In this document: positions 1-64,000 of the stretch, one piece after another
Layout: every line of letters begins with the position of its first letter
Numbering within the stretch: position 1 is the first letter of the stretch
From: Shinella fusca
GTDB lineage: Bacteria > Pseudomonadota > Alphaproteobacteria > Rhizobiales > Rhizobiaceae
DNA: 64,000 bases
Assembly: GCF_014203155.1 (NCBI RefSeq)
Contig: NZ_JACHIK010000001.1
Coordinates: forward strand, 186,001-250,000
Direction of reading: 5' to 3'
The notes under the pieces: generated by a model
What the model was told of the DNA's origin: nothing
Databases searched by the model: none
Seen by the model: the letters and a program-made list of their open reading frames with translations, nothing else
Made by a program: the position numbers and the translations under genes

Positions 1-226
1 CTCCACCAGCGTTGGCGTTCGCGGCCTGCCTGATCGAGCCCATGCCGGCTTGGGTGTTCGCGCTCCACGGGACGACGGTCGAGCCGGTGTAAACCGACTT
101 CGCCCCGGTCGGGTCCGCATTGTAGGCATTCTGGGCGCCGGAAAGGCCTAACTGGAGCGCAGGCTGTGCCGCCGACCACGGTGCATTGTTCGTGGTCGTC
201 GTTTGGGTTTTCGATCCACCGGACAT
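1..226 (-). CDS. Phage structural/internal protein, N-terminal part only
   Basis: An open frame starts with ATG at 226, just after the stop of the preceding gene, and runs without a stop off the left edge of the window (75 codons seen). The N-terminus is rich in Gly, Thr, Asn, Ala and Ser. I do not recognise a domain. Its place after the tail-hub and GNAT-like genes in the late operon suggests a tail, internal-virion or injection protein. The role is inferred from position only. Confidence 0.55.
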   Translation of the reverse strand, partial: MSGGSKTQTTTTNNAPWSAAQPALQLGLSGAQNAYNADPTGAKSVYTGSTVVPWSANTQAGMGSIRQAANANAGG

Positions 227-637
227 TTAGATTTCCACTTCGTATGTGGTCCGAAGCTTCTTCGGAATTTTCAATGGCATGATGATGCGCTCCCATCCGT
301 CCCGACCGTCGAAGACAAATCGGGTTGCACCGCCTTCCCGGGCGATTTTGCGGATTGCGGCCGGAAGCTCCGCGAACCATCGGCCCATGTCCTCGCCGGC
401 AAGAACAAGGCAGCGAAGAACGGTTCCCCTCTCCCACTTCTGGAATTGGAGAACCGCCCCCATCGCTGGCACATCGTCCTCCATGGCGACCATCAGGAAC
501 GCATTGCCGGATCGGCACATCTGCCAGAGATCGGCAGCGGAGATATCATCCCCACAGCGGTCAATAGCCTCCTGAAACCGCGCGGAAAGCTGAGGCCAGA
601 GCGCGTCCACCTCGGCGGAATTGGCAAGCCCGATCAT
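227..637 (-). CDS. GNAT-like phage late protein
   Basis: A 136-residue protein whose layout resembles the small GNAT-fold proteins found in virion gene clusters of short-tailed phages (T7 gp13 is a comparison from general knowledge). The middle strand-like segment and the C-terminal GRDGWER-type turn fit that fold, but no acetyl-CoA loop is clear. The ATG at 637 overlaps the stop of the previous gene in an ATGA arrangement, so it is translationally coupled in the late operon. Enzyme activity is not established. Confidence 0.5.
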   Translation of the reverse strand: MIGLANSAEVDALWPQLSARFQEAIDRCGDDISAADLWQMCRSGNAFLMVAMEDDVPAMGAVLQFQKWERGTVLRCLVLAGEDMGRWFAELPAAIRKIAREGGATRFVFDGRDGWERIIMPLKIPKKLRTTYEVEI

Positions 638-987
638 CGCGAGGTCAGCGCAAAGTTGAGCATGTAGATCACCGTCACCGTCACCCCGGAATTGCCCGTG
701 GCGCGGATTTCGTCACCTTCGACAAGGCGCAGCGGGAGATTGTCGACGATCTTGGTTTCATTGTCCGATACGGCGCCCTGCCAGACCAGATGCTCCGTCG
801 TGTTCACCGAATCGTACCAGTGAAGCTGGCACGTCACCGACCCGCCGTTGTCGTTGCAGAACGCAACGGAGGCCAGCGTGAGGCTGTCATCCGTAGCAGT
901 CTCGCCAATCTTCGTGGTGGCGGTATCCGTCAAGGCCTGGGAGACAGGCACCTGAAGATTGCCGGCGTAATTGCCTTGAACGCTCAT
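634..987 (-). CDS. Small phage structural protein (beta-rich)
   Basis: A 117-residue protein starting at ATG 987, which overlaps the stop of the tail-hub gene as ATGA. Composition is Thr/Val/Asn rich with alternating hydrophobic strands and two cysteines near the middle, as expected of a small beta-sandwich virion protein. No family is recognised. A longer upstream extension in this frame is only a shadow of the tail-hub gene. Position in the late operon argues for a virion component. Confidence 0.55.
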   Translation of the reverse strand: MSVQGNYAGNLQVPVSQALTDTATTKIGETATDDSLTLASVAFCNDNGGSVTCQLHWYDSVNTTEHLVWQGAVSDNETKIVDNLPLRLVEGDEIRATGNSGVTVTVIYMLNFALTSR

Positions 988-2435
988 TGCTGCCCCGATT
1001 GCTGTGCCGAGACGTTGACACTGCTGACCACGCTCCAGTCGGCACCTGCGGGTGTCTGGAAGCGGAATTTGTGCAGTCGGCCGTCCGAGCGAAGAGGAAC
1101 CATTCCCGCGCGGTTCATCGTGCTGGCCGTGCCCCACGTCACCGCTGCACCGTTGTGAGGCCTCGTCCCGTCCGTGAGGGTATAATCCGCCGCATCGGTC
1201 TGGACGCGGGCGCCGTTGACGAAGGAACGGGCCATGCCGTCGATTTCCACGTCCGCCGTGTCGATGGTGGCGGCGAGATTGTCGCCCGAGAAGTACGCCA
1301 GCTTGTTGTCCGACGTGAAGGTCGCGAAGGTCGGCCTGCCACCGGAGAAAAGACGGCTGTCGAAAGGTTCGGCCACGTCCTCGATGCTGGCATAGAGCGT
1401 ATCGAGACCATCCCACGACAAATCGGGCGTGGCGAGCGCCACCATTTCATCCACATCGAGGTCGGTTGTACACCAGCGGTCCAACTGCCAGTCATAGCCG
1501 ATCCGCCGGCTCGATCCGTCCGCCTGTCGAAATTTCCACCAGACGATCTTCTCGAAAGGATCGGCGGCGCCCTGCACGTCCGAGAGATAGGCGCGATCCA
1601 CGTTCTCAAGAAACCACCTGTCCACCCGCTCGGCACCGATGGGCTTGCGATCCGCACCGCCGAAGAATCCGTCTTCGGACAGATAGAAGAACAGGCCGGG
1701 TCCGATAGAGACGATGGAGCGTGGCGCGACAGTGCCCTGCTTCGGATTGAGGACCGTGCGCGTGAAGGTGTACCCCGACGAGGGCGAGAACGGAAAGTAT
1801 TGCATGCCGGCGCGCTGGATGACGTAGAATCCGCCCTGCTCGCCAAAGCCGCCCATGACCTCATCGCCTTCGGGCAGCTCCTGGTAGTCCGATCCCTTCT
1901 TCTTCGGCGTCCAGTGCTCGATATCGTTGATGCCGGACCACTGGACCGTCTTCTGGCCCACCGTGCCTTCCAGATAACCGAGGACGAGGAAGTCCCCCGA
2001 GACCCACGAGTATTTCGCGCGCGGCGGACTACCTGCGAGATCCCCGAAGGGATCGGCGCCGCCGATGTCATAGACCTGTATGGGGTCGCTGATGTTGTGT
2101 GCAATCAGCTTGTCGCCGAACCGCGTAAAGGTCCACGCATCCTGGAGGGGAACCGAATACGGCGCGCTCGGACCGCTGATATCGGTCCACGAATAATCCG
2201 TGGTGTTGAGCAGGTAGAGCCCGGTTTCCGTGCCCGCGATGATATTGTACGTGCCGGAGGCTGTGCGGACATAAACACCCCCTCTGCATTTACCCGGAAG
2301 GGACTGCGTGATGGTCGACAGGCCCGGCATCGGCCCCCAGCCGTCAGCCACCGGGAGCGCGTTGACGACATACCGGCTGACGGTCGAATTGAACGGGCTC
2401 TTGTCGGGCTCGAATGGACCGAAGGGGATGCGCAT
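984..2435 (-). CDS. P22 gp10-like tail hub / packaged-DNA stabilisation protein
   Basis: A 483-residue protein with an N-terminal sequence and repeated beta-propeller-like blade motifs resembling the P22 gp10 (packaged DNA stabilisation) family: an MRIPFGPFEPDKSPF start, then Gly/Trp/Tyr-rich strands. In P22 this protein forms the hub that plugs the portal after packaging. The ATG at 2435 overlaps the stop of the adaptor gene, matching the usual gp4-gp10 order. Assignment rests on gene order plus overall sequence resemblance. Confidence 0.7.
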   Translation of the reverse strand: MRIPFGPFEPDKSPFNSTVSRYVVNALPVADGWGPMPGLSTITQSLPGKCRGGVYVRTASGTYNIIAGTETGLYLLNTTDYSWTDISGPSAPYSVPLQDAWTFTRFGDKLIAHNISDPIQVYDIGGADPFGDLAGSPPRAKYSWVSGDFLVLGYLEGTVGQKTVQWSGINDIEHWTPKKKGSDYQELPEGDEVMGGFGEQGGFYVIQRAGMQYFPFSPSSGYTFTRTVLNPKQGTVAPRSIVSIGPGLFFYLSEDGFFGGADRKPIGAERVDRWFLENVDRAYLSDVQGAADPFEKIVWWKFRQADGSSRRIGYDWQLDRWCTTDLDVDEMVALATPDLSWDGLDTLYASIEDVAEPFDSRLFSGGRPTFATFTSDNKLAYFSGDNLAATIDTADVEIDGMARSFVNGARVQTDAADYTLTDGTRPHNGAAVTWGTASTMNRAGMVPLRSDGRLHKFRFQTPAGADWSVVSSVNVSAQQSGQQ

Positions 2436-3064
2436 CAGAATTCCGTTGGAGCGACAGAGTTGCTTGTGACGCGCGCCGCCGTTTCAGCCTTCAGGCGCTG
2501 GAATTCATCCCCTTCCAGATTGGCAAAAAGCTGTGCGCGCCCGGAATCCAGCATCTTCGTTGCGGAGACCATCTTGGCGGCTCGATAGCGCAGCAGTTGA
2601 TATGCCTCGGTCATCCAGACATTCCCGGCTTCTTCGTCGGTGGCCGGCGCCGTTTTCTTGATGTGTCCGATCATGCGGACCGTGTAAGCATCATCGGGCG
2701 TCGGATAGAGCATCAAGGACTGATTGAAATACGCATACCCGGTTGGGCGGCTGCCAGTCGCCAAGGCGGTTGCGATTTCCCATTCCTTCGGCGTGAGAAC
2801 GTCTAGTTCCCATGTTGATGTGCCGTCCGTGACGGTGATCTGATCTATTTCGATGAAATCAGGGATGGCAGTATCATCAGTCGACGAATAAACTGCCTGC
2901 GCCTCGACTGTTGCGAACGTTTCGCCCCTGGTCTCATTGAAATAGAACCGCTTATTCTGGAAATAGCGGATTGCATTGCTGATTTCGGACGCGATTTGCG
3001 TGCTCAGGTCGGACCGTAGAAGGTCGTCGGCGATTTCAGCCTTGAGGGCGCCCAAAGTGCTCAT
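2435..3064 (-). CDS. Head-tail adaptor (P22 gp4-like)
   Basis: A 209-residue, mainly helical protein with a helical N-terminus (SEISNAIRYFQNKRFYF), a short beta region, then a long helix over the last 60 residues. This pattern resembles the head-completion or adaptor proteins that bind below the portal ring in short-tailed phages. The start is ATG 3064, which overlaps the stop of the upstream zinc-finger microprotein. A start 15 bases further up is open but would lose the coupled arrangement. It lies between capsid and tail-hub genes as expected. Confidence 0.65.
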   Translation of the reverse strand: MSTLGALKAEIADDLLRSDLSTQIASEISNAIRYFQNKRFYFNETRGETFATVEAQAVYSSTDDTAIPDFIEIDQITVTDGTSTWELDVLTPKEWEIATALATGSRPTGYAYFNQSLMLYPTPDDAYTVRMIGHIKKTAPATDEEAGNVWMTEAYQLLRYRAAKMVSATKMLDSGRAQLFANLEGDEFQRLKAETAARVTSNSVAPTEF

Positions 3065-3231
3065 TTCTTCACCCCACACGCTTTCTCATGCCGATAGAGG
3101 CCGCGCCCGATTACCTTGCCGCAGTGCTTGCAGTGGCCTTTCTTGACCACAGGCTTCGGGCCTTTATCGACTGGTGGAGAGGGGGGCGGGATATACCCCG
3201 CCTCCCATAGCGCCATGAGCGCGAGGTTCAT
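3061..3231 (-). CDS. 56-residue zinc-finger-like phage microprotein
   Basis: Translation from ATG 3231 gives 56 residues with a proline-rich middle and a C-terminal C-K-H-C pair followed by H-E-K-A-C about 12 residues later, a plausible single zinc-binding knuckle. Its stop overlaps the start of the adaptor gene by ATGA, so it is coupled in the late operon. The function is unknown; nucleic-acid or virion-assembly roles are both possible. The call rests on the coupled start/stop geometry and the Cys/His pattern. Confidence 0.6.
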   Translation of the reverse strand: MNLALMALWEAGYIPPPSPPVDKGPKPVVKKGHCKHCGKVIGRGLYRHEKACGVKK

Positions 3232-3233
3232 GG

Positions 3234-3647
3234 CTACTGGTCGTTGTCGAGCACGAAGGTGATAATCACCTCGGCTACACCGGCAGAAACCGCGCCAGTA
3301 CCGTCATTGACGGATGCCGTGACGATGGCCGGCGACGTCTGCATGATGTTGGTCGTCGCGGCCAACTCATCCAGCGCTTTAAAGCCGACAGCCGTGGCAA
3401 CGAGCGCGGTTGCGTAGCCGTTCGGGTCATCGGTGGTCGAACCACCCCGGAAACCAACGTCAATGGTTGCCGTGTCGTTGAATGCGGTCGTGATCATAAC
3501 GCCGCCGCCGATGACGATTGCATTGGCCGGGATGGTGCCAACATCAACCACGTCACCTTCGTCCGCGAACGTCACCTGCTTGCGCAGATAATGGACGAGC
3601 TGCTTGTGGTAGTTGCGAGCCGTCGAGCCAGCAGTATTGGTAGGCAT
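3234..3647 (-). CDS. Small head protein, possible capsid decoration
   Basis: A 137-residue, beta-rich protein downstream of the major capsid gene with a strong ribosome-binding site (GGAGG) ahead of ATG 3647. It is rich in Thr, Val, Ala and Gly and has no membrane segment. Genes of this size and composition next to N4-gp56-type capsid genes are often head decoration or cement proteins. That role is inferred from position and composition, not from a recognised domain. Confidence 0.6.
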   Translation of the reverse strand: MPTNTAGSTARNYHKQLVHYLRKQVTFADEGDVVDVGTIPANAIVIGGGVMITTAFNDTATIDVGFRGGSTTDDPNGYATALVATAVGFKALDELAATTNIMQTSPAIVTASVNDGTGAVSAGVAEVIITFVLDNDQ

Positions 3648-3660
3648 ATCTCAGCCCTCC

Positions 3661-4764
3661 TTACGTGTGCGCTGCGGCGTAGGAAGACACAACGACGGTG
3701 CCAAAGTCCTGGCTGTCGAAGCGGGTCTTCTTCATGCCGAACATGGACATGATGGAGACTTCCAGCCGGCGCTTGTGGTCGATCAGCTCTTCGTTCCAGG
3801 CGTAGGTCATCGGACCGTTACCCTTGCCGAAGGCCACAGCAGCAGCCTGCGCCCCGAGGAGCACAGCGCGGCGAACCGTGGAGATCGCAGCACCAGTGGA
3901 CGAATTGACGCCCTGCGTGACGTGGTTAGCCTTGCGCAGGATGACGTTGTTGTACTCGCCGAGAGCATCCGTGTAGATCGGATTTTTCGACGAATCGGAG
4001 GCCGCGAGCGCAGCCTTCTGAATATCGAGCCACTGCCCGGTGCTCGTGCTCGTGCGCAGGTCAGTGACCTGGTAAGGATGCAGATACATCACGTACTTCC
4101 CGCCCGAGATATCGCGACCGCCCTCGACGCCCTCGACATTGATCGGGCGAAGCGGGCTGGATGCCGTTTCCGCCATCTCGCGGGCGTAGTCGACGTACTT
4201 CAGGGAGAATACGTCGTCGGATGCGAGGTTTTCGTCTCCATCCGAATTGTTGCCGGCCGTGTCGACAAAGATCTGTCGGCTCGGCGCAACGATGGTGTTG
4301 AAGCCGTAGAACTTCGGGCGGGTTTCGGCAGTGTAGCCGCAGACCTGATTGAAGAACGTTACCGACATGCGCTCAGCCTTCCAGCCGCGCAGGCCGACCT
4401 TGGCTGCATCGCGAAGATTGACAGGGACGCGCTGCGCATCGATGGAGCGCCCGTTGTTCGGGATGTCCACGACGTGGCCGAGCTCGTTGATCGTCACTGC
4501 GTCCGAGTACAGGGACAGGCTTTCGCCATTGCCTTCTGCGATCTCGCCTTCAGTGAAGCCATCGCCGGTCAGCTTCTTCATGAGGGGGAACGTCACCCGG
4601 TCGCCGGATTCCTTGGAGGTTTCCGTCTTCAGGTGGATGATGGAGTTTGGCGACGTGCCGATAAGCGCGGAAATTTCGGAACGATAGATGATATCGTATT
4701 CGAGACGACGCGCCCACAGCTTCACCGCCAAGGCGTCGTTGACGCCAAAGGTCGTTTGAGCCAT
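3661..4764 (-). CDS. Major capsid protein, N4-gp56 family
   Basis: A 367-residue protein resembling the N4-gp56 family of HK97-fold coat proteins. The N-terminus contains the family-like stretch around LAVKLWARRLEYDIIY, followed by SGDRVTFPLMKKLTG and later GKYVMYLHPYQ. ATG 4764 is preferred over a TTG 42 bases upstream because AAAGGA lies at proper spacing before it. The gene follows scaffold and portal, the standard head-gene order. The 180 bp up to the scaffold stop holds no gene I can support. Confidence 0.85.
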   Translation of the reverse strand: MAQTTFGVNDALAVKLWARRLEYDIIYRSEISALIGTSPNSIIHLKTETSKESGDRVTFPLMKKLTGDGFTEGEIAEGNGESLSLYSDAVTINELGHVVDIPNNGRSIDAQRVPVNLRDAAKVGLRGWKAERMSVTFFNQVCGYTAETRPKFYGFNTIVAPSRQIFVDTAGNNSDGDENLASDDVFSLKYVDYAREMAETASSPLRPINVEGVEGGRDISGGKYVMYLHPYQVTDLRTSTSTGQWLDIQKAALAASDSSKNPIYTDALGEYNNVILRKANHVTQGVNSSTGAAISTVRRAVLLGAQAAAVAFGKGNGPMTYAWNEELIDHKRRLEVSIMSMFGMKKTRFDSQDFGTVVVSSYAAAHT

Positions 4765-4944
4765 TTGCTCTATCCTTTGATAGGGTTCAATTTGGGTGAT
4801 CGCCAATCTTTCACGCCGATGGCAGGCGAAGCAGGTCCCTTTAAAGACGGGATGCGCGGTCTTCTCCTGGATTACGGGCCAGGCCCCGAAGCAGGCAAGT
4901 TTTAAGCCATTGTGCGCAGGCTACACGGGCACTGACGGGCTAAA

Positions 4945-5841
4945 TCAGGAGCCCATGATCTCATCAATCTGCTTCCGCCCAGCTACTGTGGACATCAGCT
5001 TGTTAAACTCTGCATCGCTCATCTGAGCGAGCGCTTTGGCGTCAAGGGGCTTGGGCGCTTCGCCGCCGGCAACGCCGCCGAGGCTCATGTGCCGCTCTTG
5101 CCGCTGCGCAAGATCCTGAACGCTCGGCTGCGCAGGCGCCGGAGCCGGAGCGGACCATCCCCAATAACGCCCATTCGCGCGGACAAATTCGGCCATCTGA
5201 TCGGCATCGCGAGGCGCGCGGGACGCGTATTCGTAGATGTGACGCTGCATGGCCTGCTCAAGCTGGGCGCCATAAAGTCCCTGCTTCTTCAAGCCTTCGC
5301 GCGTTGCATTGACGGAATGGTCGAAAGCGTCCTTCACGTCCGGGTACTTCGCCATTGCCTGGTCAAGGATAAAGCCGGCTTCATCAAGCGTCTGCTGAAC
5401 AGCCTGCTGCTGCTGCGCGGCTTCCTGCCTCTGTCGTTCTGCGGCCTGGAACTGTTCGTTTTGCTCGCGCAGTTGCTGGATTTCGTATTCGTAGAAAGCG
5501 AGAGGGTCGGTTTCCTTGTCAGGAACCTGTTTTGCAGGCTGCCGTGACTCTTCGATGCGCTGAAGCATCTGGTTCGTGCGCTCTTCAAGGCGAATGCGCT
5601 CTTCGCGCTCCCGCGCCATCTGTTCGCGCAATTCCCGTTCGGCGGCGCGAGACTCCTGAAGCGCGCGGACATCAACCATCTTCGGCTGATCGGCCTCAGG
5701 CTGCTGAGTGTCGGGTTTCGTCGTGTCGGAGACCGAGTCCGGTTGCGGCTCCGGTTCCTGCGTTGCTTCCGGGGCGTCTAAAGCCTCGATCTCTTCGCTG
5801 CTGAGTGCTTCATTCACAAAGTCTGCTTCATTCGGTTTCAT
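4945..5841 (-). CDS. Scaffolding protein
   Basis: A 298-residue protein with an acidic, Pro/Glu-rich N-terminus (about 1-60), then a long charged coiled coil rich in Arg, Glu and Gln (about 60-150), a helical middle and a proline/alanine linker near 228-240. The C-terminal 50 residues are helical and charged, as in scaffold proteins that bind coat protein. It sits between portal and capsid genes. There is no recognisable protease domain, so processing is unlikely to be encoded here. Confidence 0.75.
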   Translation of the reverse strand: MKPNEADFVNEALSSEEIEALDAPEATQEPEPQPDSVSDTTKPDTQQPEADQPKMVDVRALQESRAAERELREQMAREREERIRLEERTNQMLQRIEESRQPAKQVPDKETDPLAFYEYEIQQLREQNEQFQAAERQRQEAAQQQQAVQQTLDEAGFILDQAMAKYPDVKDAFDHSVNATREGLKKQGLYGAQLEQAMQRHIYEYASRAPRDADQMAEFVRANGRYWGWSAPAPAPAQPSVQDLAQRQERHMSLGGVAGGEAPKPLDAKALAQMSDAEFNKLMSTVAGRKQIDEIMGS

Positions 5842-5863
5842 GATTAGCCCTTTGGTTAGCCCT

Positions 5864-7753
5864 TCACTGAATCGGCATCAGCCCTTGTAGAACGCCGATT
5901 GTCGCCTCTGCCTTCTTCAGGCTGAGCTCCTGAGCGTCGATCTCAATGGACGCTCTGTTCTTTTCTGCCTCGGACTTCGTTTTATCGATGTCCGCGCCTT
6001 CCTTGGCTTCGGCGATTTGCTGTTGCTGCTGGGCAGCTTGCGCCTGTTGCTCAGCCATCTGCTGCGCCTGTTGCTTCAACTTCTCAACGATTGTCGAGGG
6101 AAGCGGCGAGTATTCAAGCATGGTGATAAGCATCTGCGGCGGGATGAGCTTCGCGAATGCAGGGAGAAGCTGCATCATGACAACCCACGCGGCTTCCTTC
6201 TGGTTCGGGCTTGTCGGGGCATCATCAACGATGATGTCGTAATCTTCCGTCGCCTGCCGCATGAGAGGCACATAGCGCGCGCCCTCTTCGCCAACGATCT
6301 TGATAAGCCGGCCGTCAGAAAGATCGTGCTGGATGTAGTAGAGCATCACGGAGCCTTGAAGCTCGCGGTAATACTTCAGGCTATCGAAGAACGGCTGCAG
6401 GATGGTCATGCCGGCCTGCTTGCGGCTCATTTCCAGCGATGCCGCCTGCCCTGCTTCTCGGAGACCTAGCATTTCTACGGAGACGCCGGACGTGTCACGG
6501 ATCGAAGAAATGGCAAACTCTGTCAATTGCTGGAAGCCGACCGGGAACTGAGCCGGGGCTTTCTCCTTGACCTTGTTCGCCGTGATCGCGCCGTCTTCCA
6601 TCCACGTAATAGCCGATGGGTCGGACCACGATTCTTCCGCTTGCCTCTGGTTGGCGAATGCGCCTTTCTCAGCCAGTAACCCGCCCTTGGAGTTGCTGTT
6701 CATGATGTGCATCATCTGACTGAGCCACTTATTAGCCCAGCGCTGCGGGTCCTTCATGGACCGAACGATGCCGTACCACGTGTTCTTGTTGCGGTCGCGC
6801 TTGCCAGTCATGAACTGGAACGAGAATTCATGCGGGCACGGGGCCGGTCCAGTCGCAAGGACGACCTCTCCAAGGAATGCCTGTTTGCGAACCTTGCGAC
6901 GGAGCCGAACGCCTTGCATTTCCATCCCGGCGATTTTCTTCAGCCGCTTGTTGACGGTGGCATATTCTCCCGTCGTAAACTCCGATTGCTGCCCGGTAAG
7001 CGGATCTTCGGCGATATAATAGCTCTCTCGCTCGATCCACTGACACTGCACGAGCGTGACCATGCCATCGGAGGCCTTATCGTCCCCTGCATTTTGCTCC
7101 GGGTCGTATTGAGCGCTCTTCAGGTCATCAGCCGTCGTCCATTGGGCGTCTATTTCCGCCCTGGAATAGCCTGGGAACATGTTGAGCGCTTCAGATATCG
7201 GGATACGTCGGACGCGCCAGACACGTCGAGCGTCTGCAAGATTACGCTGCTTGGCGTCGTAGTCCCAATACATCTCCATCGGGTCTACCCGGCAAATCTC
7301 CGGCGTCCCCTCCTGAGAGGATTCGTAGTCGATGCGGCTTTCCGTGCAGCCGATGCCGCAGACAATGGTATCCCAAAACGCATCGCTCTCATTCGACTCG
7401 GCATGCGCCTTATCGCGGAACCACTCGCCGGCGCCGGTCAAGAGCTCGTTGGGCTTCACGTCGCCCATTTCCCGCGGGATGTAGCGTGTCTCACGACGGT
7501 TGCCGATCTCATTGCCATGGATGCTATCAATGACGGGCTGGATGCGGTTGAAGACGACGACTGGACGCTTCTTCTTTTTCAGCGCCTTCATTTCTTCGTC
7601 CGAAAACTGCCGGCCTGCTACGAATTCGTAATCCTCGCGGGCTTCCTCCCGCCACTCTTCAAGGTGGCTCCTGTCATTGATGAACCATTCCTTGAATTTC
7701 TGCGGGACAGGCGCACCTTTCGCCAGGCCATCGTCATTCAGTACGTCAGCCAT
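5864..7753 (-). CDS. P22-like portal protein
   Basis: A 629-residue protein matching the P22-type portal family in length and opening motifs: a charged N-terminus with a WREEAREDYEFVAGRQFS-type helix, then RPVVVFNRIQPVIDSIHGNE, which is characteristic of this group. The C-terminal 90 residues are Gln-rich coiled coil, like the barrel of P22 gp1. The portal forms the ring through which DNA is packaged and ejected. Its ATG at 7753 overlaps the end of the terminase gene by 16 bases. Confidence 0.88.
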   Translation of the reverse strand: MADVLNDDGLAKGAPVPQKFKEWFINDRSHLEEWREEAREDYEFVAGRQFSDEEMKALKKKKRPVVVFNRIQPVIDSIHGNEIGNRRETRYIPREMGDVKPNELLTGAGEWFRDKAHAESNESDAFWDTIVCGIGCTESRIDYESSQEGTPEICRVDPMEMYWDYDAKQRNLADARRVWRVRRIPISEALNMFPGYSRAEIDAQWTTADDLKSAQYDPEQNAGDDKASDGMVTLVQCQWIERESYYIAEDPLTGQQSEFTTGEYATVNKRLKKIAGMEMQGVRLRRKVRKQAFLGEVVLATGPAPCPHEFSFQFMTGKRDRNKNTWYGIVRSMKDPQRWANKWLSQMMHIMNSNSKGGLLAEKGAFANQRQAEESWSDPSAITWMEDGAITANKVKEKAPAQFPVGFQQLTEFAISSIRDTSGVSVEMLGLREAGQAASLEMSRKQAGMTILQPFFDSLKYYRELQGSVMLYYIQHDLSDGRLIKIVGEEGARYVPLMRQATEDYDIIVDDAPTSPNQKEAAWVVMMQLLPAFAKLIPPQMLITMLEYSPLPSTIVEKLKQQAQQMAEQQAQAAQQQQQIAEAKEGADIDKTKSEAEKNRASIEIDAQELSLKKAEATIGVLQGLMPIQ

Positions 7754-9279
7754 GAATCCTCACCTGTGTCTCGCGATTGGAACTTCTCGCGGTGCCTGTC
7801 GCGCTCGACCTGCTTCAGAGACATATCGTCTTCCCGGAAGCCAGAGGCAGTGAATGTCATGAATGCCTTCGCGCCATGCGAATTGATGTCGTGGCGCGAT
7901 TTGTCTTTCCAGACGCCGCGAAGGTCGTCCCATTCCTTGCGGAACTGCTTGAGCCTCGAAAGACCAGACGAGCATCCCGCCTCATCGAATTGACACCGGC
8001 TGAAGAACGGTCTCGCTTGGTTGATCTGCTGGATTTCGGATGTTGCCCGCTCAACCACCTTCGGGCGGAAATTCAGCTTTGACATCACCGAAAGCGTGCC
8101 GTCAGGAATCCATATCGACTGGCGATCCCCGTCATGCGGCAGATAGTGTTCACCGAACTGGACGGCGCGCTCCTTCTTCCACTCGTTTAGCCAGTCGATG
8201 TAGTGCCCTATCCACTCGCCGGAGTTTTCGTAGTACCCGACAAACCGGTGGAAGCCGCTGATGAACTGATGCAGCCATATGGCGTTCAGGTCGTTCCGCC
8301 CAAGGTCCCAGAACGTATTGACGGGATAACGAACATCAACGGGGAACCCTCCAACACGGCCCTGCTTGTACGCCGCCGCCATTTCAACAGAGAAATACGC
8401 ACCTTCAAGGGCCTGCTCGAATGCCTCTTCAGGCGTCGAGGGGAATTCCCTCTTCATGTCCCCGCCCTGAGTCTGCTCCTTCTTCACATACCAAGCCATC
8501 TGCCAAGCATCGACTTCGACGCCTTGCGTTGCCAGCTTGTCGAAGTATCGCAGATCCTCATCCGTGAAGACGACACCCGATGGGTTCAGCCTGTATTGCG
8601 CGTCCTGATACCACGGGAAGAAATGGAACTTGTAATCCATGTCCGTGAGCGGCGAACCATTGGACGCCTGCTCAATGGCCTTCTGCGTCATGTTGTAGAA
8701 GTCGCCTTCTTGCCCTTCCGCAGTGGATTCGATGACGACAAATTGCCCAGGCGCGACGGCGTTCAACGCGCCTGTGACGATTTCCCGCGCCTTCTCTGGA
8801 TACATGGCGCATATCTTGCCGAACTCGGAGATATGCAGGTATTGCAAAGTGCCCGATCGCATCGACGTGGAAACGCGTATTGACGAGTTATTCGCCAATG
8901 TCAGCGTGTCAGCGCTATCTTGCTTGGTCGCTACGGCGTTCCGAATTCCTTCATCAAGGTTGTCATACGGGAATTTGATCTTGTCCCGGAAGATCACCTT
9001 CGCATCGTCAAGCTTATGAGCGATGACGCCAGCTCTCGTGTTCGGTGTGAAGACCGCAGCGTCCAAGTACACGAGGCAGCAGAACGTCGTAAACCCAAGC
9101 TGGCGCGCCTTCAGGATGATGTTGAGCGAATGAAGCTCATCCATGAACTTCAATTGCGCTGTGTTCGGCTCAAACTTGACCTTTCGCCCTTGCTTGTCTG
9201 TGATCCAGTAGAGGTTGCTCAACCGCCAGCGCGGGTCAAGGAATTGGTCCTCGTTAATCTGAATGGATACGCTTGCCAT
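7738..9279 (-). CDS. Terminase large subunit (packaging ATPase/nuclease)
   Basis: A 513-residue terminase. The Walker A-like motif is KARQLGFTT at residues 58-65, the deviant form common in phage packaging motors; a Walker B-like stretch, LHISEFG, lies near 149-154, and [10 protein letters not shown] follows. The C-terminal half holds the RNase H-type nuclease with an [14 protein letters not shown] first aspartate motif. It cuts concatemeric DNA and pumps it through the portal. It overlaps the small terminase by 26 bases and the portal by 16, as in a packed late operon. Confidence 0.9.
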
Positions 9280-9763
9280 TGTTTGCGATGCGCTCCATCA
9301 ACGCTGAAATGCTGTCAGCCAGCTCTCCGCCATGGTTAAGGTCCTGCTTTTCAGCCAAACCAAGATCGCGAGCGATGATGTTCGCGTTCAAGAGATCAGC
9401 AGCCGCTCCTGCAAACTTCTGCTGGAAGATAACTGCCTCGGCTCGCGTGATGACTTCGAATAAATCGGGGCGAGATTTCCGCCAGTTAATCCATGTGTCA
9501 TGGCCAACGTCGAGGAACATGCACAGACCGGCGATGGTCATGGCGCGCATCTTCGGGAACGTTTCTTTGGTGACGACGCCCTGGAATGCAAAGCCTTTCG
9601 TCTCATACAACGGGTTCTCTTCGACCCACTCGAAATATTCGCAGCAGGCGGACCAGAGGTCTTCTGCCTTCTCGAACTTCGGCTTGGCGCCATGGGAGGA
9701 TCGCGCCTCCCAGAAGCGATTGCCGGGGAGGAAGCGACCGGTTTCCTCGTCTTTGCCGGTCAT
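9254..9763 (-). CDS. Terminase small subunit (P22 gp3-like DNA packaging protein)
   Basis: A 169-residue protein with [17 protein letters not shown] at the N-terminus and a helical core ([19 protein letters not shown]), which resembles the gp3-type DNA-packaging family. It recognises the packaging start site and recruits the large subunit. It precedes the large terminase in the usual order. A 9-bp perfect inverted repeat lies 28 bases upstream of its start and might act as an operator or packaging signal. Confidence 0.8.
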
Positions 9764-9790
9764 GTGGCACCTTTACGCAAAATCATTCCA

Positions 9791-9827
9791 AAGGTGTCGG
9801 TATATAGCCCTTTATGGGCGACACCTT
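9791..9827. repeat. Perfect 9-bp inverted repeat upstream of terminase
   Basis: AAGGTGTCG at 9791-9799 pairs exactly with CGACACCTT at 9819-9827. A second short stem (GCCC/GGGC) is nested in the loop. It lies between the membrane microprotein gene and the small terminase. It could be an operator, an RNA hairpin controlling terminase translation, or part of a packaging site. The sequence alone does not decide. Confidence 0.6.
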
Positions 9828-9840
9828 GAGAATGAATTTT

Positions 9841-10011
9841 CTACGGTCCGACGATAACCACGATGATCAATACCATGACCATGAGATAGAACGCCGTCGC
9901 AAAGTAGTACGTGGCGGTCGTCGCCGGCTCCCGCATGATCTGAAACAACCTCGCGATTGGCTTGGTTGCCTTTTCCTCCTGCCAACCCCTGCCGTAACCA
10001 GTGATGCGCAT
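9841..10011 (-). CDS. 56-residue single-pass membrane microprotein
   Basis: Translation from ATG 10011 gives 56 residues: a charged N-terminal half and a C-terminal membrane helix (FYLMVMVLIIVVIVGP). AAGGAG lies at good spacing upstream. It is located just before the terminase genes. Small tail-anchored phage proteins of this kind can be holin-like or host-membrane modifiers, but nothing here proves lysis. It is a real gene by start signal and composition. Confidence 0.6.
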   Translation of the reverse strand: MRITGYGRGWQEEKATKPIARLFQIMREPATTATYYFATAFYLMVMVLIIVVIVGP

Positions 10012-10073
10012 GCGGGCTCCTTTTCAGAGAGAAGCCGGACCTAAGCCCGGCTCTCGTTTTGGGGATGCGGGGG

Positions 10074-10301
10074 TTAGGCGAAGATGCCGCCATAACTTCG
10101 GGCGTAGTGGATGCGCAGGCCGAAAATGGTCAATCGGCCGTCATCGTAGTGGAACAGCTTCGGCAGAAGACCAACCGCCAGCTTGGCCGAATAGCCCTTC
10201 CCGTCGCCTACCGTCCCGCGCTCCCACATGAGACGGAAGAGGCGCACATGCTTCTGGCTGTCGTCATAGCGGAATACGCGCTTGACGCGGAGGTTGCGCA
10301 T
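10074..10301 (-). CDS. Hypothetical phage protein, 75 residues
   Basis: A basic 75-residue protein, Arg/Lys and aromatic rich, with AAAGGA before ATG 10301. No domain is recognised. Short beta-like alternation (HYDDGRLTIFGLRIHYARS) suggests a small fold. It lies in the same direction and spacing as its neighbours in the leftward operon. Confidence 0.6.
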   Translation of the reverse strand: MRNLRVKRVFRYDDSQKHVRLFRLMWERGTVGDGKGYSAKLAVGLLPKLFHYDDGRLTIFGLRIHYARSYGGIFA

Positions 10302-10330
10302 GCTGGTTCCTTTCTGCTGGGGTGGAGGGG

Positions 10331-10735
10331 TTAGGCCCAGACCTTACCTTTTCCTTGGGTCTGGCAATAAGCATCGACTAGGTTCTCAGTGATGTTCTGG
10401 ATGGCGTAGGCTTCCATCTCTATGCCTGGGTTATCCTCGCCTATTACTTGGCGGACGAATTGCCAGACATGAACAGCCTCGTGAACGATAGTCGATATGA
10501 CCTCCATCGCGTCACGCTCGCTGCCTCTCCCTACAGTGACAAGGATGATATTTTGGTGTGTCGTGGAATTATTGAAGAGAGCGGTGTGCCCGCCCCATCC
10601 TGCAATTGATGGATAGTCGGCGCTAATGTTCCAGCGCTTCGCCTCCCGGTCCCACGCCGCTTCGCTCGGGCAAAAACCTATAGCGACCGGCTGCCAACCC
10701 TGATCCAACCAGACGACCTTGTCCGTTGTTGCCAT
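10331..10735 (-). CDS. Putative zincin-like phage protein with HExxH motif
   Basis: A 134-residue protein with the sequence IVHEAVHVWQF at about residues 82-92, which contains an HExxH zinc-protease signature, and Glu-rich residues about 15-20 positions later (GIEMEAYAIQNITE) that could supply a third ligand. The motif and its helical context resemble minimal metallopeptidase-like proteins of phages and mobile elements. Whether it cleaves peptides is unknown. It lies between the 58-residue gene and a small basic gene ahead of terminase. Confidence 0.6.
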   Translation of the reverse strand: MATTDKVVWLDQGWQPVAIGFCPSEAAWDREAKRWNISADYPSIAGWGGHTALFNNSTTHQNIILVTVGRGSERDAMEVISTIVHEAVHVWQFVRQVIGEDNPGIEMEAYAIQNITENLVDAYCQTQGKGKVWA

Positions 10736-10760
10736 TAGACGCTCTTAGTGGGGGCCATGT

Positions 10761-10937
10761 TCAGTATCCCCTTGCCGGGTTGTCACAGTAACCGTCGCGG
10801 TCATAGTGGCGAGGGCGGTCAACGGTGACCGTGGCAGCTTTCATCGCCTCGTAGGCCATGGCGTAGCGCGGATCTGACTTCATCCGCTCTTCGTGCTTGA
10901 GAACAATATCCCGGAGCCTATCGCGAAACTCATTCAT
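10761..10937 (-). CDS. Hypothetical phage protein, 58 residues
   Basis: ATG 10937 is preceded by a GGAG-type ribosome-binding site and gives 58 residues, helical and charged at the N-terminus (FRDRLRDIVLKHEERMK). No family is recognised. It is the first gene after the candidate structured RNA; its ribosome-binding site lies directly after the terminator-like hairpin. Confidence 0.55.
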   Translation of the reverse strand: MNEFRDRLRDIVLKHEERMKSDPRYAMAYEAMKAATVTVDRPRHYDRDGYCDNPARGY

Positions 10938-10959
10938 CGCTCTCTCCGTGAATCGGAAA

Positions 10960-10985
10960 GCCCGCCACCAGTGAAGGCGACGGGC
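10960..10985 (-). terminator. Terminator-like hairpin ending the candidate RNA
   Basis: On the minus strand GCCCGTCGCC and GGTGGCGGGC form a 10-bp stem (two G-U pairs) with a 6-base loop, followed by TTT. This looks like a short intrinsic terminator or a processing stem. It marks the 3' boundary of the non-coding stretch. Confidence 0.6.
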
Positions 10986-11639
10986 GAGGATTGCCGGGCG
11001 ATTCCTACGCGAACTGCCTTAATCCCTTGGGGCTCACTCGCTCGGGAGGCTCTACGCTACCACTCGTCCGGGCTTCGCGTCATTGCGGGCCGCAGTGGCG
11101 GGGCCTCGCGGGCGCGTCTGTTACGGCTATGCCGTATGGGGTCGGGAAGGCGTCGGTTGTTCACGGTCTCTGCCCCTCGCCTGATCCTTCGGGACTTGCC
11201 CGAGATAGCAGGGTCCTAGGAACGCCGGGCCCAGCTTGGTTACGCGCGCTACTGGTCTCTTCTTCCCGATCTCGTTTGCCTTTCGGCGAATATTCGAGGC
11301 TGGGGCTTCCCCACTCCGCGCCGTAGACCGGTATGTTGACCCGTTCCGCGCCTCGCTATCAGGCTTCTGGCCTCCTGTTGGAGCGCCTTACCTGCCGGTT
11401 TCTCTGTATCGCCATCCAAGCCGTTCAACCGGAAACGGGCCAAGGTCGCGGCCGGGGAGTGTACCGGCGCTCGTGAAACTGATTGTCGGGCTACCCTCCC
11501 GGCTTGGCCGCTGTCGACGGTTGCGTATCCGTCACTTCGATGGGCGGGGCGCAGCGGCTTCCCCTGGTATTCGACGCCCTCAGGCGCAAATCGCCACTAT
11601 AGTTTTCATATACCTTATTCGGGTTCCGAGTGGAATCCC
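10960..11639 (-). ncRNA. Candidate large structured prophage RNA (about 680 nt)
   Basis: Between genes ending at 11643 and starting at 10937 there is about 700 bp with no ORF that has a start signal or normal composition on either strand. On the minus strand it holds many tight hairpins: 11621-11639; a nested pair 11508-11513/11552-11557 around 11516-11520/11529-11533; 11451-11468; 11421-11438; 11361-11373; 11301-11313; 11189-11203; 11122-11136; and the terminal stem at 10960-10985. It lies in a prophage late operon near the terminase, a typical setting for ornate large phage RNAs such as GOLLD and ROOL. Membership in either class is not shown. Strand and ends are inferred. Confidence 0.6.
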
Positions 11640-11642
11640 ATA

Positions 11643-12203
11643 TCAAGCAATTTTTCTCAGTTTCCCGCGATTTTCGTATCCGAAGTGAACAGCAAGTGCA
11701 GTGAGCCCCTGCTTCAGCATTTCTACATAAGCGCGCTGGAGGTTCTTGCTCTGAGCCAGGTCGGCAACCGCCCTGCCTTCGCCGGCAACCTTCACCATGA
11801 CGTCGTAACCGATGCCGAGGACTCGCCGGCAGTCGGCGAGGTCAATCCCGGCTTGTATCTGCCGGTCGGACAGCGCCGAACGAGGCCCCCCGCCATCGAC
11901 AGGTTCGCGGCTATAGTCGAACGACCCAGCGCCAGCGCCGCCGAGGGCTTCCCAGATGCGACGGAATCGCTCCCCGGCCTTCACCTGCGCCTCATCGATG
12001 AGCCTGCGCTGCTCCAGCACGACGAGGGCGCTTTCCTTCATGTTCTTCACGCCCATGATTTTCTTCGGGTTCCACGTCTCGCCATCGTGGGCCCGATTGT
12101 AGAGCGGGTTATCAATCTCGCTGAGTTCGGGCTTTGCCTGGCTGTGACCGACTGCCGCCAGATCGATCCCGCCGAGCTTTGCCTTCCGTCCTCGTCTTGC
12201 CAT
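11643..12203 (-). CDS. DUF6456-like phage regulator
   Basis: A 186-residue protein. Residues about 75-115 carry AGERFRRIWE, then a SFDYSREPVDGGG stretch, then LSDRQIQAGIDL and a helical C-terminus ending ALAVHFGY. This resembles the DUF6456 family of alphaproteobacterial proteins, often seen in phage regions where other phages carry late-gene activators or antiterminators. A late-regulator role is inferred from this position, upstream of the packaging and head genes. The basic N-terminus (ARRGRKAK) could contact nucleic acid. Confidence 0.5.
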   Translation of the reverse strand: MARRGRKAKLGGIDLAAVGHSQAKPELSEIDNPLYNRAHDGETWNPKKIMGVKNMKESALVVLEQRRLIDEAQVKAGERFRRIWEALGGAGAGSFDYSREPVDGGGPRSALSDRQIQAGIDLADCRRVLGIGYDVMVKVAGEGRAVADLAQSKNLQRAYVEMLKQGLTALAVHFGYENRGKLRKIA

Positions 12204-12237
12204 TTTGGTGTTCCTCGTGTTCCGCCGTTCAAAGATA

Positions 12238-13602
12238 TCAGTTCGTTGTTCGCCGAAATTTCAGCATAGTCGTGGGCACGTTCGTCCCCGCCTCAGCAAA
12301 ACTGGCTACCGGCAAATCCTGCCAAGACCCGTCAAGTTCGCCGTGGTCATATCGGGCGGTCGCAGGAAGTATGGCGACCAGAATTCCGCCAGGCTTCAGG
12401 AACTTCTCAGCGTGGCGGACGTGCTTGACGTAGTGCCGGCCGTAGAAGGGCGGGTTCATGATGACGAAATCGAATTCCGGGCGGGGCGGCTGCTCAAGGA
12501 AATTGGCGGTGAGAACCGAATGCCCCTTCGCCCTCGCCTCGGCGGCGCGGCCGGCGTGATACTCTATACCGAAGCCGACATGGCCGAGCTTGCGAATGCC
12601 ATCAAGGATGCGCCCATCACCGCATGATGGCTCGAGAACTCGATGCCTAACGGGGTTCTCATCGAACTGACGCGGGGCATAAAGACCGGCGAAACTCAGC
12701 GCCTCGCCGACAACCTTTTCGGGCGTCCAATAGAACTGGAGGTCCTTCGATACAGCGGTGCTTGCTTGCGGCTTGGCGTCTTCTTCCTCGGCATCGGGCA
12801 ACACCTCTCCGTAAAACTCCGCCAACGCCCTGTTAATGTCTAGCAGGGCGAACTTGTCGAAGATCACATGCGCGTTGCCGTTCTGGAACTTGCGGATCGT
12901 GACGCCACGGTTAGGAGCCTTCGTCTCGATGCCGTCCTCGTCCTTTGTGACGTGGTGCGAGCCATCCATAACAACCTGGCCGGCGATACCGCCATCCCAA
13001 CGATGAAGGCCATCAATGCCAGCGAACTCGGCATGATCCATGAGCTTTTCACCGCGATAGGCGGCGAGCGCATTGATGATGTCCCTGATCTTGTCGCGAC
13101 CATAGGAACCCCAGCCACCGACATTCTGGACGATGACGCGCTTTGGCAGGCCGCTCACGCCGATCTTGACCTTGGAATGAGATTTGTAGGTTGGGTCCAA
13201 CTGGCTGAAAACTTCAGCAAGGCCGCGTAGGACATGAAAGCGCGGGCGCATCAGATAATCGCCGAACGTGGCCTTGGCATTATCGAAGGTCAGTTCCGGC
13301 GGGTTCTCGAATGTTCGCTCGAAGAGCCGCTTGTCGTCTGCGCTCGCAATCTGGTCAATCTGGCAGCGATCATATATCGCCCGCCAGCCAGACTTGAGGA
13401 GCGCCGCGAGAACGTCCCGCTCGCTCACGCTGGGCGAATGACGCGAGATGCTGCCGCCGAACTTTCCGCCTACGGATGCCGCCATTTCCAATCGGCCCCA
13501 AGCGGCCTTTACCGCTTCAATTGCGGCTGGAGCATTGGCGACCTTCTCTTCGTATTCGTCGATGAGGTCGGAAACTGTCCGATTGCGCGCAGGGAGATTC
13601 AT
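12238..13602 (-). CDS. DUF4942 protein with N6-adenine methyltransferase domain
   Basis: A 454-residue two-part protein. The N-terminal about 280 residues resemble the DUF4942 region found in phage and plasmid methylases. The C-terminal part is a Rossmann methyltransferase with VLEPSCGDGRIL (SAM-binding motif I, near 326) and IMNPPFYG, giving the NPPF catalytic motif at 383-386 that is typical of DNA adenine methylases. It likely methylates prophage or host DNA; the target site cannot be read from sequence. Its start overlaps the stop of the 87-residue gene upstream. Confidence 0.8.
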   Translation of the reverse strand: MNLPARNRTVSDLIDEYEEKVANAPAAIEAVKAAWGRLEMAASVGGKFGGSISRHSPSVSERDVLAALLKSGWRAIYDRCQIDQIASADDKRLFERTFENPPELTFDNAKATFGDYLMRPRFHVLRGLAEVFSQLDPTYKSHSKVKIGVSGLPKRVIVQNVGGWGSYGRDKIRDIINALAAYRGEKLMDHAEFAGIDGLHRWDGGIAGQVVMDGSHHVTKDEDGIETKAPNRGVTIRKFQNGNAHVIFDKFALLDINRALAEFYGEVLPDAEEEDAKPQASTAVSKDLQFYWTPEKVVGEALSFAGLYAPRQFDENPVRHRVLEPSCGDGRILDGIRKLGHVGFGIEYHAGRAAEARAKGHSVLTANFLEQPPRPEFDFVIMNPPFYGRHYVKHVRHAEKFLKPGGILVAILPATARYDHGELDGSWQDLPVASFAEAGTNVPTTMLKFRRTTN

Positions 13603-13862
13603 TGGCCGAACTCCATGAGCTGGCGATCAGCCTCGGTCGGCTCTTCGATGTGCGCGATTTGCTTGCGCTCCCACATGCAGCTGAGGTCGAAAACGACGCG
13701 CTTGCTGCGGCTCGCGCGGGCATCGAGAAAAAGCCCCGTGAAGCAGTCGGCACTTTCGGATTCATTATCCCACACCTCGATGCGGGCACCAGATTTCATG
13801 ACGGCGATCTTGCCGACTGGCGGGTAAAACGAGGGGCCCGCCCACGCGACGATCCCTTCCAT
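13599..13862 (-). CDS. Hypothetical phage protein, 87 residues
   Basis: ATG 13862 is preferred over a GTG at 13868 because AAGGAGG sits 7 bases before it. The product is a small beta-rich protein with acidic and aromatic residues and a C-terminal charged tail. No domain is recognised. Its stop overlaps the methylase start (ATGA), and it follows the GcrA-like gene. Confidence 0.55.
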   Translation of the reverse strand: MEGIVAWAGPSFYPPVGKIAVMKSGARIEVWDNESESADCFTGLFLDARASRSKRVVFDLSCMWERKQIAHIEEPTEADRQLMEFGQ

Positions 13863-13864
13863 CC

Positions 13865-14203
13865 TCACCCCTCCTTGCCGTTGATGATCGAGACGCGAGG
13901 CATGGAATGGACCTCGCCCGATACGTGGTGGCGCTCGACGGAGCGTATTCCGAAGCTATGGACACGCTTGCGAGGTGGCCGCTGGACCGGCTCGACGGCG
14001 TGCGGCTCCTCCTTGATGGTGATTGCCTGCTCCCTCTCCCACGTCCGCGCCGGGAAAAGATCACGATGCATGCTGGCCGTGCCCGACATGCTTCCCTTGG
14101 TGACGCCAACCATCTCAGCTATTTTCGAAGCAGACACCCCCTGATCCCAAAGCCTGGATGCTTCGTTCAATCTTTCCTCGGTCCATACGATCCGGTTAGC
14201 CAA
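13865..14203 (-). CDS. GcrA-like cell-cycle regulator homologue
   Basis: A 112-residue protein whose first 45 residues match the GcrA N-terminal pattern: WTEERLNEASRLWDQGVSASKIAE, then a helix-turn-helix-like segment with VTKGSMSG. In alphaproteobacteria GcrA binds sigma-70 RNA polymerase and activates promoters carrying methylated GANTC sites. The start is TTG 14203, with GGAGG six bases upstream, overlapping the end of the DnaA-like gene. The C-terminal half is less conserved. Next to a DNA adenine methylase, this suggests methylation-linked transcription control, which is inference. Confidence 0.75.
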   Translation of the reverse strand: MANRIVWTEERLNEASRLWDQGVSASKIAEMVGVTKGSMSGTASMHRDLFPARTWEREQAITIKEEPHAVEPVQRPPRKRVHSFGIRSVERHHVSGEVHSMPRVSIINGKEG

Positions 14204-14717
14204 GACGGGCCTCCATCTTTCGAACTGCGAAAAGGATGGTCGTATGATCGCGGCCGCCGAAAATTGCGCCGAGCTGCGGGAAAGACAGATCGGGCCGCGC
14301 CCTGTGGACGGCCAAGATGCAGGTATGCCGCGCTTCGACTACCGGGACAGACCGGCCCGGCCCCATAACCTGCGCATACGTGATGCCGGGGAAGTCCCGC
14401 AGAACATCGGCGATGATTTCCTTCGTCGGGCGACGGGAACCGGAAACATCGTTGCCGGCGGTCAGGCCGTTGATGGTCTGCTCATGGGCGCGGATGATAC
14501 CATCCTTCTCGTCAAGCCGCTCCTGCAACGATCGTGTTTCGGCCCTGAGCGCGATTACCTGTGCTGACAGGCGGGAGATTTCGTCGTGAAGCTTCTTCCG
14601 CTCCAGCGCGTTGACGAAGTTCCGTCCGCCTCCCATGAGGGCTTCCCGGCGCGCCTTTCCCTCCGCGAGATAGGCCGCAACATCTTCGACGGGCTTTGCT
14701 GAAACTTGAATGTTCAT
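14196..14717 (-). CDS. DnaA domain IV-like DNA-binding protein
   Basis: A 173-residue protein starting at ATG 14717 (ATGA overlap with the upstream gene). Residues 45-90 form a coiled coil. The last 80 residues match the origin-binding domain IV of DnaA, including an EARHTCILAVHRAR-type helix and GGRDHTTILFAV at 154-165, the DnaA signature that contacts DnaA boxes. There is no ATPase domain. It may bind DnaA-box-like sites in the prophage or host origin, either to initiate phage replication or to compete with host DnaA. Confidence 0.75.
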   Translation of the reverse strand: MNIQVSAKPVEDVAAYLAEGKARREALMGGGRNFVNALERKKLHDEISRLSAQVIALRAETRSLQERLDEKDGIIRAHEQTINGLTAGNDVSGSRRPTKEIIADVLRDFPGITYAQVMGPGRSVPVVEARHTCILAVHRARPDLSFPQLGAIFGGRDHTTILFAVRKMEARLG

Positions 14718-15490
14718 CGCTGGAAACTCCTTTCGGAACGCCGCAGCTCGGCGGCAAGGTACTCTTCGCGGGTCAGGATTTTCTTCCCTGGCTTGGGAGG
14801 TTTGTCGGGTGGCTTGGTCTGGACGCGCTTCCACATCCGTTGGCGCAGGTACTTGGCCGCGGCACAGATCACCGTACGGCCCCCACCCTTCGCCTGCTCG
14901 ACATAGGCGCTGGAAAGACGCTTGGCCTCGGCGCGCTCCTCGTCCGACAGATCGCACCATGCACGAAATGCGTCGTCGTGGTCGTCGCTGGCTTGGGACG
15001 GCCATGAAGAAATCCAAGAATCGAAATCCGCGCGCTCGCGCGTTTCTTTTTCAATAGATTCCGAACGAAGTGAGGAATTACTGGTATCTTGGTGTATTGG
15101 TGTCTTTAGTGCGTCCGCGCTGCGTCCTGCTTGCGTCCCGCTTGCGTCTTCTGTGCGTCCAACGTCCTGATAACGTGAATAGTTACAAACAGTTATCTGC
15201 GTCTTTCCTGCGTCCGTTTTCGTCTTGATCATGCGTTCTTTTTCGAGCATCGAAAGGAACGTGCGGACTCGCTTATCGGAGCCCCATCGCCAAGCAGATT
15301 GGAGAGACCGCAACGTGGCGAACATGCTGCCGACCGGAACGTCCAGAACCTCATTGCCGACACGGTGGCGCGTCTCCTTCCAAGCCACATTGGCGATTAG
15401 CCACAGCCACGCCTCGCGCTGGCTAAGCTCCGCCGCCGCGAAAAGCTCGTGGTCGAATATTGAGGTCTGGACGCGGATCCACCTGCTCAT
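14714..15490 (-). CDS. Phage replication initiation protein (winged-helix)
   Basis: A 258-residue protein. The N-terminal region, starting MSRWIRVQTSIFDHELF, is a winged-helix module of the type seen in phage replication initiators: a helix-rich LSQREAWLWLIANVAW followed by SMFATLRSLQSAWRW and a recognition-like helix. The C-terminal half is charged and of low complexity. The start is ATG 15490, overlapping the RusA stop. Its position beside RusA and the DnaA-like gene fits a replication module. No helicase domain is present. Confidence 0.6.
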   Translation of the reverse strand: MSRWIRVQTSIFDHELFAAAELSQREAWLWLIANVAWKETRHRVGNEVLDVPVGSMFATLRSLQSAWRWGSDKRVRTFLSMLEKERMIKTKTDAGKTQITVCNYSRYQDVGRTEDASGTQAGRSADALKTPIHQDTSNSSLRSESIEKETRERADFDSWISSWPSQASDDHDDAFRAWCDLSDEERAEAKRLSSAYVEQAKGGGRTVICAAAKYLRQRMWKRVQTKPPDKPPKPGKKILTREEYLAAELRRSERSFQR

Positions 15491-15879
15491 GCGGCAAGCT
15501 CCTCCTCTGCCGCGCAGATGAACGCAACGACAGCAGGGCCTCCGAGATTGTCGGCCCACTTCGCCCTCACCTCTTCGGCCAGGCTGTCATCAGCAACGAC
15601 ACCGGCGGCTACCAGCGCATCTGAGACAGGCTTGATTAGGTTATCGAGGTCACGGGCGCGCTTCGTGCGCCAGTCTCGCTGGACGGCGATGTAGAGCCTG
15701 TACGGTCCATCAACCTTGCCATGGCGCGCGGAGGCGATCTCCCAAGCCGTCGCCTTCTTCCAGGCGGCATAGGGTTTGCTCTTCGTGCTGCGCACCTTTT
15801 CGCCGTCGTAAAAATGCGAGCGCATGGCGTTCGCTGACGGCGGCATGTCGGTGATCGGAATGCGGATGGCGCCTGTCAT
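15487..15879 (-). CDS. rusA: RusA-family Holliday junction resolvase
   Basis: A 130-residue protein with the RusA signature RDLDNLIKPVSDAL (acidic pair D77 and D79 with N80) and a second acidic pair near 97-98 (VADDSL). RusA enzymes are dimeric nucleases that resolve four-way junctions during phage recombination and before packaging. The ATG at 15879 overlaps the stop of the small upstream gene. Length fits the family (about 120-130 residues). Confidence 0.85.
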   Translation of the reverse strand: MTGAIRIPITDMPPSANAMRSHFYDGEKVRSTKSKPYAAWKKATAWEIASARHGKVDGPYRLYIAVQRDWRTKRARDLDNLIKPVSDALVAAGVVADDSLAEEVRAKWADNLGGPAVVAFICAAEEELAA

Positions 15880-16091
15880 GCCGCCACCCCGCTCTTGTCG
15901 CGAACGGACTGCTGGTGTTCCCTGTGCCAAGCCTTGTGGGCGCGATATGCGTCTCTTGCGGCGGTGAGGGCGTTGTATATCTCGCCCTCTGTGCATCCCA
16001 TGATCTGGGCAATCTCTGCCGTGTCGTGCTGGGCGTCTCGTCCGCCGAACAACTGGCCGATCTTGATGAGGGCTTCTTGGCCGAAGGTCAT
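15876..16091 (-). CDS. Hypothetical helical phage protein, 71 residues
   Basis: A 71-residue protein with a helix-turn-helix-like segment (TAEIAQIMGCTEGEIYNALTAARDA), suggesting DNA binding. It is coupled by ATGA overlaps to RusA and to the 54-residue gene upstream. Function unknown; in this position it might regulate the module or act with RusA. Confidence 0.55.
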   Translation of the reverse strand: MTFGQEALIKIGQLFGGRDAQHDTAEIAQIMGCTEGEIYNALTAARDAYRAHKAWHREHQQSVRDKSGVAA

Positions 16092-16252
16092 GCGCTCGCC
16101 CTCCTGTCATCGAGGGAGGCTACAAGTGCGCGGATGTCCTTGAGCATGGCGAGCTTCGCGGCTTGAGCTGCATTGCCATAGGTGGACATGCGGGCCTGGA
16201 GGCCAGAGATTTCGCCGTCGAGAAAGCGGAGCATGGGTTGGAGGCTCGTCAT
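16088..16252 (-). CDS. Hypothetical helical phage microprotein, 54 residues
   Basis: ATG 16252 to a stop overlapping the next start gives 54 residues, almost all helical with hydrophobic heptad-like spacing (LRFLDGEISGLQARM, AAKLAMLKDIRALVASL). It may form a small coiled coil. ATGA overlaps on both sides support it as a real gene. No known family. Confidence 0.55.
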   Translation of the reverse strand: MTSLQPMLRFLDGEISGLQARMSTYGNAAQAAKLAMLKDIRALVASLDDRRASA

Positions 16253-16962
16253 GCCGCTGCCCTCACCTGCTCAACCGCATACCCAGCCCATTGAGCTGCT
16301 GCCGCTTTCATCATGCCGGGGAAGGATCGACTCCGAAGCCTGGCGCGCTCCGGGCCGGGGGGCATCCGGTGGACGCGGTTCCACGCGATCCACTCCGGCG
16401 AACCGCGCTCGGGCTCCGTGAGCAATTCGGTCGGCTCAAGCTCGGGAAGGTTGCGCAGATACCAGCCGGTCGCCTTATATTCCGGATGTCCGAACCAGAA
16501 CGGCTGGACGATCTGCGGATCAGGAAGATCGTCAGGCATCCGATCCCGCGCCAGATCGTTCATTTCCGGGTTCTCGGCGGCGACACGATCAATCGGCGCG
16601 TTCCAGCATGCCTCGAAGATCGAGACGCCTTCCTCGAACTCGTCCTTCATGTCCTGCCAGGTGCGCCCCTTGGGAAGCTGCTTTGGCTCTGTCCACTTGC
16701 CCGGACCAGACATCCAGCGCCGCCCGGATCGGCAAAGGCGGGTGCATGGCGGATGCATGACGGCGAGAAGGTCCCAACCCTCGTTCAGGATGCCGCCGCG
16801 GATATCGCAGACGATGTGGCGATTGGAGCCGTCTTCTGCCGGGAGAATGTCGCAGGACCAGACGTCGTGGCCGAGATCGGCGAAGGCACGACGGGCAATC
16901 CCGCTCGTCTCGCACCCGACGAGGATGCGAAGAGGACGAAGGCCTATATCAAGCTGCTGCAT
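16249..16962 (-). CDS. Cytosine-C5 methyltransferase-like phage protein
   Basis: A 237-residue protein with ILVGCETSGIARRAF (a SAM-binding motif I variant) and VMHPPCTRLC, where the PPC triad at 71-73 is the catalytic motif of C5-cytosine methylases. It is shorter than a typical methylase and lacks an obvious target-recognition domain, so it may be a compact phage enzyme or an enzyme of related fold. ATG 16962 is preferred to GTG 16965 for ribosome-site spacing. Specificity cannot be told. Confidence 0.6.
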   Translation of the reverse strand: MQQLDIGLRPLRILVGCETSGIARRAFADLGHDVWSCDILPAEDGSNRHIVCDIRGGILNEGWDLLAVMHPPCTRLCRSGRRWMSGPGKWTEPKQLPKGRTWQDMKDEFEEGVSIFEACWNAPIDRVAAENPEMNDLARDRMPDDLPDPQIVQPFWFGHPEYKATGWYLRNLPELEPTELLTEPERGSPEWIAWNRVHRMPPGPERARLRSRSFPGMMKAAAAQWAGYAVEQVRAAA

Positions 16963-16983
16963 CACTCGCCCTCCCCGACTTCA

Positions 16984-17421
16984 TCACGGAGTTCCGGCGC
17001 GATCCATTCCACGAGGTCCGCGTATCTGTGCGACTTCTTCTGCCATCGACGAGCAAGCCAAAGCCTTGTCGACTGCGGCAAGCATCTCATCCACCTTAGC
17101 CAGACGGGCACGAAGTTCCTTTTGCTCACGGCGCGTCTCCTCGATTTTCGCCAGCTTGATTGCGTCCATTTCGTCACTGTCGATCCGGCGGGCGGTCCCT
17201 TCCCAGATCGCGCGGGCGCGGCGAAGAGTGAAATGCTTATCGACACGAGGAGCGATGAACCTGACAGCGTGATAATAGACGTTCTCCAGCTTCCCGTACC
17301 GCGCAGGGGGAAAAGCCAACCTCATATCCGTCTGTGCTTCTACTACCGGACTCATTGCTCTTGCCTTGGTGCGTTTCGCCTTGGGAGATTTCCCCAAGCT
17401 CTTGTCGTCACTTCCCAACAT
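16984..17421 (-). CDS. Hypothetical coiled-coil phage protein, 145 residues
   Basis: A 145-residue protein. Residues about 23-75 have an RYGKLENVYYHAVRF segment that looks like a small globular domain, followed by a basic-acidic coiled coil at about 85-125 (KLAKIEETRREQKELRARLAK). No family is recognised with confidence. It lies upstream of the methylase-like gene in the leftward operon. Confidence 0.55.
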   Translation of the reverse strand: MLGSDDKSLGKSPKAKRTKARAMSPVVEAQTDMRLAFPPARYGKLENVYYHAVRFIAPRVDKHFTLRRARAIWEGTARRIDSDEMDAIKLAKIEETRREQKELRARLAKVDEMLAAVDKALACSSMAEEVAQIRGPRGMDRAGTP

Positions 17422-17579
17422 CTTGTCGTCCTTCTGTGCGAACTTCGGTCTTGCTTAGAGCCGAAGGAGTTGCACATGAAGCGACCTTCAAAAGATAGTG
17501 ACGAGGCGAACCGCTTTCCGCAGGCGGCGGATGAGTTATCCGCCTCGTCACACAGGCCCGCCGCTGGCGAGACCGCATT

Positions 17580-18125
17580 TCAGCCAAGCCTGAAAAATTC
17601 TCCGTGTACTTTTCTCGCCATCTCAATGTACGCAGCTACGGCATCCGATTTTCTGGAGAAACGTCGAGAATAAACATCAGAATTTCCATTCTTTATCTGA
17701 ACTCTCCACTTCCTCGTAGACGAGTCATAGTACACCCCTTTGCATCCAGTGGTATTTCGTGACGAAATTTTGCAGTTTAACCCATTGGATCGATAGTCAG
17801 CAGCTCGCAGATTGCTTGGGATATTGTTGGATCTGTTGCCGTCGATGTGATCTACGATCAGCGGGACATCAGGCAGGCCAATGCCCCTAGACAGCGCGAA
17901 GATAATTCGGTGGGCGCCAGTCTTCCGGCCGGCAAGTGGGACCATGCGGTATCCCAGCGAATTCAGATATCCCGCCTCCTGACCACAGAACCGGGAGTGC
18001 CAAATTTTACCAGCCTTCTCATCGAAGAAGTCACTCTTCGGTCTCGGCTTCCAAAATATACGTCCAGCTTCTTCGTCGAAGTCGAAGCGCCCCATCAGGT
18101 ATTTGAATGTCAAAGTATGATCCAT
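17580..18125 (-). CDS. HNH homing endonuclease with AP2-type DNA-binding domain
   Basis: A 181-residue protein with an HNH core: HRIIFALSRG, then VDHIDGNRSNNIPSNLRAAD containing the H-N-N catalytic pattern. It is followed by an AP2-like segment (GCKGVYYDSSTRKWRVQI, then FSRKSDAVAAYIEMARKVHGEF). This architecture is typical of free-standing phage homing endonucleases. It interrupts the run of replication genes and is flanked by gaps of 158 and 264 bp, consistent with insertion into an intergenic site. Confidence 0.85.
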   Translation of the reverse strand: MDHTLTFKYLMGRFDFDEEAGRIFWKPRPKSDFFDEKAGKIWHSRFCGQEAGYLNSLGYRMVPLAGRKTGAHRIIFALSRGIGLPDVPLIVDHIDGNRSNNIPSNLRAADYRSNGLNCKISSRNTTGCKGVYYDSSTRKWRVQIKNGNSDVYSRRFSRKSDAVAAYIEMARKVHGEFFRLG

Positions 18126-18389
18126 CTAAGACCCTCGACAGTAGTGTCGTTCTCAAGTTCCCCAGCCCCGCCGCATCCGCTGGGGCCAGAGAGGGCGCCG
18201 GGGTATCCTCGGCTTCGGCGTCCTCGACGTTTGTTCCTTTGTCGGTTCCTGTCCGAGCCGTCGTGATGAGGCTGCAAGGACGGTTTCCGAGAATTCGAGT
18301 GGAGCGCGCGGCCGAGGGGGGCTTTGCCGCGCGCTCCGATCAGTCAGCGGCTTGGGAGGAGGAGGGCGAGCGCTGACCGATTCCGTTGA
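18126..18389 (-). other. Structured gap without a gene (possible RNA or double terminator)
   Basis: This 264-bp gap lies between the membrane microprotein and the HNH gene. It contains a perfect 12-bp inverted repeat (GGAGCGCGCGGC at 18301-18312 with GCCGCGCGCTCC at 18326-18337) and a 7-bp pair (GTCAGCG at 18343-18349 with CGCTGAC at 18371-18377). There is no T-run after either stem, so they are not classical terminators. No ORF here has a start signal. Confidence 0.5.
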
Positions 18390-18512
18390 TCACTGATCCC
18401 TCCACCAGTCGTATTCCTGGTAGTCGTCGTCTTCATCGGAGAGGACGAACGCGAGGGCCGCACAGCCGCAGAGGATCGTGAAGCCAATGATGCCGTAGAT
18501 GAGCCAGGTCAT
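18390..18512 (-). CDS. 40-residue single-pass membrane microprotein
   Basis: ATG 18512, overlapping the stop of the preceding gene, gives 40 residues: a hydrophobic N-terminal helix with two cysteines (about 3-24), then an acidic tail (SDEDDDYQEYDWWRD). The shape is that of a small inner-membrane protein with a charged cytoplasmic or periplasmic tail. Function unknown. Confidence 0.55.
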   Translation of the reverse strand: MTWLIYGIIGFTILCGCAALAFVLSDEDDDYQEYDWWRDQ

Positions 18513-18877
18513 GCCGCTGCCCTCCGCTTCAAAGGTTCGAGCCCCTCGCCCATGCGAAGCCCGTCAACAAACTCGATCACCTTCGACCAGTTCATTGGCT
18601 TCGGACGGCCGCGTTGACCGGGAATGGTGATGATGAAGCTGGCTTGGCTGCGATAGGTGCTGAGGTGGTATCCCCGATCAGCGAGGAAGGCCTTCAAGGA
18701 CTGATAGTCGCCAGACGTGCCGGCCTCGAAACGACGAACTCCGTTGCGCTCAATGTAGGCCTTGACGATGGAAGAGACCTCGGCACGGGCGATCTGCTTG
18801 CGCTCGCCCGGATCATGCTCCTCGACAACACGTTGGGCGCGACGATCATCGCCATTGGAGAAACGAATTGGCTTCAT
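18509..18877 (-). CDS. Hypothetical phage protein, 122 residues
   Basis: A 122-residue basic protein with charged N-terminal helices (RAQRVVEEHDPGERKQIARAEV) and a C-terminal WSKVIEFVDGLRMGEGLEPLKRR stretch. It is rich in Arg/Lys, so nucleic acid binding is possible. No family recognised. Its ATG shares a base with the stop of the GapR-like gene (TGATG). Confidence 0.55.
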   Translation of the reverse strand: MKPIRFSNGDDRRAQRVVEEHDPGERKQIARAEVSSIVKAYIERNGVRRFEAGTSGDYQSLKAFLADRGYHLSTYRSQASFIITIPGQRGRPKPMNWSKVIEFVDGLRMGEGLEPLKRRAAA

Positions 18878-19887
18878 CACGCGGCGTCCTCATGCTGCGC
18901 CATAGCCTTGCGGCACGAGTAGCAATGGTCTCGCGTCCCGCTTCGGCACATTTCGGGTTGGAGGCAGTTCGGGCGGAAGGAAACCTTCGGCTTGGCGGGG
19001 AGAGCGGTATTGGCGGCGCCCTCCCCTGTGTTCGAGGTCGGGACGCGCAGCGCGTTGCCGTCTACATGATCTCCTCCTGCGTTGGCGGCGGCATCGCTCC
19101 TATCGTCAACCGGGAGACTTACGCGCTCGTCGCTGGTTTGTGCCGTCGCTTCGCCTTGAGTGGCGACGGTGGCTTTTTCGGTTGCCGGGCTTTCACCGGC
19201 TCCGGCATGGCTCAGGTCAGCGCCTTCCGGTCCAGCCGGGATTGCCTCGCGCCCCTTTTCCGCTGCCTCACTTCCGGTCTCGAAAGAGCCTTCCGTGGCG
19301 CGGTCCATTTCGGAATTGGTTGCATGGTCGGCGCCCGCAGGCTCTCCGTCTTGCCCTCCATGCTTGGCACCATCAGTCTGCCGGGAATGGACGTGCTGAT
19401 GATCACGCGAGCCATTACCCTCCGATTGCTCGGACGAGGGAACTTGTTCTTCTGCCTCTTCACGCTCGATCATGATGTCGAGAGCGGCAACGAGGGCCTT
19501 GCGGCCGATCTCGGTCTGCATGCCGGTGACGACGGTCGCGATCAGCTTGGCGTCGACTTCACCGTCGTAGATTTCACCAGTTTCGGGATCATGGTCCTCG
19601 TCAGCAGAAAAATTTTTCTCGTTCATATTCGACCAGCCGAGCATGTCGGCGTAGCCAGTCGAGAAGCCAGCCTTCTCCAAAATCTTCTTGACGCGCTTGC
19701 CGTCGCCGGTCTCGTCGCGCTCATCTTGGATCTGGGCTTTGATCAGTGCTTTGAGGGCAGACCAGTCGCCGCCACTCGATGCGACGACATCGCGAAAGCC
19801 CGCGATGCGTTCGGCGTCGTCAAGCTGGCGTTCGATGATCGGGCGCGCTTCGGATACGATTTCATTGAGGGTCTTGGAGGACAGCAT
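18877..19887 (-). CDS. GapR/DUF2312-like N-terminus with long low-complexity tail
   Basis: A 336-residue protein in two parts. Residues about 1-90 are helical with RPIIERQLDDAERIAGFRDV, GGDWSALKALIKAQI and KKILEKAGFSTGYADMLG, resembling the DUF2312 module of GapR, an alphaproteobacterial nucleoid protein that binds overtwisted DNA during replication. Residues about 140-300 are a disordered Glu/Gly/Ala/Thr-rich tail. The C-terminus has four Cys and a His (LQPEMCRSGTRDHCYSCRKA), possibly a zinc knuckle. The GapR match is moderate. Confidence 0.45.
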   Translation of the reverse strand: MLSSKTLNEIVSEARPIIERQLDDAERIAGFRDVVASSGGDWSALKALIKAQIQDERDETGDGKRVKKILEKAGFSTGYADMLGWSNMNEKNFSADEDHDPETGEIYDGEVDAKLIATVVTGMQTEIGRKALVAALDIMIEREEAEEQVPSSEQSEGNGSRDHQHVHSRQTDGAKHGGQDGEPAGADHATNSEMDRATEGSFETGSEAAEKGREAIPAGPEGADLSHAGAGESPATEKATVATQGEATAQTSDERVSLPVDDRSDAAANAGGDHVDGNALRVPTSNTGEGAANTALPAKPKVSFRPNCLQPEMCRSGTRDHCYSCRKAMAQHEDAA

Positions 19888-20382
19888 TTAACGCTCCCCC
19901 GCTTGCTTGCGGAGATCGCACATGAATTCGTAGGTGCGATGCGCTTCCCGACCCTTCGACCAATCGATGCCGACTTCATCGGCCATCATCGAAGACAGTC
20001 CATCCCAATGATCTATAAAGACCGCCCAAACCTTGCCATAACCGGCCATCTCTGCGATCCGTGCCTTCCACTCGGGGAACAGTTCAAGCATTCTCAGGCA
20101 GCGGCCAAGGTCGGCGGGGTCATACGGATATTCGCCATGGCTGACGCCACAGACCATGTGGGCAAGAATGGCTTTCGACGACGAACCGGTGTCGCGCCCC
20201 AGAAGCCACGTAAAAACCCGGCGGGTAAGTTCGCCGTTCAGCTCCCTCTCCGCCATAACGGCGTCGTGGATGGCTTTGGCGATGGCGTCGAAGTTATGCC
20301 GCGTCGGCGTTATGCCAGCGCGCCGCATCGCGGCTTCTGCAGCATCAATGATCTGGTCCGGGATGGTTTGAGAGTCCGTCAT
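19888..20382 (-). CDS. Hypothetical phage protein, 164 residues
   Basis: A 164-residue mostly helical protein with conserved-looking aromatic patches (FPEWKARIAEMAGYGKVWAVFIDHWDGL). No domain is recognised. It is the second gene of the leftward operon, between the Cro-like and GapR-like genes, where phages often place replication or host-takeover genes. Confidence 0.6.
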   Translation of the reverse strand: MTDSQTIPDQIIDAAEAAMRRAGITPTRHNFDAIAKAIHDAVMAERELNGELTRRVFTWLLGRDTGSSSKAILAHMVCGVSHGEYPYDPADLGRCLRMLELFPEWKARIAEMAGYGKVWAVFIDHWDGLSSMMADEVGIDWSKGREAHRTYEFMCDLRKQAGER

Positions 20383-20621
20383 GCGGCGGTCTCCTGCTGG
20401 AGTTTCCGCTCTGCCTCATCAAGCCACTCGACCATTTTCTGGTACGTCTTGATGTTGAAGCCGATGTTCGCGTTCTGGACGCGCCCAAGGAATTTGCTAT
20501 CGCCAACTGCGGCGATACCCATGGCCGAGAAGCTGGTCTTGGCTCGCGCTGCATACGCCGTCGCGCGCTCGATCAGGCTTTTTCGGATGTCGTGCTCGGT
20601 GATTTCAGCGATCTGGGTCAT
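20379..20621 (-). CDS. Cro-like regulator, first gene of the leftward operon
   Basis: An 80-residue protein with a helix-turn-helix-type core (FSAMGIAAVGDSKFLGRV) followed by a C-terminal helix with KTYQKMVEWLDEAE, a pattern common to Cro-type proteins of alphaproteobacterial phages. ATG 20621 is chosen over 20630 because the latter sits inside the promoter -10 element. The transcript would then start within a base or two of the ATG, so translation is probably leaderless or nearly so. It diverges from the repressor gene across the left operator cluster. Confidence 0.65.
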   Translation of the reverse strand: MTQIAEITEHDIRKSLIERATAYAARAKTSFSAMGIAAVGDSKFLGRVQNANIGFNIKTYQKMVEWLDEAERKLQQETAA

Positions 20622-20628
20622 AAACCCC

Positions 20629-20656
20629 ATAATCGGGATTTGTCCCGAATTGTCAA
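20629..20656 (-). promoter_or_regulatory. Leftward promoter with operator between -35 and -10
   Basis: On the minus strand TTGACA (plus positions 20651-20656) is followed after 16 bases by GATTAT (20629-20634). Operator L1 occupies the spacer, so repressor bound there should block RNA polymerase. The expected start of transcription is about 20622, next to the ATG of the Cro-like gene. Confidence 0.65.
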
Positions 20657-20688
20657 GGGAAACTTCCCGATGGCCGTGATATTTCCCG
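20633..20688. promoter_or_regulatory. Left operator cluster, three sites
   Basis: Three copies of the palindrome CGGGA-N4-TCCCG lie at 20634-20647 (perfect, extended to TCGGGA/TCCCGA at 20633-20648), 20656-20669 (one mismatch) and 20675-20688 (one mismatch), with centres 22 and 19 bp apart. They sit between the Cro-like and repressor starts. The matching right cluster is at 21805-21868. They are the likely binding sites of the CI-like repressor. Confidence 0.75.
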
Positions 20689-20705
20689 AAATGCTATTGC
20701 AGGGC

Positions 20706-21374
20706 ATGGAAACATCGCTGCAAAAACGCTTGAGGCTCCGGCTCGATATGCTGGAAATGAACCCCTACCAGGTCGCCCAAAAGGCGGGGCTGGGGGAAAG
20801 TTTCGTCAGGGATATTTTGCGAGGAAAGACGCGCAGCCCGAATGCAGCCAATCTCGCGAAGCTCGCCGTCGCGCTGGAAACGACACCGGACTGGTTTCTT
20901 GGCGCCGGGGATCTAGCCCCGCCGAAGTCGCCGCCAGCGATAGGCGGCTTGCCGGTTGTCGGGACCATCCAAGCTGGGAATTGGCTGGACCGATCGATCA
21001 TCGATGATGACGACGAGCCTCAGATCATCCCCGTAGCGCGCGACCCGCGGTTCCCGCATGCTCGTCAATATTCTCTGCTCGTTTCAGGCGATTCGATGAA
21101 TGAGCGCTATCAGGACGGCAGCTACGTGACCTGCGTCGATTACTTCGATAGCGGCGTTTCGTTGAAGCCGGGACTGATTATGCACGTCGAGCGTCATAAC
21201 GGCCCGCTGGTCGAGGTTACGCTGAAGGCCGTCGATATCGTGGATGGCCGAATGATGCTGGTTCCGAAGAGCACTAACCCGAGACATGCGCCGCTTCCAT
21301 TGGAAGGGGACGCCGGGACGGAAATCCTGCTCAAGGGCATCGTGACGGGAAATTACGTCAGGACGGAAATCTAA
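20706..21374 (+). CDS. CI/LexA-type prophage repressor
   Basis: A 222-residue repressor. The N-terminal helix-turn-helix spans about 18-62 (QVAQKAGLGESFVRDILRGKTRSP). The C-terminal S24 peptidase domain has SGDSM with nucleophile Ser130, catalytic Lys174 in EVTLKAV, and a self-cleavage Ala90-Gly91 bond in TIQAGNW. RecA-stimulated cleavage after DNA damage is therefore expected. ATG 20706 is chosen because upstream starts (20670, 20691) overlap the operators. It is convergent with the gene ending at 21496. Confidence 0.9.
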   Translation: METSLQKRLRLRLDMLEMNPYQVAQKAGLGESFVRDILRGKTRSPNAANLAKLAVALETTPDWFLGAGDLAPPKSPPAIGGLPVVGTIQAGNWLDRSIIDDDDEPQIIPVARDPRFPHARQYSLLVSGDSMNERYQDGSYVTCVDYFDSGVSLKPGLIMHVERHNGPLVEVTLKAVDIVDGRMMLVPKSTNPRHAPLPLEGDAGTEILLKGIVTGNYVRTEI

Positions 21375-21495
21375 TCCGTCCCCTTCCAATTACTCCCCTC
21401 AGAGCAAGATATCTGAGAGATAAATAATCCTTTCCGTATTTCAGCTTTCCGTATTTCGTCTGCCAACCATGTCATAGGTGGGTATGACAGTGGTG

Positions 21496-21792
21496 TCATA
21501 GGTCTAGGCTGTAGACCGACGAGCGCCCCGGCTGACGCCGAACCCGTATCCACTGCTCTTGCTCAAGCTCTTTCAACGCTCGGGCAACCTGTCGCGTCGA
21601 TATCCCTAAGTCCCGCCCCATGGTCTTCATCGCAGGATACGTGAAGGGCCGCTTGCTGCTCATCCTAAGCGCCATATAGACGCCCGTAATTTTCCCGTTC
21701 CGCGAAACAAATGACGTGCTGACGAGACCCCTCATCCACGCATCGCGGCGGCGAAGCCATTTCCCCGATTCGAGATTTTTTTCATCTGTCAT
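21496..21792 (-). CDS. Winged-helix DNA-binding protein of the immunity region
   Basis: A 98-residue protein with a winged-helix pattern (FTYPAMKTMGRDLGISTRQVARALKELEQEQWIRVRR), as in MarR/GntR-type and phage replication regulators. It is transcribed leftward from the right operator cluster, convergent with the repressor. The predicted -10 (plus 21799-21804) places the transcript start next to ATG 21792. It may tune the lysis-lysogeny choice; that role is inferred from location. Confidence 0.65.
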   Translation of the reverse strand: MTDEKNLESGKWLRRRDAWMRGLVSTSFVSRNGKITGVYMALRMSSKRPFTYPAMKTMGRDLGISTRQVARALKELEQEQWIRVRRQPGRSSVYSLDL

Positions 21793-21804
21793 GCCAAAGG
21801 CATA

Positions 21805-21868
21805 CGGGATTTTTCCCGTCTCGGCAAATTAATTCGGGATTTTTCCCTTGCATTCGGGACATTTCCCG
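21805..21868. promoter_or_regulatory. Right operator cluster, three sites
   Basis: CGGGA-N4-TCCCG sites occur at 21805-21818 (perfect), 21835-21848 (last base differs) and 21855-21868 (perfect). The first lies between TTGCCG and TATGCC of a leftward promoter for the winged-helix gene. The third lies between TTGCAT (21848-21853) and TAGGTT (21871-21876) of a possible rightward promoter with 17-bp spacing. The -10 matches are weak, but the geometry agrees with the left cluster. Confidence 0.7.
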
Positions 21869-21955
21869 AGTAGGTTTCCTCATACCCCAGCGACACCCGG
21901 CCCCGTCCGATGGCGCTGGAAACCTCCCAACCGGGAAAGACGAGGAGCAAGGGAA

Positions 21956-22231
21956 ATGAACGCAGCAGCCTCCAGCAATAAGAACCTCTACCCCTATTAC
22001 ACGACATCGGAACTTGCTCGCGCCGCCACCGCGCCGCGCCTGTCCACCGCCGAGCGCATCCGCATGCTCGATGAGATCAACCGTCGCGATGCCGCAGAGG
22101 CCGACGACGTTCTGTCCGCGCTCAAGGTAGCCGAGGAATTCATGTCCGGCTTTGAGGGCGACGAGATGCAAGACGGCATCGACGGGAAGCTCGCCATCAT
22201 CCGCGCCGCTATCGCCAAACAATCCAACTGA
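21956..22231 (+). CDS. First gene of rightward operon, hypothetical, 91 residues
   Basis: ATG 21956 follows a GAGGAG ribosome-binding site. The product is helical and charged, with RLSTAERIRMLDEINRRDAAEADDVLSALKVAEEFM. No family recognised. As the first gene under the right operator cluster it would be repressed in the lysogen and expressed on induction. Confidence 0.6.
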   Translation: MNAAASSNKNLYPYYTTSELARAATAPRLSTAERIRMLDEINRRDAAEADDVLSALKVAEEFMSGFEGDEMQDGIDGKLAIIRAAIAKQSN

Positions 22232-22293
22232 CCGTCTTCGGCATCGCCTCCCACCCGAGGCGATATCCAAGACGATCACCTGAGGAACAAGCC

Positions 22294-22542
22294 ATGCAGA
22301 CCGAAGCAGACCGCATTGCCACGGCGATCCAGCGCATTCGCGAAGGTGCCATGCTCCGCCCGGCGTCCAAGCGCGCCGGCTATGTCGCCGAGAATATCCG
22401 CCGCCAGCAGGATCAGGCTCGCCGCTTCGTAGCGATGCGCAACCCGCCGGCCACTTGGTCGCTCGCGCAGTCCGAAGCCCTCATTCACGGCCTCGTCGCT
22501 CTCGAAGCCGAGTTCCGCAACGCCGGGAGGGTCGCAGCATGA
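22294..22542 (+). CDS. Hypothetical phage protein, 82 residues
   Basis: Helical, Arg- and Ala-rich protein starting at ATG 22294 after a GAGGAAC-type site. Its stop overlaps the start of the next gene (ATGA). No domain recognised. Confidence 0.55.
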   Translation: MQTEADRIATAIQRIREGAMLRPASKRAGYVAENIRRQQDQARRFVAMRNPPATWSLAQSEALIHGLVALEAEFRNAGRVAA

Positions 22543-22757
22543 CGCCCCGCCGCGTGAAGCTCCACGAACTCTACCGCGAAGTCGAAGCATTAGGCGGCGC
22601 TACCGAATGCGCTGAGGACCGCGCCTATAATCAGGCGATCTGCGATGTTCTCCAGACGCTTCGGGCCTCAGGCTTTGGCGATGGCTTCTACATCGATCAG
22701 CGCGAGCATGAGAACCGCGAGCGCCGCACATGGCATTCGCTTGAAGCTGCGGAGTGA
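22539..22757 (+). CDS. Hypothetical phage protein, 72 residues
   Basis: ATG 22539 overlaps the stop of the gene before it. The 72-residue product is charged, with ECAEDRAYNQAICDVLQTLR in the centre. Function unknown. Longer extensions upstream in this frame lie inside the previous gene and are rejected. Confidence 0.55.
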   Translation: MTPRRVKLHELYREVEALGGATECAEDRAYNQAICDVLQTLRASGFGDGFYIDQREHENRERRTWHSLEAAE

Positions 22758-23011
22758 TGGCGATGGCCGATCGTATGACCAGCATCCGCCTTCCCGGCTC
22801 CAAGCATGTCGGCCTCGCAGATTGGGGCCGAAGGTCCCGCGAGGAAATGATCGCGATGATCCGCGCGCACGCTGCGGATCAGAAGTCCATGGCCGACGCC
22901 ATCCTTGCCGCGTCCGACGACGACTTCCTCGTCGAGACGTACACGGGCGTCCACGTCCACCGTAACCGGGAGGTCATTCATCCGGCCTCAACTCTGGAGG
23001 CAGCAGAATGA
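22757..23011 (+). CDS. Hypothetical phage protein, about 84 residues
   Basis: Starts possible at GTG 22754, ATG 22757 or ATG 22763; the last has the best spacing from GGAG, and 22757 touches the previous stop. The sequence includes REEMIAMIRAHAADQKSMADAILAA and an acidic, His-containing tail. No family recognised. Confidence 0.5.
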   Translation: MAMADRMTSIRLPGSKHVGLADWGRRSREEMIAMIRAHAADQKSMADAILAASDDDFLVETYTGVHVHRNREVIHPASTLEAAE

Positions 23012-23217
23012 CCTGCAATTGCGTCGAAACTGTCAACGAAAAGCTGGCATCGCGCAACACTCGCCTGACACAGGCGATAATGTTCGGCAAACACGACCAC
23101 CCCGGCCTCATGCTCGAAACCGAGCAGGTCGAAAAAGGGCGCGGCAAGCAGAAAGCCGTTTCCATGTTCCTGACCTACTGCCCGTTCTGCGGCGTGAAGT
23201 ACGGCGGTGATGCATGA
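23008..23217 (+). CDS. Small Cys-rich protein, possible zinc ribbon
   Basis: A 69-residue protein with an N-terminal CNC and a C-terminal CPFC pair, about 55 residues apart, a spacing that could form a zinc ribbon. ATGA overlaps both neighbours. Likely binds zinc; function unknown. Confidence 0.55.
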   Translation: MTCNCVETVNEKLASRNTRLTQAIMFGKHDHPGLMLETEQVEKGRGKQKAVSMFLTYCPFCGVKYGGDA

Positions 23218-23450
23218 CCCGCTGCGACCTCTCCACCCACCACGAATGCAGTTGTGCGCCCTCCGGCGTCCCCTGCAGGGTTCAGGCCCCGCTTGATCTT
23301 GGCGTCTTCGTCGGCACCAACCATCCCGGCCCGCTGGACGATTATCCGAAGGCCGCGCGCGACCTGAGTTTCGCGCTGATCCTCCTCTCCGCAATCGTAT
23401 TCGCAATCTTCATCGGCGCTGGCCTGACGGTCGGGCCGGTCAACGTATGA
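23214..23450 (+). CDS. Small membrane protein, 78 residues
   Basis: The N-terminal half has four cysteines (RCDLSTHHECSCAPSGVPCR) and the C-terminal half a membrane helix (FALILLSAIVFAIFIGAGL). ATG 23214 overlaps the previous stop. It may be a tail-anchored protein with a metal-binding head. No family recognised. Confidence 0.55.
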   Translation: MTRCDLSTHHECSCAPSGVPCRVQAPLDLGVFVGTNHPGPLDDYPKAARDLSFALILLSAIVFAIFIGAGLTVGPVNV

Positions 23451-23461
23451 AGGAGCATAGC

Positions 23462-24454
23462 ATGTCTGAGGAAAACCGTTGGGCTTGGTGGCAGGCCGCT
23501 CTGGAAGGCGATATCGGCCCCATGCACGAAGGCCAGCCCGAGCAAGGCTATTACCGCACCCGGTTCAAGGGCGGCCAGTGGGAGCCCGTCGCTCTCTGGT
23601 TCGAGAACGGCGAGTGGCACGCTATGCGCGGCGAGCGGATGGTTGATCCTGCCGACACGTGGAATTTCTGCCGGACGCATCCTGTATCCTACGAGGCCTA
23701 TCAAAAGGCCATCGAGGGCGCCGGTTGGGACGACGAGCCGCCGGCACCTTCCATCGGACACAATCTGCCGTCCGATCCGCATGAAGCGCTCAAGCTCGAA
23801 TACGAGTCCGAAAAGGAATTGGCCGCCGACCTCATGAAGAAAGAGGTGAAGACGGAAGACCAGGCCAGCCAGATCGCCATTCTCTCCAAGCGGATCTCCG
23901 TCGTCACGAAGAAGGCGACGGACTTCCACAAGGTCGAAAAGCAGCCTCATTTGGATGCCGGCCGCGCCGTGGACGACAAATGGCGCTACCTCAAGGAAGA
24001 CCCTGCCGACTTGTCCAAGCAGCTCAAGCGCCATTTGGACGCCTACCTAATCGCCAAGCAGCGGGAGGAACGGGAACGGCAGGAAGCTGCGCGGCGCGAA
24101 GAAGAGCGTTTGCGCCGTGAAGCCGAGGAAGCCGCCCGCAAGGCCGCTGAGGCTGACCAGCAGTCCGAGGCCGAGCGCCAGGCCGCAATCGACCGCGCCC
24201 GCCAGCTTGAGCAGGAAGCCGCCGCCAAGGCCAAGGAAGCCGAAGCGAAGAATGCGAGCGCCGGCCGCACCGGGGCACGCGTATCGCTGCGCACGTTCCC
24301 CGAGCCGAACATCACCGACTACGACGCGCTTCTGACGGCGCTCAAGGACAGGCCGGAAATCCGCGAGGTCGTCGAAAGCCTCGCCAAGCGTGCAGCGAAG
24401 TCCGGCGTTTCTCTTCCCGGCATGGAAATCATTGAAGTCCAGAGGGCCGCATGA
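23462..24454 (+). CDS. Coiled-coil phage recombination-associated protein
   Basis: A 330-residue protein. Residues 1-90 are a small aromatic-rich domain, about 110-190 are helical, and about 195-265 form a long coiled coil rich in Glu, Arg and Ala. The C-terminal 60 residues (SLRTFPEPNITDYDALLTALKDRPEIREVV) form a small domain. It starts at ATG 23462 with AAGGAG six bases before it (an ATG at 23447 is possible). It overlaps the RecT-like gene, so it may help single-strand annealing or carry an undescribed nuclease; neither is shown. Confidence 0.55.
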   Translation: MSEENRWAWWQAALEGDIGPMHEGQPEQGYYRTRFKGGQWEPVALWFENGEWHAMRGERMVDPADTWNFCRTHPVSYEAYQKAIEGAGWDDEPPAPSIGHNLPSDPHEALKLEYESEKELAADLMKKEVKTEDQASQIAILSKRISVVTKKATDFHKVEKQPHLDAGRAVDDKWRYLKEDPADLSKQLKRHLDAYLIAKQREERERQEAARREEERLRREAEEAARKAAEADQQSEAERQAAIDRARQLEQEAAAKAKEAEAKNASAGRTGARVSLRTFPEPNITDYDALLTALKDRPEIREVVESLAKRAAKSGVSLPGMEIIEVQRAA

Positions 24455-25419
24455 TGAACGAAGTCACCCGCATTCCCGCATTGACCGGCGGCAGCCAGGT
24501 TGTCGCCATCGTCCCCCGCACGTTCGAGGAGACGTTCCGCGTAGCGCGGGCCGTTGTCGCTTCCAAGCTCGCCCCGGCGGCGCTTATCGGCAAGCTCGAA
24601 GGTGACGATGCGGCAAGCGCCGTTGCGGTGGCGATCATGTCCGGCGCGGAACTTGGCCTGAAGCCGATGGTGGCGCTGCGCAGCTTCACGGTCATCAACG
24701 GTAAGCCGGCGCTCTATGGCGACGGGCTGATCAACGTTGTTCGACAGTCGGGAAAGGTCGCTTATCTGCGCACCGGCTGCGACGAGCGGAATGGCAAACT
24801 CATCGGATGGTGCGAGGCGAAGCGGAACGACACCGACGAAGAAAAGCGCGTCGAGTTCAGCCAGGGCGATGCCGAGCGCGCCGGCCTCTGGCAGACGGAA
24901 GCCATCGTAACGAAGTGGAATAAGTTCGAGCGCAAGAACGAGCAGAAGCCGAACGATAGCCCGTGGTGGCGCTTCCCTCAGCGCATGCTGGCGTGGCGCG
25001 CCGCAGGCTATTGCCTCCGCGAACTCTTCGGCGACGTTCTCGGCGGCATCCGCGACGAGTTTGAGGCGCGCGAGATCGCCGACGCCGAGGACATGCGCGA
25101 TATCACGCCGGCCGAACGCCCCGCACCGCCGAAGCCCCCGGCCCCGCCAGCTCCGCCGAGCGCGAAGGTCATTGAAGCAGATCCGGCATCCGAGCCCGAA
25201 ACGCAGTCGACCGAATCCGAGTTCGACCTTGGCAGCTTCCTTGAAGAGCTTGAGACCTCGCTTGCGACAGCGAAGGATGCCGCGTCGGCGGCCGAAATCT
25301 GGAACGACTATGACGCGCCGGCCACCCTCGAAAGCAACGGCCACGCCGACATGATCGATACGGCCTATGCGATGCGCGACCGTGCCTACGCCAAGCTCGA
25401 ACCTTATAACGGGGGCTGA
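24451..25419 (+). CDS. recT: RecT-family single-strand annealing protein
   Basis: A 322-residue protein with RecT-like segments: GAELGLKPMVALRSFTVINGKPALYGDGLINVVRQSG and later WWRFPQRMLAWRAAGYCLRELFGDVLGGI. The C-terminal about 110 residues are a proline-rich linker and an acidic tail. RecT proteins bind single-stranded DNA and anneal complementary strands during phage recombination. No RecE- or lambda-exonuclease-like gene is visible beside it. ATG 24451 overlaps the previous stop. Confidence 0.75.
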   Translation: MMNEVTRIPALTGGSQVVAIVPRTFEETFRVARAVVASKLAPAALIGKLEGDDAASAVAVAIMSGAELGLKPMVALRSFTVINGKPALYGDGLINVVRQSGKVAYLRTGCDERNGKLIGWCEAKRNDTDEEKRVEFSQGDAERAGLWQTEAIVTKWNKFERKNEQKPNDSPWWRFPQRMLAWRAAGYCLRELFGDVLGGIRDEFEAREIADAEDMRDITPAERPAPPKPPAPPAPPSAKVIEADPASEPETQSTESEFDLGSFLEELETSLATAKDAASAAEIWNDYDAPATLESNGHADMIDTAYAMRDRAYAKLEPYNGG

Positions 25420-25421
25420 CC

Positions 25422-25880
25422 ATGGCGACCAACAACCGCATCGTGGACACTGAACAGGCCCTTGAGCAGCTTCACAAGTTCATCGCCGGCAAGAAGCTGC
25501 CGTTCACGGCCAGCATCACGGACGGCAAGCACCGCACGAACGACCAGAACAGCCTCCAGCGGAAGTGGGTTCTGGAGATATCGGCGCAACTCGACGACCG
25601 GACCCCGGAAGAGGTTCGCGGCTACTGCAAGCTCCATTTCGGCGTGCCGATCCTTCGTAACGAGAACGACGTGTTCAAGGCCGAATATGACGCCGTGATC
25701 ATGCCGCTTCCGTACGAGCATAAGCTCAAGCTCATGATGGTGCCTTTTGATTTCGGCGTCACCCGGATCATGACGACGCGGCAGAAGACCGACTATCTCA
25801 ATGCGGTCCACCATCATTTTTCCGAGCAGGGGCTTATCCTCACCAATCCGGAAGATCGCAAGTACGGGAGGGCAGCATGA
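25422..25880 (+). CDS. NinB-like phage recombination protein
   Basis: A 152-residue protein with HRTNDQNSLQRKWVLEISAQL near residues 38-58, similar to the N-terminal core of NinB/Orf-like proteins that help RecA-independent recombination in lambdoid phages. The rest is basic and aromatic rich. It follows recT, the expected neighbour. NinB membership is tentative. Confidence 0.45.
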   Translation: MATNNRIVDTEQALEQLHKFIAGKKLPFTASITDGKHRTNDQNSLQRKWVLEISAQLDDRTPEEVRGYCKLHFGVPILRNENDVFKAEYDAVIMPLPYEHKLKLMMVPFDFGVTRIMTTRQKTDYLNAVHHHFSEQGLILTNPEDRKYGRAA

Positions 25881-26092
25881 ACCGCCTTATCCGCAAAGCG
25901 GTCCTATCCTGGCAGTCCTTCCGAGCCCGTCGCCGGCTGGAGCGGACCATCCGTAATACCGAGCGGGTATTACCGGACCTCGCCAAAAACAAGCGGGCTA
26001 TTGCCATCGGTCGCCGTCATCACCGGGCAACGCGTCACGCTCTTGAAGCACAGCAGGCTTTGATCCTTTCCGCCCTCAGGAAGGAAGTGTGA
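25877..26092 (+). CDS. Small Arg-rich protein, 71 residues
   Basis: A 71-residue, strongly basic helical protein (RARRRLERTIRNTERV, RRHHRATRHALEAQQ). It probably binds nucleic acid by charge. ATGA-type overlap with the gene before it; its stop shares a base with the next start. Confidence 0.55.
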   Translation: MNRLIRKAVLSWQSFRARRRLERTIRNTERVLPDLAKNKRAIAIGRRHHRATRHALEAQQALILSALRKEV

Positions 26093-26517
26093 TGGCCCGC
26101 GTCAACCTCGCATATTTCCAGCGTGACCCCGAACCGCCGAAGAAGCGTCCGGCAAAGCGCGCCGGCTATCTAGCGTGGCTCCACGAACTGCCGTGCTGTG
26201 TCACCGGCAGGACCGGAGTGCAAGCGGCTCATCTGTCCTATGCATCTCCTTGGCACGGGCACTACGGAAGGGCAAAGGGCACGAAAGCCCCGGATCGTTT
26301 CGCGCTGCCCCTCTGCCCGGAAGAGCATACAAGACAGCACAGCATGAACGAGGAAGCGTACTGGAGGGGCGTCGGCATAGAGCCGCACCTTCTCGCGCTG
26401 ACGCTCTTCGGCATCTTCAACGATTACGACAAATTCGAAGCAACCCAGCGCGCCACGTCTCGGATCATGTCCGGTCTTGCTGCTGCTGGCCGCTATCCTA
26501 CGAGGGAAGACACATGA
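26092..26517 (+). CDS. DUF968-like (NinG/Rap-type) nuclease
   Basis: A 141-residue protein with LPCCVTGRTGVQAAHL, then LPLCPEEHTRQHSMNE: two Cys and conserved His residues in the arrangement of DUF968/HNH-type phage nucleases related to Rap/NinG resolvases. It is placed in the recombination cluster. The start is ATG 26092 with AAGGAAG upstream. Nuclease activity is inferred from the motif. Confidence 0.6.
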   Translation: MARVNLAYFQRDPEPPKKRPAKRAGYLAWLHELPCCVTGRTGVQAAHLSYASPWHGHYGRAKGTKAPDRFALPLCPEEHTRQHSMNEEAYWRGVGIEPHLLALTLFGIFNDYDKFEATQRATSRIMSGLAAAGRYPTREDT

Positions 26518-26936
26518 CCAAGATCACAATCACCGAGACTGCCGAGCATGACGTTAAGTTCCTCAAGGCCGACTGCGGCGTGCGCTACTGGGAAGACGGC
26601 AAGGTCAACGGCGTTGACGATGACGACGACAACCCGGCGATGCCCTTTGCATCGAAGGACGGCTGGCGGATCCTCATCGATATTGAGGCTGGCGTCATCA
26701 TCGACTGGCCGAAGGGTACCACTGCCGACGTTCATTACAAGGTCTGCGATGCTGGCGTTTACAGCCTGCTCGACGCCGACCGACAGGAAGTCAAGCAGAT
26801 CGATGGCTATGTCCCGAGCATCATGTGCCCGGGAGGCAACGGCTACGGCGATTACGTCATCATGAAAATCGATGGCGACGGCAAGATTGCGAACTTTGTG
26901 CCGGATCTCTCTGATTTCGAGGGGGATTCCGCATGA
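26514..26936 (+). CDS. Hypothetical phage protein, 140 residues
   Basis: A 140-residue acidic, beta-rich protein with two blocks of Asp (GVDDDDDNPAM) and VHYKVCDAGVYSLLDAD, giving a compact all-beta look. No family recognised. Start is ATG 26514 (overlap with the preceding stop). An upstream extension of this frame shadows the nuclease gene and is rejected. Confidence 0.6.
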   Translation: MTKITITETAEHDVKFLKADCGVRYWEDGKVNGVDDDDDNPAMPFASKDGWRILIDIEAGVIIDWPKGTTADVHYKVCDAGVYSLLDADRQEVKQIDGYVPSIMCPGGNGYGDYVIMKIDGDGKIANFVPDLSDFEGDSA

Positions 26937-27199
26937 CCAAGAAGATAGAAGACGGCGGCCGGGAGTGGCGGCCTATCGACACGGCACCATATGGACAGAC
27001 TATTCTTGTCCGCAACAGGCTGTTTGGAAAGCCAGTTCGTGCAACACGCGGGTACGTTCACGACGGCGCTGTGCACCCAGATCAAACGTTTTTCACCTCG
27101 GTCTACACGCCGGATGACTTCTTCCCGTTCCCGGCTGGTAAGCTGGTCTGCCCTGATGAGTGGTGTGAGCTTACTGAACCTTCAGGCGGTGAAGCATGA
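26933..27199 (+). CDS. DUF551-like phage protein (first of pair)
   Basis: An 88-residue protein beginning WRPIDTAPYGQTILV near residue 13, the signature opening of DUF551-type domains that are common in phage accessory regions. Its next-door gene has the same opening, so these are tandem paralogues. Function unknown in the family. Confidence 0.6.
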   Translation: MTKKIEDGGREWRPIDTAPYGQTILVRNRLFGKPVRATRGYVHDGAVHPDQTFFTSVYTPDDFFPFPAGKLVCPDEWCELTEPSGGEA

Positions 27200-27459
27200 G
27201 CGACCTGTCCTCACTCATCGCAGACCAGTGGCAGCCGATCGATAGCGCGCCGAGGGATGGCACGACCTGCCTATTCTACAGCCCCGGCAACAGAAGTGCA
27301 TGGAACAGGAACGCCGCAGAATCCCATATCAGCGTCGATCTATTCAGCGAACGTTGGCCCAGGGGCATGCTCCAATATCCAGAGGCCCCATACACCCACT
27401 GGATGCCTCTTCCCTCTCCTCCCCGCGCTCTTGATCAGAAAGGCTCCTCCAATGGGTGA
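27196..27459 (+). CDS. DUF551-like phage protein (second of pair)
   Basis: An 87-residue paralogue of the gene before it: WQPIDSAPRDGTTCLFYS near the start and THWMPLPSPPRA near the end, the standard DUF551 boundaries. It overlaps the previous gene (ATGA), and the next gene starts inside its last codons. Confidence 0.65.
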   Translation: MSDLSSLIADQWQPIDSAPRDGTTCLFYSPGNRSAWNRNAAESHISVDLFSERWPRGMLQYPEAPYTHWMPLPSPPRALDQKGSSNG

Positions 27460-27808
27460 GAACGTGAAGCATCTCCTCCAGCAGGTTGCTGACGAAATAT
27501 TGGCTCTAAAACTGCACCCGGCGACAAGCGAAGAATACGACGCAGGTTACATCGGCGGGCGCAATGATGCCTTCGCAATCGTGCAAGAGGCAATCGACAA
27601 TCTTCCCCCAGAACCTGCACTGGAAGCCGGCCTGTCTTTCGAGGAGCAGAAGGCGCAAGGACAGCGTTGCGCTTGCAACGGCTCGGATGACTACTGCCCT
27701 TGCCAAAATGTGCCGGATGCAGAGACGAGAAGCCTTAGAGACGGGCGAGACAGTGACCAGCGCAAATCGATTGAAGTCGCCATCGCCAAAGTGGAGGCCC
27801 GCCCATGA
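27452..27808 (+). CDS. Hypothetical phage protein, 118 residues
   Basis: ATG 27452 gives a helical N-terminus and a Cys-rich tail (RCACNGSDDYCPCQNVPDAE). The Cys pattern might hold zinc. It overlaps both neighbours. No family recognised. Confidence 0.55.
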   Translation: MGENVKHLLQQVADEILALKLHPATSEEYDAGYIGGRNDAFAIVQEAIDNLPPEPALEAGLSFEEQKAQGQRCACNGSDDYCPCQNVPDAETRSLRDGRDSDQRKSIEVAIAKVEARP

Positions 27809-28218
27809 TCTCCCCCGTATCAGCCATAGAGGCAATAGAGAAGGCAATGGAAGGCGTGACGGTCGAAGAATGGATCGTAAATGGCGATCGATTCAGCGTC
27901 GAGACGGATGCGACCTTCATTCCAGATCAGAAGGTAATTGCACTCTGCGCGACTGGAGAGGGGGCTATGGCGCGAGCGCTCTACATCGCTGCCTGTTCCC
28001 CCGACCGCATGCGTGGAGTCCTCTCCCTCGCCCGCCAGGCAGAGGCATTGCAGCGGGAGAATGCGGAGCTGCGGGAGGCGCTTAAGCCGTTTGCCCACGC
28101 AGCCCAATTCTATGACCCGCCAGAAAATGACGACTGCCATGTGGCATGGGGACACGACTTCACTATCGGATCGATCCGCCGCGCCCGCGCACTCCTCGGA
28201 GGTGAAAATGCAGAGTGA
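27805..28218 (+). CDS. Hypothetical phage accessory protein, 137 residues
   Basis: A 137-residue protein with ALYIAACSPDRMRGVLSLARQAEAL, followed by a short coiled coil (ALQRENAELREAL), a pattern frequent in rhizobial phage accessory proteins. The C-terminus resembles the repeated unit of several phage Ead/Ea22-like proteins. Function unknown. Confidence 0.55.
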   Translation: MISPVSAIEAIEKAMEGVTVEEWIVNGDRFSVETDATFIPDQKVIALCATGEGAMARALYIAACSPDRMRGVLSLARQAEALQRENAELREALKPFAHAAQFYDPPENDDCHVAWGHDFTIGSIRRARALLGGENAE

Positions 28219-29359
28219 AACCCTCGCTCAGGAATTCGCACGCCTCGTGAAGGAGTATCATGAGGGCGACGACCACACGAAACCGGAGGCGTGGAACCTC
28301 TTGGCCGACTACGCGGTGGACAACGCCGATGCAATCTCCGCCGCCCTTTCAGATAAGCAGGCAGGAGAGGTGAAGATCAAGCCGCTGGAGTGGAAGGAGA
28401 CCAGCGACGATAGCGGGCGATATGCGACAGTAAACACCAGCGTAGGCAGCTATGATGCTTTCGAGTTATCTCTAAACGTCCGCGGGGGGTCGCGAACGAT
28501 GTTCGGTTGGACCGGGCACTGGATGAACGGAGACCAGAAGGCGGATAGCTTCGAAGCCGCCAAAGCCGCCGCCCAAGCCGATTACGAGCAGCGCATCCGC
28601 TCCGCCCTTGTCGATGTTCCGGCGGTAGAGCCGGTGGCGTGGCGAGAGATCGAAGGATACCAAGGACTTTACGAGGTTTCGTCAGGCGGAGATGTTCGTT
28701 CTATCCAGACCGGCAGGCTGCTTGCAAAGAATCTCGCGGGCTCTGGTTACGTCAAAGCGGACCTTTGGAAGAACGGGAAGCGGTGGCAGACCACTGTCCA
28801 CCGCCTAGTGGCTGACGCCTTCCTCGAAAAGCAAGGAAGCGAGATAAATCATATCAACGGAATAAAGACCGACAATCGAGTTGAAAACCTCGAATGGTGC
28901 AGTCGCTCCGAAAATGTATCGCACAGCTTTTACGTGTTGAGCAAACGGGTCAGGCCAGTAGAGGCATATAATCCAGGAACTGGCGAAAAGCGGCATTACA
29001 GGTCGGTATGCGAAGCGGCGCGCGATGGCTTCAAGTCCTCACAGATATATCGAGCCCTGAAGAACCATAACCGCACGGTTAAGGGGTTTCATTGGCAAGA
29101 AGTCTCCCCACCCCTCTCCCTAGAGGGAGAGGACAGCGCGGAGGTGATCGAGGAAGGGGCGAAGGTCCTTGCGGCATGGCTTAAGCACTCGTGGGAAGGC
29201 TTAGGCGATAGAGACATTTCTGATAGCTACCCCGACTTCACCAAAATCCCCCACTTCCAAGGCGGCAAACCGGCACTCCGCAAGGTCGCGGCATCCATCA
29301 TCGCCCTCGCCGCCACGCGCAGCGGTTCCGCCACTACAGCTTCCGGAGATCAGCCATGA
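28208..29359 (+). CDS. Phage accessory protein with in-frame NUMOD4-HNH endonuclease
   Basis: A 383-residue protein. Residues 1-140 resemble an ordinary phage accessory domain (IKPLEWKE, GSYDAFELSL, SFEAAKAAAQADYEQRIRSAL). From about 145 to 297 lies a NUMOD4 (WREIEGYQGLYEVSSGGDVRSI), an HNH core (HRLVADAFLEKQGSEINHINGIK, then NRVENLEWCSRSENVSHS) and a NUMOD1-like segment (VEAYNPGTGEKRHYRSVCEAARDG). Residues 305-383 return to a different helical protein (EVIEEGAKVLAAWLKHSWEG). The frame is continuous, so it is a fusion or insertion without intein splicing motifs. Confidence 0.75.
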   Translation: MQSETLAQEFARLVKEYHEGDDHTKPEAWNLLADYAVDNADAISAALSDKQAGEVKIKPLEWKETSDDSGRYATVNTSVGSYDAFELSLNVRGGSRTMFGWTGHWMNGDQKADSFEAAKAAAQADYEQRIRSALVDVPAVEPVAWREIEGYQGLYEVSSGGDVRSIQTGRLLAKNLAGSGYVKADLWKNGKRWQTTVHRLVADAFLEKQGSEINHINGIKTDNRVENLEWCSRSENVSHSFYVLSKRVRPVEAYNPGTGEKRHYRSVCEAARDGFKSSQIYRALKNHNRTVKGFHWQEVSPPLSLEGEDSAEVIEEGAKVLAAWLKHSWEGLGDRDISDSYPDFTKIPHFQGGKPALRKVAASIIALAATRSGSATTASGDQP

Positions 29360-29577
29360 CGGTTTGCTTTTCGTTCCGCGATGACTGCTGGCGCGTCTAC
29401 CTGCTTTGGGACTGGCCCTTCTGCGCCATCTATCGCCGGGTCGGACCGGCGTTCCCGACGAAGGCGAAGGCTTTCGCTTTCATCGCCGCCATACGGCGCG
29501 GTGATGCAAGCCTTGCGGATACCCCTGCTGCAGCATCTGGAACCTCCGCTATCCGCCAGAGAGGAGAGAGCGAATGA
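29356..29577 (+). CDS. Hypothetical phage protein, 73 residues
   Basis: A 73-residue aromatic-rich protein (CFSFRDDCWRVYLLWDWPFC) with an Ala/Arg-rich tail. ATGA overlaps with both neighbours. No domain recognised. Confidence 0.5.
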   Translation: MTVCFSFRDDCWRVYLLWDWPFCAIYRRVGPAFPTKAKAFAFIAAIRRGDASLADTPAAASGTSAIRQRGESE

Positions 29578-29789
29578 AACTGACCAAAGACCGCTTATGG
29601 TGGCTTAAGCAATTTGAACGTGGTGGCTGGACGCTTGGCCGCCCGAATTTGGTAGGCGTCAAGAAGTGGGACGCCCACAGCGCGGCCCTAGTCAAGATGG
29701 GCTTATTGGAGCCTGACGCCGAGCTCGGCACGAAAAACCACCGCCTGACCGACGCCGGTCGCAACGCACTGGATAAGGAGCGGGGATGA
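29574..29789 (+). CDS. Hypothetical winged-helix-like phage protein, 71 residues
   Basis: A 71-residue protein that looks like a small helix-turn-helix (WDAHSAALVKMGLLE, LTDAGRNAL), similar in shape to phage transcription or replication accessory proteins. ATG 29574 overlaps the previous stop. Confidence 0.5.
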   Translation: MKLTKDRLWWLKQFERGGWTLGRPNLVGVKKWDAHSAALVKMGLLEPDAELGTKNHRLTDAGRNALDKERG

Positions 29790-29820
29790 CGCCGCTGGCC
29801 TGTGGAAACAATGTGGACAA

Positions 29821-30033
29821 ATGCCGATGAGCCGCGCCCGCACTTACACGAAGACTGAAATAGCCGATGCTGCTGCTGCAGCGGCGATGCACGATGTCCG
29901 TGTGATCATGCACCCGACAGGGGAGATTGAGTTCTCCCCTCGCCGGTTTGCCGTCAAGGATGAAGAAGACGACAGCGCCGAAGCAGCGCTTAACAGGTGG
30001 CTTGATGGACGGAAAACTGGTCGGCGTGCATAA
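29821..30033 (+). CDS. Excisionase-position small protein, 70 residues
   Basis: A 70-residue protein that overlaps the integrase start by 29 bp. The N-terminus is basic (MPMSRARTYTKTEI) and a helical AAAAAAMHDVRV region follows. Small genes directly before an integrase are often excisionases or integrase regulators, but no Xis fold is certain here. It might start at 29827 instead. Confidence 0.5.
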   Translation: MPMSRARTYTKTEIADAAAAAAMHDVRVIMHPTGEIEFSPRRFAVKDEEDDSAEAALNRWLDGRKTGRRA

Positions 30034-31042
30034 GGTAACAGTCGCCCGAAAGGGTAAAGACCCGATCGTCTACTATTATGCGTGGCGCGGCAAAGGTGCC
30101 CCTCGCATAAAAGCCAAGCCAGGCACAAAGGCGTTCACGCAAGAGTTTTTGCGCCTGACTCGTGATCGACAGATCAATGCGTCAGACGGCACAATCGGAT
30201 CATTGGTCGAGGAATTCCGAAAATCCGCATCATTTACCAGCCTGTCTCCTGCGACCAGACGAGACTATGAGCGTCAGCTGGGCGCGATCAGGCTGGAGTA
30301 CGAGACGTTCCCCATAAAAGCCATCGAAGCCCGCGGGAGCCGGCTGATGTTTTTGCGCTGGCGAGACACCATGAAGGATTCTCCGCGCTCGGCGGATATG
30401 CATATAGCTCTGCTGTCGCGCGTCTTCTCTTGGGCAAAGGACAAGGAAATCATCCTGCGCAACCCACTGGAGCGCGTCGAAAGACTGCACGAGGGGACGA
30501 GAAAGGATATCATCTGGTCGGAAGAGCAGTTGGCCACTCTGTTGACCAAGGCCGCGCCGCACATCGCCAATGTGGCAAAGGTCGCATTATGGACGATGCA
30601 GCGTCAGGCGGATATCCTGTCTATGCCTACGCTAGCGTTCGACGACGCACGAGTATCGATCAAGCAGGGGAAGACCGGCGCGAGAGTCCGCGTGATGGCC
30701 GCGCCTGACATCCTCTCCATTTTGCGCGAAGCGAAGGAGAGCGGCAGGCAACGGGTGCTAGTCAACTCTTTCGGGCAAAACTGGACATCCAGCGGCTTTC
30801 GCGCGTCGTGGCGCAAGGAGATGGCTCGGCTGCAGATCAAAGGCGTTACCTTCCACGATCTACGAGGAACGGCAATCACCTTCGCTTATGCAAACCTCGA
30901 TCGGCCGCATGAAGAAAAGATAAAGCTGATTTCGGAGATTTCTGGCCACTCTGCGGACGATGCCGAATCGATCATCCGCAAGCATTACCTTGCAGGCCAA
31001 GAGGTCGTTGACGCCATCGGGCGTGGAACGAAACAGAAATAA
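30005..31042 (+). CDS. Tyrosine-recombinase phage integrase
   Basis: A 345-residue integrase. The catalytic set is Arg200 (QRQAD), His284 and Arg287 (FHDLRGTA), His315 (SGHSADDA) and nucleophile Tyr328 (RKHYLAGQ). ATG 30005 is chosen over an upstream in-frame start at 29927, which would run further back through the preceding gene. Its end lies 65 bp from the tRNA-Lys 3' end, so the attachment site is probably within that tRNA. Confidence 0.92.
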   Translation: MDGKLVGVHKVTVARKGKDPIVYYYAWRGKGAPRIKAKPGTKAFTQEFLRLTRDRQINASDGTIGSLVEEFRKSASFTSLSPATRRDYERQLGAIRLEYETFPIKAIEARGSRLMFLRWRDTMKDSPRSADMHIALLSRVFSWAKDKEIILRNPLERVERLHEGTRKDIIWSEEQLATLLTKAAPHIANVAKVALWTMQRQADILSMPTLAFDDARVSIKQGKTGARVRVMAAPDILSILREAKESGRQRVLVNSFGQNWTSSGFRASWRKEMARLQIKGVTFHDLRGTAITFAYANLDRPHEEKIKLISEISGHSADDAESIIRKHYLAGQEVVDAIGRGTKQK

Positions 31043-31106
31043 AAGTGTAAAACTTCCGTTTTGCTGTAAAATGCGGGTTGGTAGAATTCCGCTAAGTAGT
31101 TGTTTT

Positions 31107-31182
<76 letters not shown>

Positions 31183-31300
31183 ACTTGACCGCTCCAGCGG
31201 TCTGGAGGGGCGTATAAATGCCTTCGCCGGGCTTGTCTATACCGCCGTCCGAAAAAAATGCGCCGGGGGCGAATTTTCTTCCGCAGCGCAAAAACGACCG

Positions 31301-32215
31301 TCACAAATCCAGCAGGCCGGAGGCGACCCGCACCGCCTGCCCGCCGATGCGCCCGCGGGCGATCGTGCCGCCGGAAACGTCGAGATGGAGATGGATCAGC
31401 GAGGGCCGCCCCATCTCCACGCCCTGCTCGATGAGGACCGGGTGGTGGCCGTCGACCAGCTTGTCGAAGAACTGGATCGCGCCGGACAGGGCCGCGACCG
31501 CCGCCCCCGTCGCCGGGTCCTCGGCAATGCCCATGTCGGGCGCGAACATGCGGGCGTGGAACCTGGCGGTATGGTTCACCCCGCCGCGGCAATAGAGGTA
31601 GGCGGCGGCAAGATGCCCTTCGGCGAAGGGCGCGCAGCGCTCCCAGAGCGCCGGGTCGAAATCCACGGCGGCGGCGGCGGCAAGGTCGTGCACGGGGATC
31701 ATCACGAAGGCGACCCCGGCGCTCCACAGCGAGGGCACATGGTTCTCGAAGCCGATCTGCCCCGGCTTCAGGCTGAGGGCATCGGCGAGCGCCTGCCGCT
31801 CGAAGGCGGCATCGAGCCGCACGGACATGCGCGGCAGGTCGAATTCGGCGAAGGTCGCCTTGCGTCCGCCGAGTTGCACCGCGCAGCGGACGGGGCCGAC
31901 ATTCTCCTCCAGCACGCTCACCTGGTCGCGCGGGCTCGCGCTCTCTTTATCCGCCTCGGCGATGGCGACCGCCGCTCCCACCGTCGGGTGGCCGGCGAAA
32001 GGCAGCTCCCGGCCGGGCGTGAAGATGCGCAGGCGCGCGGTGTGCGCCGGGTTTTCCGGCCGCTGCACGAAGACGGTCTCCGACAGGTTGAACTCTCCGG
32101 CGATGCGCTGCATGACGCCGTCCTCGAGACCGTCGGCATCGAAGACGACAGCCAGCGGATTGCCGGAAAGCCGCGTGTCGGTGAAGACGTCGTAGATGGC
32201 ATAGCGGCGAGGCAA
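31301..32215 (-). CDS. PhzF-family isomerase/epimerase-like protein
   Basis: A 304-residue PhzF-like protein with the two-domain pattern of the family: YDVFTDTRLSGNPLAVV at the start, catalytic-type Glu in NLSETVFVQ (about 45), GRELPFAGHPTVG, and later PDMGIAEDPATGAA. The start is TTG at 32215, with GGGAGA 7 bases before it. Members act on diverse small molecules, so the substrate is unknown. It is divergent from nothing; the gap to the tRNA is 118 bp. Confidence 0.85.
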   Translation of the reverse strand: MPRRYAIYDVFTDTRLSGNPLAVVFDADGLEDGVMQRIAGEFNLSETVFVQRPENPAHTARLRIFTPGRELPFAGHPTVGAAVAIAEADKESASPRDQVSVLEENVGPVRCAVQLGGRKATFAEFDLPRMSVRLDAAFERQALADALSLKPGQIGFENHVPSLWSAGVAFVMIPVHDLAAAAAVDFDPALWERCAPFAEGHLAAAYLYCRGGVNHTARFHARMFAPDMGIAEDPATGAAVAALSGAIQFFDKLVDGHHPVLIEQGVEMGRPSLIHLHLDVSGGTIARGRIGGQAVRVASGLLDL

Positions 32216-32294
32216 GGCATTCTCCCTGTTCGGTTTTTCCCCAGCCTGCCCGAGGCATCCGCCACGGGCAAGCGGAAATGCATGGGCCCGCGGC

Positions 32295-33401
32295 TCACAA
32301 ATCCAGCGTCATGACCACAGGGCAATGGTCGGAAGCCTTCGGCCTGTCCCAGCCGATGCGCGGATAGCGCTCCACGTCCTGCCCCGGCGGAAAGAGCGTG
32401 CGGAAGGGCTGGCCGGCGCGCACGATCTCCGGCACATGCTGCGCGTTGCGCTCGGCCAGCGACGGCGAGAGCCAGATATAATCGAGCTGGCACAGATGCC
32501 GCTCCTCCGGCCCGCGGCTGTGATAGAGCGTCCAGCGATCCTCCACCGGCCGGCGCAGCATGGGGTTGACGGCAAAGCCGTCCGCCGTGAAGGCGTCGAG
32601 CGCGCTCGCCGGCTCCCTTTCGGGAACGAAGCGGTAGCCGTTGCGCCGGTCGCCCTCGATGCGCAGCTTCTCCTGGTAGTCGTTCATGTCGCCGCAGATG
32701 GCGAAGGCCTTGCTCGCCGTGCGGCCGGCGCCGAAGCGGTCCTCGACGATACGGCGCACGGCGCGCGCCTCGGCCATGCGCACCGGCATGGTGGACTGCC
32801 GCCCGTCCATGCCGTCGCGCCCCGGCCCCATCGACTTGAAATGCACGACATAGAGCGTCAGCGGCCGCCCGCCGATGCGCAGGTCCATCTCCAGGCAGTC
32901 GCGCTTGAAGATCTTGTCCTGCGGATGGATGCCCGGCCCGAGGTCCGGCGTGAAGAGGTCGAAATCGCGATAGGTGACGCCGGCATGGCTGCGGATGTCG
33001 ATGCATTCGATGCGCTGGCCGTCGCGCGTCTCCTCGCGCATCAGCACCGAGACGTCGATGCCGCGGCTGTCGTTCCCCTCGATGAGATACTTCTGCCGGT
33101 AGCCGTTGCCGACCATGCGGAAGAGGTAGCCGTATTCGAAGGCCTGCAGCGCCGCCATGTTGTCGGTCTCCTGCAGGCAGAGGATATCGGCATCCGCGTC
33201 GGCGATGGCGAGCGCGGAATGCTGGCGGGCATCGTCGGTATGGGCAATGGTGCGTGCCTCCTCCAGCCGCTGGTATTCCGCCTCGTTGCGGATGTCGAAG
33301 AGGCGCAGGACGCGATCCTGTCGGAGCTGGTTGCGGAAACCCGTGAAATCGAAACGGGTCATGAGGTTTTCGATATTGAACGTGGCAAGGCGCAGCGACA
33401 T
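32295..33401 (-). CDS. Endonuclease/exonuclease/phosphatase-family protein
   Basis: A 368-residue EEP-fold protein. It begins RLATFNIENL, then has DILCLQETDN (metal-binding Glu), GDMNDY (metal/catalytic Asp and Asn) and ends SDHCPVVMTLDL (catalytic Asp-His). ATG 33401 with GGAAGGA upstream is chosen over an extension to 33485. Substrate could be phosphodiester, sugar phosphate or nucleic acid. It diverges from the exported-protein gene across a 132-bp gap. Confidence 0.8.
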   Translation of the reverse strand: MSLRLATFNIENLMTRFDFTGFRNQLRQDRVLRLFDIRNEAEYQRLEEARTIAHTDDARQHSALAIADADADILCLQETDNMAALQAFEYGYLFRMVGNGYRQKYLIEGNDSRGIDVSVLMREETRDGQRIECIDIRSHAGVTYRDFDLFTPDLGPGIHPQDKIFKRDCLEMDLRIGGRPLTLYVVHFKSMGPGRDGMDGRQSTMPVRMAEARAVRRIVEDRFGAGRTASKAFAICGDMNDYQEKLRIEGDRRNGYRFVPEREPASALDAFTADGFAVNPMLRRPVEDRWTLYHSRGPEERHLCQLDYIWLSPSLAERNAQHVPEIVRAGQPFRTLFPPGQDVERYPRIGWDRPKASDHCPVVMTLDL

Positions 33402-33533
33402 GGGGTCCTTCCGGGAGTGCCGGTAAAGTGTAACCGGCTGACCGGCAATGGAAAGCGCCTTTTCACCCCGCCCGGCGCCGTTCACGGAATAAACCGCCCG
33501 ATCCCGCCGTTATCCGCCCATGGAGGATCGGTC

Positions 33534-35150
33534 ATGGGCAAGGCATCCGGCATGGCACGCACGGTCCTTGCGGCATGGCTGGCGTGGGCGGTGCTTGCCG
33601 CCTCGCCCGCCCGCGCCGCCGAAAGCTACCTGACGACGGCCGGGGAAGCCGCCCGCGCCGTCGCGCGCATCACCGAGGCGCTCGGGGCCAAGCTACAGGT
33701 GCACACGATCCGGATCACCGACAGGGAAGTGACGGTGCTTGCCGGCAGCAGCCGGCCGGGCGACGTCGACGAATGGAGCGTGCGGCAGGCGACACGGCTC
33801 CTGTTCTTTGCCGCGGAGGTCGTGAGCGGCCCTTCGGCAAAGCAGGCGCCGGCCATCGTCGCCGATCCGGCCTCCGGCTTCTTCCCGCTCGACGCCGTCG
33901 CCCTCGACGAGGTGAGCACGGTCGCCGCCCGCGCCATTGCCTATGCGAAACTGCAGGACGAGGCGGCGGTTCGCTCCATCGAGATCGCCCGGCGCGTCGG
34001 CCTGCTCCCCTCGCCCGCCTATGGCGATATCCGCTGGTCGATCTATGTCGCCTCACCGCGCGAAAGCGCGACGGTCTACGCGGATGCCGGCGGAAACATC
34101 ATCGGCGGCGACCTTTCCAATACCGTGCGCGCCCGCACGATGGATTTCCTCAAGGACGACGACTGGCCGAAGGAAGCGGCGCTGGCGAGCCTGCTCGGCG
34201 CCATCGGCAGCAAGCCGGTGGTGCGCGACGTGACGATCTATCCGAAATCCGTGCAGGTGAAGGCCGACCATCCGAGCCTGCCCGACAATGCCGTCGGCTA
34301 TTCCTGGGACCTTGCCGGCGTCACGCGCTCGCCCGTCACCTCGCCGCTCTTTCCCGGCACGGCTGAGGAGCCCGCCCTGTCGCTTGCCGACGTCGATTTC
34401 GGCCCGCTGGCGGCAGTCCGCGAGAATGCGGTCAAGGCCTGGGCCAACGAAAAATCGACGCTCAACTACATGATGCTGCGGCTCTTCTCCGACGGGCCCG
34501 GCAAGCCGGAACAGCGCTGGTCCGTGCACTTCACCGACTGGGGCCAGCCCGGCGAGCTGGCGCTCTTTTCCAACGGCGGCTCGGTGGAACTGACCGCCGA
34601 CGGCACCGTGCGCCTCGCCGACCTGCCGCCCGCCCGCCGGCCGAAGCGCAACTGGCTCGATCCGGCAACGACCGGCGACGTGCTCGCCGCCATCGGCGAG
34701 CAGTTCGGCACGAATGCGCGCTTTGCCGAAATCACGGTCAGCGGCGATTCGATGCGCATCCTCGCCGAAGTGCCGGACAAGCCCGGCACGATGCGCGACT
34801 ACACCGCCAGCGACCGCGGCGTTACCGCCTCCGGCATGATGATGCCGTGGGACGCCGAGTTCCGGCCGGAACGGCTCTACCGGATGGACGACCTTGCCTT
34901 CTTCTCGGCGGAAAAGCTGAACGAACTGACCGCCCGCACCTTCACCCGCCTCAAGGTGGGCTCCGAGATGGCGGTCAGCCGCTACACCTTCTCCATCGGC
35001 CAGATCATGTCTCCGGACGGCAGCTTCATGGTGCCCTCACCCGACGGCAAGGTGACGCTGGAAATCCGCCTCGAAAGCCCGGACGGCTGGAAGGGCGGGC
35101 GGATCACCTATTCCTCCAGCGGCGAGGAGATCGACATCGTCATGCCCTAG
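33534..35150 (+). CDS. Exported protein of unknown function, 538 residues
   Basis: A 538-residue protein with a signal peptide (charged start, hydrophobic VLAAWLAWAVLAASPARAA, cleavage near 29). The body repeats a domain type: beta-strand stretches such as VVRDVTIYPKSVQVKADHP and later FAEITVSGDSMRILAEVPD. This internal repeat suggests several copies of one fold in the periplasm. No known domain recognised. ATG 33534 follows GGAGGATCGGTC. A much longer frame starting at 32325 overlaps the EEP gene and is rejected. Confidence 0.65.
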   Translation: MGKASGMARTVLAAWLAWAVLAASPARAAESYLTTAGEAARAVARITEALGAKLQVHTIRITDREVTVLAGSSRPGDVDEWSVRQATRLLFFAAEVVSGPSAKQAPAIVADPASGFFPLDAVALDEVSTVAARAIAYAKLQDEAAVRSIEIARRVGLLPSPAYGDIRWSIYVASPRESATVYADAGGNIIGGDLSNTVRARTMDFLKDDDWPKEAALASLLGAIGSKPVVRDVTIYPKSVQVKADHPSLPDNAVGYSWDLAGVTRSPVTSPLFPGTAEEPALSLADVDFGPLAAVRENAVKAWANEKSTLNYMMLRLFSDGPGKPEQRWSVHFTDWGQPGELALFSNGGSVELTADGTVRLADLPPARRPKRNWLDPATTGDVLAAIGEQFGTNARFAEITVSGDSMRILAEVPDKPGTMRDYTASDRGVTASGMMMPWDAEFRPERLYRMDDLAFFSAEKLNELTARTFTRLKVGSEMAVSRYTFSIGQIMSPDGSFMVPSPDGKVTLEIRLESPDGWKGGRITYSSSGEEIDIVMP

Positions 35151-35261
35151 CGTGGCGATGCCTGGCTTGGGATAGGCGCCGTTTTCGCAAGTTTGCCGTT
35201 TCGCCCGCCGCCATCCTTGGCTAGCCTCGGCCATTGGCGCAACAGTTCCGGCAGGCCTTCC

Positions 35262-36902
35262 ATGACAGACGATACCGCAATCCGCATCTCCGCCGCGCGA
35301 ACGAAGGATCTCTCCCTCACAATGACGCGCTGGCCGAGCGTGACGGGCTCGCCCGACGAGGCGGATTTTTCCGGGCGGCTGCACGCGCTTCTGGCCGAAA
35401 CGCCCTATTTCCAACGCCACCCCGGCCAGCTCTTCACCGTCGACAGCCACGGCGAGCCGCTGACGCGGAACGTCGTCGCGCTGGTGCGCGGCACGGGGCG
35501 GAAGACGGTGGTGCTGGCCGGCCATTTCGACACGGTCTCGATCGCCAATTACGGCACGCTCGCGCCGCTCGCCTGCGATCCGGAACCGTTGACGCGAGCG
35601 CTTGTCGAAGAGCTTCGCGGCCGTCCGCGAAACGGCGCGGAGGAAAAGGCGCTCCGGGATTTCGAGAGCGGCGACTTCATCGCCGGCCGCGGCCTTCTCG
35701 ACATGAAGAGCGGCCTTGCCGCGGGAATCGCGGCGATGGAACGCTTTGCCGGGCTCGATGCGCCGGACGGCAACATCCTCTTCGTTGCGACGCCCGACGA
35801 GGAAAACCGCTCGCGCGGCATGCGCAGCCTGCGCGACGCCCTGCCGGGGATCGCCCGGCGCTTCGACCTCGATATCGTCGCCGGCATCAACCTCGACGCG
35901 TCGAGCTGCGAGCGCGACGGCGAGGAAGGCCGTGCGGTCTATCTCGGCTCCATCGGCAAGTTCGCGCCCTTCGCCTTCGTCATCGGCCGGCCGACCCATG
36001 CCGGCTATCCGTTCAACGGCACGAGCGCCCACCGCATCGGCGCCGAGATCGTCCGGGCGATGGATACCGTGCCGGAGCTTTCCGACGAGGCCTTCGGCGA
36101 GCGTTCCCCGCCGCCCGTCTGCCTCGAAGCCCGCGACATCCGCGACGGCTACGACGTGACGACGCCGGACCGCGTCTGGCTCTCCTTCAACTGGCTGACG
36201 CACCGCCGCAGCGCGCGCGACATGCTCGCAGAATTCCGCGCCATCGTCACCGGCGCGCTGCAAGCCGCGCTCGAAACGCAGGATGCGCATCAGGCCCGCT
36301 ACCGGGACCGCGCCGGGGCGAAGACGGAAGGGCTCGTGCTCACCTATGCCGATCTCATTGCGCGGCTGACGGCGCGGGGCGGCGCGGCTGCCCTCGCCCG
36401 GCTCGATGCGCTCGACCGCTCGCTTTCGGGCAGCACCGACCCCCTGAAGGTCAGCCGCGAGATCGTCTCGGCGGCGGCGACGGAGGCAGGCATAGAAGGC
36501 CCCGCGGTGATCGTCGGCTTCGGCAGCCTGCATTACCCGCTGGTGCATCTGGAGCGCTCGGATGCCGGCGGCATGCAAGACCGTCTCCGGCGCGTCATGG
36601 ATGCGGTCGCGGATCGGCACGGCACGTCGATCAAGTTCAAGCAGATCTTCGCCGGCATTTCCGACATGAGCTTCTTCGGCCATCGGCCGGACGCCGGCGA
36701 AACCGGCCTCATCGCCGCCAACACGCCGTCCGCCGCCTTCACCGACGATGCGCCGGAAGGGCTGCTCTCCTTCCCCACGGTCAATATCGGGCCCTGGGGG
36801 CGCGACTATCACCAGAAATGGGAACGCGTGCACGCGCCCTATACGTTCGGGGTGCTGCCGGACCTGGTGTTCGCGGCGGCGATGGCGTGCCTTACGGGGT
36901 AG
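35262..36902 (+). CDS. M20-family metallopeptidase (RocB-like)
   Basis: A 546-residue M20/RocB-type protein. The motifs are VVLAGHFDTVS (metal-binding His and Asp), RGLLDMKSGLAAGIA (Asp bridging two zincs), and ATPDEENRSRGMR (Glu pair). It is longer than ArgE or DapE (about 375-400) and matches the longer RocB group linked to arginine utilisation. The true substrate is not defined. The start is ATG 35262 after GGCAGGCC. Confidence 0.8.
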   Translation: MTDDTAIRISAARTKDLSLTMTRWPSVTGSPDEADFSGRLHALLAETPYFQRHPGQLFTVDSHGEPLTRNVVALVRGTGRKTVVLAGHFDTVSIANYGTLAPLACDPEPLTRALVEELRGRPRNGAEEKALRDFESGDFIAGRGLLDMKSGLAAGIAAMERFAGLDAPDGNILFVATPDEENRSRGMRSLRDALPGIARRFDLDIVAGINLDASSCERDGEEGRAVYLGSIGKFAPFAFVIGRPTHAGYPFNGTSAHRIGAEIVRAMDTVPELSDEAFGERSPPPVCLEARDIRDGYDVTTPDRVWLSFNWLTHRRSARDMLAEFRAIVTGALQAALETQDAHQARYRDRAGAKTEGLVLTYADLIARLTARGGAAALARLDALDRSLSGSTDPLKVSREIVSAAATEAGIEGPAVIVGFGSLHYPLVHLERSDAGGMQDRLRRVMDAVADRHGTSIKFKQIFAGISDMSFFGHRPDAGETGLIAANTPSAAFTDDAPEGLLSFPTVNIGPWGRDYHQKWERVHAPYTFGVLPDLVFAAAMACLTG

Positions 36903-36908
36903 GCGGTT

Positions 36909-37049
36909 AAGACCCTCTCTGCCTGCCGGCATCTCCCCCACAAGGGGGGAGAAAGGCTGGCGGCACGCTTTTCCCTCGATTTTTGAACGCCGAGCGTGCC
37001 GCGCGTTAAGTCCCTCCCCCTTGTGGGGAGGGATTTAGGGAGGGGTCTT
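36909..37049. repeat. Palindromic intergenic repeat, RIME-like
   Basis: Between convergent genes, AAGACCC at the left is complementary to GGGTCTT at the right. Inside are a 9-bp pair (CGGCACGCT 36961-36969 with AGCGTGCCG 36993-37001), CTCCCCC/GGGGGGAG near 36933-36950 and a TCCCTCCCC/GGGGAGGGA stem at 37011-37032. It resembles the Rhizobium-type intergenic mosaic palindromes and may terminate transcription in both directions. Confidence 0.6.
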
Positions 37050-38271
37050 ACGCCGCAAGCCGCTCCGTCTTCAGCAGCCGGCTGAGGCGGGAGATGCCTT
37101 CCTCGATGGTCGCGTCGTCGGCGCAGGAGAAGCTGAGGCGCAGGGTATTGGCGCCGCTGCCGTCGGCGTGAAAGGCCTGGCCCGGCACGAAGGCGACCTT
37201 CTCGGTCTCGATGGAGCGGGCGAGCAGCGCGGCACCGTCCATGCCCGCCGGCAGCGTCACCCAGATGAACATGCCGCCTTCCGGCTTCGTCCAGTGGACG
37301 CCGTCCGGCATGTATTTGCCGAGCGCCGCCAGCATGACGTTGCGGCGGTGGCTGTAGGCGGCGCGGACCTTGGCGACCTGTGCGTCGAAGCCGCGCTCGG
37401 CGACATGGGCGATGGCCATCTGGTTGATGGTCGAGGAATGCAGGTCCGCGGCCTGCTTCATCAGCACGAGCTTGCGGATGACGGGCGAGGCCGCGACGAT
37501 GTAGCCGACGCGAAGGCCCGGCGCGAGCGTCTTGGAGAACGAGCCGCAATAGAGCGTGCGCGCCGCCTCGATGTCGCCCTTGCGGGCGATTTCGAGCGCG
37601 AGGATCGGCGGGATCGCCTCCCCGTCATAGCGCAGCGACTGGTAGGCGGCGTCCTCGATGACCGGGATGTCCAGCTCCTCGGCAAGGTCCAGCAGCTTCT
37701 CGCGGCCCGCCCGGTCGACGGTCTCGCCCGTCGGGTTGCAGAAATCGGCGGAGAGATAGGCGAATTTCACGCGCCCGCCCGCTTCCGCCGCGGTGGCGCG
37801 GTAGGCGTCCGGCGTGCGGTTGCCGGCAAGGTTCAGCCGGTCGTAGGTCGGCTCATAGGCATTGAAGGCCTGCAGGGCGCCGAGATAGGTCGGCCAGGTG
37901 ACGAGCGCGGTGTCCTTCGGTGACAGGAAGAGCTTGCCGAGATAATCGAGGCCCTGCTGCGAGCCCGAGACGATGAAGACGTTCTCCGCCTTGCAGGGAA
38001 CGCCGAGCTTGCCCATCTCGCCGGCAAGCCAGTCGCGCAGCGGCCTGTAGCCCTCGCTGACGGAATATTGCAGGCCGGCCGCGGCACCCTCGCCCCCCAG
38101 CACATCCGTATAGGCGGCCGAGAAGGCTTCGCGCGGGAACAGCGCGGGATCGGGAATGCCGCCGGCGAACGAGATGATGTCCGGCCGCTCCAGGAGTTTC
38201 AGCAATTCACGGATTTCGGACGCCTTCATGCGCGACGCACGGGTCGCGAAGGCCTGTTCCCACTTGAACAT
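37048..38271 (-). CDS. PLP-dependent aminotransferase (class I/II)
   Basis: A 407-residue fold-type I aminotransferase: DFCNPTGETV (Asn contact to PLP), EDAAYQSLRYDG, GSFSKTLAPGLRVGY with the Schiff-base Lys, and RLSFSCAD with the substrate-binding Arg. It is close to the 2-aminoadipate/aromatic group used for branched or long-chain amino acids. ATG 38271 is chosen; the frame extends another 42 bases without a better site. The specific substrate is not clear. Confidence 0.8.
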   Translation of the reverse strand: MFKWEQAFATRASRMKASEIRELLKLLERPDIISFAGGIPDPALFPREAFSAAYTDVLGGEGAAAGLQYSVSEGYRPLRDWLAGEMGKLGVPCKAENVFIVSGSQQGLDYLGKLFLSPKDTALVTWPTYLGALQAFNAYEPTYDRLNLAGNRTPDAYRATAAEAGGRVKFAYLSADFCNPTGETVDRAGREKLLDLAEELDIPVIEDAAYQSLRYDGEAIPPILALEIARKGDIEAARTLYCGSFSKTLAPGLRVGYIVAASPVIRKLVLMKQAADLHSSTINQMAIAHVAERGFDAQVAKVRAAYSHRRNVMLAALGKYMPDGVHWTKPEGGMFIWVTLPAGMDGAALLARSIETEKVAFVPGQAFHADGSGANTLRLSFSCADDATIEEGISRLSRLLKTERLAA

Positions 38272-38446
38272 AGGAGGTTTCCTCGGGCTTGTTGTCTGCC
38301 CGCACCTCATCATGGCACCGTATTTATGTCAATAATACTGACCTAAATAATCGCACCAAGAATAGAGGCCCACGCCCCAAGGTCTTGTGTGCCATCCGAT
38401 TGCTGCACTGCACTCGTCTTCGCGAGGGCGTCTTGCGCGGCCGCAC

Positions 38447-38548
38447 TCAGGTCGTGCGGTCGCCGTAAAGGCTGAGCAGCACGAGCGTTGCTATACTGGC
38501 CAGAATGAAGAGATCGAACCAGGCGAAGTATTGGGTAATCGTGGTCAT
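38447..38548 (-). CDS. 33-residue membrane microprotein
   Basis: Translation of the minus strand from ATG 38548 to TGA at 38447 gives 33 residues. Its middle is a single membrane helix (FAWFDLFILASIATLVLLSLYG) with a short charged end. AGGAGG lies eight bases before the ATG. No longer ORF fits here. It might be a small inner-membrane protein, perhaps an auxiliary subunit. Function unknown. Confidence 0.6.
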   Translation of the reverse strand: MTTITQYFAWFDLFILASIATLVLLSLYGDRTT

Positions 38549-38734
38549 CGCACTATCCTCCTGACAGCGGAACGAAACACGCCCGTATTCTGCGCCCGTT
38601 CGGCCTTTCCGGCAAGTTTATTACTTGCCGCACCGCAATAGCGGGGAGGATGCACTGCACTATTTCAGATGGACTGGAAGAAGAGCCGGGCGGAGAACCG
38701 CCCGGCCCGGTTTCCTGCAAAGAGGCAGGAAAGC

Positions 38735-40466
<1,732 letters not shown>

Positions 40467-40480
40467 CCGTGAATTTTGCG

Positions 40481-40496
40481 TACCGTACCGTACGGT
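40481..40496. promoter_or_regulatory. Likely TetR operator
   Basis: TACCGTACCGTACGGT contains the perfect palindrome ACCGTACGGT at 40487-40496, with an extra half-site overlapping on the left. It lies 15-30 bp upstream of the TetR start, where a self-binding operator is expected. Confidence 0.6.
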
Positions 40497-40861
40497 TCGC
40501 CATCTTCTAGCGCCCTCCCGCGCCGCGGTCAACAGGCTTGTTGGCATCGTGACTCGATGGGTGATTTGCAGCCCGCATCGCTCCCGTGGGGATGCAGATC
40601 CCGACCGCAGGCATCGCTGCAACGCACAACGGTCCAGAAATTTTCTTTCCGCTATCCCGCTGATTTGAAACAGAAGTCCACGAATGCGACAATCCCCATG
40701 CCGCTTGGATAAAATTTTTCGCTTCCCAATCCATTTCCCGTTGTTAAGATTTGTGAGGCTCGCGGTGCAACAGGCCGCCGCCGGCGCCTGCCGGAAAGGC
40801 CGAACCGCCGGTCCCAGTCAGGAGTACGAAGCCCGACGCCCTTACGCCAAGGAGACAGAAA
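40497..40861. other. Divergent gap of 365 bp without a gene
   Basis: No ORF here has a start signal and normal composition. It holds an AT-rich patch around 40705-40760 that could supply a promoter for the gene at 40862, and a GC-rich segment (40761-40830) without a clear hairpin. The TetR operator lies at its left edge. Confidence 0.5.
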
Positions 40862-41242
40862 ATGTTGAATTTCCTGCCGGACCTTCACGAAGGACATGCT
40901 CCCATCACCCTGCAGCAACTGTTCGGCGATGCCCTTGAAGCTTTCGAAACCTGGGAAGACGAACGCGCCGAACCCGCCGTCATCTACGAAGACAGGCTCG
41001 TTCCGATCGGTATCGTCTTCGAAAGCATGAAGGAGTGCACCGATCTCCTTCCGCATGTGCTGGCGGATATCGTCGCCGGCACGCTTGCGCGCAATCCCGC
41101 GGCGGCCGAAGCGCCGAGCACCACCTTCGGCGAGGCCGCACGCCTTGCCGCCGCGCTCGTGGAACAGCGCCGCCTGTGCGGCGAAGCGGCCATCGCCGCC
41201 TTCCTCGACCAGCACCGCGTCGACAAGCGGCGCCCTGCCTGA
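40862..41242 (+). CDS. Hypothetical protein, 126 residues
   Basis: A 126-residue, helical, acidic protein with a start after AAGGAGACAGAAA. It has conserved-looking residues in ALEAFETWEDERAEPAVIYEDRLVPIGIVFESMKEC. No domain is recognised. A strong terminator follows at 41258-41282, so it is a single-gene unit. Confidence 0.65.
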   Translation: MLNFLPDLHEGHAPITLQQLFGDALEAFETWEDERAEPAVIYEDRLVPIGIVFESMKECTDLLPHVLADIVAGTLARNPAAAEAPSTTFGEAARLAAALVEQRRLCGEAAIAAFLDQHRVDKRRPA

Positions 41243-41257
41243 GGCTTTGAAAACCGC

Positions 41258-41282
41258 AAGGCCCCGGAAACGGGGCCTTTTT
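41258..41282 (+). terminator. Intrinsic terminator
   Basis: AAGGCCCCG and CGGGGCCTT form a 9-bp stem around a GAAA tetraloop, followed by a T-run. It ends the gene at 40862-41242. Confidence 0.85.
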
Positions 41283-41352
41283 CCTGTGGGCAATCATCCG
41301 CGTGCCGTCGCCCCCGTTCCGTTTTCCCCGCACGCACGCATGCGCCCGACTC

Positions 41353-41381
41353 TTGACCAGTCAGATTGAAACCACTATTTC
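41353..41381 (+). promoter_or_regulatory. Sigma-70-like promoter for cold-shock gene
   Basis: TTGACC at 41353-41358 and TATTTC at 41376-41381 are spaced by 17 bp. This would leave a 5' leader of roughly 130 nt before ATG 41520. A long leader is common for cold-shock genes and may fold differently at low temperature. No other -35/-10 pair in the gap is better. Confidence 0.5.
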
Positions 41382-41519
41382 TCGCGCATCGATTTGAACG
41401 TTGACTTCCGTATTTGCCGGCCCAAAACCGTCACCTTCACGACTTCCCCTTCAAATTCGACCTCCCGTGGCCGCTGCGGCGGCCGAAGATTGATTTGACG
41501 GCTCAGGAAAGGTTTCGTC

Positions 41520-41729
41520 ATGGCAACTGGCATCGTAAAATGGTTCAACACCACCAAGGGCTACGGCTTCATTCAGCAGGACAGCGGTGAACCGGACGTT
41601 TTCGTCCACATCTCCGCCGTACAGCGCGCAGGCCTCGCCGGCCTCAACGAAGGTCAGAAGGTCAGCTTCGAGCTGGTCCGCGACCGCAAGTCCGGCAAGA
41701 TGTCTGCCGATCAGCTCACCGCAGCCTGA
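41520..41729 (+). CDS. Cold-shock domain protein (CspA-like)
   Basis: A 69-residue single cold-shock domain with [14 protein letters not shown] (RNP1) and VFVHISAVQ (RNP2), the RNA-binding motifs of CspA proteins. It binds single-stranded RNA and prevents structure, mostly in cold or stationary phase. ATG 41520 has only a weak GG-rich site before it. A terminator follows at 41751-41775. The length is normal for the family. Confidence 0.93.
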
Positions 41730-41750
41730 TCCTTTCGCGATAGCGAACGA

Positions 41751-41775
41751 AAAGCCCGCCTCCGGCGGGCTTTTT
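41751..41775 (+). terminator. Intrinsic terminator after the cold-shock gene
   Basis: AAAGCCCGCC and GGCGGGC pair around a TCC loop with TTTTT after. It sits just after the cold-shock stop and before the converging monooxygenase gene, so it may serve both directions. Confidence 0.85.
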
Positions 41776-41780
41776 GCGTT

Positions 41781-43025
41781 TCAGGCTTCCCGGAGCACGC
41801 CGTCCGGCCAGCGGCATTCCGTCAGGCCCGTCCGGCTGAACGGATCGGTGAGCGTTCCGGAAACGATGGCTGCAAGGATCTGCGGCGCCGGCGGGATTTT
41901 CGCGACGGTCGCCACCAGCCGGTCGCGCAGCCAGGCGATGGACCGCGAATCGGACTGGTAGAACGGCGTGAAGACGTAGGAGAGAAGCTGGAACAGCCGC
42001 ACATGGCTGCGCCGGGCGGCCGCATAGGCCGCAAGCGCCTCCTCCAGCGAGCCCGATGTCCGAAGCGCGTGGGCGAGCGCGGCCGCATCGAGCAGCGCCA
42101 TGTTCGCCCCCTGCCCGAGCTGCGGGCTGGTCGAATGGGCGCTGTCGCCGATGAAGGCGATGCCGTCCGCATGGGGCGGCAGCGTCGTGCGGTGGGCATA
42201 GCGCGCGAGCGTCAACTGGTCCCAGTCGGCGATCTGGTCGAGGAAGGGCACCGCCTCGGGCCAATAGCCGGCAATGCCCGCCTTCCAGCGGTCGAGCCCG
42301 GCCTTTCTCACCGCATCCGCGTCCGCCGTCTTGAGGCTCCAGAAGAAGGCGACCTTGCGCCCTTCCCCCGCCCGCGCCCGGCCGACCGGCAGCACGCCGA
42401 TCATGACTTTCGCTGCGTCATACCGTTGAGTCAGCGCCCGTGCGTCATGCGCGATGCCGTCGCAATCGAGCGTCGCCCAGAAGGCGCCCCACGGCAGTTC
42501 CTTCACCCCGGGCGCGACGACCGAGGCGGCGGCAAGCTGTGAGCGCGCGCCGGTCGCATCGATCACGAGGTCGTAGTCGCCGACGATCTCGCCGTCCGGA
42601 TCGTGCAGCGCCGTGCGCGATTGCCGCGTCTCGGCCTTGGCGAGCGTGATGCCGGTGCGGACGGGAATGCCTTCGGCCACGACCGCGTCGTTGAGGGTCG
42701 AGAACAGCGCGGCGCGGTGCACGGCAAGCCCGTAGCGCCCGCCGGCCAGCGCGTCGTAGCGCACGTCCAGCACCGTGCGGCCGCTCGACGCATCCGCGCC
42801 GTGCAGCCGGTCGATGCGGTTGCCGAGGGCGTGGATTGCCGGTGAAAGGCCGAGGGCGTCGAGCACCGTCAGGCCCGTCGGCTGCATCAGCAGGCCGGAG
42901 CCGACGGGCGAGGGCTGCGCGAAGCGTTCGATGAGCTCGACCTTGTGGCCGGCGCGCGCAAGGAACAGCGCGGCCGCAAGCCCCGCGGGCCCCGCGCCGG
43001 CAATGCCGATATCCAGTCGTTCCAT
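41781..43025 (-). CDS. FAD-dependent monooxygenase (aromatic hydroxylase type)
   Basis: A 414-residue flavoprotein with GIAGAGPAGLAAALFLAR at the N-terminus (FAD GxGxxG) and GDSAHSTSPQLGQGANMALLDAAAL near 290, the second FAD-binding motif typical of p-hydroxybenzoate-type hydroxylases. It uses NAD(P)H and oxygen; substrate unknown. It ends next to the cold-shock terminator and lies downstream of the HxlR gene by 18 bp, so it may be in the same transcript. Confidence 0.85.
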   Translation of the reverse strand: MERLDIGIAGAGPAGLAAALFLARAGHKVELIERFAQPSPVGSGLLMQPTGLTVLDALGLSPAIHALGNRIDRLHGADASSGRTVLDVRYDALAGGRYGLAVHRAALFSTLNDAVVAEGIPVRTGITLAKAETRQSRTALHDPDGEIVGDYDLVIDATGARSQLAAASVVAPGVKELPWGAFWATLDCDGIAHDARALTQRYDAAKVMIGVLPVGRARAGEGRKVAFFWSLKTADADAVRKAGLDRWKAGIAGYWPEAVPFLDQIADWDQLTLARYAHRTTLPPHADGIAFIGDSAHSTSPQLGQGANMALLDAAALAHALRTSGSLEEALAAYAAARRSHVRLFQLLSYVFTPFYQSDSRSIAWLRDRLVATVAKIPPAPQILAAIVSGTLTDPFSRTGLTECRWPDGVLREA

Positions 43026-43043
43026 GCCCGTCCCCGGTCGTGC

Positions 43044-43451
43044 CTATTGCTGCCCGGCGTCATAGGCCGTTCGCGCGGCCCGGATCGCCCTGTGGTTCTC
43101 CGTAGACCACTGCACGAGGGAGCGCAGGAGCGCAAGGAAGGATCGCCCGAGCGGCGTCAGCGCGTATTCGACGCTCGGCGGCTGCGTCGGATAGACGGTG
43201 CGGGTGAGGTAGCCGTCGCGCTGGAGGTCGCGCAGCGTCTGGGTCAGCATGCGCTGGGAGATATCCGGGATGAAGCGGCGCAGTTGCGAGAAACGGCGCG
43301 GCCCGTCCGCAAGGCCGAGGATCATCAGCGAGGTCCACTTGCCGCCGACGCTGTCCAGCACGTCGCGCACCGGGCAATCGTCCATCGACATGGCGACGCC
43401 GTCGATGAGAATGACACGCTCGCCCTCGGCGCGATCGACGACCCTGTTCAT
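43044..43451 (-). CDS. HxlR-family transcriptional regulator
   Basis: A 135-residue HxlR protein with the family features: [34 protein letters not shown] and [20 protein letters not shown], followed by [12 protein letters not shown] Cys (in DDCP) is often the sensor residue. It is divergent from the NmrA-like reductase gene, the same pairing as ytfH/ytfG in E. coli, so it probably controls that gene in response to electrophiles or quinones. Confidence 0.9.
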
Positions 43452-43603
43452 GACCCGGTTCCCTTGAAGTAACCACCGCAGAAAAAACTGCCTTCTTTAC
43501 ACGCTCTAGCAGATTACCAGATAAGAGCAAGTCTCAATAAGAGACCAACTCGCCGCAGGACCGGAGGTCTCCGTCCCGCCTGCCCGCCACGAAAGGTAAA
43601 GAC

Positions 43604-44491
43604 ATGACCGACACCCTCCTCGTCACCGGCGCGTCCGGCCAGCTCGGCCGCCTCGTCCTCGATGCGCTGCTCGCCTCCGGCAAGGTCGCGCCCGCAAACA
43701 TCATCGCCACCACGCGCGACACCGCCAAGCTCGACGCCTATGCGAAAAAGGGCGTCACCGTCCGCGCAGCCGATTTCGACGATCCGGCCTCGCTCGATGC
43801 CGCCTTCGCGGGCGCCGGCAAGGTGCTGATCCTCTCCACCGACGCGCTCGACAGGCCCGGCCGGCGCCTCGCCCAGCACAAGGCCGCCGTCGCCGCCGCC
43901 AGGAAGGCCGGCGCAAAGCACATCCTCTACACGTCCATGCCGCAGCCGGACGATTCGCGCGTCACCTTCGCCCCCGACCATCTCGGCACCGAGGAGGCCA
44001 TCAAGGCGACCGGCATCCCCTATACGATCCTGCGCGACGGCTGGTATGCGGAAAATCTCTTCATGTCGCTGCCGCACGCCCTGCAGACGGGAAGCTGGTA
44101 CACGGCCTCGGGCAACGGCAAACTGGCCCACATCACCCGCGCCGACACCGCCGCCGCCATCGCCGGCGCGCTGCTTTCGGCCGGCGACGAGAGCCGCACC
44201 TACACGCTGACGGGCACGAAGAGCCACACGGCCGACGAGATCGCCGCCATCGTCTCGGCCGCCACCGGCAAGCCGCTGAACGTGGTGCATGTGACGGATG
44301 CCCAGCTTGCCGAGGGCCTCAAGGCCGCCGGCCTGCCGGAAGGGTTCATCCCCACCGTCGTCTCCTTCGACACCAACACGCGCGAAGGCAAGATCGCGAT
44401 GGTCACCGACGACGCCGAAAAGCTCTCCGGCCGCAAGCCGACATCCTTCGAGGATTTCGTCGCCGCCAACAAGGCAGCCTTCCTCGGCTGA
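43604..44491 (+). CDS. NmrA-type NAD(P)H quinone reductase-like protein
   Basis: A 295-residue Rossmann protein of the NmrA/QorB group. It starts LLVTGASGQLGRLVLDALL (dinucleotide motif GxxGxxG), has ILYTSMPQPDDS and YTILRDGWYAENLF. It resembles E. coli YtfG (QorB), which reduces quinones. The divergent HxlR partner supports that view. A Cys-free protein with no membrane helix. Confidence 0.8.
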   Translation: MTDTLLVTGASGQLGRLVLDALLASGKVAPANIIATTRDTAKLDAYAKKGVTVRAADFDDPASLDAAFAGAGKVLILSTDALDRPGRRLAQHKAAVAAARKAGAKHILYTSMPQPDDSRVTFAPDHLGTEEAIKATGIPYTILRDGWYAENLFMSLPHALQTGSWYTASGNGKLAHITRADTAAAIAGALLSAGDESRTYTLTGTKSHTADEIAAIVSAATGKPLNVVHVTDAQLAEGLKAAGLPEGFIPTVVSFDTNTREGKIAMVTDDAEKLSGRKPTSFEDFVAANKAAFLG

Positions 44492-44525
44492 GGCAGAAGG
44501 GCGGCGCCCTTGCGGGTGCCGCCTC

Positions 44526-45278
44526 TCAGACGTCCTGGCCGCAGGCGCGGCAGAAGCGACGCACCGTCTCCGCCATGCCGTATTCCAGCGCGTCGGCGGT
44601 CAGGCCATGGCCGATGGAGACTTCGGCAAGGCGCGGAATGCGCGCGGCGAGCATCGGCAGGTTGGCGACGGTGAGGTCGTGGCCGGCATTGACGCCAAGG
44701 CCGAGCCCGAAGGCGATATCCGCCGTCTCGCCGAGCCGTCCGGCAAGGCGCGCGGCCTCCGCCGGGTCATCATGGCAGCCGCCATAGGGGCCGGTATAAA
44801 GCTCGATCCGGTCCGCGCCGACGTCCCTTGCGATCGCCAGCGCCTCGCGGTCCGGCTCTCCATCGGCAAAGAGCGAGACGCGCAGGCCAAGCCCCTTCAG
44901 GCGGGCGACGATGGTGCGCAGCAGCGCCTCGCTCGCGCGAAAATCCCAGCCGTGGTCGGAGGTCGCCTGCCGCGGGTCGTCCGGCACCAGCGTCACCTGC
45001 TCGGGACGGTGCTCCTCGACCAGCCGCAGGAAGTTCTCCTCGGGAAAACCCTCCATGTTGAATTCCGCCTCGGGGAACTCGCCGTCGATCAGCGAGCGGA
45101 TCGGCGCAAGGTCGCTGAAGCGGATATGGCGTTGGTCCGGACGCGGGTGGACGGTGAGCCCGCTGGCGCCCGCCCGAAGCGCGATCTGGCCGAGGCCGGT
45201 GACGCTCGGCCAGGGCAGGTCCCGGCGGTTGCGCAGCATGGCGACGGCGTTCAGGTTGACCGACAGTTTTGCGGGCAT
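44526..45278 (-). CDS. pdxJ: Pyridoxine 5'-phosphate synthase PdxJ
   Basis: A 250-residue TIM-barrel protein that condenses 1-deoxyxylulose 5-phosphate with 3-amino-2-oxopropyl phosphate to make pyridoxine phosphate. Motifs: [47 protein letters not shown] and [13 protein letters not shown] 45278 is chosen; an upstream extension to 45335 lacks a ribosome site. Length fits the family. It is not linked to other vitamin genes here. Confidence 0.93.
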
Positions 45279-45520
45279 GGCGGGGCTGGCTCCTGTTATG
45301 AAACGTGGTCTAGCGCGTTGTTTCCACAAGAGCAATCACCGGAAGCCGCGGCGGTTCGGGCCTTGCCGACGAATTGTCGACGTGAGCCGCCCGCGCCTCT
45401 TGCCGCCGGTCGGGAATCACCGATAAACTCCCCTTGATTTTTGGGGGTACCGATGGGCGCCCTCTCGGGGGAACGGGAAGGAAATCGGACAGCGACGATG
45501 GTCTCCTCGGCGACGGCACC

Positions 45521-46582
45521 ATGAGCGGGATCGAAAGGCCGGCGTGCGATCTCGTGCGGCGCGCCCTCGGCTCGGTCGTGGCCAGCGAGACCTTTGCCCG
45601 CTCGGAGCGGCTGCGCTCGTTCCTGTCCTACATCGTCGAGAACGAGCTCTCCGGCAAGGCGACCCAGTTGAAGGGCTACAGCATCGGCATCGACGTGTTC
45701 GGCCGGGCGCCCGGCTTCGATGCCGGCAACGATCCCCTCGTGCGCGTGCAGGCCGGCAAGCTGCGCAAGCTCCTCGACCAGTATTACGAAAGCGAAGGCG
45801 CCGGCGACCGGCTGCGCATCCGCGTGCCGCTCGGCAGCTACGTTCCGGAATACAGCTTCCTAGATGCGGCGCCGGAGGATGCCGCCTCGCCTGCGCAGGC
45901 CCGCCCGGCCCGGCACAAGCCGCGCCGGCAGCGCTCCTGGCTTCCCGCACCCGTCTCCTCGCCCTTGGCGCTCTTCTCGCTCCTGCCGCTGTTCTTCCTC
46001 GTGCCCTCGCTCTATCCGGGCCCGCTCGATGCGGCAATCGACCGGGCGCAGCTCGCCCTCGTCATGCAGGCGCGCTCGACGAGCCATGCCGAAGCGCTGC
46101 CGCGGCTCCATATCCTCCAATGCTGGCCGGCCGGCGGCGCCTGCGCGGCGTTCGCCCAGGAGATCGCCCGCTCGGCCGGATATCACAGGACCGTGCGCCT
46201 CTCGGAAACGCCGCAGACCGGCGAGGCGCCCCAGCTCGCCTATGCGATCCGCGTCGAGAACAGGCCGGACGGCAACGGCGTCTATGCAAGGCTGATTCAC
46301 GAGCAGACCGGGGCGACGATCTATGCCCGCCACTTCTCGGCCGCGCAGCTTGCCAGCGAATCGGGCATCGCCTTCGAGGCGGTCGCCTTTGCCGCCCGCG
46401 CGCTTTCGGCCCAGGGCCCGCTCTACCGCCATGCGCTCCGCAACGGCATGGCGAGCAGCGCCATGGAGTGCCTCGCGCGCTCAGAGCAGGGCGCCTTCCA
46501 CCCCGGCGAAGCGGCCTGCCCGGCCCGCAAGCCGGCGCTCGCAGAGGCCGCGGCGGTGAACCAGGCCTCCCTCATGCAATAG
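45521..46582 (+). CDS. Single-pass membrane protein with DNA-binding-like N-terminus
   Basis: A 353-residue protein. The first about 110 residues, with LRSFLSYIVENELSGKATQLKGYSIGIDVFGR and PLVRVQAGKLRKLLDQYYES, resemble the N-terminal domain shared by several rhizobial adenylate-cyclase- or TolB-linked regulators. A membrane helix follows (SPLALFSLLPLFFLVPSL). The C-terminal about 180 residues are extracytoplasmic and have paired cysteines (CWPAGGAC). Perhaps it senses an envelope signal; the effector is unknown. The start is ATG 45521. Confidence 0.6.
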   Translation: MSGIERPACDLVRRALGSVVASETFARSERLRSFLSYIVENELSGKATQLKGYSIGIDVFGRAPGFDAGNDPLVRVQAGKLRKLLDQYYESEGAGDRLRIRVPLGSYVPEYSFLDAAPEDAASPAQARPARHKPRRQRSWLPAPVSSPLALFSLLPLFFLVPSLYPGPLDAAIDRAQLALVMQARSTSHAEALPRLHILQCWPAGGACAAFAQEIARSAGYHRTVRLSETPQTGEAPQLAYAIRVENRPDGNGVYARLIHEQTGATIYARHFSAAQLASESGIAFEAVAFAARALSAQGPLYRHALRNGMASSAMECLARSEQGAFHPGEAACPARKPALAEAAAVNQASLMQ

Positions 46583-46893
46583 GGACCGAACCGCGCCGGC
46601 ACAGAAAATACATCCCTAGATATAACGATAGGCACACTTTCATCTTGCGCTTATTTTGGCAGCGTGGGCGGTTCGGTAAGATTTGCCGCCCGGGAGTCCC
46701 GATCCGGCACAGTCGTTCTGCGGCAGGGATCGGCAATTCCGAAGAGACCGCGACCGGCAGCGCTGCACATGTGCGCCGGAAACCGCGGTGAAAGGTACTA
46801 TCCGCCGTCCCGGCATCTCTCCTTCGAGCAGATGCCCTCACGCCGGCGACCGGGGGCAATTGATGACTGCATCTTTTATCGCGGGCCGCTTTC
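46583..46893. other. 311-bp gap without a gene
   Basis: No credible ORF. An AT-rich stretch near 46608-46655 contains TATAAC at 46621-46626, a possible -10, but no good -35 is paired with it. The remaining part is GC-rich without a strong hairpin. It probably holds the promoter of the MerR-type gene at 46894. Confidence 0.5.
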
Positions 46894-47574
46894 ATGATGA
46901 CCAATGAGTCGAAGAAAGCCGCAGCACGGGCCGGCGGGCGCAAAGCCATCCGCTTCCTGCCCGTGGCGCCGCTGCCGGAAAACCTGCCGGAAGGCCGCCT
47001 TGCCATCGCCGATATGGCGAACGCCTTCGGCGTGACCCACCGCACCCTCCACTTCTACGAGGAGAAGGGCCTGCTGACGGCTGCCCGCGTCGGGCCGATG
47101 CGGGTCTACGGGCCGGAGGAAATCCAGCAGATGGCGGTGGTCAACACCTGCCGCGAGACGGGCATGCCCGTCGCCGTCATCCAGGAACTGCTGGAGCAGC
47201 TTTCCGCCGCCGAGACCCAGGAGCAGGCGGACGTCGTCTTCCGCACGGCGATGATCGCGCGCAAGCGCGAGCTCGCCGCCCAGCAATCGACGATCCGCCG
47301 CCAGATGCAGCAGATCAACGAGCTCCTCGATTTCAGCACCGGCCACGAGGCCGAGACGAACGACAACACGCCGCGCGCGCACCTCACGCCCGCCGAGCTG
47401 CGCTGCCTCTCGCTGATGGCCGAAGGCTATCCGACGAGCCGCATCGCCCGCGCGCTGGAGGTCGAGCCCGGCGAGGTGCAGGTGATGGAGAAGAACATCA
47501 TCACCAAGTTCAACAGCAACAACCGTTTCCAGGCCGTCGCCAAGGCGGTCATGCTCGGGATCGTCGGCCATTAA
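46894..47574 (+). CDS. MerR-type regulator fused to LuxR-type helix-turn-helix
   Basis: A 226-residue protein. Residues about 35-105 are a MerR domain (LAIADMANAFGVTHRTLHFYEEKGLL, then RVYGPEEIQQMAVV). A helical linker with a coiled coil follows. Residues about 162-224 look like a LuxR/GerE helix-turn-helix (LTPAELRCLSLMAEGYPTSRIARALEVEPGEVQVMEKNIITKF). Two DNA-binding ends in one chain are unusual. The ATG is at 46894 or 46897. Confidence 0.75.
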   Translation: MMTNESKKAAARAGGRKAIRFLPVAPLPENLPEGRLAIADMANAFGVTHRTLHFYEEKGLLTAARVGPMRVYGPEEIQQMAVVNTCRETGMPVAVIQELLEQLSAAETQEQADVVFRTAMIARKRELAAQQSTIRRQMQQINELLDFSTGHEAETNDNTPRAHLTPAELRCLSLMAEGYPTSRIARALEVEPGEVQVMEKNIITKFNSNNRFQAVAKAVMLGIVGH

Positions 47575-47654
47575 GGCCGGCGTCAAGCGGCCGGACATGA
47601 TGACCGGCCTCTTTCATCCGCTTCCTGGTGAGCGGTCCGTCGTGCGGGTCCCTA

Positions 47655-48782
47655 CTATCGCACGACGGTGAGCGTTTCCGCGGCGCGCGTGATGGCAGTG
47701 TAGAGCCAGCGTTCGCGCGTGTCGCGGAAGGCAAAACTTTCATCGAACAGCACGACATTGTTCCACTGGGAGCCCTGTGCCTTGTGCACGGTGAGCGCAT
47801 AGCCGAAATCGAACTCGTCGTAGCGCTTGCGCGTCGACCAGGGGATTTCCTCCTCGAGGTTCTCGAAGGCGGCCTTCAGCAGCTTGATCTTGGCCGCGCC
47901 GCGATCCATGTCGTCGTCTTCCGGCCGGATCATCAGGTTGATGCCGGGCTTCACCGTCTCCTTCGACGAACTCATCACCTGCCAGAGCGAGCCGTTGAGC
48001 AGGCCCTTGGCCGGGTCGTTGCGCAGGCACACCAGCTTGTCGCCGGATTGCGGATAGTCGGTGGTGAAGCCCTTCAGCTCGCGCAGGCGCTGGTTATAGC
48101 GCCGCCGCGTGCGGTTCGTGCCGACCAGCACCTGGTCGGCGTCGAGAACCAGCGACTGGTCCACCTCGCCCCGCCCGATGACGCGGGCCGCGCCGTAGTC
48201 GCCATAGGCGATGTCGCGGCCCTCGCGCACCTGCATGGCAAGCTGGATGATCGGATTGTCCCGCGCCTGCCGGTGGATATCCGTCAGCAGGTAGTCCGGC
48301 TCCTGGTTGGTGAAATAGCCGCCGCCGGAAACGGGCGGCAACTGTCCGGGATCGCCGAGGACGAGGATGGGCGTGCCGAAGCTCATCAGGTCCTTGCCGA
48401 GCGCCTCGTCCACCATCGAGCATTCGTCGACGACGACGAGCGCGGCCTTGGCCACCGGGCTCTGGCGGTTGATGGAGAACATCGGCGAGATCGACGTCTT
48501 GCCGGTCTCCTCGTCCGAGACCTCCTCCTCGCCGCGCGGGCGGTAGATCAGCGAATGGATCGTCTTGGCGTTGGTCGCCCCCTTGGAGCGCAGCACCTGC
48601 GCCGCTTTGCCGGTGAAGGCGGCGAACAGCACCTCGCCGTCGACATGCTCGGCGAAATGGCGTGCGAGCGTCGTCTTGCCGGTGCCGGCATAGCCGAACA
48701 GCCGGAAGAGAGGGTCCCGTCCGTCCTTCAGCCACCGCGCGACGGCTTTCAGCGCCTCGTCCTGTTGGGGTGCGAATTCCAT
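47655..48782 (-). CDS. RecD-like DNA helicase (SF1)
   Basis: A 375-residue superfamily 1 helicase. Walker A is GYAGTGKTTLARHF (about 30-43), the Walker B-type motif is VVVDECSMVD, motif III is LGDPGQLPPV, and TVHKAQGSQWNNVVL and YTAITRAAETL are the C-terminal motifs. It is shorter than full RecD2 and has no extra N-terminal domain, as in compact bacterial helicases. Start is ATG 48782. Role in DNA repair or mobile-element biology is unknown. Confidence 0.85.
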   Translation of the reverse strand: MEFAPQQDEALKAVARWLKDGRDPLFRLFGYAGTGKTTLARHFAEHVDGEVLFAAFTGKAAQVLRSKGATNAKTIHSLIYRPRGEEEVSDEETGKTSISPMFSINRQSPVAKAALVVVDECSMVDEALGKDLMSFGTPILVLGDPGQLPPVSGGGYFTNQEPDYLLTDIHRQARDNPIIQLAMQVREGRDIAYGDYGAARVIGRGEVDQSLVLDADQVLVGTNRTRRRYNQRLRELKGFTTDYPQSGDKLVCLRNDPAKGLLNGSLWQVMSSSKETVKPGINLMIRPEDDDMDRGAAKIKLLKAAFENLEEEIPWSTRKRYDEFDFGYALTVHKAQGSQWNNVVLFDESFAFRDTRERWLYTAITRAAETLTVVR

Positions 48783-48897
48783 GCCCGGACTTGGCAGGAT
48801 TCGCACGCCCAAGGCAAGGGCCGGTCGGCCGGGTTCACAGGCGGGAGGGGGCGCCTACCCCCTCTTTTGGCCCTGTTCCCCGCCGCCGCCCCGCTGT

Positions 48898-50016
48898 ATG
48901 GAAGGCGCGATCCCATGGAGCGATGATTTGTCCCCCGCCGCCGAGACCCCGAACGTGACCGCCCACCTGCCCGCCGGCCTCGGCCGGCTGCCGGCGGCGT
49001 TGCAATGGGCCATCGTCGCCTGTCTCTCGCTCGCAACGACGACGCCGCTCTACATGACGGGCTTTCCGGCCGCGCTGATGATCGGACCGATGCTCGCCGG
49101 CATTGCCGTGGCGCTTTCCGGCGGCACGATCCGCGTGCCGAAACTCTGCTTCTTCGCCGTGCAGGTCGTCCTCGCGCTGATGATCGCCGCCACGGTCTCG
49201 CAGGATTTCGTCGGCACGTTCCTTCGCGACTGGCCGCTGATCCTGCTCGTCATCTTCTCCGTCATCGCCGTCAGCACGTTCAGCGGCTGGACGATCGCCC
49301 GCAGCGGCGTCCTGCCCGGCACCACGGCGATCTGGGGCTCGTCGGCGGGCGCGGCCTCCTCCATGCTGATGATGGCGGAAGCTTATGGCGCGGATGTGCG
49401 CCTCGTCGCCTTCATGCAGTATCTGCGCGTCCTGTTCGTGGCGAGCCTTGCAACGCTCGTCGCCCATTTCAGCGGCCATCAGGGCACCGTGGCGGCGCAT
49501 GCCTGGTTCGAGCCGGTGCCGCTCCTTCCGCTTGCCGCCCTCCTGGCCATCGGCATCCTCGCCGGCCTTGCCGGGCAGAAGCTGCGCATTCCCGCCGGCG
49601 CCTTCCTCTTTCCCTTCGCCATCGCCTCGGTTCTGAACACGTCCGGCACGGTGACGATCGTGCTGCCGCAATGGCTGCTGGTCATCGCCTTCGCGCTCCT
49701 CGGCTGGAACATCGGCCTCGGCTTCACGCGCGCCATCCTCATGCATGCGCGCCGGGCGCTGCTGCCGACGGTGCTCTCCATCCTCGCGCTGCTCTGTTTT
49801 TCCGGGCTTCTCGCGGCGCTGCTGGTCTTCGTCCTCGGCGTCGATCCGCTGACGGCCTATCTCGCGACAAGCCCCGGCAGCCTCGATTCGGTCGCCGTCA
49901 TCGCCGCTTCCAGCAATGTCGACATCGCCTTCGTGATGACGCTCCAGACGGCGCGGCTGATCCTCGTGACCTTCATCGGCCCCTGGCTCGCCCGCCTCGT
50001 GGCGAACCGCGCCTAG
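48898..50016 (+). CDS. AbrB-family inner-membrane protein
   Basis: A 372-residue polytopic protein with about ten membrane helices (for example AIVACLSLATTTPLYMTGFPAALMIGPMLAG and LLVIAFALLGWNIGLGF), matching the AbrB duplication family in which a five-helix unit is repeated. The second unit starts near residue 210. Members are putative transporters or regulators with no settled substrate. ATG 48898 is chosen, with GTG near 48953 also possible. Confidence 0.8.
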   Translation: MEGAIPWSDDLSPAAETPNVTAHLPAGLGRLPAALQWAIVACLSLATTTPLYMTGFPAALMIGPMLAGIAVALSGGTIRVPKLCFFAVQVVLALMIAATVSQDFVGTFLRDWPLILLVIFSVIAVSTFSGWTIARSGVLPGTTAIWGSSAGAASSMLMMAEAYGADVRLVAFMQYLRVLFVASLATLVAHFSGHQGTVAAHAWFEPVPLLPLAALLAIGILAGLAGQKLRIPAGAFLFPFAIASVLNTSGTVTIVLPQWLLVIAFALLGWNIGLGFTRAILMHARRALLPTVLSILALLCFSGLLAALLVFVLGVDPLTAYLATSPGSLDSVAVIAASSNVDIAFVMTLQTARLILVTFIGPWLARLVANRA

Positions 50017-50369
50017 CCGGCGTTTTCGAGAAGGATGGGACTGCCGTGCGGCGTGGCTTCCGCCGCACGCGCCCAGCGGTCGGAAAGCGCCGCCTGCTCC
50101 GCCTCGCTCGCAACGCCCCGCTCATTCAGGAGCCCGGAAAGCGCCGCCACCCAGCAGTCGAAGTAATCCGCGCCGTCGATAGCCCGGCCGGGCCGATGCA
50201 CCTCGCGCGACAGCACCTTCGCCCAGTCCTCCCACGAGAAGACGCCCTGCTCGTAGAGGCGCACCGTCATGGCGAAGGCCTGCGCCTGCCAGGGCTCGGC
50301 GAAGACCGGATCGCCCTCGGGCGACTTCGGCAGATGGGGCGAATCGGCAAGCGTCTCACACCGGCTCAA
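50013..50369 (-). CDS. Nitrile hydratase accessory/activator protein
   Basis: A 118-residue protein with VFAEPWQAQAFAMTVRLYEQGVFSWEDWAKVLSREV, the family sequence of nitrile hydratase accessory proteins that load cobalt into the alpha subunit. The start is TTG 50369, overlapping the beta-subunit stop. It is the last gene of the nthA-nthB-activator operon. No ATG fits upstream. It shares the beta-subunit N-terminal fold, as known for this class. Confidence 0.8.
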   Translation of the reverse strand: MSRCETLADSPHLPKSPEGDPVFAEPWQAQAFAMTVRLYEQGVFSWEDWAKVLSREVHRPGRAIDGADYFDCWVAALSGLLNERGVASEAEQAALSDRWARAAEATPHGSPILLENAG

Positions 50370-51015
50370 GATAGCTCTCCCATGCGTCTATCGAGACCGT
50401 GAGGCCGGGCGCGGCGCCCTCGCCCCAGATCTCGGCGCCGTCGAAGACGACGGTATAGAGCCATTGCGGGTTCTCGCCCCGGCCATGGGCGTTGTCGTCG
50501 GCAAAAACGAAGAAGCCCTGCACGGCCTCCACCGCGCCCACCTTGCCCCGCGCATAGCGCGGCAGGCGGGTATGCGTTGCCGGATTGAAATTGCGGGTGC
50601 GCACGCGCGCGCCGGCGGCAAAGCGCGGCGCGGCCGCCACCGGCCGGTCGCAGGGCCCGCCCTTGGCGAGAACCGCCGGCACCATGTCCGCCGTGAGGAT
50701 ACGCTTCGGTGCCGCGCCCTTTTCCAGCATGTGCCCCTCGGCCAGTTCCGCGGCGCTGACGAAGCCGTGGCGTTGCAGCAGCGTCTCCAGCGCACGGATC
50801 CAGATTTCGTAATAGCTCGCGGAGAGATAGGTGGCGGGCGGGATATTTTCCCGCGCATGGCGGCTCTCGTCGATATTCCACGCGCCGAAGGCGCCGCAGG
50901 CGAGCGTGACGCCGAGCGCCCGCTTTTCCCATTCGCCATGGAAGACGGGTTCATCCTGTTCCGGCGCGACCGGACCGAAACCGTGCTGGCCGCCGAGGTC
51001 GTGCGGCCCGTTCAT
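50356..51015 (-). CDS. nthB: Nitrile hydratase beta subunit
   Basis: A 219-residue beta subunit with [16 protein letters not shown], the standard opening, then [19 protein letters not shown] and [15 protein letters not shown]. It pairs with the alpha subunit to form the active site at their interface. ATG 51015 overlaps the alpha stop (ATGA). Length fits cobalt-type enzymes (about 215-230). Confidence 0.92.
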
Positions 51016-51644
51016 GGCCGCGCCTCCGGGACAAGCGCCAGCCCGGTGCCGATCATCGAATCGCGCGTCACGAGATCGGCGAGCGCGTCCTGGTCCAGCC
51101 CGTCCGTACCGGTCGGGCGCTCCGGCACGACGAGATAGCGCAGCTCCGCCGTCGAATCCCACACGCGGATTTTCCGCGCCTCCGGCAGGATCACGCCGAA
51201 TTCCGCCAGCACGCCGCGCGGATCCATGACCGCGCGCGAACGATAGGCCGGCGCCTTGTACCAGACGGGCGGCAGGCCGAGCACGGACCAGGGATAGCAG
51301 GAGCAGAGCGTGCAGACGACGAGGTTATGCGTCTCCCCGTCGTTGAAGACCGCCCGCATATGCTCGCCCTGCCGGCCGGTATAGCCGAGGCTGGCGATGG
51401 CCGCCGTCGCATCGCGCTTCAGCCAGTCGGCGAAATCCGGCTCCGCCCAGGCCTTGGCGACGACGCGCGCGCCGTTGCGCGGGCCGACCTTCGTCTCGTA
51501 GGTCTCGACGATGACATCGATGGCCTTCGGATCGATCAGCCCCTTTTTTGTCAGGATGGTCTCGAGCGCGCGCACGCGCGCTTCCATCGGCGAGAAATGG
51601 TTGTCGTGGTGGTGATGGTCGTCGTGGTCGTGATCGTGCGACAC
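51012..51644 (-). CDS. nthA: Nitrile hydratase alpha subunit, cobalt type
   Basis: A 210-residue alpha subunit. The metal site is [10 protein letters not shown] with Cys111, Cys114, Ser115 and Cys116; the Thr in CTLC marks the cobalt type (iron types have Ser). It hydrates nitriles to amides. The N-terminus is a His/Asp run (residues 3-16) that could hold metal for loading. GTG 51644 is preceded by GGAGGAACGACC. It is the first gene of a three-gene operon, with a LysE exporter upstream. Confidence 0.95.
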
Positions 51645-51678
51645 GGTCGTTCCTCCCGCTTCGCCCTTTCATACCCCG

Positions 51679-52272
51679 CTAGCGCAGCATCGGCCAGAGG
51701 GAGGCGACGAGCAGCAGCGCCATGGAGACGTTGAACCATTTCAGCCGCACCGGATCGGACAGCCACTGGCGCAGCGCCGAGCCGAAGCCCGCCCAGGTGG
51801 AGACGCTCGGGAAATTGACGATGGCGAAGGCAAGGCCGACGATCAGCACGCTGACCGTATAGTTGCGCGCATCGGTATAGGTCGCCATGGCGGAGACGGC
51901 CATGACCCAGGCCTTCGGATTGACCCACTGGAAGGCGGCCGCCTCGAGGAAGCTCATCGGCTGCGTCCCGGCCTTGCCCTCGGCGATGCTGCGCGACGTG
52001 GCGATCTTCCAGGCGATCCAGAGGAGATAGGCCCCGCCCGCGAATTTCATCACCGTATAGACGGCGGGAAAAGTCTCCAGCAGCGCGCCGAGCCCGAAGC
52101 CGACGGCCAGCAGCAGCACGAGGAAGCCGACGCCGATGCCGCACATATGCGGGATCGTGCGCACGAAGCCGAAGTTCACCCCCGAGGCGAAGAGCATCAT
52201 GTTGTTCGGGCCGGGGGTTATGGAGGTGGTGAAGGCGAAGACCATCAGCGCCAGAAAGATTTCGATCGGCAT
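51679..52272 (-). CDS. LysE-family exporter
   Basis: A 197-residue membrane protein with six helices and the family motif [15 protein letters not shown] near the N-terminus. LysE/RhtB proteins export amino acids or related small molecules. It lies 34 bp ahead of the nitrile hydratase operon and might be co-transcribed, but the substrate is unknown. ATG 52272 is convergent with nothing and diverges from the aldo/keto reductase. Confidence 0.85.
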
Positions 52273-52381
52273 GGCGGACTCTTGTTATCCGGATTGTTTT
52301 TTCGGATTGATAGCCCATCTCTTTGCAACGACCAGCCAATTCTTGTCACGCAGACAATTCGGGCCCGAGAGGAAGCGCAGC

Positions 52382-53227
52382 ATGAAAGCGGAACTACCGG
52401 CAGTCACCCTCCCCGGCGGACGGCAGGTGCCGGCGCTCGGCCTCGGCACCTGGCACATGGGCGAGGACGGCGCGCCCGTCGCCGACGAAGTCGCCAGCCT
52501 TCGCGCCGGCCTCGACCTCGGCATGACGGTGATCGACACGGCGGAGATGTATGCCGACGGCGGCGCGGAAGACGTCGTTGGCGAAGCGATCGCCGGCCGG
52601 CGCGACGAGGTCTACCTCGTCAGCAAGGTCCTGCCCTATAATGCCAGCCGTGCCGGCACCGTCGCCGCCTGCGAGGCGAGCCTGAAGCGCCTCGGCACCG
52701 ACCATATCGACCTCTACCTCTTGCACTGGCGCGGCCGCCATCCCCTTTCCGAGACCATCGAGGCCTTCGAAAGGCTGAAGGTGGACGGCAAGATCGGCGC
52801 CTGGGGCGTTTCCAATTTCGACGAAAGCGACATGCAGGAACTGCTCGCCGCCGCCGAGCCGGCGCGCCCTGCGGCCAACCAGGTGCTCTACAACCTCGCC
52901 CGCCGCGGCATCGAATACGATCTTTTGCGCTGGAGCCAGGTGCAGGGCATTCCGCTCATGGCCTATTCGCCGCTCGACGAGGGCCGGCTTGTCGGCCATC
53001 CGGCACTGGAGGAGATCGGCCGCATCCACGATGCCAGCTCCGCGCAGGTCGCCCTCGCCTTCCTGCTCACGAAGGCCGGCGTCATCGCCATCCCGAAATC
53101 CGGCTCGCCCGAGCGCGTGCGCGAGAACTTCCGCGCCGCCAAGATCCGCCTGTCCTCGGAGGACCTGCGCCTCCTCGACCAGGCCTTCCCGCCCCCGACC
53201 CGCAAGCGGCCGCTGGAGATGATCTGA
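52382..53227 (+). CDS. Aldo/keto reductase
   Basis: A 281-residue AKR with [10 protein letters not shown] at the start, [23 protein letters not shown] (catalytic Asp and Tyr), [12 protein letters not shown] (catalytic Lys), YLLHWRG (His), and [13 protein letters not shown] for NADPH binding. It reduces carbonyls; substrate unknown. ATG 52382 follows AGAGGAAGCGCAGC. Confidence 0.9.
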
Positions 53228-53258
53228 AAACGGAGGGAAGACCAACTCGGCTCCCCCA

Positions 53259-53356
53259 CCGTCGTCATCCTCGGGCTTGACCCGAGGATCCACACTCCAC
53301 CGCATGCCCTGAATTTGTGGCATGGATCCTCGGGGCAAGCCCGAGGATGACGACGG
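53259..53356. repeat. Large perfect palindrome (REP/RIME-type)
   Basis: A 21-bp perfect inverted repeat (53259-53279 with 53336-53356), with a second 12-bp pair inside (53281-53292 with 53323-53334). Each arm can also fold by itself (CCTCGGG/CCCGAGG), so it can form a cruciform. It lies between the convergent aldo/keto reductase and ilvH genes. Confidence 0.75.
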
Positions 53357-53446
53357 AGAGGTAGCTGACGAGAGGCAAACAGCGGAGAGGTAAGGCAAAG
53401 CGAGGCTTTGCCCCAGTCCAGTCTTCGGGAAAACGGAGCAACACCC

Positions 53447-53472
53447 CCTTCTCCCCGCCTGCGGGGAGAAGG
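53447..53472. repeat. 12-bp palindrome with RIME-like tail
   Basis: CCTTCTCCCCGC and GCGGGGAGAAGG form a perfect 12-bp stem around CT. The flank TGCCGGCAGGCGGATGAGG resembles that of the element at 60063-60213, so they are the same repeat family. It lies just before the ilvH stop. Confidence 0.65.
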
Positions 53473-53503
53473 TGCCGGCAGGCGGATGAGGGGCGGCTGC
53501 CCC

Positions 53504-54076
53504 TCACATCCCCTGCGGGCCGCGGTTCATCGCGGCGATGCCGGTGCGGCACACTTCGACGAGGCCGAGGGGCTTCATGATCGCGACGAACTGGTCGATC
53601 TTCGACGACTTGCCGGTGATCTCCAGGATGAAGTGATCGGTCGTCGCATCCACCACCTTGGCGTGGAAGGCGTCGGCAAGGCGCAGCGTCTCCTGCCGCA
53701 TCTCGCCGGAGCCGATGACCTTCACCAGCGCGACCTCGCGCTCGATCGGGCGTTCCTGACCGAGCGCGCGGGCGCGCACGGTGAGGTCGACGACGCGGTG
53801 GACGGGGACGATACGCTCGAGCTGCGACTTGATCTGCTCGAGGACGCCCGGCGTGCCGCGCGTCACGATGGTGATGCGCGACAGGTGCGCCTCATGCTCC
53901 GTCTCCGAGACGGTGAGGCTTTCGATGTTGTAGCCGCGGCCGGAGAAGAGGCCGATGACGCGGGCAAGGACGCCCGGCTCGTTGTCGACGAGGACGGAGA
54001 GCGTATGGCTCTCGGCGACCTGCGTTTCCTTGGCGATGAAATAGGCGGAGCCCGTGGGCTGAAGATGTGCGTTCAT
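53504..54076 (-). CDS. ilvH: Acetolactate synthase regulatory (small) subunit
   Basis: A 190-residue small subunit with an ACT domain: HTLSVLVDNEPGVLARVIGLFSGRGYNIESLTV, then a second ACT-like half (LVKVIGSGEMRQETLRLADAF). It binds valine and gives feedback control to the large subunit. The gene lies 17 bp after the large subunit stop. Length fits the bacterial IlvH group. Confidence 0.93.
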   Translation of the reverse strand: MNAHLQPTGSAYFIAKETQVAESHTLSVLVDNEPGVLARVIGLFSGRGYNIESLTVSETEHEAHLSRITIVTRGTPGVLEQIKSQLERIVPVHRVVDLTVRARALGQERPIEREVALVKVIGSGEMRQETLRLADAFHAKVVDATTDHFILEITGKSSKIDQFVAIMKPLGLVEVCRTGIAAMNRGPQGM

Positions 54077-54093
54077 GGTTCTCTACCTTTTCA

Positions 54094-55872
54094 TCAAACG
54101 AGCTGGCGGCCCTTGGCGTCGATCGCGTTGGCGACCGCTTCGTCCGTGGCCTCGTCGGGCAGCAGCATTTCGTTATGCGCCTTGCCCGAGGGGATCATCG
54201 GGAAGCAGTTGGTCAGGTTCGCGACGCGGCAGTCGAAGATGACCGGGCGCTTGACGTCGATCATCTCCTGGATGGCGCCGTCGAGGTCGGCCGGCTTGTC
54301 GCAGGCGATGCCGACGCCGCCATAGGCTTCCGCCAGTTTCACGAAGTCCGGCATCGCCTCCGTGTAGGAGTTCGACAGCCGGTTGCCGTGCAGGAGCTGC
54401 TGCCACTGGCGCACCATGCCCATGTACTGGTTGTTCAGGATGAAGATCTTGACCGGCAGGTTATACTGGACGGCACAGCTCATCTCCTGGATGCACATCT
54501 GGATCGAGGCGTCGCCCGCGATGTCGATGACGAGGCTGTCGCGGTGGGCGACCTGCACGCCGATCGCCGCCGGGAAGCCGTAGCCCATCGTGCCGAGGCC
54601 GCCCGAGGTCATCCAGCGGTTCGGCTGCTCGAAGCCGTAGAACTGCGCGGCCCACATCTGGTGCTGGCCGACTTCCGTGGTGATGTAGGTGTCGCGGTCC
54701 TTGGTCAGCTCGTAGAGCCGCTGGATCGCGTATTGGGGCATGATGACATCGTTGCTGTGGGTATAGGCGAAGGAGTTGCGCGCCCGCCACTTGGCGATGG
54801 AGGTCCACCAGTCGGCCTGCAGAGACTTGTCGTAATCCTTCGCGCCCGCCCGCCACTGGCGGACCATGTCTTCGAGGACGGTGCCGACATCGCCGAGGAT
54901 CGGAACGTCGACGCGGACGTTCTTGTTGATCGAGGACGGGTCGATGTCGATATGGATTTTCTTCGAGTTCGGCGAGAAGGCGTTGAGGCGGCCGGTGATG
55001 CGGTCGTCGAAGCGCGCGCCGATGCAGACCATGACGTCGCAATCGTGCATCGCCATGTTCGCCTCGTAGGAGCCGTGCATGCCCAGCATGCCCAGCCAGT
55101 TCTTGCCGGAGGCCGGATAGGCGCCGAGGCCCATCAGCGTCGAGGTGATCGGAAAGCCGGTGATCTCGACCAGCTCGCGCAGGAGGCGCGAGGCTTCCGG
55201 GCCGGAATTCACGACGCCGCCGCCGGAATAGATGATCGGACGGCGGGCCGACTTCATCAGGCTGACGGCCGCCGCGATCTGGCTGGCGTCGCCCTGCGTC
55301 TTCGGCTGGTAGCTCTTCTGGACGGGCGCGTCGGACGGCGGCGTATAGGTGCCGGTCGCGAACTGGACGTCTTTCGGGATATCGACGACGACCGGGCCCG
55401 GACGGCCGGACTGGGCGACGCGGAAGGCCTCGTGGATGATGCGGGCGAGGTCGTTGACGTCCTTGACCAGCCAGTTGTGCTTGGTGCAGGGGCGCGTGAT
55501 GCCGACCGTGTCGCACTCCTGGAAGGCATCCGACCCGATGAGCGTGGTCGGAACCTGGCCGGTGAGGCAGACGAGCGGGATGGAATCCATCAGGGCGTCC
55601 TGCAGGGGCGTGACGGCATTGGTCGCGCCCGGGCCGGAGGTGACGAGCATGACGCCGACCTTGCCGGTGGAGCGGGCATAGCCTTCGGCCATATGGCCGG
55701 CACCCTGCTCGTGGCGCACGAGGATGTGCTCGATGTCGTCCTGCTGAAAGATCTCGTCATAGATCGGCAGGACGGCGCCGCCCGGATAGCCGAAGATATG
55801 TTCAACGCCGTTGTCCTTCAGGGCCTGCAAGACAATTTCGGCGCCCGTCATCTGGTTTTCTGTTCCGCTCAT
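54094..55872 (-). CDS. ilvI: Acetolactate synthase catalytic (large) subunit
   Basis: A 592-residue thiamine-diphosphate enzyme for valine, leucine and isoleucine synthesis. The catalytic Glu lies in ILVRHEQGAGHMAEGYAR; the FAD/TPP region has SGPGATNAVTPL, and GDASIQMCIQ with ILNNQYMGMVRQW is the TPP/Mg site near the C-terminus. It is the first structural gene of an ilvI-ilvH operon behind a leader peptide and attenuator. A start at residue 7 is also possible. Confidence 0.96.
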   Translation of the reverse strand: MSGTENQMTGAEIVLQALKDNGVEHIFGYPGGAVLPIYDEIFQQDDIEHILVRHEQGAGHMAEGYARSTGKVGVMLVTSGPGATNAVTPLQDALMDSIPLVCLTGQVPTTLIGSDAFQECDTVGITRPCTKHNWLVKDVNDLARIIHEAFRVAQSGRPGPVVVDIPKDVQFATGTYTPPSDAPVQKSYQPKTQGDASQIAAAVSLMKSARRPIIYSGGGVVNSGPEASRLLRELVEITGFPITSTLMGLGAYPASGKNWLGMLGMHGSYEANMAMHDCDVMVCIGARFDDRITGRLNAFSPNSKKIHIDIDPSSINKNVRVDVPILGDVGTVLEDMVRQWRAGAKDYDKSLQADWWTSIAKWRARNSFAYTHSNDVIMPQYAIQRLYELTKDRDTYITTEVGQHQMWAAQFYGFEQPNRWMTSGGLGTMGYGFPAAIGVQVAHRDSLVIDIAGDASIQMCIQEMSCAVQYNLPVKIFILNNQYMGMVRQWQQLLHGNRLSNSYTEAMPDFVKLAEAYGGVGIACDKPADLDGAIQEMIDVKRPVIFDCRVANLTNCFPMIPSGKAHNEMLLPDEATDEAVANAIDAKGRQLV

Positions 55873-55927
55873 CGGATTTCCGTCCGTCTCTTTCGTATTT
55901 CAGGGTGATTATCGAATTTCCGGGCAT

Positions 55928-55951
55928 AAAAAAAGGCCCCGGAAGGAGCCT
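55928..55951 (-). terminator. Attenuator terminator before ilvI
   Basis: On the minus strand AGGCTCC and GGGGCCT pair around TTCC, followed by a run of seven T (plus positions 55928-55934 are A). It lies between the leader peptide and ilvI, so reading of the leader can decide whether it forms. Confidence 0.85.
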
Positions 55952-55983
55952 GCTTACCGCGCATGGGAGCTTTCGCCGGGTGG

Positions 55984-56043
55984 TTACACCACCCTGCCCA
56001 TGCGCGATCCCACCACAAGAATGATAGCCGTCAGATTATTCAT
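55984..56043 (-). CDS. ilv leader peptide, 19 residues
   Basis: ATG 56043 to TAA 55984 encodes 19 residues, NNLTAIILVVGSRMGRVV after the Met, with two Leu, two Ile and four Val codons. A hairpin GGGTGGT/ACCACCC covers the stop and a 10-bp pair (CGCGCATGGG/CCCATGCGCG) spans it. The attenuator follows. Stalling on scarce branched-chain tRNAs should favour readthrough into ilvI, as in enterobacterial ilv operons. Confidence 0.85.
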   Translation of the reverse strand: MNNLTAIILVVGSRMGRVV

Positions 56044-56195
56044 GGCGCGGATTGTTAGCCACAAAGACCATCGGCGTCAACGCCTTTCGGGATGTTTCGA
56101 AACGGCACGGTTTTGGAAATGGCCGGCAAAAGGCGGCTGCGAAGCCGTTCAACCCGAAACGTCTTATTAAGTGCGCAACGGTAACGTGGCGGTTG

Positions 56196-58262
56196 ATGGC
56201 AAGGAGTGCCGCGTTGCTCAACAATGAATTCCAGACCTCCATGACGGCAGGCGAACAGGACCGCCGGGACGGACAGACAGGCAATCGCCTGCTCGGCCGG
56301 GTCGTGGCCTGCAACGGCTCGCGCGCGACCATCAGCGCCGTCGCCGACGGCGGCCAGACCGCGCTCACGGAACTGTGGTCCGTCGGCCGGCTCATTTCCA
56401 TTTCCGTCGGCCGCAACCGCGTCGTCGCCCTCGTCTATTCCATGTCCACCGACCAGCAGAGCTGGGTGGAAAACAACGACACGGTCTTCCGCATCGAGGT
56501 GGAGCTTCTCGGCGAGGTGCATGTGAGCCCCGACGGGCGCGAGGAATTTTCCGCCGGCATCACCGATTATCCCTATCTCGGCGCCATCGCCCACCGCATC
56601 CGCGCCGCCGACCTTGCCCGCGTCTACGATACCGGCAAGAGCGACGTGTGCACCATCGGCAAGCTGACGCAGGACGAGAGCCTCGACGCGACGATCCACG
56701 TCCCCTCCATGCTGGAGAAGCACTTCGCCATCGTCGGCACGACCGGCGTCGGCAAGTCCACCTCCGTCACGCTGCTCTTGCACAAGGCGATCCAGGCCGA
56801 TCCGCAACTGCGCGTCCTCATCCTCGACCCGCACAACGAATTCGCCTCCGCCTTCGGCGACCTTGCCGTCGTCATCGACACGGATACGCTGGACCTGCCC
56901 TTCTGGCTGTTCCGGCTGGAGGAATTCGCCGAGGTCGTCTTCCGCGGCCGCCCGCCGGTGCCGGAGGAGATGGACATCCTGCGCGACCTCATTCCCGAGG
57001 CCAAGCGCGCCTTTCGCGGCTCCAGCGAGAGCGGGCTGATGCGCCGCTCGAGCGAGAAGAGCTCGATGACGGCCGACACACCGGTGCCCTTCCGCATCGC
57101 CGACCTGCTGGCACTCGTCGACGAGCGCATCGGCCGGCTCGAAGGCCGGGCGGAGAAGCCGCACCTGCGCTCGCTCAAGGTCAAGATCATGTCGGCGATC
57201 AACGACCCGCGCTACCATTTCATGTTCTCCTCGAACACGATCACCGACACGATCCTCGACACCATCGCCCGCATCTTCCGCATTCCCGGCGAAGGCAAGC
57301 CGGTGACGACCTTCCAGCTCGCCGGCATCCCCTCGGAGGTCGTCAACTCGGTCGCCTCGGTGCTCTGCCGCATGGCCTTCGAGATCGGCCTGTGGAGCAA
57401 TGGCGGCGTGCACATGCTGGTCGTCTGCGAGGAAGCGCACCGCTACGTGCCGGCCGACCCCAAGCTCGGCTTCACGCCGACCCGCCAGGCCATCGCCCGC
57501 ATCGCCAAGGAAGGCCGCAAATACGGCGTTTCGCTCGGCATCGTCACCCAGCGGCCCGGCGAGCTCGACCCGACGATCCTCTCCCAGTGCTCGACGGTCT
57601 TCGCCATGCGCCTTGCCAACGAGCACGACCAGGAGATCATCCGCTCGGCGATCCCCAACTCCTCGTCCTCGACGACCAGCTTCATCTCCTCCATCGGCAA
57701 CGGCGAGGCCATCGCGTTCGGCGAGGCCGTCGCGGTGCCGATGCGCATGCGCTTCTCGCGCGTGGAGGCGGACCGCCTGCCGAAGGCGAACGGCACCGGC
57801 ATCCGGGCGAGCGAGGACACCTCGCAAAGCGTCGACCTGCGCTCCATCGTCGCCCGCATGCGTGCCATTTCCGGACCCGACATTTCCGGCTTCCAGAATT
57901 CCTATCTCTCCTCGAATGCATCCAACGCGTCGCTCCCGACCGGCTACGAGGATGCGCCCTACGAGGACGAGGAGGATTACATCGATACGCTGGAGGCCGC
58001 GGCAACGCCGCAGCCCGTCGTGCACGAACCCTACCGGCCCGACATGCTGCCGGGCGCGGCCGGTGCCTACCAGCCCTCGACGCAGGAGCGTTTCGACGCC
58101 ATCCGCCGCGAGCTTGCCGAGCCGCAGCGCCCGGCCGCCGATCCCTATCGCCAGCCGGCACGCCCGACGCCCGCCTTCGGCGGCACGGAAGAACCGCGCC
58201 GCGAGGGCTCCATCCGCGAACAGCTCCTCAAGAAGCCGCTCAGCAGCCTGATTCGCCGCTAG
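56196..58262 (+). CDS. HerA-like ATPase
   Basis: A 688-residue HerA/DUF87-type ATPase. Walker A is [21 protein letters not shown], Walker B is [12 protein letters not shown], with [20 protein letters not shown] as sensor region. An N-terminal beta-barrel domain precedes it (about 20-120), and a long C-terminal disordered tail follows. HerA proteins are hexameric DNA translocases or helicases. ATG 56196 is listed; TTG 56214 has a better ribosome site (AAGGAG). It overlaps miaA tail to tail by 23 bp. Confidence 0.85.
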
Positions 58263-59160
58263 GCGCCATGGGATCGATCCGCCGCCAGCTCTCGTCGAGC
58301 TGGTTGCGCAACCAGGTCATCTGGCGCTTGGCATATTGCCGGGTCGCCGCCGCGCCGCGCGCGACGACCTCCGCCTCGCTCATCTCTCCCGCCAGCATCG
58401 CCGCGATCTGCGGCACGCCGATGGCCTTCATCGCCGGCATGGCGGGCGAGAGGTTCTGCGAAAGCAGCGCCTTCACCTCCTCCACCGCCCCCATCTCCAG
58501 CATCGCCGCAAAACGCCGGTCGATCCGGTTCGCCAGCACCGCGCGGTCCGGCAGGACGACGATCTTCTCCGCCCGGGCGGGATCGACCGCCGCCGGCCCC
58601 GATGCCGACTGGAAGGCCAGGATGGATTTTCCCGTCGCCTCCAGCACCTCCAGCGCGCGCACGATGCGCTGGCCGTCACCCGGCATGAGGCGCGCCGCCG
58701 TCTCCGGGTCGCGGGCGGAAAGCAGTCGGTGCAGCGCCTCCGCCCCTTCCTCGGCCAGCCGGCCGCGCAGCCTTTCGCGCACCTCGCCCGGAATCGCCGG
58801 CATATCGGAGAGCCCGCCGGTGAGCGCCCGGAAATAGAGCCCCGTGCCGCCGACGAAGACGGGCAGCCTGTCCCGCGCGCGCAGTTCGGCAATAACGGCC
58901 TGCGCCTCGCGCAGCCAGTCGCCGGTGGAATAGGCGCTGCCGGCCGCCACATGGCCGTAAAGGCGGTGCTCGATGCCGCCCATGTCCGCCGGCTGCGGAC
59001 GGGCGGTCAGCACGTTCAGCGTATCGTAGACCTGCATGCTGTCGGCATTGACCACGACGCCGCCGTGCTCGCCTGCAAGGCGCACGGCAAGCGCGGACTT
59101 GCCGCTCGCCGTCGGGCCCGTTATCAGGATCGCGTCCCGCTTTCGATCAAGGTTTCTCAT
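58240..59160 (-). CDS. miaA: tRNA dimethylallyltransferase MiaA
   Basis: A 306-residue MiaA that adds a dimethylallyl group to A37 of tRNAs reading UNN codons. Walker A is [14 protein letters not shown]; then ADSMQVY (substrate-binding Asp), [16 protein letters not shown], and the C-terminal [14 protein letters not shown] motif. Starts ATG 59160 or 59163 are adjacent. It diverges from serB with overlapping 5' ends. Confidence 0.95.
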
Positions 59161-59161
59161 C

Positions 59162-60055
59162 ATGGCTTTCGTTGCCACGCTTGTCGCCAATCCGTCAAAT
59201 CCCGTCCTGACACCCGCCATTGCCGAACAGGCGGCCGACCGGGTCAAGGCCTCGGGCCTCTACTGGCTTGCCGACGGCATCGCCTGCGATATCGCGCTGC
59301 GCGACGACAGCGACATTGCCGCCGCCCGCGACACGATCCTCGCCGTCATAGCCGGCGCGCCGGTCGACCTTGCCGTGCAGGAGGCCGAGACGCGGCGCAA
59401 GAAGCTGCTGATCGCCGACATGGACTCGACCATGATCGGCCAGGAATGCATCGACGAGCTTGCCGCCGAAGTCGGCCTCAAGGAGAAGGTCGCCGCCATC
59501 ACGGCCCGCGCCATGAACGGCGAGATCGCCTTCGAGCCTGCCCTTCGCGAGCGCGTCGCGCTGCTCAAGGGCCTGCCGGTCTCCGTCGTCGACGAGGTGA
59601 TCGAAAAGCGCATCACGCTGACGCCCGGCGGGCGCGAGCTGATCGCCACGATGAAGGCGAAGGGCTGCTACACCGCCCTCGTCTCGGGCGGCTTCACGGT
59701 CTTCACGAGCCGCATCGCCGCCACGCTCGGCTTCGACGAGAACCGCGCCAACATCCTGCTTGCCGAAGACGGCAGGCTGACCGGCGAGGTCGCCGAACCC
59801 ATTCTCGGCAAGCAGGCCAAGGTGGACGCGCTCACCGACATTTCCGAACGCCTCGGCATCTCGCCGCAAGAGGCCATGGCCGTCGGCGACGGCGCCAACG
59901 ACCTCGGCATGCTGCACCTCTCCGGCGCCGGCGTCGCCCTCCACGCCAAGCCCGCCGTCGCAGCGGAGGCAAAAATCCGCATCGACCACGGTGATCTTAC
60001 GGCGCTGCTCTACCTGCAGGGCTATCGGAAATCGGATTTCGTCGGGGCGGCTTGA
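59162..60055 (+). CDS. serB: Phosphoserine phosphatase SerB
   Basis: A 297-residue HAD phosphatase with an N-terminal about 85-residue ACT-like domain and then [18 protein letters not shown] (nucleophile Asp in DMDST), [11 protein letters not shown], and [12 protein letters not shown] (metal-binding Asp pair). It forms serine in the last step of the phosphorylated pathway. ATG 59162 overlaps the divergent miaA start; the promoters must share this region. Confidence 0.95.
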
Positions 60056-60062
60056 GGTCAAA

Positions 60063-60213
60063 GCCCCTCATCCCGCTGCCGCGACCTTCTCCCCGCGAGC
60101 GGGGAGAAGGGAAACGCTGCGCCGTTTTCCCGAAAGATCGGGGCGCCACCTTGCCCCTTGTCTCCTTCTCCCCGCTCGCGGGGAGAAGGTGGCCGGCAGG
60201 CCGGATGAGGGGC
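60063..60213. repeat. RIME-like intergenic repeat, 151 bp
   Basis: GCCCCTCATCC at 60063-60073 pairs with GGATGAGGGGC at 60203-60213. Inside are two strong palindromes, 60085-60110 and 60164-60189, of the same CCTTCTCCCCGC type seen at 53447. It sits between serB and the convergent protease gene and probably ends both transcripts. Confidence 0.75.
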
Positions 60214-60229
60214 GGACGCCGCCTCTACG

Positions 60230-61765
60230 TCAATCGATCCGCACGGTGATATAGCGCAGCGCGCCGCTGTGGTTGGCGACCATCATCAGGACGTTGCGGC
60301 GGTCTTCCGACTTCAGCTTGGCGATACGGGTCTTCACCTCGTCGGCGCTCGCCACGGCCTCCTGGCCGATCTCGACGATCACGTCGCCCGGCACGATGCC
60401 GCGCTCGGCGGCGGCCGAATCCGGGGCGACCTCGGTGATCACGGCGCCCTTGACGCTTTCCACGATGGAGAAGGTCTTGCGGGCCTCCTCGTCGAGGTCG
60501 CCGATCCCCATGCCGAGAACCGTCTCGGATGCCTTCGGCTGGGCCTGCTCGCCCGTATCGGGGGCAAGGTCCTCTTCCTCGGTCGTCTCCTCGTCGCCGG
60601 TCGCCGCGTCCTCGTTCTCCGCCTGCTTCTCGTCGTCCTCGAGACGGCCGAGCGTGACCTTGACGGTCATCTCCTTGCCGTCGCGCAGCAGCACCACGTC
60701 CACCGCCTTGCCGACCGGGCTTTCGGCGACGACGCGCGGCAGGTCGCGCATCTCGCGCACGTCCTTGCCGTCGAAGCGCGTGATGACGTCGCCCGTGCGG
60801 ATCGAGCCGTTGTCGACCGGCCCGCCCTTGATGACGCCGGCAACGAGCGCGCCCTTGGCTCCTCCGCTCATGCCGAGGCTTTCGGCAATGTCGTCGGTGA
60901 CGGGCTGGATGCGCACGCCGAGCCAGCCGCGCCGCGTCTCGCCGAAATCGCGCAATTGCAGGAAGATGTTCTGCGCCAGCTCCGTCGGCACGGAGAAGCC
61001 GATGCCGATCGAGCCGCCCGAGGGCGAGATGATCGCCGTGTTGATGCCGATGACCTCGCCCTTCATGTTGAAGAGCGGGCCGCCGGAATTGCCACGGTTG
61101 ATGGCGGCGTCCGTCTGGATGAAGTTGTCGTAGGGGCCGGCATTGATGTTGCGCCCGCGCGCGGAAATGATGCCGACCGTCACCGAGCCGCCGAGCCCGA
61201 ACGGATTGCCGATCGCCATCACCCAGTCGCCGATGCGCATGGTGCGGGAATCGCCGAAGGGAACGGCTTTCAGCGGCGCCTTCGGCTCGACCTTCAGGAG
61301 CGCGAGGTCCGTCTTCGGGTCGGTGCCGACGAGCTTGGCCTTCAGCTTGGAGCCGTTGGCGAAGTTCACCTCGATATCGTCCGCGCCCTCGATGACGTGG
61401 TTGTTCGTGGCGATGAACCCCTTGGGATCGATGACGAAGCCCGAGCCGAGCGAATTGACGGTCTGCGGCTGGTTGGAGCCGTCGCCCCCCTCGCCCTTGA
61501 AGAACTCGTCGAAGAAATCCTGGAAGGGCGAGCCTTCCGGCACCTGCGGAACGGGGGCCTTGTCGTCGCTCTTCACGTTCTGCGAGGTGGAGATGTTCAC
61601 CACCGCGTCGAGCAGGCTTTCGGCAAGGTCGGCGACCGATTCGGGACCGGCCGGCTTCACCTCGGCGCGCGCCGGAAGGGCGAGCGGCCCGCCGGCGATC
61701 AGCGAGAAGCCCATCGCCAGCGTGAGCGCCGCACGGGCGGCGCTGGACGTCTTGTTCAAAGCCAT
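60230..61765 (-). CDS. degP: DegP/HtrA-type periplasmic serine protease
   Basis: A 511-residue Do-like protease with a signal peptide (about 1-34). The triad is His in TNNHVIEG, Asp in KTDLALLKV and Ser in RGNSGGPLF. Two PDZ domains follow (GWLGVRIQPV and LGMGIGDL regions), separated by an acidic linker (NEDAATGDEETTEEEDLAPD). It degrades misfolded envelope proteins. ATG 61765 has AGAGGA before it; 61774 lacks such spacing. Confidence 0.93.
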   Translation of the reverse strand: MALNKTSSAARAALTLAMGFSLIAGGPLALPARAEVKPAGPESVADLAESLLDAVVNISTSQNVKSDDKAPVPQVPEGSPFQDFFDEFFKGEGGDGSNQPQTVNSLGSGFVIDPKGFIATNNHVIEGADDIEVNFANGSKLKAKLVGTDPKTDLALLKVEPKAPLKAVPFGDSRTMRIGDWVMAIGNPFGLGGSVTVGIISARGRNINAGPYDNFIQTDAAINRGNSGGPLFNMKGEVIGINTAIISPSGGSIGIGFSVPTELAQNIFLQLRDFGETRRGWLGVRIQPVTDDIAESLGMSGGAKGALVAGVIKGGPVDNGSIRTGDVITRFDGKDVREMRDLPRVVAESPVGKAVDVVLLRDGKEMTVKVTLGRLEDDEKQAENEDAATGDEETTEEEDLAPDTGEQAQPKASETVLGMGIGDLDEEARKTFSIVESVKGAVITEVAPDSAAAERGIVPGDVIVEIGQEAVASADEVKTRIAKLKSEDRRNVLMMVANHSGALRYITVRID

Positions 61766-61891
61766 GTTCGGCATCCTCTTCGGTCTGGCACGTCGCAGTG
61801 AGTGTTCGCGCCGGATACGGCAAAAATCAGTCAGCCACGCTCTCCGGCACGAACTCTTGCCCGTCTTGCCGGCCCGCCGCAAGGGTTCGTT

Positions 61892-62080
61892 TCAGGCGCC
61901 GCGGATGAACCAGACCATCGCGACGCCGAGAACCATCGCGCCGAGCCCGGCGGCGCGGAGCTGGCCTTCCGGCACGGCCGGCAGATAGGCGGCCATGCGC
62001 TTCAAAGCCGAAGGGGCCAGTGCGTACACCAGCCCCTCGATGATCAGGAAGAACGCGATCCCCGTCAGGAAATCGGACAT
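61892..62080 (-). CDS. DUF2065 small membrane protein
   Basis: A 62-residue protein with two membrane helices (FLTGIAFFLIIEGLVYALAPS and GLGAMVLGVAMVWFI), matching the DUF2065 family. It lies 10 bp after hflC and is commonly found there. Its role in the HflKC complex is unknown. Confidence 0.85.
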   Translation of the reverse strand: MSDFLTGIAFFLIIEGLVYALAPSALKRMAAYLPAVPEGQLRAAGLGAMVLGVAMVWFIRGA

Positions 62081-62090
62081 GGAGGCGTTC

Positions 62091-63023
62091 TCAGTTCGCG
62101 TTCGACGGCGTCGTGGCCGCCGCACCCGAGGCGCCCGGCTTGGCGCCGGCAGCATCCTCGAAGTAGCGGAAGAACTCCGATTCCGGCGAGAGGACCAGCG
62201 TCGTGTCCGTCGACGTGGTCATCGACGTACGATAGGCGCTCATCGACCGATAGAAGTCGAAGAAGACCGGGTCCTTCGAGAAGGCCTCGCCGAAGACGCG
62301 GTTGCGCTCGCCTTCGCCCTCACCGCGCAGGATTTCCGAATCGCGCTGGGCAGCGGCCACGAGCTCGACGACCTGGCGGTCGGCGATGGCGCGACGGCGC
62401 TGGCCTTCCTCGTTACCGCGGGCGCGGATGAGCTCGGCCTCGGCCAGACGCTCGGCCTTCATGCGGTCGTAGGTCTGCTGGGAGACTTCCTGCGTGAGAT
62501 CGGTGCGGCGGATGCGCACGTCCTCGATGGTAAGGCCGAGATTCTGGGCATCGCCCGTCAGCTCGCCGCGCACTTCGCGCATCATCGACGCGCGCTCTTC
62601 CGAAAGGGCCGCTTCAAAGCCGCGCAGACCGTAGACCCGGCGGAGTGCCGCGTCGAGACGGGTGCGAAGGCGGGATTCGGCCGATTCGCGGTCCCCCGAA
62701 ACGACCTGGCGGAAGCGGCGGGCATCCGTGATCTTGTAGACCACGAAGGCGTCGACCTCGTAGAACTTGCCGCCCGAGACCTGGACGCGGATGTCGTCGA
62801 GGTCGAAGCGCAGCGCCTGGTCCTGGATATACTGGACGCTGTCGGCGTCCATGAAGCCGAAGGGCAGCTTGAAGTAGAGGCCCGGCTCCGTCTTGACGTC
62901 CTTGATCTGGCCGAAGCGCAGGACGATCGCTTGCTGGCGCTCGTTGACGACGAACACCGACGAATAGGCGATGAAGAGAAGAACGCCGATGGCGATCAGG
63001 ATTGCTGGAAAACGGTTGCCCAT
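62091..63023 (-). CDS. hflC: HflC, FtsH-modulating SPFH protein
   Basis: A 310-residue membrane protein with an N-terminal anchor (FPAILIAIGVLLFIAYSSVFVV), an SPFH/band-7 domain (ERQQAIVLRFGQIK, YEVDAFVVYKITDARRF) and a long Arg/Ala/Glu coiled coil with ADRQVVELVAAAQRDSEILRGEGEGERNRV. With HflK it forms a large cage around FtsH proteases. Its ATG overlaps the hflK stop. Confidence 0.95.
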   Translation of the reverse strand: MGNRFPAILIAIGVLLFIAYSSVFVVNERQQAIVLRFGQIKDVKTEPGLYFKLPFGFMDADSVQYIQDQALRFDLDDIRVQVSGGKFYEVDAFVVYKITDARRFRQVVSGDRESAESRLRTRLDAALRRVYGLRGFEAALSEERASMMREVRGELTGDAQNLGLTIEDVRIRRTDLTQEVSQQTYDRMKAERLAEAELIRARGNEEGQRRRAIADRQVVELVAAAQRDSEILRGEGEGERNRVFGEAFSKDPVFFDFYRSMSAYRTSMTTSTDTTLVLSPESEFFRYFEDAAGAKPGASGAAATTPSNAN

Positions 63024-64000
63024 TACTGCGTGCCTCCCGCCTGCTGCTGCTGGCCGGTCGCCCGGCCGAGTTCGTTGAGGGGAAGGAAGGGAACCACGCC
63101 CTGCCCGTTCTGCTTGTCGTCTATGATGACCTTCTTGGAGCTTTTCATCACCTCTTCCATGGTTTCGAGGAAGAGACGCTTGCGGGTGACGTCAGGCGCC
63201 GCCTTGTACTGCTCGTAGACGGAGAGGAAGCGAGCCGCCTCGCCTTCCGCCTCCTTGACGACGCGGTCCTTGTAGGCGGCCGCCTCTTCGCGGATCTGCG
63301 CCGACTGGCCGCGGGCAAGGCCGAGCTTCTGGTTGGCGTACTGGTTGGCTTCCTCGACGAAACGGTCCTCGTCCTGCTCGGCGCGCTGCACTTCGTCGAA
63401 GGCGTCGGCCACTTCGCGCGGCGGGGCCGCATCCTCGATGGCGACGGTGTTGATCGAGATGCCGGCACCGTAGGCGTCCATGGTCGACTGGATCGTCGCC
63501 TTCACGCCCTCGGCGATCGCCTGGCGGTTGTCACGGAAGATGTCCTGTGCGGGACGGCGGCCGACCACCTCGCGCATGGCGCTTTCGGAGACCTGCTGCA
63601 GCGTCTCGGCCGGATGTTCGAGGTTGAAGAGATAGGCCTGCGGATCGGTGACCGAATAAAGCACCGAGAACTGCACGTTGACGATGTTCTGGTCGCCCGT
63701 CAGCATCAGGCCGGACTTGTCGGAGCCGGAAGAGGCCGCGCGGCCACCGACATTCTGCTGCTGCTCGGTGATCTTGACGAGTTCGACGGTCTCGAACGGC
63801 CACAAATGGAAATGCAGGCCGGGCATGGAGACTTCCTGTTTCGGCTTGCCGAAGCGCAGCTCGACGCCGCGCTCGTCCGGCTGGACGGTGTAGATGGCGT
63901 TCATCAGCCAGAAGATGCCGAGAAGCAGGAGTGCAATGACGACCACGCCGCCGTTGAAGCCGCCGGGCATGACGTTCTTCAGCCGGTCCTGGCCGCGCCG
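63023..64000 (-). CDS. hflK: HflK, FtsH-modulating SPFH protein (3' part)
   Basis: The gene runs off the right edge. The visible part (at least 325 codons) begins RRGQDRLKNVMPGGFNGG, which continues the usual glycine-rich N-terminal tail of HflK upstream. It has a membrane helix (VVVIALLLLGIFWLMNAIY), the band-7 domain (QPDERGVELRFGKPK), and a charged coiled coil. ATG 63970 is internal to a longer protein, not the true start. Confidence 0.93.
   Translation of the reverse strand, partial: RRGQDRLKNVMPGGFNGGVVVIALLLLGIFWLMNAIYTVQPDERGVELRFGKPKQEVSMPGLHFHLWPFETVELVKITEQQQNVGGRAASSGSDKSGLMLTGDQNIVNVQFSVLYSVTDPQAYLFNLEHPAETLQQVSESAMREVVGRRPAQDIFRDNRQAIAEGVKATIQSTMDAYGAGISINTVAIEDAAPPREVADAFDEVQRAEQDEDRFVEEANQYANQKLGLARGQSAQIREEAAAYKDRVVKEAEGEAARFLSVYEQYKAAPDVTRKRLFLETMEEVMKSSKKVIIDDKQNGQGVVPFLPLNELGRATGQQQQAGGTQ

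Follow-up and report, generated by a model that had tools for sequence, protein, structure and literature searches.

Putative small structured RNA modules at the head of a prophage late operon in Shinella fusca

The window analysed here is a stretch of 64,000 nucleotides of the Shinella fusca genome that includes a phage late region with its genes on the minus strand. Within this region, 705 nt (10938-11642) lie between the stop codon of a gene at 11643-12203 and an ATG at 10937 that opens an ORF of 58 amino acids on the same strand. An initial annotation of the DNA had noted here about 680 nt with no credible gene between the genes of a phage late operon, near the terminase, and both the gap and its setting were borne out. 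None of the four listed ORFs that overlap the stretch has a Pfam match at E<=0.1, and a PHROG scan of the same ORFs gave a single match, for the plus-strand ORF 10893-11219, at E 0.073; no conserved ORF emerged from these scans. The genes that frame the stretch are:

5864-7753, minus strand: portal gene, downstream of the stretch
7738-9279, minus strand: gene for the terminase large subunit, downstream of the stretch
9254-9763, minus strand: gene for the terminase small subunit, downstream of the stretch
11643-12203, minus strand: DUF6456-like gene (phrog_21451), a candidate late regulator or anti-terminator, with a promoter-like leader directly after its stop codon

Small genes on the same strand separate the stretch from the terminase genes. 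The upstream genes include one that is DUF4942/methyltransferase-like and, shortly upstream on the minus strand, one that is GcrA-like (13865-14203) and one whose product has a DnaA C-terminal domain (14196-15017).

The product of the gene at 11643-12203 matches phrog_21451 at E 1.2e-48 and scores 19.8 bits against the Pfam DUF6456 model, below the cut-off of 26.3. DUF6456 is also detected at E<=0.01, again below the Pfam cut-off, in 13 of 16 relatives, and a profile-profile comparison of the protein with DUF6456 domains gave a probability of 94.5 (E 7.6e-8, 122 columns). Such matches point to a distant relative of the DUF6456 family and of the gene-transfer-agent regulators GafA and GafZ. The predicted structure of the protein is poor (mean pLDDT 64.9) and has no PDB match at E<=0.001. 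According to one report, GafA homologues carry the DUF6456 annotation and GafA itself has localized similarity to DnaA (PMC9638019); in another, Caulobacter GafZ, which is homologous to GafA, is reported to be an anti-terminator without structural likeness to known anti-terminators (PMC11150451).

No Rfam family matched the stretch, which the initial annotation had thought might belong to an undescribed class. At the gathering scores of Rfam 15, the whole window contains the Rhizobiales sRNA Atu_C8 (RF02502; 55918-56038, minus strand, 118 bits) and tRNA only; for the segment 10900-11750, a search extended to E 10 returned only scr5239, at E 2.6 and on the plus strand, and over 16 other loci tRNAs alone reached the gathering score. 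The covariance models of GOLLD and ROOL, the two giant phage RNAs with which the stretch had been compared, do not match it. BLAST with the whole stretch gave a single phage match, of 29 nt, and matched 7 plasmid records in part. A literature search by titles and abstract openings, with most subscription papers outside its scope, returned no description of the modules reported below.

The nine compact stems that had been taken as a sign of unusual structure did not stand up as such. If only perfect stems with loops of 3-20 nt are counted, the stretch has one of at least 6 bp, against 3.3 +- 1.9 in 200 shuffles, and 7 of at least 5 bp, against 12.1 +- 3.5; the stems are thus no evidence, being neither stronger nor commoner than in shuffled sequence. 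The minus strand of the whole segment folds with a z of +0.50 (15 of 20 shuffles were at least as stable) and the plus strand with a z of +0.07. Parts of the window sequence behave in the same manner: the fold z is +0.47 for module B, +1.20 for part of module X, +1.8 to +1.9 for the interior of frame C and +0.39 for 10990-11116 in stretch Y (all defined below). We dropped single-sequence folding and stem counts as support for the window stretch, given that neither shows an excess over shuffles, and the support for structured RNA comes from comparative data.

With the upstream gene as query, 20 distinct viral loci were obtained. In these and in genome loci, a conserved leader stands right after the stop codon; in many of them varying modules come next, and several also have canonical tRNAs; in others, for example L006, L013, L015, L017 and L019, other sequence follows the leader and none of the modules was seen by eye. 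Compared with viral and genome loci, the window stretch resolves into short blocks of up to 100% identity that are split by unrelated or longer sequence. Relatives back 413 of its 705 nt (59%), and for the remaining ~40% none were found among the loci compared. The elements can be listed as follows, in the order of reading:

11585-11635, minus strand: promoter-like leader, TTCCAC, 17 nt, TATATG, 5 nt, TATAGT, then GGCGATTTGCG where relatives have GGTGATTTGCG
11481-11567, minus strand: module B, pseudoknot-like, with one hairpin that varies and with covariation (model R1, 92.4 bits)
11289-11483, minus strand: module X, with relatives in L022, L023, L037, L141 and L195, in an alignment that overlaps the end of B by 3 nt
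11142-11269, minus strand: frame C, with closing stem TCGGGAAG (11269-11262) and CTTCCCGA (11149-11142)
11122-11136, minus strand: small hairpin TACGGCATAGCCGTA after frame C, conserved in relatives
10986-11121, minus strand: stretch Y, without relatives among the loci compared except copies of the same prophage
10960-10985, minus strand: terminator-like hairpin GCCCGTCGCC-TTCACT-GGTGGCGGGC, then TTT, a ribosome-binding site and the ATG at 10937

The terminator-like hairpin directly before the next ribosome-binding site was described correctly at the outset. It spans 26 nt with ten pairs, two of them G-U, is followed by TTT and then by GGAGAG and the ATG, and has similar counterparts in relatives at the same place before the first late gene; a strict terminator scan does not call it.

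The most extensive evidence for RNA structure comes from module B. In an alignment of 20 sequences that had not been fitted to a model, 22 cells show two-sided changes, compared with 11.7 +- 2.8 in shuffles and 15 for the best slid structure. Two other measures do not stand out in that alignment, since 40 of 500 shuffles equalled the observed count of changed pairs and 136 that of additional pair types. In the alignment fitted to R1, there are 55 such cells against 16.2 +- 3.1 in shuffles and 18 for the best slid version, 14 of 20 pairs in all three modelled helices are changed and none of 500 shuffles reached the observed value on any of five measures; this alignment holds 36 matches in 28 distinct rows, includes duplicates and three weak matches and, being fitted to the model, leans towards it. 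Compensatory changes in excess of those in the controls qualify module B, on comparative grounds, as a structured RNA class. A further 4-bp GGGG/CCCC helix, which would form the pseudoknot, hardly varies and is proposed from the pattern alone, its invariance being due in part to the fact that most loci were picked by that core. The cores are near-invariant across the family. The window copy has two mismatches, C-A in the last helix and G-A at the base of the variable hairpin. The self-cleaving ribozymes twister, pistol and HDV were weighed for B and set aside.

Module B extends well beyond the window. Its exact 19-nt core occurs in 19 stretches of viral contigs, and of 45 pattern matches in genome contigs R1 confirmed 7 at E below 1e-10, in Phyllobacterium phragmitis, Shinella (two), Mesorhizobium liriopis, Rhizobium subbaraonis, Ensifer adhaerens and a record titled Brucella endophytica, now Paramesorhizobium; an eighth R1 match, in Paenibacillus (L150, E 0.008), was taken as chance. 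Shinella, Ensifer, Paramesorhizobium, Phyllobacterium and Mesorhizobium belong to the Hyphomicrobiales, as does Rhizobium. A scan of 297 genomes of the order found matches in at least 4, own genome included, which is a lower bound with at most 14 candidates scored per genome.

For module X, the covariation support is weak: 3 of 44 predicted pairs show two-sided changes in a raw count among six aligned sequences, and one hairpin is replaced by a longer one within the alignment. The compensatory changes that the initial annotation had proposed to look for are strong in B and weak in X. In a Pararhizobium plasmid, module X is found downstream of a tRNA-Met; in an Ensifer plasmid (L195), it runs into the 3' part of a tRNA-Met. 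The frame C pattern, ATCGGGAAG...CTTCCCGA, encloses many unlike interiors in relatives and also catches chance matches. The RNA of the frame folds better than most shuffles in L001, L004 and L030 (z of -1.8, -1.7 and -3.0), and the interior found in the window has no relatives among the loci compared.

Some of these observations would suit a decaying mosaic, in which tRNA and RNA genes exchanged between phages survive as functionless remnants in this prophage. The mosaic pattern across relatives, the mismatches in the window copy of B, the ~40% of the stretch without relatives and the L195 arrangement of module X into tRNA-Met are all in keeping with it. The compensatory changes in 28 distinct rows of module B and the near-invariant cores imply selection at the RNA level in the family, which is not proof for the window copy, and we regard decay as a rather unlikely account.

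Additional modules are found in other phages. The array of the sequenced Rhizobium phage RHph_N3_2 occupies an unannotated gap of 692 nt. It comprises a tRNA-like stretch (no ARAGORN call; a weak tRNA-Sec match of 28 bits), the three modules E, F and N, and parts of frame C, and the final frame C part extends into the ORF annotated next. Its module E (L139:3775-3837) resembles the Y RNA-like YrlA (RF02553) with 34.9 bits and E 8.4e-6, below the YrlA gathering score of 69; other copies of E, in L004 and L087, do not match YrlA, and E is absent from the window. A TROVE/Ro60 match is present in 2 of 41 genomes, with most relatives of the window genome lacking one, and is absent from the window genome itself. 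Module M, GGTGATTTG-N-GGCTGTTCTGATCGCGGACCTC...CTCGCCGGGCC plus a varying hairpin, occurs in L030, L111, L143, L200, L216 and others and is complete in 27 of 36 pattern regions.

Modules vary in kind, number and order among the relatives, with tRNA genes interspersed: Gln and Met in L001, Met in L002, L005 and L008, Asn in L007, Met and Gln in L018 and Gln and Ser in L022. Among 57 distinct module clusters, which include near copies and are not 57 independent cases, 18 have tRNAs within 700 nt and 12 have at least two different non-leader modules. All 22 tRNAs near these clusters are oriented like the modules: 16 are tRNA-Met, 2 are tRNA-Gln and the other four are specific for Ser, Gly, Thr and Ile. 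The contacts can be close, in that module X starts within 3 nt of a tRNA end in L022 and L023 and frame C starts at the base right after a tRNA end in L001. The window stretch has no canonical tRNA gene, the sole tRNA call in the window being tRNA-Lys at 31107-31182. The commonest array tRNA, tRNA-Met(CAT), as in L002:855-931, L005:5823-5899 and L018:6003-6079, often has module B just ahead of it and is presumably an initiator tRNA by sequence likeness. In phage phiLM21 the tRNA-Met (L142:2510-2586) is on the minus strand in the GenBank record and on the plus strand, like those of other arrays, according to ARAGORN. The occurrence of tRNA-Met genes in phiLM21-like prophages has been described in a report whose main text contains none of the words ncRNA, noncoding and non-coding (PMC12429752).

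These comparisons bear directly on the proposal of one large ornate RNA of a new class. Its size, place and setting gave that proposal its appeal, but its parts recur separately, tRNAs stand between them and the whole stretch folds unremarkably, and we consider it very improbable. The idea of a structured minus-strand RNA thus survives in part, as RNA that is non-coding, conserved and at least partly structured. On the sequence evidence, the stretch appears to consist of small structured RNA modules, one after another, that open a phage late operon, and the order of the array would be DUF6456-like gene, promoter-like leader, changing series of RNA modules, hairpin and first late gene.

The leader is conserved in relatives, directly 3' of the upstream gene's stop codon. 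In 25 distinct leaders of relatives, a -35-like hexamer precedes a TATA-like -10, a second element resembling TATAGT stands 11 nt further on and a GGTGATTTGCG-like block comes after it, and a terminator-like hairpin follows within 94 nt downstream in 8 of the 25 (mean 1.34 and maximum 4 in 100 shuffle runs). The window leader shares the second -10-like element; its pause-like block, GGCGATTTGCG, differs by one change, falls outside the pattern of the relatives; the window leader is not among the 25, and the pausing itself is putative. Neither this leader nor anything else in 10900-11700 was listed by strict promoter (sigma-70) and terminator scans. Q-type late promoters, by the example of lambda pR', have a -10-like element at about +1 to +6 and pause polymerase at +16/+17; we take the GGTGATTTGCG-like block to fit the elemental-pause consensus (G-10, T-3 G-2 Y-1 G+1).

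A possible link to anti-termination is offered by RHph_TM3_3_3, in which the gene ahead of module M, at the place of the DUF6456-like gene, is NusG-like (Pfam E 2e-8). In phiLM21, the second gene upstream of the tRNA carries a NusG-like annotation but has no Pfam match at E<=0.01. Module M, standing directly after a NusG-like gene in L143, is a candidate cis-acting anti-termination RNA. The modules in general might work in cis, as an anti-termination leader that binds RNA polymerase or Nus factors or hinders terminators, with the tRNAs as passengers; lambda 6S RNA and tR' and the put sites of HK022 are parallels. The location of the stretch between a regulator gene and the late genes, the conserved leader, the terminator-like hairpins at both ends in relatives and the position of M in RHph_TM3_3_3 would agree with such a role. 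A fixed cis device, however, would not need modules that differ in kind, number and order, and canonical tRNAs are trans-acting; we hold a cis role to be possible, if somewhat unlikely.

The reading we prefer, with a probability of roughly 0.5, is that the stretch belongs to a phage late-operon leader, as the part that carries RNA genes, and that the leader transcript is processed into small stable RNAs acting in trans. A late promoter immediately 3' of the DUF6456-like gene would start transcription, and RNA polymerase might pause near +16 and be rendered processive by phage anti-termination, through a DUF6456/GafZ-like protein here and a NusG-like protein in some relatives. Early in the transcript, the modular small RNAs would stand together as one polycistronic precursor, which includes tRNAs in many relatives and comprises B, X and frame C here; tRNA-processing enzymes and cuts at closing stems would separate them. 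The freed modules would then act in trans as stable phage RNAs, while polymerase that passes the last hairpin would continue into the terminase genes. That the modules mimic tRNAs or serve translation during infection is a guess and the least certain part. The homology of the modules, the covariation in B, the sense-strand tRNAs among the modules of relatives and the operon position are what the comparison shows; transcription, pausing, anti-termination and processing of the stretch are what we infer.

We count in favour of this late-leader model the tRNAs in 18 of 57 clusters, the modules that abut tRNAs, the covariation in B, the leaders of relatives and the links to DUF6456 and NusG-like proteins. 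Against it we count the unremarkable folding, the lack of a tRNA in the stretch, the mismatches in B, the departing window leader and the negative strict scan, together with the DUF6456 score below the Pfam cut-off, the unlikeness of GafZ to known anti-terminators, the poor protein model and the non-independence of the clusters. A bolder version, which we offer as speculation and think improbable, envisages an RNA cassette system in rhizobial phages, with constant-stem frames around fast-changing interiors, placed among tRNAs behind an anti-termination-controlled late promoter, that would supply trans-acting tRNA-mimicking or decoy RNAs, for example against RNA-attacking host defences. The finding of the same interior, P, inside two different frames (L002 and L102) counts towards it.

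Several known systems resemble parts of this arrangement. ROOL and GOLLD have been described as non-coding structured RNAs of phages and prophages that have no known function and are often near tRNA islands (PMC12286853). The likeness lies in non-coding structured phage RNAs near tRNAs, and the stretch may, by analogy, work as they do, as a lytic-phase phage RNA beside tRNAs. ROOL and GOLLD are single large RNAs of hundreds of nt, marked by a conserved overall structure and by assembly into RNA-only nanocages, whereas the modules here are separate, of roughly 60-200 nt and without Rfam model matches; with no covariance-model match and with parts that recur separately in other orders, the stretch does not appear to be a member of either class. 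Species 1 and 2 of the T4 tRNA cluster are likewise small stable RNAs other than tRNAs, have no known function and come from a phage tRNA operon; compared by kind and setting, the present case differs in its several module families and constant-stem frames. The Q-type leaders of the lambda pR'-6S RNA-tR' kind share a regulator gene, a promoter with a second -10-like element, a pause-like block, a terminator-like hairpin (in some relatives) and late genes thereafter, but here a DUF6456-like or NusG-like gene replaces Q, and tRNAs and RNA modules lie in the leader. In Caulobacter GafYZ, a DUF6456-family homologue acts at the promoter of a late gene cluster headed by terminase; the window protein is only distantly DUF6456 and its anti-termination role is putative, and the available text on GafYZ mentions no RNA array (PMC11150451).

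As a set, the RNA modules described here are new; their setting, that of phage structured RNAs beside tRNAs, is known. The function of such RNAs (ROOL, GOLLD and T4 species 1 and 2) is not known, and small covarying modules in the prophages of culturable plant-associated hosts make it experimentally approachable; the sequenced phage RHph_N3_2, with its related modules E, F, N and frame C, likewise opens the question to experiment. The leader further suggests that the late genes of ordinary temperate phages may be run by anti-termination of the GafZ kind, which has been reported for gene transfer agents.
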